This document shows positions 1 through 26,405 of a stretch of 26,405 nucleotides of DNA, in pieces. Positions within the stretch are counted from its first letter, which is position 1. Every line of letters begins with the position of its first letter. Under the pieces are notes generated by a model. That model saw nothing but the letters and a program-made list of their open reading frames with translations. It was not told the DNA's origin and ran no database searches. Source of the DNA: a virus; the IMG/VR virus record IMGVR_UViG_3300042543_000324, positions 1 through 26,405 of that record. One strand, 5' to 3'. A program made the position numbers and the translations under genes.

Positions 1-413
1 CAATTCGAGGCGTAGCGGACAAAGTAGCGGCCGGTGCTGTCGTCGAGCCATACGGCCCCGGCGATCGTCAAGCCCGCGCCGGTCGGAGCCGTTGGGCCGG
101 TGGCCGAAAAGGAAACGCTGCCCGTCGCGCCCGTGCTTCCAGTGGCTCCGAGGCTGCCAGTTACGCCCGTGGGCCCGGTCACATTTGATACGGGGCCCGT
201 ACTGCCCGTCGGGCCGACGCTGCCTGTCACGCCGGTAGGGCCGTTGGAAAGGTCGATCCCGGTGGGCCAGCCGGTGACGGCGTCCTTGGGACCGTAGAGC
301 AATTTGTTGCTACGGTCGATGAACAGGTCGCCGACGTTGCCGACGCCGCCTGTCGGCGCAGCGTTGCCCGCGAGCACGGGCGATGCACCGGATGGGAGCG
401 AATAAAATGGCAT
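1..413 (-). CDS. Collagen-like phage structural protein (partial, runs off left edge)
   Basis: The gene starts at ATG 413 and is open to the window edge, so the C-terminus is missing. After about 50 non-repetitive residues ([17 protein letters not shown] at the start) comes a Gly-X-Thr/Pro region of about 45 residues built from GPTG, GATG and GSTG units. It then ends in a globular segment ([18 protein letters not shown]). The same ending, WLDTSSGKYFTRYA, is present in the neighbouring gene at 421-777, so the two are paralogues. Collagen-like repeats are common in phage fibre, spike and capsid-decoration proteins, where they form trimeric stalks. This position, just after the head-tail joining gene, suggests a virion appendage. 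The 7-bp gap to the upstream gene indicates the same transcript. The exact virion location is inference. Confidence 0.75.
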
Positions 414-420
414 CGCTCAC

Positions 421-777
421 CTACGGATAGTGTTTGCCGCCAACCTCAACCCAGAGGCCAGCGTATCGCGTGAAATACTTCCCGCTAGACGTGTCGAGCC
501 ACGTCGCGCCGGTCGCCGCGGAGCCGGGGGCCGTGTCGCTCTGGTAGACCTCGCCAGCGCCAGCCGGGCCCGTGGGGCCGGTAACCGACGTTCCCGCCGG
601 GCCGGTGCTTCCGGCGCTACCAGCGACGCCAGACGCGCCCGTGGGCCCCGTGCTGCCAGCCACCGCGAGCGTAGAAACGAGCACGCGCTTAGTCGTGCCG
701 CCTTGAACGATTGGCACGAGATCGGCCCCGGCGACGCCGGTTGCCAGAGCGAGTTGGCTGATTTTTTTGGTTGCCAT
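421..777 (-). CDS. Collagen-like phage structural protein
   Basis: This gene encodes 118 residues starting MATKKISQLALATG. The start at 777 overlaps the stop of the upstream head-tail gene as TAATG, which excludes the longer in-frame reading. The first 40 residues (ISQLALATGVAGADLVPIVQ) resemble the N-terminal attachment segment found in many phage fibre proteins. Residues of about 44-75 are Gly-X-Y repeats (GSTGPTGASG, GPTGPAGAG). The last 40 residues form a small conserved tail ending WVEVGGKHYP. Phage collagen-like proteins form trimeric fibres, so a head or neck fibre is the likely role. It is paralogous over its C-terminus to the gene at 1-413. No host-directed function can be read from the sequence. 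Confidence 0.75.
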   Translation of the reverse strand: MATKKISQLALATGVAGADLVPIVQGGTTKRVLVSTLAVAGSTGPTGASGVAGSAGSTGPAGTSVTGPTGPAGAGEVYQSDTAPGSAATGATWLDTSSGKYFTRYAGLWVEVGGKHYP

Positions 778-1208
778 TAGATCACCAGGAGCTCGCCCGC
801 CTCGGTTGTGAGTTGTTCGCCTGCCTCGGTCGTCAGGTAGACGACGCCCGTATCCGTCGCGATCGTGTGAACTCGGACAATCGACCGGAACGCATCGCCG
901 TAGTGCCACTCCGGCACGCCACGCGGACTCGTGACTTCATACGTCACGATCTCGCCGCCGCGGGCCTCGACAATCTCGTCGCCACGTTGCGGCAGCCCAA
1001 ATGGCAAATCCGCAGCCGTGATGAGAAAATCACGAGACTCCCAACGCTCGACGACGCCCGATTGGCTTGCCGCCTCGAACTCCGACCGCCCAATCGTCGC
1101 GACTACGTCGGCCGACTCACTGGATCGCGTATACGTCACGGTCGTCCCGGCGGCAGCCTTTAGCTGCCCGGTTAACCACGCCGCACCGCTCGCCAGAAGA
1201 TCGGCCAC
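777..1208 (-). CDS. Head-tail joining protein
   Basis: This gene encodes 143 residues. It starts at GTG 1208, preceded by AGGAG six bases upstream; an ATG four bases away is out of frame. The protein begins MADLLASGAAWLTGQLK and has a beta-rich body with an ERWESRDFLI motif, followed by an RGDEIVEARGGEIVTYEV segment and a C-terminal beta strand. This matches my recollection of short neck or head-tail joining proteins encoded after the cement protein in lambda-type planctomycete prophages, analogous in position to lambda gpFII. It would sit at the portal vertex and link head to tail. The order terminase, portal, protease-capsid, cement, joining protein supports the assignment. The name rests mainly on synteny and remembered family resemblance. 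Confidence 0.6.
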   Translation of the reverse strand: MADLLASGAAWLTGQLKAAAGTTVTYTRSSESADVVATIGRSEFEAASQSGVVERWESRDFLITAADLPFGLPQRGDEIVEARGGEIVTYEVTSPRGVPEWHYGDAFRSIVRVHTIATDTGVVYLTTEAGEQLTTEAGELLVI

Positions 1209-1289
1209 GCATCGCTCCTATCGTCACGCCACAACGCCCCCGCGGCGCGCTGGAGGGTGGTGCGCGCCTGCGGGGGGTTGCGGTGTGGA

Positions 1290-1607
1290 CTAGCGGTTAA
1301 TCACCACCTGGACCGTCGTGTCGCCAGCAACGCGGGCCTTGGCGAGCTTTCCGGCCGCGGTCCCGGTCGAGGCATGAGCCACGCCCGAGGTCGCGTACCA
1401 CGAGATCGCCGAGCCCTGGGCACCCGTCGCGCCGGTGGCGCAGGGCATTTCCCAGACGCCGTCGATCGCAAGCGCACCGAGAGCGTTCGCCGCGATGGCA
1501 CGCGGAGCCACGCCAACGAGCGAGCCGATCACGACCACGTCGCCAGCCGCCACGGCCGAGCCGGGCGTGTAGTCGAGGAGGTCGCCGTCTTGAACATAAG
1601 AAGCCAT
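1290..1607 (-). CDS. DUF2190-family capsid cement (decoration) protein
   Basis: This gene encodes 105 residues. The ATG at 1607 is preferred because AGGTGAT lies about seven bases upstream; a GTG three codons earlier has no better site. The sequence MASYVQDGDLLDYTPGSA, then VAAGDVVVIGSLVGVAPRAI and GALAIDGVWEMP, is characteristic of the DUF2190 family of small beta-sandwich cement proteins. These bind and stabilise the mature capsid shell, as lambda gpD does functionally. A short GATGAQGS stretch interrupts the central loop. The gene follows the major capsid gene after an intergenic hairpin (1644-1677), and such proteins are made in amounts comparable to the capsid protein. Confidence 0.8.
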   Translation of the reverse strand: MASYVQDGDLLDYTPGSAVAAGDVVVIGSLVGVAPRAIAANALGALAIDGVWEMPCATGATGAQGSAISWYATSGVAHASTGTAAGKLAKARVAGDTTVQVVINR

Positions 1608-1643
1608 ATGGATCACCTACTTTCTGTTGTTGGGGTTTGTGAT

Positions 1644-1677
1644 GCCCGGCGGGCTGGAAAACTCCGGCCCGCCGGGC
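1644..1677 (-). terminator. Strong hairpin between capsid and cement genes
   Basis: The arms GCCCGGCGGGC (1644-1654) and its perfect complement (1667-1677) form an 11-bp GC stem with a 12-base loop. It lies just after the capsid stop codon at 1690. No U-tract follows on the minus strand, so it is more likely an mRNA-stabilising or pausing element, or a leaky terminator setting capsid-to-downstream ratios, than a full stop. Confidence 0.55.
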
Positions 1678-1689
1678 CCAATGTCACAA

Positions 1690-3522
1690 CTAGGTCGCGG
1701 AGTCGCACTTGACGCCAGCGAGGTACTCGGCCTTCGCGCAACCGAAGTCAAAGTAGCCACGCATCTGGACGCCGAGCGTGTTGAAATCGGCCTCGGCCGT
1801 CTCCACGATCGGCGACTGGACGCCATTCAAGAACGCCACCTCCATCACCGGCAGATCGCTCGGCGAGGCGAGGAGGTAGTAGTCCGTCGTATTCGTCAAA
1901 TACGAACTCGACACGACCTGGTAACGACCAGCGAGGACGTTACGATCCGGCTGACCGGAGGTCGCCCCGCTCTGGATCAGGCTTGAGCCCATGATCTCAG
2001 CGGCGGCGAGCTCCAAGTCGACCGGCACGAGGAGAATCCGCGGCTCGACCGCGACGGGGTTGTTGTCGGGGTCCTTGAGCTTGCGGTACTTCGTGGCCAG
2101 GCTCTTCAGGTTTGCCAACGACAGGGCCAGCGAGCCAGCCGAGAGGTTGCCGCGGGCGTTGGTGAAGAACGAGGCATCGTCCACGAACTCGGCCCAGAAC
2201 ACGTCGTTGAGCTTCAGAGCGCCGCCGCGGCCGATCCGCTGCGGAACCGCAGTCAGCGCGCCGAGGTCGTCGTTGATGAGGTCGGTACGGGTCACGCTCG
2301 TCATGATGCCGTAGGTGTCGGCCGAGATCGTCCGCGACTCTTCCGAGGCCGCAGCGTTCTTGAGCTCGCCACCGTTGGAAATCTTGTCGAACTTGAAGCC
2401 GCCGTTGAGCCGGTAGCTCGTGAGCGTCTTGAAGTCGTTGACCGAACGCACCGACGAGATCGACCGCCAAGCGCTCTCGACGCTGGTGAAGCCAGCGAGG
2501 AGGAACTTGTTGGCCGTGTTCGACAGGATGCCGCTGATCGCGTGGGTCGCCCACGCGGCCTGCATGATCGGCCGCAGCGTGGCAGCGGTCAGACGGCGCG
2601 GGCCCGTGTAACCGTTGGCCTCGGCGGCGGCGACGAGCACCTCGCCGAGCGACGTGGAACGACGAGCCTTGTCGGCCGCCTCTAGCGTCGCCGCGTCGTA
2701 GTGCTTCTCGGGGTTGGGAAGCCCGCCCTGGAGGGCGAACGATGCCTCGATCACGGCGGCGGAATCCTGGGTCTTGGCGACGTGAACAGCCGGGGCGGCC
2801 GGACGCTCGTCGCGCGTTGCGATCAGCTTTTCCATGTTGGAAACCTTCTCGTTAAGGGATGCGATTTCGAGCTCGTAGTTACGGGCCTCGACCTTCGGCT
2901 CTTCCACGGCGACGCTCGCCGGGGCTTCCGTCGCGGCGGCCTGGACGACCTCCTCGACGGGCTTTTCGTTGGCGTGTTCCGCCATGGTTGTCTCCTCCGC
3001 AGCCTCTTCGGCTGCGATAGAAATTGCGGTACTGCGGTCCGCGCCCAAAGTGACGAAAGAGGTCTCCCGCAGCGTGGAGGCCCGTACGACTCGGACAGGC
3101 CCGACGAGGGTCTGACCGTTAGCGGTTGTGGACTGGTCTTCACCAAACTTCAGATGGCGGCCCACGTCGGCACCTACCGACGCCTGCCACTGGTAGCCAC
3201 GCTCGGCGAGGGCGAGCACTTGGCGGGCGGTCTCGCTGTCGGCGAGGATTTCGCCCTCGACGACGAGCTCGCCACCCTGCACGCTGGGGCGGCCTTGGCC
3301 GAGGATCGAGCCGAGAGCGTAGTCGTGGCCCATCACGATCGGCACGGTCGACGGCAGCGTCATTCCGGCCAAGTCGATCACGACCGGCTCGCGGCTCCAC
3401 GACTGCCGGATCGGTGCGCCGGTGTAGGCGACTATGCGGAACTTCTTCGGCCCGGCCGCGGCTTCGCCGTCGGAGGCCTGGAGGAAGGTTACGTCGGTCG
3501 CCAGCTTAATTGTGTCGCTCAT
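1690..3522 (-). CDS. Prohead protease-scaffold-major capsid fusion protein
   Basis: This gene encodes 610 residues, starting at ATG 3522 with GGAG five bases upstream. Residues 1-170 look like an HK97/U35-type prohead serine protease: a VMGHDY motif with candidate catalytic His66, and QASVGADV with candidate Ser115. Residues of about 180-260 are charged and helical (an AEEAAEETT junction, then ELEIASLNEKVSNMEKLIA), as expected of a scaffold. Residues of about 260-610 match a Mu-like major capsid protein (VESAWRSISSVRSVNDFK; YRLNGGFKF; RGYFDFGCAKAEYLAG near the end). The protease would release itself and the scaffold after prohead assembly. Fused arrangements are known in tailed phages. A strong internal ribosome site at codon 180 suggests that a separate scaffold-capsid product is also made. 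Confidence 0.85.
   Translation of the reverse strand: MSDTIKLATDVTFLQASDGEAAAGPKKFRIVAYTGAPIRQSWSREPVVIDLAGMTLPSTVPIVMGHDYALGSILGQGRPSVQGGELVVEGEILADSETARQVLALAERGYQWQASVGADVGRHLKFGEDQSTTANGQTLVGPVRVVRASTLRETSFVTLGADRSTAISIAAEEAAEETTMAEHANEKPVEEVVQAAATEAPASVAVEEPKVEARNYELEIASLNEKVSNMEKLIATRDERPAAPAVHVAKTQDSAAVIEASFALQGGLPNPEKHYDAATLEAADKARRSTSLGEVLVAAAEANGYTGPRRLTAATLRPIMQAAWATHAISGILSNTANKFLLAGFTSVESAWRSISSVRSVNDFKTLTSYRLNGGFKFDKISNGGELKNAAASEESRTISADTYGIMTSVTRTDLINDDLGALTAVPQRIGRGGALKLNDVFWAEFVDDASFFTNARGNLSAGSLALSLANLKSLATKYRKLKDPDNNPVAVEPRILLVPVDLELAAAEIMGSSLIQSGATSGQPDRNVLAGRYQVVSSSYLTNTTDYYLLASPSDLPVMEVAFLNGVQSPIVETAEADFNTLGVQMRGYFDFGCAKAEYLAGVKCDSAT
2983..2998 (-). promoter_or_regulatory. 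Internal ribosome binding site and start inside the protease-capsid gene
   Basis: GGAGGAG (2998-2992) lies six bases before an in-frame ATG (2985-2983), codon 180 of the fusion. Initiation here would give a 431-residue scaffold-capsid protein without the protease. The start falls exactly where the protease domain ends (AEETT then MAEHANE). This Shine-Dalgarno is stronger than the GGAG used by the full-length start. Confidence 0.65.
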
Positions 3523-3575
3523 AAAAACTCCACGAGGTCGTTGGCGTCTTCGAGGTCGCCGAAGTCGTCGATCAC
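3519..3575 (-). CDS. 18-codon coupling ORF between portal and capsid genes
   Basis: A GTG at 3575 overlaps the portal stop codon as GTGA. The reading frame runs 18 codons (MIDDFGDLEDANDLVEFL) to a TGA that overlaps the ATG of the protease-capsid gene as ATGA. It therefore fills the 49-bp gap exactly, and its last codons contain the capsid gene's GGAG. It may only carry terminating ribosomes from portal to capsid gene. Alternatively, the acidic peptide may be functional, or the frame may be chance. Confidence 0.35.
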   Translation of the reverse strand: MIDDFGDLEDANDLVEFL

Positions 3576-4993
3576 GCGGCGGCCTCCGGTTGCGGCTGTT
3601 GCGGCTGGTTTGGCGATGTCATCTGGAGGCCGAGCTCGGCCATGAGGGCACGCTCGGCGGCGATCTGGCGAAGCTCCACGTCCCAGCGTTTGCCCTGCCG
3701 CGCGTACTCGGCGGCGAGCGACGTGGTGAGCGTGTTGAGCCGCGTTTCGGCGGCCGACGCTTCCTTAGACGGGTCGACGTGGTCTTTGCCGTCCCAGACC
3801 CAAGCCCAATTCCATTCAGAGAAATCGGGCAGGCCGGGCGGCAGCACGCCCGCGAGGCTGGCCTCGTTGACCCACGCAGCAAGCAGACGATCGAGCATCG
3901 TCCGCTCTAGCTGGTCGCGCTCGACGCGCTGATTCATCGCATGGACTTGGTGATCCATGCGGCCGGATGCGTAGTTGTAACTCGACGAATTGAGCGCGGC
4001 GACGTTATACGGAAGTTGGAGGCAGCGAGCGATTTCGTTGAGAATTTCGCCTTTGAAATCCTTGTAGGTGCTGGTCGGTTGCTCGGCCTTGAGTTGCGAA
4101 ATGTCCCAGCCTTCGGGCAGCGTCGTGAGCGTGCGCTTGCTGATCTCCAACGCCGCGAACGCTTCGACCTCGTCGACCTCGGCGGCCGGGGAGTTGCTAT
4201 GGACGAACGCCGCAAAATCCGCCGCCGTCTCCGCTGCCGCGATCACGGCCTCGGTGTAGCGGCGAAGTTGGCCAAACAACTTCAGCGCGGGGGCCACCTC
4301 CGGAACGCCGCGATGTTGGCCCGCCCGGCTGGGCCGGAACCAATGCACCATCTGGGCCGCGGGCACCCGCTGAAATTCGAGATTGTTGATCCGGTAGTTT
4401 GAGCCGGGGTGAAAGTTCAGCACTTGGAAGGCAATGACGTTGCCGACCGCGTCGAACTCGATGCCGTCGACCGTGTTGCCTTCCGGCGTGATCGTCTGCG
4501 ACATGAGCTCCGTCGGCGTGGCGACCATCTCGGCCTCCACGAGGCGAACGTCGAGTTGCACGCCATCGAGCCGCGGGTTCGAGATCATGAGGGCGAAAGC
4601 CTCGCCGTCCACGACGAGCGCCTCGCGCATCGTGCGGAGCTTTGCCGGGAGGTCGACCGTCCAGCCCCAATCAAAGAACAGACGCTCCACCTCACGGGCC
4701 GCGTCGTCGTCGCCAATGTCGAGTTGCAGCCGCGGGCCCGTGCCGATCAGGTCGTTGGCGAGCGTCGCGGAAATCCCGGCGAGGTACGAGTTGTTTGCAC
4801 GCTCGTAGCGTGAGCGGTTTCGCAGCGTACGTCGCACAGACGGCGAAAGGGCAGCGTCGGCCGCGAATGCGTCGGCGTTGGCCCAATGGCGGTAGTCGTC
4901 GCCACGCTCGGCGGCGTCGTACTTGGCGCGAGCCACCGGGACCACGGCGGCGCGTGGCGTCTGCTTGCCGCGGAATAAATCGAGAAACGCCAC
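3572..4993 (-). CDS. Portal protein, lambda family
   Basis: This gene encodes 473 residues starting at GTG 4993, one base after the stop of the small upstream gene. The N-terminal half carries features of the lambda portal family (PF05136): a YERANNSYLAGISATLANDLIGTGPRLQ-type segment followed by FFDWGWTVDLPAKLRTMREALVVDGEAF. The middle segment EMVATP...VDGIEFDAVGNVIAFQVLNFHPG is the conserved wing region, and HWFRPSRAGQHRGVPEVAPAL is the crown/stem motif. The C-terminal part (YNVAALNSSSYNYASGRMDHQVHAM) also matches. Portals form the dodecameric ring through which DNA is packaged and ejected, docking terminase and later the neck proteins. Length and order are normal for the family. Confidence 0.93.
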   Translation of the reverse strand: MAFLDLFRGKQTPRAAVVPVARAKYDAAERGDDYRHWANADAFAADAALSPSVRRTLRNRSRYERANNSYLAGISATLANDLIGTGPRLQLDIGDDDAAREVERLFFDWGWTVDLPAKLRTMREALVVDGEAFALMISNPRLDGVQLDVRLVEAEMVATPTELMSQTITPEGNTVDGIEFDAVGNVIAFQVLNFHPGSNYRINNLEFQRVPAAQMVHWFRPSRAGQHRGVPEVAPALKLFGQLRRYTEAVIAAAETAADFAAFVHSNSPAAEVDEVEAFAALEISKRTLTTLPEGWDISQLKAEQPTSTYKDFKGEILNEIARCLQLPYNVAALNSSSYNYASGRMDHQVHAMNQRVERDQLERTMLDRLLAAWVNEASLAGVLPPGLPDFSEWNWAWVWDGKDHVDPSKEASAAETRLNTLTTSLAAEYARQGKRWDVELRQIAAERALMAELGLQMTSPNQPQQPQPEAAA

Positions 4994-4994
4994 G

Positions 4995-5192
4995 CTAGAT
5001 CGTTCCCGGCGGGATGATGCGGTTGAACCGGAGGCCGCGGTTTGTCTGCGACGCCGCGGCCTTGCTCGCGAGATACTTGTCGGCCGCGATCTGTTGATCG
5101 AGGTCGTGGGCCTCCACCTCGCCCGCGTCGGTGCGGACGCGGCGCGGCTGTTGCGCGGCAGCCTTCAAGGCGTCGGAAACTTCGTCGCTCAT
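4995..5192 (-). CDS. Small conserved protein between terminase and portal
   Basis: This gene encodes 65 residues starting at ATG 5192. The sequence MSDEVSDALKAAAQQPRRV, then EVEAHDLDQQIAADKYLASKAA and RGLRFNRIIPPGTI, is predicted mostly helical with a short basic C-terminal segment. I recall similar short proteins in this slot in other lambda-like prophages, where gpW (head completion) sits in lambda. The identification with gpW is positional only, because the sequence shows no clear gpW motif. The C-terminal phrase ending in PPG is typical of these unnamed proteins. Translation is coupled to the portal gene, one base apart. Confidence 0.65.
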   Translation of the reverse strand: MSDEVSDALKAAAQQPRRVRTDAGEVEAHDLDQQIAADKYLASKAAASQTNRGLRFNRIIPPGTI

Positions 5193-5243
5193 GCTGCGAC
5201 GGTAGGGCAGAATGCCGGGCAGACCGCAGGGGGTATGGGCGGT

Positions 5244-5387
5244 CTACTTGGCCGCCATGGCGAGGCCGACGTTTGCGACCGCGTAACCAAACCACGCAAT
5301 CGCCATACCGGGAGACCCTTGACGGTATTGGTCAGCGGCCACGACCAGGTAAACGACGCCGACGGCGAGGATCAGGGGCGCGCTCAT
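5244..5387 (-). CDS. Small membrane protein, 47 residues
   Basis: The gene starts at ATG 5387 in an ATGA overlap with the terminase stop codon, which fixes the start within a longer open frame. The N-terminus APLILAVGVVYLVVAAD is a clear membrane segment. After a short polar loop (QYRQGSPG) a second hydrophobic stretch (MAIAWFGYAVANVGLAMAA) follows, giving a two-helix hairpin. Small hydrophobic proteins in this slot are seen in other phages but have no agreed function. A holin-like or superinfection-related role is possible but unsupported, and the late position is against it being a lysogenic gene. Confidence 0.7.
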   Translation of the reverse strand: MSAPLILAVGVVYLVVAADQYRQGSPGMAIAWFGYAVANVGLAMAAK

Positions 5388-7468
5388 GCTCTCATCCTCT
5401 TCACGGTGATCACCTTTCGGCCCTGGCCTGTGGGTAGCGCGACCTTCCGCCGAACGCGGCCCCCGGCCTCCGTTGCGGTCGGCTGTACCCCCGAGATGCT
5501 GGCGGCGCACGCGGCCCCGACGAGGCAGTCCCACCAGTGATTTTCGAACCGCGTGCCCGATAGTTTCCACTCGTCGACCACGCGGCCCCGGCTGGATTCG
5601 GTGCGTACGGGGTATTCGTTGGTGAGATGCTCAAACAGGAGATCGTGTTCACCGGCGCAAAACATGATGGCTTCCGGGTCGCCAGACGCCAGCCGCAGGC
5701 GGGCGGCGACGAACGTCTTCCAGAAATTTGTGTCGTACGTTACCGACCGCTGTCCGTTGACGTTGCCGATTCTCCAGTTGAGGCCAATCCGATCCCCGCG
5801 GGCCTTGCCCTTGTCGGTGAGCGCGGGCGAGCTCGCCCCGATCCCGCGGCCGTGGCTCGGGAGGAGAAGCGTCGAGTGTGGCGAGCGCTTGACGAACGTC
5901 CGCACGGTTTGGGTCGACTTGCCCCAGTTGGCGTCGATCATCATCTGACCGATCCGCATCGCGGTCCCGTCTTCGCGTTTCCAGTCTTTCGACAGGAGCG
6001 TTTGGGTAACGTGTTCAAGCCCGGCCGTCAGCGCCGCCTCGAAGCCTGCGCCGTTGGCGGCTTTCGCGAGCGTGCGTTTCGCGCTGCCCGCCTCAAAGAA
6101 CGAAACGCCTTGGTCTGGGTAAACGCCGTATTGGACGACGTGGCCGCCGAACTGCTCCGACCATGAGGCGACGAGCCAGAAGAGAACGCGGTCCTGCACG
6201 TCCACGAACGCCGTCAGTTGGTGATGATTCGCCGGGACGATGCCCTTCACCAGCGGCGTCGCCCGCAACGCGAGGCCGCGCTTGTCGAGCTTGTCGCTCG
6301 CCACGTCCTCCGCGATTGGCTGGTTTTGATATTCGGCCCAGAATGCGGCCTCGCCGCGGTCGACGCGCAGGTTCCACGCGTGTTGGATCGCCGTCGCCTC
6401 GTCTTCGTTGCGGCGCTCCGGCCACGCGACCCGCGCCCCGGCGTCCATGGCCTCTCGACGCTCGGCATAGAAGGCGTTGGCCTCGTCGGTGCCTGTCCCG
6501 TTCCGCTGCCCGGCCCGGCGCAGTTCGCCGTATTCGAGCCAGAGGTCTTCGGCGGTCGGCCAGTCGTAGACGAGCCGCGTCCGCTCGCCCTGCCATGCCG
6601 GATGCCGCGAGCGGTCAAGCAGGCGGTCGGCCAGGTCGTCGGGGCGAATCACGGTGATCGTGCAGAGCCCGGCAATCTTCGCCCCCGGCCCGGCGAGACC
6701 GAGGATCGCACCGGAGAGAATCCGCTCGCGCGTCTGGCACTGCGACGGGCTCGACGCCGACTCGTCGGTCTGCGGGTCGTCGATCAGCACCAGCGAGGGG
6801 CGGATCGTCTTCCCGTCGGGCCGCGTGTGCTTCAGCCCGCGGATGCGGCCCGTGATCCCGGCCACGCGGACGCACGCCCCGGCGGACGGCGAGCCCTTGA
6901 TGAACGGCAACGTGATCTGGTCGGCCGCCCAATCCATCTCGGTCGGGCGGCCTTGGTACGTCTGCCCCTTCGCACGCTGGGCAATGCGGTCAAGGGCACG
7001 CACCGGATAGCACGCCTCGGGGAAGTCGTCGAGGAGCGTGTCGTTGTTTTCGATTTGCGCCTTTAGGCTGTCGGCCATCGAGCTCGCGATCGTCTGGTCG
7101 GCACCCACGAGGACGATGAACTGTCGATGGCCGTAGAGCATCGACCAGAGACAGGCAGCCTCACAGAGCGTTGTTTTTCCAGACCCTCGCGGCATCGCAA
7201 ACGCAAAGAGCTCGCCACGCAAGACGGCGGCTTCGATCTTGCCGATCGCCGTCAGGTGATCCGGCGACCAGGCAAGCGGAAACGATTCGCCGAGGTACGT
7301 CTCGCAGAAAAGCCGGAAGTCGCGCTCGCACGCCTTCCGACGCTTGGCGTTGGCGACCGCCGGGAGCTCGCCGATCTCGCGGCCCTTCGCCGACACGCTG
7401 CGCTTCGCGTCGGCGGCGCGAGCCTTGACGCGCTCGTAGGCGGCGGCTGGCTGGGAGCGCTTGGTCAC
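5384..7468 (-). CDS. Terminase large subunit, GpA type
   Basis: This gene encodes 694 residues starting at GTG 7468. It has an N-terminal ATPase domain with Walker A PRGSGKTT (residues 93-100), Walker B LVLIDDPQ (about 226-233) and an adenine-side segment FRLFCETYLGESFPLAWSPDH. A C-terminal RNase H-like nuclease domain begins at FVDVQ (421-425) and continues through MIDANWGKSTQTV. The layout and length match the phage terminase GpA family (PF05876), which cuts concatemers and pumps DNA through the portal. A cos-type packaging mechanism is usual for this family, but I cannot locate a cos site. No obvious small terminase subunit precedes it; the HTH protein at 8450-8785 is a candidate. Confidence 0.93.
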   Translation of the reverse strand: MTKRSQPAAAYERVKARAADAKRSVSAKGREIGELPAVANAKRRKACERDFRLFCETYLGESFPLAWSPDHLTAIGKIEAAVLRGELFAFAMPRGSGKTTLCEAACLWSMLYGHRQFIVLVGADQTIASSMADSLKAQIENNDTLLDDFPEACYPVRALDRIAQRAKGQTYQGRPTEMDWAADQITLPFIKGSPSAGACVRVAGITGRIRGLKHTRPDGKTIRPSLVLIDDPQTDESASSPSQCQTRERILSGAILGLAGPGAKIAGLCTITVIRPDDLADRLLDRSRHPAWQGERTRLVYDWPTAEDLWLEYGELRRAGQRNGTGTDEANAFYAERREAMDAGARVAWPERRNEDEATAIQHAWNLRVDRGEAAFWAEYQNQPIAEDVASDKLDKRGLALRATPLVKGIVPANHHQLTAFVDVQDRVLFWLVASWSEQFGGHVVQYGVYPDQGVSFFEAGSAKRTLAKAANGAGFEAALTAGLEHVTQTLLSKDWKREDGTAMRIGQMMIDANWGKSTQTVRTFVKRSPHSTLLLPSHGRGIGASSPALTDKGKARGDRIGLNWRIGNVNGQRSVTYDTNFWKTFVAARLRLASGDPEAIMFCAGEHDLLFEHLTNEYPVRTESSRGRVVDEWKLSGTRFENHWWDCLVGAACAASISGVQPTATEAGGRVRRKVALPTGQGRKVITVKRMRA

Positions 7469-7660
7469 AGGTGGCGAAAACCCCTAAAAAATGCGGGAAT
7501 AACCATGTATGAAATGTTGGCTGCTCGCGGCTGGTCGCGCCTGTTCGTGCCCCTGGAAGTACCTACAAGGGGGGGGTTAGTGGTGTAGCATTTTGCAACA
7601 GTGCGTTTGCCCTATAAAAACAGGCTTTTCTGCGCCTCGCGTGCGTTTTGTGCCTATTTT
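7469..7660. promoter_or_regulatory. Intergenic region upstream of the head operon; probable late promoter
   Basis: This 192-bp gap between the RusA stop and the terminase start is the only sizeable gap before the head genes. On the minus strand it contains a TATAGG hexamer (7617-7612) with no good -35. Three imperfect copies of GGCACAAAACGCAC-like sequence lie nearby: 7682-7668 (inside the end of the RusA gene), 7654-7640, and 7612-7601 (GGGCAAACGCAC). An 8-G run lies at 7569-7576. A weak -10 with repeats upstream would fit an activator-dependent late promoter. I see no open frame here. Confidence 0.4.
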
Positions 7661-8110
7661 CTAGTGGTTTGCGCGTTGTGCCAATTCGGCTGTATCGTTT
7701 TGCAACGCCTTTGCAACTTTGACAAAGGTCGCAGCCTCGTCGCCATATCGTTTCTCGACGATCAACCTCCGAACGTGCGTGTCGTCTCCAATCACATCCT
7801 GCAACGCATCGAGCACCGCTTTTGCAATGTTGTCTACGTCTGGCCTTGGCAACGCAGGCGCTCCCTTTCTAAGCCCCTTGGTTGTCCTATGTGACTTGGG
7901 ACGTGCAAACGCTGCAACGATACCTACGTCGATCATATCGCCTGTCTGACGCAACCCTGCGGCCTTGGCCTGCATGGCAACAGCCTTGCGGAATGCGTGA
8001 ACAGGATGAACCGATGGCACATACGCGCGAGCGAACCCGCCCCGAGTCGAGACTCGCGGCCTCGGCTGCGGGACGGGCTCGCCTGGCACAATGAACGTCA
8101 CGGCGTCCAT
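7661..8110 (-). CDS. rusA: RusA-family Holliday junction resolvase
   Basis: This gene encodes 149 residues starting at ATG 8110, which overlaps the upstream stop as TAATG; the longer in-frame extension is rejected. The sequence FIVPGEPVPQPRPRVSTRGG is the classic RusA N-terminus. The catalytic block PRPDVDNIAKAVLDALQDV (residues 89-106) supplies Asp91, Asp93 and Lys97, with Asp109/Asp110 following in IGDDTHV. RusA dimers cut Holliday junctions in phage recombination and help resolve branched DNA before packaging. Its position, last in the early operon and just before terminase, fits that role. A basic loop (FARPKSHRTTKGLRKG) probably contacts DNA. Confidence 0.93.
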   Translation of the reverse strand: MDAVTFIVPGEPVPQPRPRVSTRGGFARAYVPSVHPVHAFRKAVAMQAKAAGLRQTGDMIDVGIVAAFARPKSHRTTKGLRKGAPALPRPDVDNIAKAVLDALQDVIGDDTHVRRLIVEKRYGDEAATFVKVAKALQNDTAELAQRANH

Positions 8111-8388
8111 TAGCGATAGCGAATCACCGCATACCAGCGGCGCGTAATCGGCGAGTATGCGACGCCTTCCTCGACAATCTGCCGCTTCCCAAAGAAACAG
8201 CAATTCCGCCGCGCCTGCTCTGGCGTGTTTCCGGTGCCGATACCTTCCGTTTGAGAACAACCGGAATGAATCAACGCCCCACGCCGAGCGATGATCGTGG
8301 CGTGATCCTGTGCGGTCACGATCACAACCGGCGCGGCCTGGGCAACAGCACAAACAACCGACGCAACAAGCAAAGCAAACAAACGCAT
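8110..8388 (-). CDS. Small secreted protein with signal peptide
   Basis: This gene encodes 92 residues. ATG 8388 is chosen because GGAGGAC precedes it and the resulting N-terminus MRLFALLVASVVCAVAQAA is a good signal peptide with an AQA-A type cleavage site. The mature part (about 73 residues) has three to four cysteines (HSGCSQTEG, RRNCCFFGKR) and an aromatic end, YSPITRRWYAVIRYR. Cysteine pairing outside the cytoplasm is plausible. I do not recognise a family. Secreted accessory proteins in phage early regions sometimes alter the host envelope, but nothing here proves this. The gene couples to rusA by a TAATG overlap. Confidence 0.65.
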   Translation of the reverse strand: MRLFALLVASVVCAVAQAAPVVIVTAQDHATIIARRGALIHSGCSQTEGIGTGNTPEQARRNCCFFGKRQIVEEGVAYSPITRRWYAVIRYR

Positions 8389-8449
8389 TGAAAAGTCCTC
8401 CGTTGACTTCCACGGTTTCTGCCGTGGCCTTCGCATCGTCGCTGCCGTG

Positions 8450-8785
8450 TCAAGAAACGTGGCTACCCTCGCGTGGCTGGCAAACGCCTTGCCGCCATTT
8501 GCTGACCTTGCTTTGCGTACTCGCGACGGGCTCGGACATCCGCTGCCGAATGTGAGCCTCACGGCATTCGGCCATCCGAACCGCCTGGGCGGCCTTTTCT
8601 GCCGCGTCTGGCTCATCGTTGGCCGCTTGGTTGCGTTGCACGAAATGGCGCTTTGGGAGCCTGTGCAACGCCGCCAGTTGCCGTAGCTGCGTCTCGCTGA
8701 TCAGCAAAATCGCGGCGACCTCGTCGGTCGTAAACTTGCTGTTGCACCAGACGCGCCGCAGTCTCTCGTAGGGAATGCGTCTCAT
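8450..8785 (-). CDS. HTH DNA-binding protein, possible small terminase or GcrA-like regulator
   Basis: This gene encodes 111 residues starting at ATG 8785, an ATGA overlap with the end of the dnaN gene. Residues 8-45 (RRVWCNSKFTTDEVAAIL, then LISETQLRQLAALHRLPKR) form a helix-turn-helix of the kind found in GcrA-like and terminase-small-subunit-like proteins. The rest is charged and probably helical. Its nearest clear partners are dnaN upstream and, further downstream, terminase. A DNA-recognition subunit of the packaging motor or a transcription regulator (for instance of the late promoter) are both possible, and the sequence does not decide between them. Confidence 0.6.
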   Translation of the reverse strand: MRRIPYERLRRVWCNSKFTTDEVAAILLISETQLRQLAALHRLPKRHFVQRNQAANDEPDAAEKAAQAVRMAECREAHIRQRMSEPVASTQSKVSKWRQGVCQPREGSHVS

Positions 8786-9900
8786 GCGTCCTCCATCGGC
8801 ATGATGACCGTGCGGGTGTTTTCGCCAATAGATAGCACCACAGCCGACGACTTGTCGGCGATCGTCAGCGTCACCGCTTCGGCCGGGTCGATCGAGCCGC
8901 ACGACAGCCACTCGCGAACGAATCGCGGATTAAGACGCGTCGATACCTTGTGGCCGACCTCGACGAGATCGCACGTCGTTGCCGCCTCGCCGTAGGCGCT
9001 CGACTTGCCATGCACATGGAGACCGTCGTCCGAGACCGTGAGCGTCACCGCTTGGCTCTGCTCATCTGTGCAAATCGCCGCTTGTTCAACGGCCGCGAGC
9101 AATGCCTCGGCCTGCACCATCGAGGGCGTCGCGTCGTGGGCCTTGTCGGCGTCACGCCAACGAGGAAACCGCCCTTCGACCATGCGGGCTTGGACGATCA
9201 CGCCGTCCACGTCCGCCACGAGCTCGCTGGCGTTGGCTGACAGTTGCACGGCGTCCGCAGACCGAGCGAGCTTTACGAGCACGTCGATTGCCCGCCTAGG
9301 TGCCAAAACGTCGCGGTCGTCTGTCGCCTGGTCGATGTCGCACGACGCGATACACAACCGGCGGCCGTCAGTGCCGACAAAGGTCAGCGTCCCGTCCTTG
9401 AACTCGATCAGCACGGCCCCGAGGGCAAACCGGCTGGAGTCGGTATCAGTGGCAAACCGCACGGCCTGCACCAAAGACGCAAGCTGATCTCCAGGCAGGC
9501 GAGCGATTGCGTCCGAAACGCCGCACGCCGGAAAAGGATACTCGGCCACGTCTTCGACCGGTATTTTCCATTCGCCGTTGCCGCCGCGCACCGTGGCGAG
9601 CCCGCCGTCGGCGGCGATCGTCACCTCGTCGTCGGCGTGTAGCAGGCCGACAATCGTCAAGAGCCTTGCGTGGGGGAGCAAAAAGTTATGGCCGCTCGAC
9701 TCGGGGAGCGGGGCGGTAATTTTTAACTCCAGGTCCGTTGCCGAGACGACGCCGTCCGAGATGAGCACGTTTTGCAAGATTGGTTTCGGGCTCCTCGTCG
9801 GCACCGCCGCCGATACCGTTCGCAGTGCTGCCGCTAACGCTCGCGCTTCGCACGTCATGCCACCAACGCGGGTCTTTCGTTTCGTCGCTGTCGCTGTCAT
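8782..9900 (-). CDS. dnaN: DNA polymerase III beta subunit (sliding clamp)
   Basis: This gene encodes 372 residues, the normal length for beta clamps. ATG 9900 is chosen because AAGGAT lies upstream; an earlier in-frame start would add residues with no clamp similarity. Clamp landmarks include CEARALAAALRTVSAAVPTR at the N-terminus, VISATDLEL-type and VEGRFPRW segments (the latter as MVEGRFPRWRD), SRFALGAVLIEF, and FVGTDGRRL. The C-terminus, TVIMPMEDA, keeps the hydrophobic MPM that forms the partner-binding pocket in bacterial clamps. It would encircle DNA and tether polymerase and other clamp-binding proteins. No phage polymerase is encoded in the window, so it presumably works with the host replisome or a replicase elsewhere. 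Confidence 0.93.
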   Translation of the reverse strand: MTATATKRKTRVGGMTCEARALAAALRTVSAAVPTRSPKPILQNVLISDGVVSATDLELKITAPLPESSGHNFLLPHARLLTIVGLLHADDEVTIAADGGLATVRGGNGEWKIPVEDVAEYPFPACGVSDAIARLPGDQLASLVQAVRFATDTDSSRFALGAVLIEFKDGTLTFVGTDGRRLCIASCDIDQATDDRDVLAPRRAIDVLVKLARSADAVQLSANASELVADVDGVIVQARMVEGRFPRWRDADKAHDATPSMVQAEALLAAVEQAAICTDEQSQAVTLTVSDDGLHVHGKSSAYGEAATTCDLVEVGHKVSTRLNPRFVREWLSCGSIDPAEAVTLTIADKSSAVVLSIGENTRTVIMPMEDA

Positions 9901-10009
9901 TTGGAGAATCCTTTCTCGTGAGTGAAATTCCAACACAAATGCCAAGACCGAAGGTCAAGGCGTTGACGATGAAGCCGAACGTCACGAGTGCCAGTTGGGA
10001 GGCTGTCAT
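9686..10009 (-). CDS. Membrane protein gene overlapping dnaN out of frame
   Basis: The 107-residue frame starts at ATG 10009 in an ATGA overlap with the upstream gene, which is the normal linkage in this operon. Residues 1-31 (MTASQLALVTFGFIVNALTF, then GLGICVGISLTRK) form a convincing transmembrane segment with a basic cytoplasmic end. From residue 37 on the frame lies inside dnaN for 215 bp. The tail is polar (DSPNDSDSDETKDPRWW) and then arginine-rich, as expected of an overprinted sequence. The membrane part alone covers the space before dnaN. The gene is probable, but whether the whole overlapping tail is functional is unknown. No family is recognised. Confidence 0.5.
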   Translation of the reverse strand: MTASQLALVTFGFIVNALTFGLGICVGISLTRKDSPNDSDSDETKDPRWWHDVRSASVSGSTANGIGGGADEEPETNLAKRAHLGRRRLGNGPGVKNYRPAPRVERP

Positions 10010-10209
10010 TTGCGAGCCTCCAACATGGCCTCGTAGAGCTCGATACGCTTGGCCTGGCGGACGGTGTGAGCCGTAAGCCGCCTGATGGTGCGATAGGCCC
10101 ACTCCAGAGCGAGCCGCGGCTTGTCGGGAGTTGTTTCCTCCCAAGCCTCGTGTAAGCAAATAGCCGCGACGCGATCGGGCCCGGGCGGGTTTTGTCCGTC
10201 GTGCGTCAC
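10006..10209 (-). CDS. Small helical protein, unknown
   Basis: This gene encodes 67 residues starting at GTG 10209, a GTGA overlap with the LexA-like gene. A longer in-frame reading would run into that gene and is rejected. The sequence (MTHDGQNPPGPDRVAAICLH, then WAYRTIRRLTAHTVRQAKRI) is predicted mostly helical and rich in Arg and Ala at its C-terminus, ending ELYEAMLEARK. No motif is recognised. It sits between a LexA-like DNA-binding protein and a membrane-protein gene with stop/start overlaps on both sides, so it is almost certainly translated. Confidence 0.65.
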   Translation of the reverse strand: MTHDGQNPPGPDRVAAICLHEAWEETTPDKPRLALEWAYRTIRRLTAHTVRQAKRIELYEAMLEARK

Positions 10210-10442
10210 GGCCGCACCTCCGTCGGTCGCAGCGTGCGGGCCTTGCCGTCGATCCAGTCGACCATGCCGCGCAGCCGCAATGGGCGCAGGTGACATATCG
10301 CGCCGTTCTTGCTGCGAAACTTGAACGCCGCGCAGAGCTCGCCAACTGTCGGGCTAAATCCGTTGGCGGCGACGTAATCGCAAATCCAACGGTAGACCTC
10401 CATCTGGCGGTTGGTAACAGGCAACTCCGAAAGCGTTCTCAT
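10206..10442 (-). CDS. LexA-type winged-helix DNA-binding domain protein
   Basis: This gene encodes 78 residues starting at ATG 10442 (ATGA overlap upstream). The sequence aligns with the LexA N-terminal domain: TNRQMEVYRWICDYVAANGF, then SPTVGELCAAFKFRS, NGAICHLRPL and GMVDWIDGKARTLRPT. These correspond to the recognition HTH and the beta-wing. The C-terminal latent peptidase domain is absent, so RecA-triggered self-cleavage cannot occur. Stand-alone LexA winged-helix proteins are common in phages as regulators. It may bind host or phage operators, possibly the inverted repeats near 14.3-15.3 kb, although its location inside the early operon and the lack of any matched site leave that open. 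Confidence 0.8.
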   Translation of the reverse strand: MRTLSELPVTNRQMEVYRWICDYVAANGFSPTVGELCAAFKFRSKNGAICHLRPLRLRGMVDWIDGKARTLRPTEVRP

Positions 10443-11251
10443 AGGCCCTCCTTGGCGGCTGCTAGTTTTTTACGGGTGCGTTCAAATGCTTCGGCGTCCG
10501 CCCCTGCAAATGCTCTCGGTGGCGGCGCGCCTCCAAAATCGCCCTTGCGATCATCAGGCCGGTCGTCGTACTCGCCGCCGTTGCACAGCGTCACGAAGTC
10601 GGGCCCGCAAAACTGCCCGAGCGAAACTGGCGTCTTGAAGAAACGGCAGCGAGGAAGCCGCTCAATGGCGGTCACCGCCTCGGCCAGCCATCCGTCCTGC
10701 GCCAGCCGCTCGACGGCCTTGGGGTGGGGGTTAACTGGTTTCCACGTCTTCCCGGCCCCTGCGTTCCATGCCTTGCGCAGCGCTTGCCATGCCGCCTTGT
10801 CGAATCCCTCGCGCGGAAGAGGAGGAATACTCTTATTCTTCTCTTCTTCTTCTCTGGTCCGGTTTCTGTCCGGTTGAGACCCGGACAAAATCTGGACATC
10901 ACTAGGACGGCCCCTTTCTGCGGCCTTCCGTTTGGCGTCAAGTGCCCTAGATTTAGCGGTGTCGCTGCAATGCCGGTCGAAACGCGGGAAGCTCAGCCCC
11001 TCGCCTGTTTCGACCAGCCAGCCCACCCTGACAAGGGCGGCACCGAATCCATCGCACCTAGCCAAACGGTCCACCCACCGCAAGCCGACGCCGTCTGCGT
11101 GGCCGTCGTGGGTGTGACGATCTGCCCATGACCAAAGCCGGAAGAGCTTGCCAATGACGGCGTCGTCGTCGAGGGAGACAATGTCGGCCAGGCGGATGAC
11201 GGCAGGGTCGTCCGCAAGGTCGTGCCGCATTTTGAGCCACTCACCGGCCAT
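10439..11251 (-). CDS. Replisome-organiser-like replication protein
   Basis: This gene encodes 270 residues starting at ATG 11251; an earlier in-frame start would lie inside the upstream gene. The N-terminal 100 residues (GEWLKMRHDLADDPAVIRLA, then VIGKLFRLWSWADRHTHDG and VGLRWVDRLARCDGFGAALV) resemble phage replication-initiation domains of the lambda O or DnaT-like type. A low-complexity acidic linker (TREEEEKNKS) separates this from a C-terminal region (KAAWQALRKAWNAGAG, then FFKTPVSLGQFCGPDF). Such proteins bind the phage origin and recruit the host helicase. No origin is apparent to me in the gene, and no helicase or primase is encoded nearby. The 11-bp overlap with the upstream gene suggests coupling. 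Confidence 0.65.
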   Translation of the reverse strand: MAGEWLKMRHDLADDPAVIRLADIVSLDDDAVIGKLFRLWSWADRHTHDGHADGVGLRWVDRLARCDGFGAALVRVGWLVETGEGLSFPRFDRHCSDTAKSRALDAKRKAAERGRPSDVQILSGSQPDRNRTREEEEKNKSIPPLPREGFDKAAWQALRKAWNAGAGKTWKPVNPHPKAVERLAQDGWLAEAVTAIERLPRCRFFKTPVSLGQFCGPDFVTLCNGGEYDDRPDDRKGDFGGAPPPRAFAGADAEAFERTRKKLAAAKEGL

Positions 11252-11765
11252 CAGTTCCTCCGTCCAACTCCAAAACTGGCCGCAGCGCCGAGCGCGGAAC
11301 AAACCACGCCGGTCGTCGCCCGTGCGGATCGCGTCGCCACTCTGGCCTCTTGGCCTCGCCGTACGTCATCCACCCGGCGAGCTCGACCACGCACTCGCGC
11401 GGCTCGTCCCCTGCGGCATTCTTGTTCACAACCGCGAGCACCACGGGCCGCGGGTCGGGATCGTCGTCCCTGACAATCAGCGACTGGCCGGGCTCGTCAG
11501 AGTCGACCGATCGCACGTCCAGGCCGTGAGCGTCTGGCAGTTCATGGAACGTGTCGGCAGTCGGCTGGTAGGGCTTGCCGAGAAACTTGGCGACGGCGGC
11601 CTCGGCCACCGCTCCGCGAACGTCGTGGGCCAGCCGCTCAAACAGGCTGCGGCCGGTCTGGTTACGCGATGCCGTCCGCTGGTCGCGGATGCTCGCGTGG
11701 AGCTTGTAGACCGCGTGAAACGCCGCGCGGGCAAACTCATTCGCGGACAGTTTGACGTATGTCAT
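11241..11765 (-). CDS. PD-(D/E)XK nuclease-like phage protein
   Basis: This gene encodes 174 residues. The ATG at 11765 is preferred to one four codons upstream because GGAG lies seven bases before it. An N-terminal helical part is followed by a conserved pattern seen in a widespread unnamed phage family: RGAVAEAAVAKFLGKPY (Glu55), GLDVRSV (Asp83, Arg85), SLIVRDDDPD, PVVLAVV, and AGWMTYGEAKRPEWR with RPAWFVPRSAL at the end. The E, then D-x-R spacing suggests a restriction-endonuclease fold, but the canonical Lys is replaced by Arg, so catalysis is uncertain. It lies between the recombinase and the replication gene and may process or modify DNA. Function unproven. Confidence 0.6.
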   Translation of the reverse strand: MTYVKLSANEFARAAFHAVYKLHASIRDQRTASRNQTGRSLFERLAHDVRGAVAEAAVAKFLGKPYQPTADTFHELPDAHGLDVRSVDSDEPGQSLIVRDDDPDPRPVVLAVVNKNAAGDEPRECVVELAGWMTYGEAKRPEWRRDPHGRRPAWFVPRSALRPVLELDGGTDGR

Positions 11766-11791
11766 CTCGCACTCCATTGCGAATCGACCAA

Positions 11792-12619
11792 TCAGACAAT
11801 CGCGGGCGTCCTAGGCGTCTTCGTCCTCAACTGGGCCCAATCGCAATATGCGGCCTCGAACAACGCGGGCGACCTGTGCCCTAGGTGAAGCCGCCCGGCA
11901 CCGGCCTGGGCCATCTCGCAGTGAGTCGCCCCCGAGCGCCTCAACCACTTTGACGAGCCGCCGAGGCCCTGCGAGTCGAGCAGCGTCCGCATGTGCCGCA
12001 TTGCCATACGCTTGCCGCACGCCCAGCCGAGAATCCGTCCGTCGGGCGACGCGGCAAGCATCGCGTCGATCGCCGTGAGACAGGCTGGCGTGAGCGGCCT
12101 CGACAGCGGATCGCCGGTCTTCGACTGCGTCCACGCGAGCGTATCGCCGTCCAGGTTGTCGGCGGTGAACGACATCACGTCGCCAAACCGTGCCCCGCAT
12201 TCGTAGGCCACGAGCACCCAGCAACGGAGGAAAGCCCCGAGGTCTGCGCCAGATCGCAGACGCTTTCCGTCGTGAACCTTCGTTGCGTCAATCAAGGCTC
12301 GCAATTGGTCGAGCGTCCATGCCTTAGTCGGTTTCTTGCGAGACTTGACGCGCATCACGCCGCGAGGGGCTTGGTCGATCATCCCGGTCTGGTAGGCCCA
12401 GCAATACAGCGTCAGAAGAATCGTCCGCTCGCTGCGTACGGTGGTCGACTGCTTTGTTTCCGAAATCGACCGGAGGTAGGCGTTCACGCGGTCGACCGTG
12501 ACCTCGCCGCACCGGGCAGCGATGCGCGTCACGTTGTCGGCGTAGACCTTTGAGACGATCCGCTCGCCAAGGTATGCCTTGGCGATGCGGCTAAACGTCA
12601 TGATCGTGGGCTTTTTCAT
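11792..12619 (-). CDS. Tyrosine recombinase (second, in early operon)
   Basis: This gene encodes 275 residues starting at ATG 12619 with AAGGAC upstream. The N-terminal SAM-like DNA-binding part (residues about 10-90) is followed by a catalytic domain: Arg144 (YECGARFGDVMSF), Lys167 (TQSKTG), KWLR (224-227, Arg227), LGH (His248) and Tyr258 (FEAAYCDW). The usual His of the HxxR box is Lys here, a substitution seen in some family members. It is read in the same direction as recT and the replication genes, so it is an early rather than lysogenic gene. It may be a resolvase or an alternative integrase. A second complete recombinase lies at 15434-16351. Confidence 0.88.
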   Translation of the reverse strand: MKKPTIMTFSRIAKAYLGERIVSKVYADNVTRIAARCGEVTVDRVNAYLRSISETKQSTTVRSERTILLTLYCWAYQTGMIDQAPRGVMRVKSRKKPTKAWTLDQLRALIDATKVHDGKRLRSGADLGAFLRCWVLVAYECGARFGDVMSFTADNLDGDTLAWTQSKTGDPLSRPLTPACLTAIDAMLAASPDGRILGWACGKRMAMRHMRTLLDSQGLGGSSKWLRRSGATHCEMAQAGAGRLHLGHRSPALFEAAYCDWAQLRTKTPRTPAIV

Positions 12620-12782
12620 CTGTCCGTCCTTGTGTATTGGCCCCGTGACGTGGGGCGTCCGGTTGCGCCTTAGCGGGGGAGAGCCGCCTATAGCAACGAC
12701 TCGTTACAACGCCACGCGGCCTGGGCGGCGGATGCGGCCGTGAATCGGCAGCCGCTGCGGCAACCGCGTGCCGGTGGTGTAT
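12620..12782. other. Intergenic region between the recombinase and the gene at 12783
   Basis: This 163-bp stretch has no gene I can support. A short frame without a good start continues from the upstream gene and ends at about 12703. The only features are the AAGGAC ribosome site of the recombinase just before 12619 and a run of GC-rich sequence. It may simply be the remnant of a deleted or decayed small gene. Confidence 0.5.
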
Positions 12783-13022
12783 CTACCTCCCCATCCGTTC
12801 AAGTCGCGTCCAACGATCCTGCTCGCGCTGGATCGCCTCGCGATCGCGGCGCGTAGTGTTGGCCCCGCAGTCCACGACGAACGGGAGCGGCTGCTCCTCA
12901 ATCGCCTTGGCAATGTCGGTCGTGAAGGTCGCCCGCTCGGCGGCCTCCTCGGCAAGTTCGCGGGCCACGTCGTTAATCCGCCGGTTGTGTTCGCGCCGGT
13001 CGCGCATCGGGTCGTTGGTCAT
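12783..13022 (-). CDS. Charged helical protein, unknown
   Basis: This gene encodes 79 residues starting at ATG 13022 in an ATGA overlap with the recT-like stop. The sequence is highly charged (MTNDPMRDRREHNRRINDVA, then RELAEEAAERATFTTD) with a heptad-like central helix and a short FVVDCGANTTRRDREA segment. It ends QDRWTRLERMGR. It is likely a helical accessory of the recombination module. I recognise no family. Position immediately after a RecT-like annealase is where phages often encode a partner nuclease or inhibitor, but nothing here looks catalytic. Confidence 0.65.
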   Translation of the reverse strand: MTNDPMRDRREHNRRINDVARELAEEAAERATFTTDIAKAIEEQPLPFVVDCGANTTRRDREAIQREQDRWTRLERMGR

Positions 13023-13861
13023 GCCGTCTCCTTTGCAAGCAGGGTGTCGAGCTTCGCGTGAATCGCCTTGCAGATTTCGGCGTGGTCATCCTCGGTAAAC
13101 GTGCCGTCGCCGAGGCGTTCGTCCGCCGTGGTCCGCAGCGCCTCCAGCCGGTCGACCGTGGTCGCACGGGCGACGGCGGCGCGGGCCTTCTGGATCGCAG
13201 TGGGCTCCAGCGCCACTTGGACGGCCGCGGGTGTCGGCGGCTCGAACGTGGCGACGTGGTGGACTTCGATCCCGTTGCCCGCGAGCGTCGCCTTGGGGCG
13301 GGCCGTGGCGGGCTCTGCCGTCGGGTAGTCCTGCGCCTCCTCGGCCGTGATCAACCCACGCAAGGCGTCGGCAAAGGCGTTGCGAAGAGCAAAGCCACGA
13401 GCCCGCAGGGCAAGCATTCTGGCTGGGTAGGCACTCCACGGGCCGCTCTTGCCAGCCAGCCCGGCACGCTTGGCGTCGGCCATGCTGAACCGGCTAACGG
13501 TCGGGGCCGGGTAGCCTCGACGCTTCGCCTCGCAAACCGCCGTCAGGTTGTCGCCGTCGCCCTCGGTGTATTCGCGGACGTACTCGCAAACGGGCGAGGC
13601 TTGCACTAGGGCGAGCGCGGCGTCGCCCCAAATCGTCGGCCTGCCGTTGATGACGGCGATCGACTGGAGCGATTGCATCGGGGAAAGGCCGACCTCGCTG
13701 CCATGCTGGATCGCGAGCAAGCAGGATTCCGGCTTGCCCTTGAAGTCCTTTGGGGCAAAGTCGCTCGCTGCGACCATCTTGGAAAACCGGAAAGCATCGT
13801 CAAACGAGGCGAGAGCCAACCCTCTCGCGGGTGCCGTGTTAGTGGAAATCTCCGTCGTCAT
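13019..13861 (-). CDS. RecT-like single-strand annealing recombinase
   Basis: This gene encodes 280 residues. ATG 13861 is chosen for its AAGGACG-type ribosome site; the open frame extends upstream without family similarity. Features of the RecT superfamily are visible: a SFDDAFRFSKMVAASDFAPK start, the CLLAIQHGSEVGLSPMQSLQ motif, SIAVINGRPTIWGDAALALV, and WSAYPARMLALRARGFALRN with DALRGLITAEEAQD. Such proteins coat single-stranded DNA and anneal complementary strands during phage recombination. The C-terminal 100 residues are low-similarity and Ala-rich. A partner exonuclease of the RecE/lambda Exo type is not seen in the window. RusA downstream would resolve its products. Confidence 0.88.
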   Translation of the reverse strand: MTTEISTNTAPARGLALASFDDAFRFSKMVAASDFAPKDFKGKPESCLLAIQHGSEVGLSPMQSLQSIAVINGRPTIWGDAALALVQASPVCEYVREYTEGDGDNLTAVCEAKRRGYPAPTVSRFSMADAKRAGLAGKSGPWSAYPARMLALRARGFALRNAFADALRGLITAEEAQDYPTAEPATARPKATLAGNGIEVHHVATFEPPTPAAVQVALEPTAIQKARAAVARATTVDRLEALRTTADERLGDGTFTEDDHAEICKAIHAKLDTLLAKETA

Positions 13862-13938
13862 CGTCGCGTCCTTTCGTCCTTGTGAAATGCCCGCCTTGGC
13901 GTCATGCGTCAGCGGGTGAACCATCCCTCCCTGGTCTC

Positions 13939-13953
13939 GGCGTCTCCGACGCC
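13939..13953 (-). repeat. Short intercistronic hairpin
   Basis: A perfect inverted repeat GGCGTC-TCC-GACGCC forms a 6-bp stem just after the stop of the gene at 13958-14182. There is no U-run after it, so it probably affects mRNA stability rather than ending transcription. The remaining 80 bases before the recT-like start hold only that gene's ribosome site. Confidence 0.45.
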
Positions 13954-13957
13954 TCTC

Positions 13958-14182
13958 CTAGTGCGTGATGTCGGCCGTGCTGACGTAGACCCAGCCGCCG
14001 TCGAGCTTGATGCAGACGCGGCCGTCGTCGGCGATCCATTCGACGTTGCCGCTCCAGCGCTTGCCGCCGCTGACGCCAGAGATGAAATCGCCAACCGCGA
14101 GGTCGTGCGTCTGCCTCGGTGCGGGCGTCTGCTCCGCGATCCCGGTGGCGGCGGCGAGGTATTCGTTGTGATGCGCGTCCAT
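13958..14182 (-). CDS. Small protein, first gene of the early operon
   Basis: This gene encodes 74 residues starting at ATG 14182, with AAAGGAA upstream. The strong promoter at 14210-14237 lies just before it, which makes this the first gene of the early transcript and excludes the longer in-frame start that would begin upstream of the predicted transcript. The C-terminal half (HDLAVGDFISGVSGGKRWSG, then VEWIADDGRVCIKLDGG, WVYVSTADITH) is a likely small beta-barrel of SH3-like shape. No family name is recalled. Being first after a promoter, it may be an anti-host or regulatory protein. Confidence 0.65.
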   Translation of the reverse strand: MDAHHNEYLAAATGIAEQTPAPRQTHDLAVGDFISGVSGGKRWSGNVEWIADDGRVCIKLDGGWVYVSTADITH

Positions 14183-14209
14183 GTGATTCCTTTCGTGATG
14201 GAGTGGCGA

Positions 14210-14237
14210 ACTATACAACCGATCAGTTAGTGGTCAA
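14210..14237 (-). promoter_or_regulatory. Sigma70-like early promoter, GATC palindrome in spacer
   Basis: On the minus strand TTGACC (14237-14232) and TATAGT (14215-14210) are separated by 16 bp. The predicted start, about 14203, is 20 bases before the gene at 14182. The spacer holds AACTGATCGGTT, an almost perfect inverted repeat centred on GATC, which differs from the ACCG-type operators nearby. This is the most promoter-like sequence in the window and should drive the early operon. Confidence 0.75.
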
Positions 14238-14292
14238 GGGATCAGACCGACAAAATGGGGGGACTTGAAACCGCGTACAGTGGCCGGGCGTC

Positions 14293-14310
14293 TGTGCCGG
14301 TATCGGTAAA
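14293..14310. promoter_or_regulatory. Operator copy O1 (CGGTAAA-type inverted repeat)
   Basis: The sequence ends CCGGTATCGGTAAA and matches the right half and core of the consensus TTTACCG-N4-CGGTAAA. The left half is weaker (TGTGCCG). It lies 30 bp, near three helical turns, from the next copy at 14323-14340. It would occupy about +5 to +22 of the promoter at 14321-14348. Confidence 0.65.
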
Positions 14311-14320
14311 TGCGGCCAGC

Positions 14321-14348
14321 AACATACCGATAGCGGTAAAGAAGTCAA
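14321..14348 (-). promoter_or_regulatory. Promoter with operator copy O2 in its spacer
   Basis: On the minus strand TTGACT (14348-14343) and TATGTT (14326-14321) are spaced by 16 bp. The spacer is filled by the inverted repeat at 14323-14340 (ATACCG-ATAG-CGGTAA on plus). Predicted start is about 14314, reading towards the early operon. The -35 overlaps the stop codon of the small gene at 14345-14488. Binding of a repressor at O2 would exclude RNA polymerase. Confidence 0.7.
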
Positions 14349-14488
14349 CCAAAAAGATTGGAGGCCAGCCGAATCGCGGTGTCGATGCCGCAGGCGACAG
14401 CCTGAGCAAGGTCCGAGTCGGTGCCGAGCTCCTGGCCGAGTCGGACCATGAGCAGTTGTTCGAGGAGCCGGTTCCAGATTCGCCGCAT
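14345..14488 (-). CDS. Small helical protein, 47 residues
   Basis: The gene starts at ATG 14488, with GGAG eight bases upstream, and ends in a TGA that forms part of the -35 of the promoter at 14321-14348. The sequence MRRIWNRLLEQLLMVRLGQE, then LGTDSDLAQAVACGIDTAIR and LASNLFG, suggests two amphipathic helices. No family is recognised. It follows directly after a terminator hairpin (14511-14559), so its expression may depend on read-through or antitermination from the gene upstream. Confidence 0.55.
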   Translation of the reverse strand: MRRIWNRLLEQLLMVRLGQELGTDSDLAQAVACGIDTAIRLASNLFG

Positions 14489-14510
14489 GGCTTGCACTCC
14501 GTTGCGTCTA

Positions 14511-14559
14511 AGGAAAAAAAGTTGCCACCCGTTTCGCGGCTTGCGGCTGGCCGGGTGGC
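14511..14559 (-). terminator. Rho-independent terminator
   Basis: On the minus strand GCCACCCG (14559-14552) pairs with CGGGTGGC (14531-14524) across a 20-base loop, followed by AACTTTTTTT down to 14514. This 8-bp GC stem with a U-tract is a good intrinsic terminator for the gene at 14576-14839. Confidence 0.8.
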
Positions 14560-14575
14560 CCCACCTTGTGGTCGG

Positions 14576-14839
14576 TTAGGCGATCCCGCAGGCCGTCTCG
14601 ATCATGCAGCGGATGGCGTCGGTCTTGTACGCGGCAACAGCCGCCTCGGCCGTGGCGAACCGCTTGCCCATTCCGCGCCAGGCGCGGTTCATGGCGTTCT
14701 GGACGACAACCTGAACGTAGCTCGTCGCACCACGGCAGACGACAACCAACGCCGAATGCTTGCCGCACTGCAACTCGACGTAGAGGTATTCGTTGCCGAG
14801 GGCAGTCTGGCGGCTGGTGTCGGTGATCATGGCGTTCAT
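14576..14839 (-). CDS. Unknown protein under operator-controlled promoter
   Basis: This gene encodes 87 residues. ATG 14839 is preferred, with GGGAG eight bases upstream; an earlier in-frame ATG at 14875 lacks a ribosome site but lies within the predicted transcript. The sequence contains a beta-rich centre (NEYLYVELQCGKHSALVVVC, then GATSYVQVVVQNAMNRAWR) and a helical C-terminus (RFATAEAAVAAYKTDAIRCM). No family is recognised. The gene has its own promoter with operator copy O3 and its own terminator, so it is a single-gene unit controlled by the same regulator as its neighbours. Confidence 0.7.
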   Translation of the reverse strand: MNAMITDTSRQTALGNEYLYVELQCGKHSALVVVCRGATSYVQVVVQNAMNRAWRGMGKRFATAEAAVAAYKTDAIRCMIETACGIA

Positions 14840-14892
14840 CGTTTCGTCTCCCGTTTGCGTGCTGGCGAGTCTCATTCGCTCGCCATGCCCCT

Positions 14893-14920
14893 AGTTTACC
14901 GGTATCGGTAAAGATGTCAA
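14893..14920 (-). promoter_or_regulatory. Promoter with perfect operator copy O3 in its spacer
   Basis: On the minus strand TTGACA (14920-14915), the perfect consensus -35, and TAAACT (14898-14893) are 16 bp apart. The operator at 14895-14912, TTTACCGGTATCGGTAAA on plus, is a perfect 7-4-7 inverted repeat. The predicted start is about 14886, giving a 47-base leader to the gene at 14839. Confidence 0.8.
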
Positions 14921-14965
14921 CAGGGCTTTACGGATTTTTTTGGGAAGGGAAGGAACTGCCGGAAA

Positions 14966-15229
14966 TCAGCGGCTTTTCCGCCGCTTGTGCTTGGGCTTTG
15001 GCGTGGACGCCTTGGCGGCCTCGGCCTTCCTGACGTTGGAATGGGGGGCAAGCTCTGCCCGCATGGCCCGGCAGCCCTCAACGCTGACCATCCAGGCCCG
15101 TTCGTTGGCCTTGAAGCCTTGCAGGCGGCCCTCACGCAGCCGCAGGCGAATAAGCCCATCAGTGCAGCCCGCAATCTCAACGGCTTCCTCGACCGAGCAC
15201 CACTTCCCGTCTGGGGTCATCGTTACCAT
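14966..15229 (-). CDS. HTH DNA-binding protein (excisionase/MerR-like), probably leaderless
   Basis: This gene encodes 87 residues from ATG 15229, with a second ATG three codons later. Residues 10-55 (WCSVEEAVEIAGCTDGLIRL, then RLREGRLQGFKANERAWMVS) resemble the HTH of excisionase or MerR-type winged-helix proteins, including the closing strand WMVSVEGCRAM. The C-terminal 25 residues are Lys/Arg-rich (PKPKHKRRKSR), suggesting nonspecific DNA contact. The promoter at 15236-15263 predicts transcription start at the A of the first ATG, as for a leaderless mRNA like that of lambda cI from PRM. Next to the integrase, an excisionase or autoregulator role is likely. It is a candidate to bind the four operators. 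Confidence 0.75.
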   Translation of the reverse strand: MVTMTPDGKWCSVEEAVEIAGCTDGLIRLRLREGRLQGFKANERAWMVSVEGCRAMRAELAPHSNVRKAEAAKASTPKPKHKRRKSR

Positions 15230-15235
15230 GCTCCA

Positions 15236-15263
15236 ACTTTACCGGCAGCGGTAGGCAAGTCAA
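15236..15263 (-). promoter_or_regulatory. Promoter with operator copy O4 in its spacer
   Basis: On the minus strand TTGACT (15263-15258) and TAAAGT (15241-15236) are spaced by 16 bp. The spacer is occupied by TTTACCG-GCAG-CGGTAGG (15238-15255 on plus), degenerate in the right arm. Predicted start is 15229, the first base of the HTH gene, so that gene would be autoregulated if it encodes the binder. Confidence 0.75.
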
Positions 15264-15310
15264 ACGACGGCGGACTGGAGATTTCCAATCCTCCACCGTT
15301 TCTTGCCTCG

Positions 15311-15348
15311 CTCTGCCCGGCGGCCATACCATCGACTGCCGGGCAGAG
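15311..15348. repeat. 11-bp inverted repeat upstream of the integrase
   Basis: The arms CTCTGCCCGGC (15311-15321) and GCCGGGCAGAG (15338-15348) form a perfect stem with a 16-base loop and no T-run. It lies in the 204-bp gap between the divergent HTH and integrase genes. It may be a terminator insulating the two units or part of an attachment region. Confidence 0.6.
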
Positions 15349-15351
15349 TGT

Positions 15352-15379
15352 TAGCGGAGAGGGCGGGGCTTGAAGCCGC
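15352..15379 (-). other. tRNA-Ser 3'-end-like sequence, candidate attP core
   Basis: On the minus strand GCGGCTTCAAGCCCCGC (15379-15363) reads like a T-arm and is followed by CCTCTCC, then G, then CTA. This equals the 3' half of a tRNA-Ser acceptor stem plus discriminator. One T-stem pair (53-61) is C-C instead of G-C, and the CCA is CTA. Tyrosine integrases often use tRNA 3' ends as attachment sites. The remaining tRNA is absent, so it is not a tRNA gene. Confidence 0.4.
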
Positions 15380-15433
15380 GTATACAGGTGAACAGTATGG
15401 TATGCTGCTCGGCACAACCAGGAGGCAGACGCC

Positions 15434-16351
15434 ATGATAATGCGAGAGATTTTGGGTCGGTATGCAATCCTCCAAAACCTGAGCGACCGGACGGTGGAGC
15501 TTTACGGCCACACGCTCGATCGGTTTGCGGAGCACCTGGGGCACGAGCCGACGATCGACGACCTCGACGACCTCGTTGTCGCCGGATTCCTTCGGTGGCG
15601 GGCAGCCACGCCTAGGAAGCGTGGAAAGCCGTCTGCGGCCTCGGTGGCAAAAGACAAGTCGCAGTTGACCGCCCTTGCCAACTGGGCCGCCAAAAAGCGC
15701 CTAGAGCGGTCTGACGGGAAGCCGGTCGAGTTCCTATCGCTGCCGCGGTCGCGAAAGATTCGCCACGCCCCGCAGGCGTATACGGCCGACGAGGTTGCGC
15801 GTCTCATCCGGCTGGCAAAGACCCGCGTCGGGACCATCGACGGCAAGCCCGCCGCTTGGTGGTGGTCGACGTTGATCTACGCGGCGTGGTGTAGCGCGGA
15901 GCGCATAGGTGCCTTGCGCGAGCTACGCTGGAAGGACGTAGACCTCCAGGGCCGTACGCTCTTGTTCAGGGCTGAGACTAGGAAAGGGCGGTCGGCCGAC
16001 ATTCAGCGGGCCATAACGCCAGACCTCGCGGCGTCGCTCGCCCGGTTTGAGGGGCCGCCCGGCGAGCTTGTATGGCGTTGGGATCGCGCACACCATTCGC
16101 TCTGGCCTAGCCTCAAATTGCTCTGCCAACGAGCGGGCGTACGCGGGACAGGGTTCCACCGGCTGCGGAAAGCGTCAGCGTCTTACGTTGCCCTTGGTGG
16201 CGGTGATGCGACCGAGCACCTAGGGCACGCCTCGCCAGAGATGACGAGGGCTCACTACCTTGACCCGAGGATCACGTCGCCAAAAAACGCGCTTGACTAC
16301 CTCCCTCGCCTTGACATAGACGGAAATAGTCAAGGCAGCGGCAGTGCTTGA
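15434..16351 (+). CDS. int: Tyrosine integrase
   Basis: This gene encodes 305 residues starting at ATG 15434, eight bases after AGGAGG; it is the only plus-strand gene I accept. Residues of about 1-95 form the SAM-like core-binding domain (LSDRTVELYGHTLDRFAEHL). The catalytic domain carries Arg157 (CSAERIGALREL), Lys184 (AETRKG), His242 and Arg245 (FHRLRKASAS), His265 (LGHASPEM) and Tyr275 (RAHYLD), all canonical. It would integrate the phage at a host attachment site and, with an excisionase, reverse this. It is divergent from the HTH gene at 14966-15229 and convergent with the late operon. The integrase promoter could not be placed with confidence. Confidence 0.93.
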   Translation: MIMREILGRYAILQNLSDRTVELYGHTLDRFAEHLGHEPTIDDLDDLVVAGFLRWRAATPRKRGKPSAASVAKDKSQLTALANWAAKKRLERSDGKPVEFLSLPRSRKIRHAPQAYTADEVARLIRLAKTRVGTIDGKPAAWWWSTLIYAAWCSAERIGALRELRWKDVDLQGRTLLFRAETRKGRSADIQRAITPDLAASLARFEGPPGELVWRWDRAHHSLWPSLKLLCQRAGVRGTGFHRLRKASASYVALGGGDATEHLGHASPEMTRAHYLDPRITSPKNALDYLPRLDIDGNSQGSGSA

Positions 16352-16361
16352 CGTATGTCAA
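16308..16361. repeat. TTGAC/GTCAA inverted repeats at the integrase 3' end
   Basis: Two inverted repeats lie back to back: GCCTTGAC (16308-16315) with GTCAAGGC (16329-16336), and TTGAC-GTAT-GTCAA (16348-16361) across the stop codon. The shared TTGAC half-sites could be integrase or excisionase binding sites, or form part of the transcription end. Most of this is coding, so chance cannot be excluded. Confidence 0.4.
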
Positions 16362-16369
16362 TCGACGGG

Positions 16370-16407
16370 GGCGCGGCCGAGGGAAAGGACGAAACCCCGG
16401 CCGCGCC
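16370..16407. terminator. Terminator-like hairpin between convergent genes
   Basis: GGCGCGGCCG (16370-16379) and CGGCCGCGCC (16398-16407) form a perfect 10-bp GC stem. It lies between the integrase stop at 16351 and the stop of the small gene at 16421 that ends the opposing operon. There is no T-run on either side, so it may act as a pause or Rho-assisted bidirectional terminator. Confidence 0.6.
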
Positions 16408-16420
16408 ACGCCCGCCGCGA

Positions 16421-16543
16421 TCAGTCGCAGAATAGTTCGTCTGCTTTGTCGCCGATGCTCTCTGCCGCAAACATCAGCGCCTGGGCAACCACGGCAATCG
16501 CCACGGCCACGCCCATCAACGTCCATGCCGCGTAACGCCTCAT
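16421..16543 (-). CDS. Small membrane protein, last gene of the late operon
   Basis: This gene encodes 40 residues starting at ATG 16543 in an ATGA overlap with the upstream gene. MRRYAAWTLMGVAVAIAVVA, then QALMFAAESIGDKADELFCD, is a basic N-terminus, a 20-residue membrane helix and an acidic tail, orienting the N-terminus inward. It is a typical size for a holin-like, pinholin-like or antiholin-like protein. It ends the operon, just before the hairpin at 16370-16407. Function is inference. Confidence 0.65.
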   Translation of the reverse strand: MRRYAAWTLMGVAVAIAVVAQALMFAAESIGDKADELFCD

Positions 16544-17007
16544 AGTGGAATCTTTGCGTCTTTGTCAACGAAGATGCTTTCTCCACGCGCGGCCCTTCGC
16601 TCCATCTCGTCGACCTTGCTTGACGTTCCAGGCAACGACTCCGTTGGCGGCGCGGCATCCATCACGGCCTGAACTTCGGCGACGATGGCGTCGAGCTCGT
16701 CGCGCCCCAGTAGGCAGGCGTCGTGGATCAGCGTGCGATCGCCACGAGCGGCACGAGCCGCGTAGGTTTCACCCTCTAGGCTTTGCCCGCCCGCCGTCTC
16801 TGGACGTGCAAAGAGTCGGACGGTGTAGCACAGGTGCGCGTGGACCCGGCTTATGCGTATCAGCCAGTTGTGAACCGGCTTCGGTAGGCCCGATCTTAGG
16901 CGAGTACGCCGGTTTGGCTCGCTGTTTTTTTTGGCTTTTGCGTGCGATGGCGCAGCCCTCGACGGGGGTGGAGTTGCGTCGGCAAAGAGCGGACGTTGTG
17001 CGTCCAT
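16540..17007 (-). CDS. Unknown protein
   Basis: This gene encodes 155 residues from ATG 17007, with only a weak ribosome site. The first 45 residues are basic and low-complexity (PSRAAPSHAKAKKNSEPNRR). The centre (VHNWLIRISRVHAHLCYTVR, then ARGDRTLIHDACLLGRDELD) is helical, and the end (ERRAARGESIFVDKDAKIPL) polar. I recognise no family. It lies between a helical protein and a small membrane protein in the last part of the late operon, linked by an ATGA overlap downstream and 24 bp upstream. Confidence 0.6.
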   Translation of the reverse strand: MDAQRPLFADATPPPSRAAPSHAKAKKNSEPNRRTRLRSGLPKPVHNWLIRISRVHAHLCYTVRLFARPETAGGQSLEGETYAARAARGDRTLIHDACLLGRDELDAIVAEVQAVMDAAPPTESLPGTSSKVDEMERRAARGESIFVDKDAKIPL

Positions 17008-17031
17008 GCAATGACCAACGTCGCAGGCGTG

Positions 17032-17427
17032 TCAAGCGCGGGGCTTATTCCTCACCACCGCAATCAACCCGCGGATCGCAATCCTCGCCTCGACGGAACT
17101 AAACCATAGATTCGCCATCTCGATCACGACCGCCCGCGTGAGTAGGGAAAGCGCCGCCTCGTGGCTGGGCTTCATGCCCCAGCGGAGTTCGATCTGCTCG
17201 CGCACCTTGGCCGTGATCACCGGGATCGCGTCGAGCACGCCGTCGCCGTTGTCCGTCGACGTGAGCTTGGCGGCGTAGGTCGCCATGGTCTTTTCCGGCC
17301 ACTGCCGTAGCGTCTCCTCGACGAGTACGTCGGCCGTGTGCTCTAGCGTGGTCGCGGGCGGGCCGATCGCCTCGCGCACCAGGGCGCAGAGGTCGCCGAG
17401 CGAAAGCGTTTCCAAGGCGTCGCCCAC
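17032..17427 (-). CDS. Unknown helical protein
   Basis: This gene encodes 131 residues starting at GTG 17427, two bases after the upstream stop. The longer in-frame reading would overlap that gene and is rejected. The sequence starts MGDALETLSLGDLCALVREA and continues through EETLRQWPEKTMATYAAKLT and IELRWGMKPSHEAALSLLTR, all predicted helix. It ends WFSSVEARIAIRGLIAVVRN. There is no signal peptide or membrane helix. No family is recognised. It is probably cytoplasmic, unlike most of its neighbours. Confidence 0.6.
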   Translation of the reverse strand: MGDALETLSLGDLCALVREAIGPPATTLEHTADVLVEETLRQWPEKTMATYAAKLTSTDNGDGVLDAIPVITAKVREQIELRWGMKPSHEAALSLLTRAVVIEMANLWFSSVEARIAIRGLIAVVRNKPRA

Positions 17428-17429
17428 CG

Positions 17430-17753
17430 CTACCCCCTGCCCGCAGGCATGGCGGGTACAGCCGTCGCGGGCGACGCCTTGGGGACGCAATCCCCGCTAG
17501 GGCAGCCAGCGGCCTTGCACTTGCACGAGGCCGGGCACGGGCACGGCGTCCGATGCCCGTCGCCGTGGGTGATCCATCCGCCCGTACACTCGCCGCAGCA
17601 TTTGCCGGGGGCTGGCGTCGGGGCCGGGGCTGCGTCAACGGCAAACGTCGCGTAGGCCGCTGCCACGGCCGCAGCCGCGCGGGGGTGTTCGTGGTCGACC
17701 GCCTGGGGCTCGGCCGACAGGGAGGCCAGTAGGGCCATTAGCGAACGCCACAT
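17430..17753 (-). CDS. Secreted cysteine-rich protein
   Basis: This gene encodes 107 residues starting at ATG 17753. The N-terminal MWRSLMALLASLSAEPQA resembles a short signal peptide, followed by an Ala/Pro-rich linker to residue 50. Nine cysteines lie between residues 52 and 89 (KCCGEC, PCPCPASCKCKAAGC, GDC) with two histidines at GWITHGDGHRTP. This could be a zinc-binding or disulfide-linked domain. I do not recognise a family. It lies two genes downstream of the papain-like peptidase and one before a helical protein, in the membrane/secreted cluster. Confidence 0.65.
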   Translation of the reverse strand: MWRSLMALLASLSAEPQAVDHEHPRAAAAVAAAYATFAVDAAPAPTPAPGKCCGECTGGWITHGDGHRTPCPCPASCKCKAAGCPSGDCVPKASPATAVPAMPAGRG

Positions 17754-17756
17754 GGA

Positions 17757-18017
17757 TCACCAGCCTTGTGAGTGGTCTAGGACAGGCTCGCCGTCCGCAC
17801 CAATGCGAGCGTGTACGAGTTGCGGCTCGGCGGGCGGCTTCTCAGCGACTAGGGCGACCCACAAAAAGGTCTTTGCCGCCTTGGCAAGAAACCGGAGGAC
17901 GGGCCGGTCCTGTGCGGGCGTCGGGTTGACCGGCGAGCTCGGCGAGCGAGCCAGCCACCAACCGGCGGCGAGGCAGAGGCAGCACAAAAAAACGAGTTGG
18001 CGGTTTGTCAGTGTCAT
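17757..18017 (-). CDS. Membrane-anchored protein
   Basis: This gene encodes 86 residues starting at ATG 18017, immediately after the peptidase stop (TAAATG). Residues 7-23 (QLVFLCCLCLAAGWWLA) form a single membrane segment with three cysteines. A second hydrophobic patch (FLAKAAKTFLWVALVAEKPP) lies at about 43-62. The rest is Pro-rich and polar. No family is recognised. Being coupled to the peptidase gene it may act in the same process, such as export, inhibition or anchoring. Confidence 0.65.
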   Translation of the reverse strand: MTLTNRQLVFLCCLCLAAGWWLARSPSSPVNPTPAQDRPVLRFLAKAAKTFLWVALVAEKPPAEPQLVHARIGADGEPVLDHSQGW

Positions 18018-19127
18018 TTAGAGCCCCAACTGAAAATCGAGGAATTGGTTGCGGACGGGCGTCCGCGTGAGCGTGTCAACGGCGGGGGCGAGCCAGTCGC
18101 CGTGATGAATGTCGCGCCAATCGAAACCCGAGACGACCGAGCCGATGGCCCAGGCGTCGCCAAGCATCCCCTCGACGACGCGGCGGCGGGCCCAGAAGGC
18201 ACCGGCCGGGAGGTCGGGCGGGTATTTGTTTTCTTGCGGGCCGATCCAGTTAGGGCCCCACGAGTTCAAGATGCAAATCAGATCGTCGGGCGAGCCGTTG
18301 GCCTTGTAGCGCACGCCACAGGCAACCATCTGATGCATCCATGTGCCGCTGGCTTCGGCGATGCCGCCTTCTCCGAGCCGGGACGAAAACCCCTGCGAGC
18401 TCGCCAGCGTCACCGGGAAACCGGCCTCCAAGGCGGCGCACAATTCCTGCCACGACCGGACAGCTACGACGTGGCGGCACGGGTGCCGCTTCGCCTCGGC
18501 GTCCATCTTGCCGCCGTCGTTTTGCCCGCCGCAGCCGTACGCGCCCCAATCCTTTTCGAGCGTGGCGTTGTAGGTGGTGAGGTCGACGCCTGTGTATTGT
18601 TTGCGGTACACGACGCCCCACTCGCGGAGCCATTTCGCGGCTGCGAATCCGGTAGACCCGTCGCTCCATCCTGCGAACGTCTTGCCGCGAGCCTCGCATC
18701 GCGAGCCTCCGTAGATGGCCTCGGTGCTCGGGGCGAGCGGCGGCTCGGCCGTCTTGCCGAGCTCCCAGTCGATTGCCTCGGAAATCCAAACCGCGTGCAT
18801 TGCGCCCCACGCGACGCATGACCCGTTCAGTTGCTTGCCGACGATGAACGGCGAGCCGTAGCGGGCGACGTGGGCCCTCTGCATGGCCCGGTATAGAAAC
18901 GTGTCACGGCCTGCCGCCTTTTGCATGGCCTCCGGGGCGGCCTGCGAAAAAAAACGCTCGCGCCCCAACTCGTCGAGAAACGCGCGAGCCCCGTCTGGGT
19001 CGGGCGTGTAGCCAAAATTTCGGCCGACGGAGTTCTCCAACGTCTGCGCAGACCGCAGGAAGATAAGCGCGGCTAGGCCAATCAGTATGGCGGCGGCAAC
19101 GAGCCGCGTGGCGCTATCGAATCGCAT
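18018..19127 (-). CDS. Membrane-anchored papain-like (C1) cysteine peptidase
   Basis: This gene encodes 369 residues starting at ATG 19127; the frame extends upstream but overlaps the previous gene. A membrane anchor or signal (RLVAAAILIGLAALIFL, about 8-24) precedes the catalytic domain. Papain-family residues are clear: Gln99 and Cys104 in GKQLNGSCVAWGAMHAVW, His265 in GTWMHQMVACGV, and Asn288 in LICILNSWGPNWIG. Additional cysteines could form disulfides (GGSRCEARGK, YGCGGQ, KRHPCRHV), consistent with action outside the cytoplasm. The target could be host envelope protein, a structural precursor, or peptide cross-links in the cell wall. C1 peptidases are unusual in phage late operons. Confidence 0.85.
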   Translation of the reverse strand: MRFDSATRLVAAAILIGLAALIFLRSAQTLENSVGRNFGYTPDPDGARAFLDELGRERFFSQAAPEAMQKAAGRDTFLYRAMQRAHVARYGSPFIVGKQLNGSCVAWGAMHAVWISEAIDWELGKTAEPPLAPSTEAIYGGSRCEARGKTFAGWSDGSTGFAAAKWLREWGVVYRKQYTGVDLTTYNATLEKDWGAYGCGGQNDGGKMDAEAKRHPCRHVVAVRSWQELCAALEAGFPVTLASSQGFSSRLGEGGIAEASGTWMHQMVACGVRYKANGSPDDLICILNSWGPNWIGPQENKYPPDLPAGAFWARRRVVEGMLGDAWAIGSVVSGFDWRDIHHGDWLAPAVDTLTRTPVRNQFLDFQLGL

Positions 19128-19575
19128 CAGCGCAGGCCCTCCCGAGCTCGCGATAGGCGGCGACCCACTTCGACCGCTGCTCAGGGCTGACGGGCCCGCC
19201 GCTGGAGCCGACGGCCGCGTCCAGATATTTGTGAATGGCATCGCGAACGTGCGGCTGACGGGCCCCGAGGCTTTCGCCACGCATCCGGCTTTCACGGGCG
19301 GCGACGCGCAGGTCGTCAAACGCTACGCCGCTCTTTAGGCGCGGCCCGCCTTCACGGCTGCCGTCGTAGTCGATCGTGGACGCGAGCTCGTCGCAGAGGG
19401 CGGCGAGGCTGGCAGCGTCGGCGGCTGCCGTCGGCCCGATGAACAGCCCGCGCATGGAGAGCCCGCCGTCTGGCTGCGGGGCGGGCGTCGGGGTCGCCGG
19501 GCCGCTTGTGAGCCACGAGAAGAGGCAGCCAAGCACGAGGGCGGCAGCGAGCGTGTAGCGCGTGCGGTCGCTCAT
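19114..19575 (-). CDS. Membrane-anchored protein, unknown
   Basis: This gene encodes 153 residues starting at ATG 19575 (ATGA overlap with the upstream gene). Residues 6-24 (RYTLAAALVLGCLFSWLTS) are a membrane segment containing VLGC, which only weakly resembles a lipobox. A Pro-rich stretch (PATPTPAPQPDG) leads to a helical domain (DAASLAALCDELASTIDYDG, then SRMRGESLGARQPHVRDAIH) ending KWVAAYRELGRACADAIR. No family is recognised. It overlaps the start of the peptidase gene by 14 bases and may be a partner of it. A spanin-like role is possible but unproven. Confidence 0.65.
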   Translation of the reverse strand: MSDRTRYTLAAALVLGCLFSWLTSGPATPTPAPQPDGGLSMRGLFIGPTAAADAASLAALCDELASTIDYDGSREGGPRLKSGVAFDDLRVAARESRMRGESLGARQPHVRDAIHKYLDAAVGSSGGPVSPEQRSKWVAAYRELGRACADAIR

Positions 19576-19826
19576 GCGTCGCTCCCGGCCACTAGGGCGA
19601 GCGTTAGGGTGTCGATTGCCGCCTTGCTCTTGTCGTCGAGCTTCTCCGTCTGGAGGAGCCGGAGGCGGACGTGAGCGAGGTCGGCGATTGCCGATTGGTA
19701 GGTCGGGGCGAGGCGCGGCGGCTGCGTCGCCGCGTCCGACGGGCCGAGCACCGGCGGGCGTTTGTTCCAAAGGGCGGGCCCGGCAAGGAGCAGGGCGGCG
19801 GCACCCAACAAAACGACATACGTCAT
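19572..19826 (-). CDS. Membrane-anchored helical protein
   Basis: This gene encodes 84 residues starting at ATG 19826 (ATGA overlap). The N-terminal MTYVVLLGAAALLLAGPALW is one membrane segment. The exterior part is a Pro-rich spacer, then a helix (YQSAIADLAHVRLRLLQTEK, then LDDKSKAAIDTLTLALVAGS). A short anchor plus a periplasmic helix is the layout of inner-membrane spanins such as Rz, but many unrelated proteins share it. No family is recognised. Confidence 0.65.
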   Translation of the reverse strand: MTYVVLLGAAALLLAGPALWNKRPPVLGPSDAATQPPRLAPTYQSAIADLAHVRLRLLQTEKLDDKSKAAIDTLTLALVAGSDA

Positions 19827-20197
19827 GCGGCGGCCTTTCTCACGAGCGGCAACAGGGATTCAATGGCACCGGATGCGGCCAGCAACACGAGCGAGCGGAC
19901 GGCCGGGCGGACGATGAGCCAGATCGGCCAGCCGAGCAGCGGGACGCAGCGATCGGCGACTTCGTCAAACAACAGCGCAATGGAGTTAACGACGAATTGT
20001 TTACGCAGCGCGCCGTCCACCGGGATCGCGTCGGCCGCGCTGATCGCGATCCGCATGAGCGCGACGGCAAGCTCGTTGAACTCGGCAACGGTAATGCCGC
20101 CAGCGGCGGCGCTTTTGGCCGTGGCGACGAATGCTCTGACCTTTTCGGCGAGCGAGAAGAGGTCGGCCGAGGCGGCGACGGGGGCGGAGGAAATCAT
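19823..20197 (-). CDS. Hydrophobic protein, possible holin
   Basis: This gene encodes 124 residues starting at ATG 20197 (ATGA overlap). The N-terminal 75 residues are helical and moderately polar (SADLFSLAEKVRAFVATAKS, then ITVAEFNELAVALMRIAIS). The C-terminal part (RCVPLLGWPIWLIVRPAVRS, then LVLLAASGAIESLLPLVRKA) has two hydrophobic stretches interrupted by Arg. That could be a membrane hairpin, as in some holins, or a buried core. No family is recognised. Its place at the head of the membrane-protein cluster suits an export or lysis role. Confidence 0.6.
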   Translation of the reverse strand: MISSAPVAASADLFSLAEKVRAFVATAKSAAAGGITVAEFNELAVALMRIAISAADAIPVDGALRKQFVVNSIALLFDEVADRCVPLLGWPIWLIVRPAVRSLVLLAASGAIESLLPLVRKAAA

Positions 20198-20688
20198 GGG
20201 GCGACTTGTTGCACTCCTGCGACGACAACTTCGTAATTAGCGGCAGCCGCGCCGCCGTTGATAACATTCACATCACCGGCGTTTGCTGCTGAAAACTGCG
20301 AATTTCCTTTAGGCCAATACATCAACAAAACCGCTTCGGGTGGGAGCGGCGTTTCTTCTGCGTCTTGCAAAACGACCGAGAGCGTCACGGTTTGCGAAAG
20401 GTTGCGGATGTAAAAAAGCCGAACCTTGCTTATTTCGATTCGCAGGCTTCCGGTTCCGCCAAACACCGACAGAGGCAAGCCTGCTTCTATGTTGAACACG
20501 TCGGATGACGACGCAGCCACGGTGCGAACGTCTTTCCAGAATGCGTTCGCTTGATTGTCTCCACTGCCATTTGACAATGTGAGCGGCAGCAAGACGGTCG
20601 CCGAATCCGTGACGGTTGTTGTGTTCAAGTCGTCCGTCCACTGCGGAACAATCCGCAGCGTGCCGCTTAGGGAAAAACTAGCTGCCAC
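20194..20688 (-). CDS. Probable structural protein, paralogue of the next upstream gene
   Basis: This gene encodes 164 residues starting at ATG 20688, inside the end of the upstream gene (11-base overlap). It is beta-rich: SLSGTLRIVPQWTDD, then GSGDNQANAFWKDVRTVAAS, RIEISKVRLFYIRNLSQTVT and AGDVNVINGGAAAANYEVVV. The same pattern of a short N-terminal GTLR/GSLR motif, a GDG/SGD..AN/EAD...F.D.RT block and a closing N-AA--Y segment occurs in the protein at 20678-21211, so these are divergent paralogues. The DNA is visibly more AT-rich than its neighbour. A virion (fibre, spike or decoration) role is likely but not proven. Confidence 0.65.
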   Translation of the reverse strand: MAASFSLSGTLRIVPQWTDDLNTTTVTDSATVLLPLTLSNGSGDNQANAFWKDVRTVAASSSDVFNIEAGLPLSVFGGTGSLRIEISKVRLFYIRNLSQTVTLSVVLQDAEETPLPPEAVLLMYWPKGNSQFSAANAGDVNVINGGAAAANYEVVVAGVQQVAP

Positions 20689-21211
20689 TGCCGCTGCCTC
20701 CCGCTGCCGTAGACGTGCCGATCAGATAGAGCGAGTAGGTCACGCTCGCCGCGTTGGGGTTCGCGATGCGAATGACGCTGTTATCCGCCGTCACCTCCCA
20801 GGCGTCCGTCTGGTTGACCGCGCACCACTCGGAGCCTGGTCCGACCTCGGCGGCGTAGACGACCGTCGGGCGGCCTGGGTCGACGCCCACGAGGAGGCGG
20901 CGGCCGGATTGCGTCGATTCGTTGACGACGCGGATGATGCGAAGTTGCCGGAATACGAACGGCACATCGACGCCTAGCGCCGTCTGCTCCAGGTCGAGGA
21001 GGTCAAACGACTCGATCGTATTGGCCGGGATCGTCCGTTGGTCGGCGAACACGAGATCGGCCTCGCCGGGGCCGTCGCCGTCAGTGATGTTGTAGGTCGC
21101 CGACTGCGTTTGCCGGTTGGTCACGCTGCCGACCTCCTGGGCGTCGGTGCGCAGCCACGAGAGCGAGGTCCGCAGCGAGCCGGTCAGCGTGTCGGTGAGC
21201 GTGTCAGCCAT
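20678..21211 (-). CDS. Probable structural protein
   Basis: This gene encodes 177 residues starting at ATG 21211. It is beta-rich: TLTGSLRTSLSWLRTDAQ, then NITDGDGPGEADLVFADQRT, VPFVFRQLRIIRVVNESTQS and NSVIRIANPNAASVTYSLYL. It ends in a Ser/Gly tail (TAAGGSGSGS). It is paralogous to the protein at 20194-20688 but keeps the GC-rich composition of the phage. No known family name is recalled. The position and tandem duplication suggest a surface component of the virion. Confidence 0.65.
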   Translation of the reverse strand: MADTLTDTLTGSLRTSLSWLRTDAQEVGSVTNRQTQSATYNITDGDGPGEADLVFADQRTIPANTIESFDLLDLEQTALGVDVPFVFRQLRIIRVVNESTQSGRRLLVGVDPGRPTVVYAAEVGPGSEWCAVNQTDAWEVTADNSVIRIANPNAASVTYSLYLIGTSTAAGGSGSGS

Positions 21212-21443
21212 CCAGCATCCCCAATTCGATTGCGCGTTTGGCCGCCTGGACTGTGCAGCCGAGGCGGAACGCCGTCAGTTCGAGGTCGGCAAGCGACATT
21301 GGGGCGGGCCGTTTGCTTGTGAGCTTGCCCCAAAATTGCTGCGAAGGCGTGTAGGTTTTGGCGATTGACACGATCTCGCCGGGGGCCGCGATAGGCTCGC
21401 GTCCGTCGGCACCACCACGGCGGAAATGCGCGCTCGCGATCAC
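21204..21443 (-). CDS. Small protein, unknown
   Basis: This gene encodes 79 residues starting at GTG 21443, with GGAGG five bases upstream. It overlaps the next gene by 8 bases. The sequence (VSIAKTYTPSQQFWGKLTSK, then RPAPMSLADLELTAFRLGCT and VQAAKRAIELGMLDG) suggests a basic loop followed by helices of possible HTH shape, but the motif is too weak to name. The 51-bp gap upstream separates it from the DUF6378-like gene. No function is assigned. Confidence 0.6.
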   Translation of the reverse strand: MIASAHFRRGGADGREPIAAPGEIVSIAKTYTPSQQFWGKLTSKRPAPMSLADLELTAFRLGCTVQAAKRAIELGMLDG

Positions 21444-21494
21444 GTCAGCCTCCGACCATCCAAGATGGCGGCGGCTGGCGTAAATCGGCAGGGG

Positions 21495-22148
21495 CTATGG
21501 AGCCTCGCACTCCGCGAGGCAAGCGGCGTAACCAGCGAGGTCGGTGATCTGGTCGGCGGTTTTCGTTGGGCCGAGAAACCTAGCGACCTTATCGAGCGTC
21601 ATGATCAAGGCCCAATCGCTCGTCGTCAGCGGGCGGTTGAGCACGCCCGCGAACGCTGCGTTAATCATGCCGACCGTGCGGCGGAAGTGCTCGCGCGGCC
21701 CGCCGTAGAGCGGACGCCGGTCGCGGATCACGGCGAGCGCGTCGAGTAGCAGACGCTCGGCGGGGTTGTTTGGCTCGTCGGCGTAGAGCCGCGGGGCGGG
21801 TGCAGCAAGGATGCCGTCGCCGGTCTGGCGATCTTCGGCGTGGAGCTCGCGCTCGCCTTGCAGAATCCAATCGACGGGAATCGGCGGATGCTCGTGGTCG
21901 TCGATCTCGGTGGGGTCGACTGGACTATCGTCCGATCGACCGAGCCGCTCCTCAACAGCGCTACGGAGGGCGGCGTTGGATGCTTCGAGATCGGCGATCG
22001 TCGCGGTCATGGATTCCCTTTCGTTGAGGAGGCGAATTACGTCAGCGGCGAGCGTGCCGCTTGTGCCGGTGTATGCGCCGGAGAATCGGCGGGCGCGGTG
22101 CTCGCATTTCGTTATGTAGTCGTGGTCAAGCAGAGCGGACGGTTCCAT
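21495..22148 (-). CDS. DUF6378-like phage protein
   Basis: This gene encodes 217 residues starting at ATG 22148, with AGGA nine bases upstream and a 23-base overlap with the metallophosphoesterase gene. The N-terminal 130 residues are polar with a coiled-coil stretch (MTATIADLEASNAALRSAVE). The C-terminal 85 residues (LLDALAVIRDRRPLYGGPRE, then VGMINAAFAGVLNRPLTTSD, ALIMTLDKVARFLG, QITDLAGYAACLAE) match my recollection of DUF6378, a small phage domain of unknown function related in form to MazG-like or NTP-binding helical folds. The role in this operon is unknown. Confidence 0.7.
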   Translation of the reverse strand: MEPSALLDHDYITKCEHRARRFSGAYTGTSGTLAADVIRLLNERESMTATIADLEASNAALRSAVEERLGRSDDSPVDPTEIDDHEHPPIPVDWILQGERELHAEDRQTGDGILAAPAPRLYADEPNNPAERLLLDALAVIRDRRPLYGGPREHFRRTVGMINAAFAGVLNRPLTTSDWALIMTLDKVARFLGPTKTADQITDLAGYAACLAECEAP

Positions 22149-23127
22149 CGCCCATAATCCTGTAGTTATTCACATCGAAAGCCCCGTCGTCGTGGACGGT
22201 CACGACGGCCGCGCCCCAGTTCCATGAGTTCACTCGCGAGTATTCCGGCGTCAGGTCGCAGAGGCAGCCGACCGACCAGTTGGCGGTCTCGCTATGCCGC
22301 CAATCGCTCTCGGCGTGGTTGCTGGTGCGATGGTGGTGGCCGACCAGGCCAGTGCCCTTGAGCCGCATCCAGACGCCGCGGGCGACGTTCACCGGCGCGG
22401 CCATGCCGCGCGGCAATTCGTGGCCGTGGAAGACGGGCAGTTTTCCCAGCATGATTGGCCGTTGGTCTTCGACCCACTCGACTCCATGCTTGTCCATATC
22501 CAGCCACGAGACCAGGCTCATTCGCGGGTCGTCGGAGATTTCGGCGGCGTGCTGCCAAAGCCACGCCGACCAACGATATTCGTGGTTCCCTTCCTTGAAC
22601 ACGATCGGAATGTCTGGGAATTGCTGGCGAAGGTAGGCGAGAAAGCCGCGCACGGCTTCGAGCTCCGATTTGAAGTCGCGGAGGGCGGGGTCTTTTTGGT
22701 AGCGACTGATCGCGTAGAAATCCGCGATGTCGCCGTTGAGCAGCAAAGCCGAGAGCCCTTGATCTTTGAGAAAGCCGACGGCAGCGGCGACGGCGATCTC
22801 GGAGTGGTAGGGAACGTGAACGTCGGAAATGATTCCGATCGGCCCGGTGGCCTTCATGACGTAGGGAACCCACGGTTCCGCCATGCTCTTTGGCATCGCG
22901 TAGATTTCCCCGGCTTGGCGAGGAGCTCGCGGGGCTGCCTGCTTAATGCGCTTTCGATCTCTTGCGCCGTTTACGCCGAATTGCCGAGCCATTCGTTTTC
23001 GTGCTTGGCAAATCGTGATTGCACCTCGGCACTCTTTGACGAGTCGCCGGGCCAGCGTGCGCGCCGGTGCGTCGGGAAACTTGGCCGCGAGCTTGCGGGC
23101 CTTCTCTGTGATCGCGTCGCCCGCCAT
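22126..23127 (-). CDS. Calcineurin-like metallophosphoesterase
   Basis: This gene encodes 333 residues starting at ATG 23127, preceded by GGAGGAG. The N-terminal 70 residues are basic and helical (EKARKLAAKFPDAPARTLAR) and could bind DNA. The catalytic domain carries the metal-binding motifs in order: SDVHVPYH (Asp102, His104), LLLNGDIADF (Asp133), EGNHEYR (Asn181, His182), VFHGHE (His234, His236) and VGHHHRTS (His264-His266). It should be a di-metal phosphatase or nuclease. Phage enzymes of this family act on nucleic acid ends, nucleotides or protein phosphates; the substrate cannot be read here. The HTH-like N-terminus argues for a nucleic-acid target. Confidence 0.87.
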   Translation of the reverse strand: MAGDAITEKARKLAAKFPDAPARTLARRLVKECRGAITICQARKRMARQFGVNGARDRKRIKQAAPRAPRQAGEIYAMPKSMAEPWVPYVMKATGPIGIISDVHVPYHSEIAVAAAVGFLKDQGLSALLLNGDIADFYAISRYQKDPALRDFKSELEAVRGFLAYLRQQFPDIPIVFKEGNHEYRWSAWLWQHAAEISDDPRMSLVSWLDMDKHGVEWVEDQRPIMLGKLPVFHGHELPRGMAAPVNVARGVWMRLKGTGLVGHHHRTSNHAESDWRHSETANWSVGCLCDLTPEYSRVNSWNWGAAVVTVHDDGAFDVNNYRIMGDGTVRSA

Positions 23128-23130
23128 GCG

Positions 23131-23415
23131 TCACTCCTCCTCGTCGTCGTGCTGCTTGAATCCCTCGGCGTCGAGAAACCCGCTCACCGTCTCGGAAAAC
23201 TCGGCGACGGCGTCCTCGTGAAGATCGGGCCACCGCGCGTGGATCAACTCGTGGAGGATTGTGTCTAGGAGGTCAACTCCCACGAGGCCCGCGCGAAGGC
23301 GGATAGTTTTTGTGCTGTAGTCGCAGACGCCGTCGTCCTTGCGTAGCCGCGCGTTGCGTTGCACCTTCCAGCGTTGGTCGTTGACGTAGATCGTCCGTCG
23401 TTTTCGCCTGCCCAT
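23131..23415 (-). CDS. HExxH zinc metallopeptidase-like (SprT-like) protein
   Basis: This gene encodes 94 residues starting at ATG 23415, with GAGG upstream. After a basic N-terminus (MGRRKRRTIYVNDQRWKVQR) and an aromatic strand, the helix DTILHELIHARWPDLHEDAV holds HELIH (55-59), with His66 or Glu67 as a possible third ligand. A further helix (AEFSETVSGFLDAEG) follows. It resembles compact SprT/zincin proteins found in phages, where proteolysis of host or virion proteins is assumed. Only the catalytic core is present. It is separated by 3 bp from the metallophosphoesterase gene. Confidence 0.75.
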   Translation of the reverse strand: MGRRKRRTIYVNDQRWKVQRNARLRKDDGVCDYSTKTIRLRAGLVGVDLLDTILHELIHARWPDLHEDAVAEFSETVSGFLDAEGFKQHDDEEE

Positions 23416-23423
23416 GCGAGCCT

Positions 23424-24380
23424 CTAGTTCGATTGTGCCGGGCGTGGCCCATTCGCAAACGCCAATTTCTCCCGATGTTCACGGCGTTTTGTGGCGAGGC
23501 TGGCAGCGGCGTCGGGGGCGAACCGGCGCGAGACGATGCCCTCGACGATCTTCCCGGCGGCTATGTCGTCTTTGCCGTTGCAGGCGTGCTGGAAAACGAG
23601 CTCGCCCTTGGGGTCGTGCTGGCATATAGCCGGGTGCCTATACGCCGGGTTGCGCGGCGGCATCCCGTATCCGGCTTTCGTTAGGTGCCACGCCAAGAGC
23701 CAAGCATCTTTGTCGCCGTAAATCCATTGGTAGACGTAGTCGCGCCACTCATTGAGAAGGAGCGCGATGTCCAAGGCCGCGACGTGGCGGCGACGGTCAA
23801 CGATCAGTTGCCCGCTCTCCAGCGGCCGAGCCGACGGCACCGGGTCGAGCCCCACGTTGCGCCACGCGACCTCTGGCACCCATTCGCCACGCGGGCGGGG
23901 TGCCGGGAGGTCGGGCCAGAACAACGCCCCAGGGCGCGTGTAGGCGGCCTCGTTGAACAGATACGTCGGGTCGCGTGCTGGCACGTTGTCGGCGTCGAGG
24001 AGCATGGCCTCGGCGAAACCGGTGTGCCGCATTGAGAATGCTTTGAGCCACCAGCCGCGCCCCCGGCCGGGCGGCTCGTTGGCGATCGACCGGGGGCGGT
24101 AGGCAAGCCGGGCCGCCGTGGCGTCGGCGTCGACCAGGCGGACGCCTGCGTCGGCGAACGCCGCCGCCATCTCGTCTGGCATCTCGCCGCCCAGGTGCCA
24201 GACCTCGACGGGCAGCGTGCAGCCGAGCCCGCGTAGGCACGTCACCAGATGCCACGCAAGGCGGCCGTAGAGCTCGCCGCCTGCCGGGATCACGACCCCG
24301 CGGAGCTCGCGGACGGCGGGCAGAATCCACGGCGGGGAGTCGAGGGCGTCAGCGAGGGCGGCGCGGAAGGGGGCGGACAT
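23424..24380 (-). CDS. Glycosyltransferase, Mannosyl_trans3-like
   Basis: This gene encodes 318 residues from ATG 24380, with a GGGGC site upstream; an ATG three codons earlier is also possible. The GVVIPAGGELYGRLAWHL start, GCTLPVEVWHLGGEMPDEMA, WWLKAFSMRHTGFAEAMLLD, DADNVPARDPTYLFNE and ALFWPDLP are landmarks of the alpha-mannosyltransferase family (PF11051). The DAD pair (about 129-131 from this start) should bind metal and the nucleotide sugar. SGQLIVDRRRHVAALDIALL and YGDKDAWLLAWHLTKAGYG complete the fold. It may glycosylate virion proteins or host surface glycans. It lies next to the AT-richer gene at 24422, possibly a virion protein that could be its substrate. Confidence 0.85.
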   Translation of the reverse strand: MSAPFRAALADALDSPPWILPAVRELRGVVIPAGGELYGRLAWHLVTCLRGLGCTLPVEVWHLGGEMPDEMAAAFADAGVRLVDADATAARLAYRPRSIANEPPGRGRGWWLKAFSMRHTGFAEAMLLDADNVPARDPTYLFNEAAYTRPGALFWPDLPAPRPRGEWVPEVAWRNVGLDPVPSARPLESGQLIVDRRRHVAALDIALLLNEWRDYVYQWIYGDKDAWLLAWHLTKAGYGMPPRNPAYRHPAICQHDPKGELVFQHACNGKDDIAAGKIVEGIVSRRFAPDAAASLATKRREHREKLAFANGPRPAQSN

Positions 24381-24421
24381 GCGCCCCATTAGGGCGAGTT
24401 AGGCGGTGGGGCCGGAGGGGG

Positions 24422-26395
24422 TCATGCCGCAGGCGAAACGTCTAGTTGCACTTTCACGGCGTGCAAGAAAATACCACCAGTATCCACAAACGCCGGGCGC
24501 TGCGGATTTGTCTCCTTTTGCCATTGCATCGCCAACACTTCCTCGCCGTTCATTAATTGCGCCGTCTGCTCTTTGTTGAAAGTGAACGCAAAGGTTGTGT
24601 ATTCGTGATGCGCCTCCGTTGACTGAAATTCCCCAGAAAGATTGCCAATGCCTTTGTTTCCCGCAACAGTATTTGCGATGATCGAACTTTCGGAGTTTGT
24701 GATTGAATGCGGGTAGTCAGGCAGATCAGACGTGTCTACAGAAACCTTTAGCTCTGCCCGCAGGGCAGTGCGATAGCGTAGCGCTAGCGTCAATACAGGA
24801 GATGGCTCGCCTCCAGCGACGTAAACTACCGTTTCTGCAATTCTCCCCCGCGGCTGGTCGTGTTTCATAAATGTTTGTCTAACCGCATTGCGCTGTGACT
24901 GCTCGTTGTTTATTTCGACCGCTGGGTCTGGTTGATATTCCCCGTGTTGCTGCAAAGTAGAGCCTAGTTCGCAATACAGCTCGACGTAATCCGCGCGCAT
25001 CTTCCATTGCTCGGTGACCGGCACAGTGGCATATCTTGCCGTTCGATTGGATGACGCGACGTAAAATGGACTATTATTTATTGTGGACACAAATTGAAAC
25101 GAATCATTAATGCTTGTAACTTTGGGGTAAATGTTGTAGGTCAGCGTTCCCTCTGCGATCCAATCACCGACTCCTGAATAGCGAAAGATATTACCCGCGC
25201 ACGGCACGCCCCCAATAGAAAACGACGACAGGGCGTATGATCCCGTGAGCGGCGCAGGAAGCGGGCCGTTAATGTCTTGATTAAGGCCAGTAGTGAACTG
25301 CGTAAAGCCCGCCCACGGCCCACCACCAGACCGCCCAAATCTCCATAGGTCAATACTGCCCTCCGACAAGCTAAAATTAGGCGATCGAAAGGGCAAAAAT
25401 CCATCTTGCGGCGTGTGTAGCCTGGGAGCCGCTGTCATTGGATTTACAAGAATCTGAGTCGGCGCTAAGCACGCAGTGTGTAAATATGCGTCTTTTTCTT
25501 TTTGTGCCGTCACTTCCGTGTAGCTTGGAATAGACTCCGTAGTTTTTGTGTCAATAGGAATTAGAAAAATGTCGCACCACTCGCCATTTTCAATAACTTT
25601 TGGGCTGCTTAGCACAGAAGCGCCGCTTGGTAAGTTCACGGTCTGCCCGTGTTTCCACCACACGTCATGCCTATTTCCGAAACTAGGACGCGCAAACGTG
25701 TTGCCACTGAACGATGATGGAACACCGGCCACAAACGTATATACGTCGGTTGCGTTCTCGGGGGCTGGCGCTGGAGGAGATGTGGTCGCAATGCCGGTTT
25801 GCACCAGATATTGATTGTTGTTAATAGAGCTTGGGCGAGCGTATGGGGCAAACGACAGATTAACAGCGTTTATCGTTTTGCCTCCAAAGACCATTTTGCC
25901 GTCCACCCGAGGTTTTCCAAGCGTCATGGCGGAATCTTCAAAATGAGAACCGGCGGCAGTGCCTTGCACTCGTGCGGCCTTGGCCTGTACCGTCCTTGAC
26001 GGATAATGCTCAATTCCTTTTAGAAATGCTGTTTCGTAATCGTAGAAATCGTAAATTGGAGTATTTAACTGGCGCTGGCCTAGTAAATCTTCCGCTGGCA
26101 CAACTGAACCGTCGATTGTTAGCGCACCAGTTTTGTGCAGGGTGTAGGGAAACTGGCTGTGCTCCCAAGTGGTCCACTGCGGCGCGAGGTTAGTGCGCTG
26201 CTGGTCTAATGTGGACTGGTTAAGCTGTTCTATCGGCCAGTTGCGGGATTGGGGAGCGCCGGCCCAAAAAGAAACGTCAACAAGCCTGCCGTGGTCTAAC
26301 GACACTTTCTGAAACGCGGGGCACTGGCCGCTATTAAACCCTCGTTTTCCTGTGGCCGTGAGCACTTCTAGCCAACGAGATTGCCCGTTTTGCAT
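24422..26395 (-). CDS. Large unknown protein, AT-richer; start may lie beyond the right edge
   Basis: At least 657 residues are read from ATG 26395. The frame stays open to the window edge, so the true start may be upstream. The sequence is Ser/Thr/Asn-rich and beta-prone, with aromatic segments (HDVWWKHGQTVNLPSGASVL, NGEWCDIFLIP, WRFGRSGGGPWAGFTQFTT), and ends DTGGIFLHAVKVQLDVSPAA. I see no catalytic motif, signal peptide or membrane helix. Its DNA is much richer in A/T than the rest of the window (25081-25140 has 21 G/C of 60), suggesting recent transfer. A virion surface protein (fibre or spike) is a reasonable guess but nothing recognisable confirms it. Confidence 0.7.
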   Translation of the reverse strand: MQNGQSRWLEVLTATGKRGFNSGQCPAFQKVSLDHGRLVDVSFWAGAPQSRNWPIEQLNQSTLDQQRTNLAPQWTTWEHSQFPYTLHKTGALTIDGSVVPAEDLLGQRQLNTPIYDFYDYETAFLKGIEHYPSRTVQAKAARVQGTAAGSHFEDSAMTLGKPRVDGKMVFGGKTINAVNLSFAPYARPSSINNNQYLVQTGIATTSPPAPAPENATDVYTFVAGVPSSFSGNTFARPSFGNRHDVWWKHGQTVNLPSGASVLSSPKVIENGEWCDIFLIPIDTKTTESIPSYTEVTAQKEKDAYLHTACLAPTQILVNPMTAAPRLHTPQDGFLPFRSPNFSLSEGSIDLWRFGRSGGGPWAGFTQFTTGLNQDINGPLPAPLTGSYALSSFSIGGVPCAGNIFRYSGVGDWIAEGTLTYNIYPKVTSINDSFQFVSTINNSPFYVASSNRTARYATVPVTEQWKMRADYVELYCELGSTLQQHGEYQPDPAVEINNEQSQRNAVRQTFMKHDQPRGRIAETVVYVAGGEPSPVLTLALRYRTALRAELKVSVDTSDLPDYPHSITNSESSIIANTVAGNKGIGNLSGEFQSTEAHHEYTTFAFTFNKEQTAQLMNGEEVLAMQWQKETNPQRPAFVDTGGIFLHAVKVQLDVSPAA

Positions 26396-26405
26396 AAACG
26401 TTAAT

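Follow-up and report, generated by a model that had tools for sequence, protein, structure and literature searches.

Which protein acts at a set of four 18-bp inverted repeats among the minus-strand promoters of an uncultured phage, and what would it control from there? The window, by which we mean the complete virus record of 26405 bases, had been predicted from its letters to carry a compact multi-promoter switch, with either a helix-turn-helix (HTH) protein encoded at 14966-15229 or a LexA-like protein encoded at 10206-10442 as its binder. We argue here, with a probability of about 0.78, that the four sites (the O1 class) are operators of the phage's own 87-aa HTH regulator, which would repress three promoters (A, B and C), and that a second regulator shared among these phages acts at another operator class, O2. 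The case is built on the sites themselves and the register in which they lie on the promoters, on how well they are conserved and how they co-vary with the HTH protein, and on how little O2 varies.

Layout of the module

Locus maps of relatives, in which losses and contig ends occur, give a conserved order of integrase, operator A, HTH gene, operator B, variable gene, 50-aa protein, operators C1-C2 and early genes. The slot behind promoter B holds different genes in most relatives. The corresponding features of the window are the following:

15434-16351, plus strand: tyrosine integrase, divergent from the HTH gene (family match; relatives)
15381-15394, plus strand: O2 site of the integrase promoter region, TATACAGGTGAACA, with 2 mismatches (sequence; relatives)
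15236-15263, minus strand: promoter A, with TTGACT (15263-15258), a 16-bp spacer and TAAAGT (15241-15236), expected start on or beside the ATG at 15229 (sequence; relatives)
15238-15255, minus strand: operator A (O1 class), over the -10 of the promoter that serves the HTH gene (O1 pattern match; sequence comparison)
14966-15229, minus strand: predicted winged-helix HTH protein of the MerR/excisionase kind, 87 aa, the proposed autorepressor binding O1 (weak family matches, modest-confidence fold, co-variation with the operators)
14893-14920, minus strand: promoter B, with TTGACA (14920-14915), a 16-bp spacer and TAAACT (14898-14893), expected start ~14886 (sequence)
14895-14912, minus strand: operator B, a perfect match to the O1 pattern (pattern match; relatives)
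14863-14886, minus strand: start of the B transcript, with a 4-codon ORF at +1 (14886-14872) and a short hairpin (14885-14863) (sequence; leaders of relatives)
14576-14842, minus strand: variable-slot ORF behind promoter B, 88 aa, or 99 aa if read from 14875 (ORF list; relatives)
14345-14497, minus strand: g50, the conserved 50-aa protein (ORF list; relatives)
14321-14348, minus strand: promoter C, with TTGACT (14348-14343), a 16-bp spacer and TATGTT (14326-14321), expected start ~14314 (sequence)
14323-14340, minus strand: operator C1 (O1), over the -10 of promoter C (pattern match; relatives)
14293-14310, minus strand: operator C2 (O1), spanning roughly +4 to +21 relative to promoter C and offset by 30 bp from C1 (pattern match; relatives)
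14210-14237, minus strand: promoter D, with TTGACC (14237-14232), a 16-bp spacer and TATAGT (14215-14210), ahead of the early genes (sequence; relatives)
14212-14225, minus strand: O2 site of promoter D, TGATCGGTTGTATA, with 2 mismatches to TGWACRNNYGTWCA (sequence; strict matches in relatives)
13958-14182, minus strand: first gene behind promoters C and D, 74 aa (ORF list; relatives)
13019-13924, minus strand: RecT-like single-strand annealing protein of the early operon (family match)
10206-10442, minus strand: LexA DNA-binding domain without peptidase, an unlikely O1 binder (family match; record survey)

A second tyrosine-recombinase-like gene lies downstream at 11792-12619; it falls below the Pfam cut-off and matches PHROG integrases. 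A sliding clamp (DNA polymerase processivity factor) is encoded at 8782-9945. No tRNA or tmRNA was found in the window or in 31 loci, and no Rfam family in 12 loci or in positions 12600-16600 of the window.

Operators in register on three promoters

All four 18-mers lie where they had been reported, with 2, 2, 0 and 2 mismatches to TTTACCGNNNNCGGTAAA at 14293, 14323, 14895 and 15238, respectively. Sites of the TTTACCG-N4-CGGTAAA type with at most three mismatches number four in the window against 0.46 expected, and none of 100 dinucleotide shuffles contained four or more. A chance origin of the O1 sites is rejected on the basis of these shuffles and of the scans described below, in which every match outside the module lay inside a long frame.

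Three minus-strand promoters with 16-bp spacers do carry operators in the same register. The proposal that these operators sit between the -35 and -10 elements holds in that they overlap the spacer; they are not wholly inside it, however, because each ends with four bases that also begin the -10. The repeat at 14293-14310 does not lie between promoter elements and falls downstream of the expected start of promoter C (~14314). Its 30-bp offset from the site at 14323-14340, which may allow side-by-side or looped binding, is as described, and a second site 29-31 bp after C1 recurs in many relatives and with some other protein types.

Because the -10 elements of promoters A and B end 6 nt ahead of an ATG (15229, that of the HTH gene, and 14886), leaderless transcripts are expected from both, and the starts that had been claimed near 14886 and 15229 would coincide with these ATG codons. 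The leaderless start, the O2 class and promoter D formed no part of the original prediction. The O1 sites differ in form, with A mostly NCTACCG..CGGTAGA, B TTTACCG..CGGTAAA and the C sites distinct again, and these differences suggest that the affinity of the A, B and C sites may be graded.

The stop codon of the 4-codon ORF at +1 of the B transcript overlaps the ATG of the 99-aa frame in the window. A hairpin like that at 14885-14863 is found in 12 of 21 representative B leaders, and its stems change by compensation (GCGAG/CTCGC, GCGGG/CCCGC, CAGG/CCTG and GCGGC/GCCGC), which suggests an RNA role for it.

Conservation of O1 and its restriction to the HTH gene

Conservation of the repeats in relatives, a check named with the original prediction, was found when IMG/VR was searched with the HTH protein. 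This search gave 33 loci, and a profile search returned the same 33 contigs. In all 34 contigs made up of the window and these relatives (22 clusters at 95% identity), operator A lies 26-27 bp before the HTH ATG with 1-3 mismatches, a spacing from which a leaderless mRNA is again predicted. Its ACCG and CGGTA columns are invariant across the 22 clusters (2.0 bits), and the flank upstream of the -35 mostly holds <0.7 bits. Promoter C lies 0.4-1.7 kb from promoter A in relatives. Variants with the FN, LN and VN forms of the window type (L061-L065, L070, L072, L009 and L055) keep operator A and have altered B or C sites. The module of L061-L065 is shortened: no 50-aa gene was detected in it, and B and C lie 63 bp apart, both with operators.

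A scan of IMG/VR with the promoter-operator pattern TTGACNNNTTTACCGNNNNCGGTA alone returned 38 contigs, 26 of which are among the 33 HTH contigs; in the remaining 12 the match lies within a stop-to-stop frame of at least 238 codons. When genomes were scanned with a stricter pattern, all 10 matches fell within stop-to-stop frames of at least 211 codons. Outside long frames, O1 in promoter register was found only together with the HTH gene in the scans made. Within 16 whole records, O1 at two or fewer mismatches is confined to the module, and matches with three mismatches are also scattered elsewhere (a reversed control pattern at three or fewer mismatches gave 0 to 3 per record).

These scans bear on the idea that O1 is the operator of a host regulator, with the phage HTH gene a mere passenger. 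Phages do use host repressors, as GIL01 uses host LexA (PMC6182141). The restriction of in-register O1 to loci with the HTH gene argues against such an arrangement here, as does the finding below that O1 tracks HTH type and O2 hardly does so, and we consider it very improbable.

Co-variation of the operators with HTH type

When IMG/VR was scanned for promoter D together with its palindrome, 32 contigs were obtained, 6 of them with the HTH type of the window. We inspected 21 of the other 26, and 20 of these have, by eye, another excisionase-like HTH gene at that position; the remaining one (L171) is too short to judge. Among the five others, L172 (45% G+C) looks unrelated. Relatives of the 50-aa protein, a family of 47-50 aa with the motif VR[LIF]GQELGTDS, are encoded in 400 IMG/VR stretches, and 80 of these loci were used. 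A profile search of all loci gave 135 matches, 127 of them with a usable start and 86 with the 50-aa gene downstream, yielding 59 distinct modules that fall into 12 HTH types by single linkage at 60% identity.

Other HTH types carry other palindromes at the same place in the same layout. By reading, the operators at promoters A and C have TACCG in the window type, GTAACG or CTAACG in type 0, TGCAA in types 4 and 10, and GGTTCCG at both places in type 9; the A sites of type 1 are poor palindromes. When A operators were matched to C regions without hand-picked sites, the match was 10.5/16 within a type and 9.7/16 between types (62/200000 type permutations). Distances between HTH proteins correlate with those between A operators across the 59 modules (Mantel r 0.605; partial on g50 0.585; partial on the A flank 0.574; 0/5000 each), and with those between C operators in the 52 of 59 modules that have TTGAC or CTGAC near the end of g50 (r 0.671; partial on the C flank 0.671; 0/5000). 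The flanks alone give r 0.23-0.28 against the HTH protein (0/5000), and the permutations do not fully remove relatedness. Mean O1 distance is 0.29 within a type versus 0.52 between types. An exact test at the type level covers only 4 types, for which the floor is 1/24. Under a loose -10 rule, 49/59 modules have a correctly spaced TTG as well as an ATG 5-8 nt beyond the -10; the rule also picked the start codon, so this count is partly circular.

Other genes separate the C operator from the HTH gene, which makes plain linkage a poor account of this co-variation. A half-site seems to be common to types 0 and 3, and the A operator of L174 (type 3) is nearly that of L165 (type 0). Such shared half-sites, together with the exceptions among variants, indicate that there are fewer specificity groups than protein types, so that the correlation is strong and not one-to-one. 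The change of operator with repressor that marks an immunity repressor is thus seen here as co-variation, with exceptions. With both A and C operators changing with the HTH protein across 59 modules, the predicted multi-promoter switch finds support with the product of 14966-15229 as its binder, and we regard it as very likely that this protein binds O1.

The LexA-like protein fares poorly as an alternative binder of the four sites. LexA-type winged helices bind palindromes, and its gene lies downstream in the same direction. It was found in only 12 of the 16 whole records, though all 16, which may be fragments, have module sites at three or fewer mismatches, so it is probably not the O1 binder; its sites, moreover, would not be expected to follow HTH type. 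Two of the four records in which it was not found (G406 and G407) have perfect O2 at both places, with the same proviso that records may be fragments. The LexA-like protein resembles GIL01 gp6, a truncated LexA homologue that instead activates a late promoter and late genes (PMC6182141). That the LexA-like protein occupies O1 is accordingly the least credible of the readings considered here.

A predicted excisionase-like fold

What kind of protein would this regulator be? The window protein itself has no Pfam match. Among 20 of its relatives, HTH_17 is matched by 5 (best E 1.5e-4), any other Pfam matches being weak and unrelated, and the NCBIfam family excise by 2 (best E 0.0016), the window protein again without a match. 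A structure model has a mean pLDDT of 67.9, with 74-81 over residues 11-60, and is thus of modest confidence. Its top Foldseek match is Pukovnik Xis (probability 0.99, E 0.086), and BldC, RdfS and the MerR-family proteins NmlR and CadR are also found, along with further phage HTH and excisionase proteins, none of them at E <0.001. Nothing was found when solved structures were searched with a sequence profile. The fold and family matches, weak as they are, indicate that the product of 14966-15229 is probably a winged helix of the MerR/excisionase type. MerR-family regulators act at a palindrome in an over-long spacer of 19-20 bp, whereas promoters A, B and C each have a 16-bp spacer. Nor does the protein have the make-up of lambda CI, with a peptidase S24 domain and a CI-type HTH: no peptidase domain was recognized in the window protein.

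These matches raise the possibility that the HTH protein works mainly as a recombination directionality factor (excisionase). It would then be made early and, like Cro, Cox or Apl, turn off its own promoter and those nearby, with lysogeny kept by another factor, possibly host LexA acting through O2. The fold would fit such a role, as would the position of the HTH gene, which adjoins and diverges from the integrase gene wherever both were detected, and the presence of O2 at the integrase promoter and at promoter D. The O1 sites found, however, are palindromes over promoters and not the direct repeats, one helical turn apart at an attachment site, that an excisionase would use, and their specificity switches between types in a way that resembles immunity over recombination. 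We therefore view a mainly excisionase role as possible rather than probable, and favor the operator-bound repressor. Against that repressor stands the use of direct repeats instead of palindromes by its excisionase-type structural relatives, as by Apl (PMC7498355).

A second operator shared across HTH types

The second operator, TGWACRNNYGTWCA, is found at the integrase promoter and at the fourth promoter, D. Exact copies of the pattern TGNACRNNYGTNCA number 12 and are spread over 10 of the 16 whole records, each at one of these two places; the reversed control pattern has 0 matches. A strict match is absent from the window, whose D and integrase sites have 2 mismatches and are equalled by a match in the C leader. 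Among the modules, the best O2 has at most one mismatch in 43/55 D regions (12 of the 55 came from loci picked by the O2 pattern itself; 32/43 without them) and in 45/56 integrase sides, against ~0.8 expected each from shuffles. Mean O2 distance is 0.22 within an HTH type versus 0.25 between types, and the correlation with HTH type is weak (r 0.154, 39/5000), the sites having been picked as best consensus matches, which favours constancy. This near-constancy of O2 across HTH types suggests that int and D stay under one common frame of control while phages exchange the HTH-operator pair. We suspect that a second regulator common to these phages acts on O2, and perhaps that it is host LexA.

The 14-bp GWAC-N4-GTWC form of O2 resembles that of some LexA boxes. 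For Bacillus LexA, the dimer occupies 14 bp (PMC4551915). Alternatively, the phage integrase or another conserved phage protein may bind O2, an idea to which we give nearly even odds. One O2 site adjoins the integrase gene, and no O2-like site lies within 130 bp before the LexA-like genes at the 8 of 30 Planctomycetota loci that could be placed. The LexA-box form of the site speaks for host LexA instead, as does the O2 in promoter D, far from the integrase.

The choice of Planctomycetota was a guess prompted by a pattern that matched a Blastopirellula MAG by chance, and the genome draws overlap. The tmRNA-like attachment core was found in 0/294 Planctomycetota, the HTH profile in 0/392 Planctomycetota, the D-promoter pattern in 0/377 genomes of one class and the g50 profile in 0/382 genomes; without a known-positive genome such zeros are uninformative. 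A lead to a Deinococcus host was rejected, as two plasmids match the integrase at only 31-32% over half its length. In an isolate phage collection, the HTH, integrase and 50-aa proteins have no match (the 50-aa family was searched with one member by tblastn), and the terminase and RecT have distant matches only.

The operator segment is flanked by a direct repeat (86%) at 14257-14277 and 15362-15382. The copy on the integrase side, which in some relatives reads like a tmRNA 3' end (TTCGACTCCCCTCGCCTCCACT), is a possible attachment core, and there is a partial copy after C2. A deletion switch operating by recombination of the two repeats was considered and dropped because the copies do not track each other between phages, as judged by eye.

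A proposed switch and its relation to known systems

Read together, the sequence comparisons suggest the following mechanism. The HTH protein, presumably as a dimer, would sit on the O1 palindrome and so cover, at promoters A, B and C, both the spacer and the -10. At operator A it would block RNA polymerase and so repress its own leaderless gene, at operator B it would repress the variable gene behind promoter B, and at C1 it would repress the early operon behind promoter C, with C2 strengthening the block there as a roadblock or by cooperativity. From phage to phage the protein varies along with its operators, as immunity specificities do. The second regulator, through O2, would control the integrase promoter and promoter D, a second door to the same early operon; if O2 answers to LexA, DNA damage would open D and int together. 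The 50-aa protein may act against the HTH block or as a partner in it. A bolder version of this scheme is a two-lock switch, in which excisionase-fold lysogeny repressors serve a large group of uncultured phages, with about a dozen protein types and several palindromes, and host LexA, perhaps aided by g50 as gp7 aids LexA in GIL01, gates the integrase and the second early promoter. Taken as a whole this version is speculative, and we think it on balance unlikely to hold in full.

Several known systems share parts of this arrangement. In lambda, an autoregulated repressor with swappable specificity acts at several graded operators over promoters, and the cI mRNA from PRM is leaderless. The system proposed here is alike in its proposed autorepressor, its several graded operators over promoters, its swappable specificity and its predicted leaderless mRNA; it differs in that no CI-type or peptidase S24 match was found, the operators lie on one strand's promoters, and no separate cro gene was recognized. 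The phiC31 CIRs and L5 stoperators are also sets of conserved sites over early promoters served by one repressor, and in this they resemble the sites of the predicted repressor described here, whereas O1 at two or fewer mismatches is found only in one module in the 16 records. P2 Cox is a small excisionase-type protein that also represses early promoters. The same is described for excisionase-type Apl of phage 186, which acts at direct-repeat sites with low specificity and strong cooperativity (PMC7498355). The HTH protein is like both in being a small excisionase-type protein proposed to repress early promoters, and unlike Apl in that the O1 sites are 16-18-bp palindromes, lying across promoter spacers and varying with the protein. 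Finally, lysogeny of GIL01 is described as resting on host LexA with gp7 and gp6, with LexA boxes at the early promoters (PMC6182141, PMC4551915). The LexA-box-like 14-bp sites at early promoters, the truncated LexA homologue and the small conserved protein are points in common, the pairing of g50 with gp7 being by small size and conservation only; a dedicated phage regulator with operators of its own would be added here, and LexA control is putative.

We found no work recognizable as this combination of an excisionase-type repressor and its operators, as judged from titles and abstract starts. In function, the HTH protein would most resemble an immunity repressor with cognate operators; as a protein, it looks like an excisionase. 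A regulator, its operators and its promoters are thereby proposed for phages that, in their HTH, integrase and 50-aa proteins, are without a match in the isolate collection searched. The shared O2 makes a link to the SOS response directly testable once the host is known. Furthermore, 12 protein types with operators at fixed positions constitute an unusual natural data set on DNA choice by excisionase-type winged helices. If the HTH protein is indeed the lysogeny repressor, these phages would owe their immunity to a fold that is otherwise familiar chiefly from excisionases and MerR activators.

Follow-up and report, generated by a model that had tools for sequence, protein, structure and literature searches.

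Results

A peptidase gene in a compact block of a phage genome

The stretch of DNA analysed here, which we call the window, is a 26.4-kb virus record carrying a capsid/protease fusion, a terminase, RecT, a sliding clamp and two integrase-family genes. A portal gene was inferred at 3572-4993, as its relative in the related contig G001 matches a portal family. The sliding clamp (8782-9945, minus strand) is a phage-encoded DNA polymerase III beta subunit with all three domains. The integrase-family genes (15434-16351, plus strand; 11792-12619, minus strand) lie on one phage contig, the second giving a weak Pfam match (E = 0.0089).

An initial annotation had placed a membrane-anchored papain-family (C1) peptidase at 18018-19127. 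These coordinates are right, and the gene, for which no strand had been given, lies on the minus strand; the plus strand of the same interval is not open, with stops in its translation. The peptidase gene (C1) is the fourth of six minus-strand genes, in the order o124, TM84, TM138, C1, TM86, o107:

19823-20197, minus strand: o124, 124 amino acids, first gene of the block, with a C-terminal hydrophobic stretch at about residues 90-115
19572-19826, minus strand: TM84, 84 amino acids, with an N-terminal membrane segment and ATGA overlaps on both sides
19114-19575, minus strand: TM138, 153 amino acids, with an N-terminal hydrophobic helix (residues 3-23) and a helical domain
18018-19127, minus strand: C1, predicted C1A papain-type peptidase, 369 amino acids, intact from ATG to TAA
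C1 protein, layout: anchor helix at about residues 5-34; conserved N-terminal segment at 38-95, led by GYTPDP; then the catalytic domain
C1 protein, catalytic residues: Gln99, Cys104, His265 and Asn288
17757-18017, minus strand: TM86, 86 amino acids, with an N-terminal membrane segment, starting directly after the peptidase stop codon
17430-17753, minus strand: o107, 107 amino acids, whose N-terminus resembles a signal peptide and whose tail is rich in Cys, CCGECTGGWITHGDGHRTPCPCPASCKCK

Conservation of the peptidase

Single-sequence searches with the peptidase found nothing in Pfam, PHROGs, or the annotated phage and plasmid collections. A first single-sequence scan of genome contigs likewise returned no relatives, and an alignment-based query was needed to find them. 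Among IMG/VR viruses, relatives with 40-88% identity are encoded at 61 loci. The four catalytic residues occupy exactly the positions first noted: Gln99 and Cys104 are invariant across an alignment of 30 non-redundant relatives, and His265 and Asn288 in all 29 of the 30 whose sequence extends that far. Ser289-Trp290-Gly291, following Asn288, is likewise invariant among the non-redundant relatives. The window protein has a Gln-x4-Cys spacing, and its relatives vary between x4 and x5. Pairwise dN/dS values of 0.06-0.17 among the close relatives compared indicate that the gene is under purifying selection.

Absence or breakage of the gene in relatives had been named as a point that would count against the proposal. 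On checking, a frame-broken copy was present at only one of the 61 viral loci (L062); at a few others the gene is truncated at the contig edge. On the L062 contig (G014), the peptidase at 8001-9056 is broken by frame changes and the terminase and sliding-clamp genes are also split; this contig reflects either sequence errors or a decayed prophage. Recoding or selenocysteine use in relatives with internal stops was considered and rejected, as those stops are natural protein ends and only L062 is broken.

Predicted fold and membrane anchor

We utilized AlphaFold2 to predict the structure of the peptidase, as the initial annotation had proposed, and obtained a model with a pLDDT of 87.6 and a pTM of 0.83 from a 33-row alignment. 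A Foldseek search against the PDB gave 158 matches at E ≤ 0.001, the best 50 of which are C1-type cysteine peptidases, with xylellain from Xylella fastidiosa (PDB 3ois) first (E = 1.4e-11). VIA-align superposed the model on xylellain with Z = 23.1 and an rmsd of 2.8 over 237 residues, at 23% identity. This best structural match also covers the segment preceding the catalytic domain (model residues 31-333). The phage protein differs from xylellain in its additional membrane helix, its setting in a phage module and the low identity. Matches among viral structures include uncultured Caudovirales proteins named Peptidase_C1. The Pfam profile PF00112 did not match the window protein and matched one of 33 relatives at E = 0.029, but this profile is a detection aid rather than a defining trait and misses divergent members. 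Membership of C1A is assigned from the papain fold and the catalytic residues, not from a profile match, and the model identifies the protein as a xylellain-like peptidase with the full catalytic set, in line with the original proposal of a true C1-type enzyme. Taken together, the 61 viral loci, the dN/dS values and the confident papain-fold model place the observation far beyond chance.

The enzyme had been set apart from the NlpC/P60 and CHAP types usual among phage lysins with a papain-like fold. The contrast is a fair one: those lysins share a papain-like topology in a broad sense, whereas the full Gln-Cys-His-Asn layout of C1 enzymes is found here, and searches of the window and 16 related contigs gave no sequence match to either family. 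Neither is among the structural matches listed, although a remote relation to them is possible. C1A peptidases of the xylellain type have, however, already been reported in tailed phages (Caudoviricetes; PMC10380794).

A single hydrophobic helix is predicted at the N-terminus, in agreement with the single membrane segment first noted. It has a hydropathy of 2.35 over 19 residues, is preceded by an Arg and was modelled by AlphaFold2 as a continuous helix spanning residues 5-34. In the eight members compared, 5 to 9 of the 19 residues are small. According to the positive-inside rule, positive charge before a membrane segment stays on the cytoplasmic side. The Arg before the helix therefore predicts that the catalytic domain lies outside the cytoplasm. 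The N-terminal segment may possibly be cleaved in the cell.

The peptidase belongs to a conserved module

The genes o124 and TM84, and TM84 and TM138, are joined by ATGA overlaps, the end of TM138 shares 14 nt with the beginning of the peptidase gene, and C1 and TM86 stand back to back, an arrangement that suggests coupled translation. Searching with the window genes by tblastn at 66 peptidase loci, we found TM138 at 64, o124 at 58, TM86 at 56 and o107 at 38. Most of the 66 loci carry this compact set of some six genes, on otherwise unrelated phage backbones. In G011, G012 and G013, whose genes otherwise differ, the module is nearly the sole block shared with the window.

Small membrane proteins adjoin the enzyme, but none of the module proteins has a family match to a holin, spanin or endolysin that would mark a holin-endolysin-spanin cassette. 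A holin role is possible for o124. The TM138 model shows a helical domain behind an anchor helix; a fold search gave no match at E ≤ 0.001 and no recognised fold. Its best structural match (Z = 7.5) was set aside as within the range of common helical-bundle arrangements. Nor do we claim TM138 as an outer spanin, a lipobox-like motif being visible by eye in some members only.

At some loci, TM86 and o107 are separated by an additional small membrane protein with several helices. At L017, L019, L021 and L065, an extra membrane protein of 76-85 amino acids lies just after the peptidase or TM86; it has one to three predicted segments, appears GlsB/YeaQ-like by eye and could be holin-like. Directly upstream of the module in the window, two adjacent minus-strand genes (20194-20688 and 20678-21211) encode proteins that both match PHROG 22694, of unknown function.

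Since TM138 is the upstream neighbour of the peptidase at nearly all loci (64 of 66), it could be a substrate, an inhibitor or a chaperone, and the peptidase might process phage proteins, maturing a membrane-bound assembly or module partners such as TM138. We regard this as very unlikely: the window already has a head maturation protease fused to its capsid protein, and assembly proteins are seldom membrane anchored.

Hosts and genomic position

Using an alignment profile to search genome contigs, we identified five loci, including one in the isolate Blastopirellula marina DSM 3645. Two others come from bins labelled Planctomycetaceae or Planctomycetota. A further one, L067, is a partial module; its 6-kb contig carries the label Alphaproteobacteria, which may be a binning error. 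A sample of 392 genomes from the B. marina phylum contained 13 with peptidase matches, with E values ranging from 3e-132 to 1e-4. These loci link the viruses that carry the module to Planctomycetota, the phylum sampled here.

After the module, B. marina has genes with matches to terminase, portal, head and tail families. Two relatives show the same order, with the module directly before terminase and portal, and a third has retained terminase. The module of the window, like that of G001, stands close to the end of a series of tail and fibre genes, ahead of a convergent integrase. Both positions, the end of the tail/fibre run and the site before terminase and portal, are frequent sites of lysis genes. 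The phage context proposed for the peptidase is supported by these arrangements.

A membrane-anchored protease with its catalytic domain predicted to face outward, carried by integrase-bearing phages and resident elements, could also act on proteins of the host surface or periplasm to another end: superinfection exclusion, removal of receptors from debris, or blocking of an envelope stress or defence response. However, the module stands among structural genes rather than lysogeny genes, and its order is unchanged on different backbones. This explanation therefore seems improbable to us.

A thioredoxin-like neighbour in chromosomal loci

A PHROGs scan of the module partners gave weak matches only, the best of them to a thioredoxin family (E = 0.0023), and this match led us to a redox neighbour of the peptidase. 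At many viral loci, the gene after TM86 encodes a protein with a signal-like N-terminus and a Cys-rich tail; the tail of o107 is missing at some (L058, L065 and L038). In several Planctomycetota chromosomes, the gene at the o107 position encodes a thioredoxin-like domain in place of the Cys-rich tail or besides it.

At nine of 12 chromosomal loci, a gene encoding a thioredoxin-type CxxC motif is at most two genes away from the peptidase; the other three lack such a neighbour. Across the 262 genes of these loci, all nine motif-bearing genes fall within two genes of the peptidase. The corresponding binomial estimate of 1.7e-6 is descriptive only: it treats the loci as independent, although they are partly related (several close relatives, which we read as about four lineages), and the choice of motif followed inspection of the sequences. 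In PDB searches, the CxxC protein of B. marina best matched a thioredoxin disulfide isomerase (E = 8.7e-5) and that of L100 a thioredoxin (E = 1.2e-9); that of L094 had no match by sequence search. Thioredoxin similarity is thus confirmed for two of these neighbours at the level of sequence comparison. In Planctomycetota chromosomes, two genes that each adjoin a C1 peptidase relative (L094:737-1438 and L095:609-1694, both minus strand) encode proteins in which a thioredoxin-like CxxC segment is fused with the Cys-rich motif seen in phage o107.

Peptidoglycan hydrolases and the planctomycete envelope

We searched 17 module-bearing contigs (the window and 16 related contigs) for Amidase_2, Amidase_3, Phage_lysozyme, M15_4, NlpC/P60, M23, SLT and CHAP and found none of these eight families, while positive control genomes did give matches. 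Pfam scans of G001, G012 and G013 (35-62 kb) likewise contained none of them. The targeted searches replaced a PHROGs scan of G001 (at least 25 families) and a Pfam scan of the pooled extra proteins (best 25 of 63). As the contigs are not rated complete, the absence of these common families is suggestive only, and these phages could encode an unrecognised peptidoglycan hydrolase.

The initial annotation had considered an enzyme cutting envelope proteins a good fit for a host with a protein-rich envelope. The link to Planctomycetota favours this idea, as older work cited in PMC3035269 describes planctomycete envelopes as made of protein with much Pro and Cys, cross-linked by disulfides. An envelope of this kind would be a fitting target for a protease that has a thiol partner. 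In contrast, a later study of four planctomycete strains detected components of peptidoglycan in them and found their cells sensitive to lysozyme; from two of the strains, peptidoglycan sacculi were isolated (PMC4432640). These data weaken the protein-wall argument, and a protease alone might not suffice.

The peptidase could instead use its C1-type fold against peptidoglycan, as a tethered endolysin whose endopeptidase activity cuts stem peptides or cross-bridges rather than protein. Planctomycetes carry peptidoglycan containing DAP (PMC4432640), the module-bearing contigs searched revealed no other common hydrolase of it, and the viral structure matches of the peptidase include phage proteins labelled N-acetylmuramidase and peptidoglycan binding-like. 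The protein resembles SAR endolysins such as Mu gp22 (PMC9239132) in its N-terminal membrane segment rich in small residues, its late phage position and its small membrane-protein companions, and it is possible for its C1-type domain to act on peptidoglycan. Unlike SAR endolysins, however, the window peptidase matches no muralytic family; its catalytic layout is that of protein peptidases, and no cell-wall-binding domain was seen in it. A peptidoglycan substrate would need no redox partner, though such a partner could keep the catalytic Cys reduced. On balance, we consider a tethered endolysin unlikely.

Discussion

Our preferred reading makes the block a lysis module that acts late and opens the envelope: a tethered C1A protease would attack envelope protein with the help of thiol chemistry. 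We put the probability of this reading at roughly 0.5. It is based on computational results: the papain fold with its invariant catalytic set, the conserved and overlapping gene order of the module, the lysis-typical position, the link to Planctomycetota, the redox neighbour and the lack of matches to common peptidoglycan-hydrolase families in the contigs searched.

For topology in the cell, activity, substrate, timing and a role in lysis, we infer the following. The N-terminus of the xylellain-type peptidase would tether it to the host inner membrane, so that the catalytic domain projects out of the cytoplasm, and the peptidase would serve as the enzyme of a late phage module in viruses of Planctomycetota. 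The module would open the host envelope at the end of infection, its small membrane proteins setting timing and location and its protease cleaving envelope protein. The secreted partner, Cys-rich or thioredoxin-like, may keep the catalytic Cys reduced, reduce disulfide cross-links of wall proteins, or both. A more far-reaching version, in which proteolysis and disulfide reduction are the main means of breaking the envelope and replace a classical peptidoglycan hydrolase, would suit disulfide-linked protein walls; we hold it tentatively and consider it somewhat doubtful.

In the literature searched, we found no report of a membrane-anchored phage C1A form, the conserved block or the redox neighbour, and no description of how tailed phages exit Planctomycetota cells. 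If the preferred reading is true, the protease module provides a concrete, testable answer to the question of phage exit from these bacteria. It would also bear on the share of planctomycete wall strength that is owed to protein, and would extend the phage lysis repertoire beyond peptidoglycan hydrolases.
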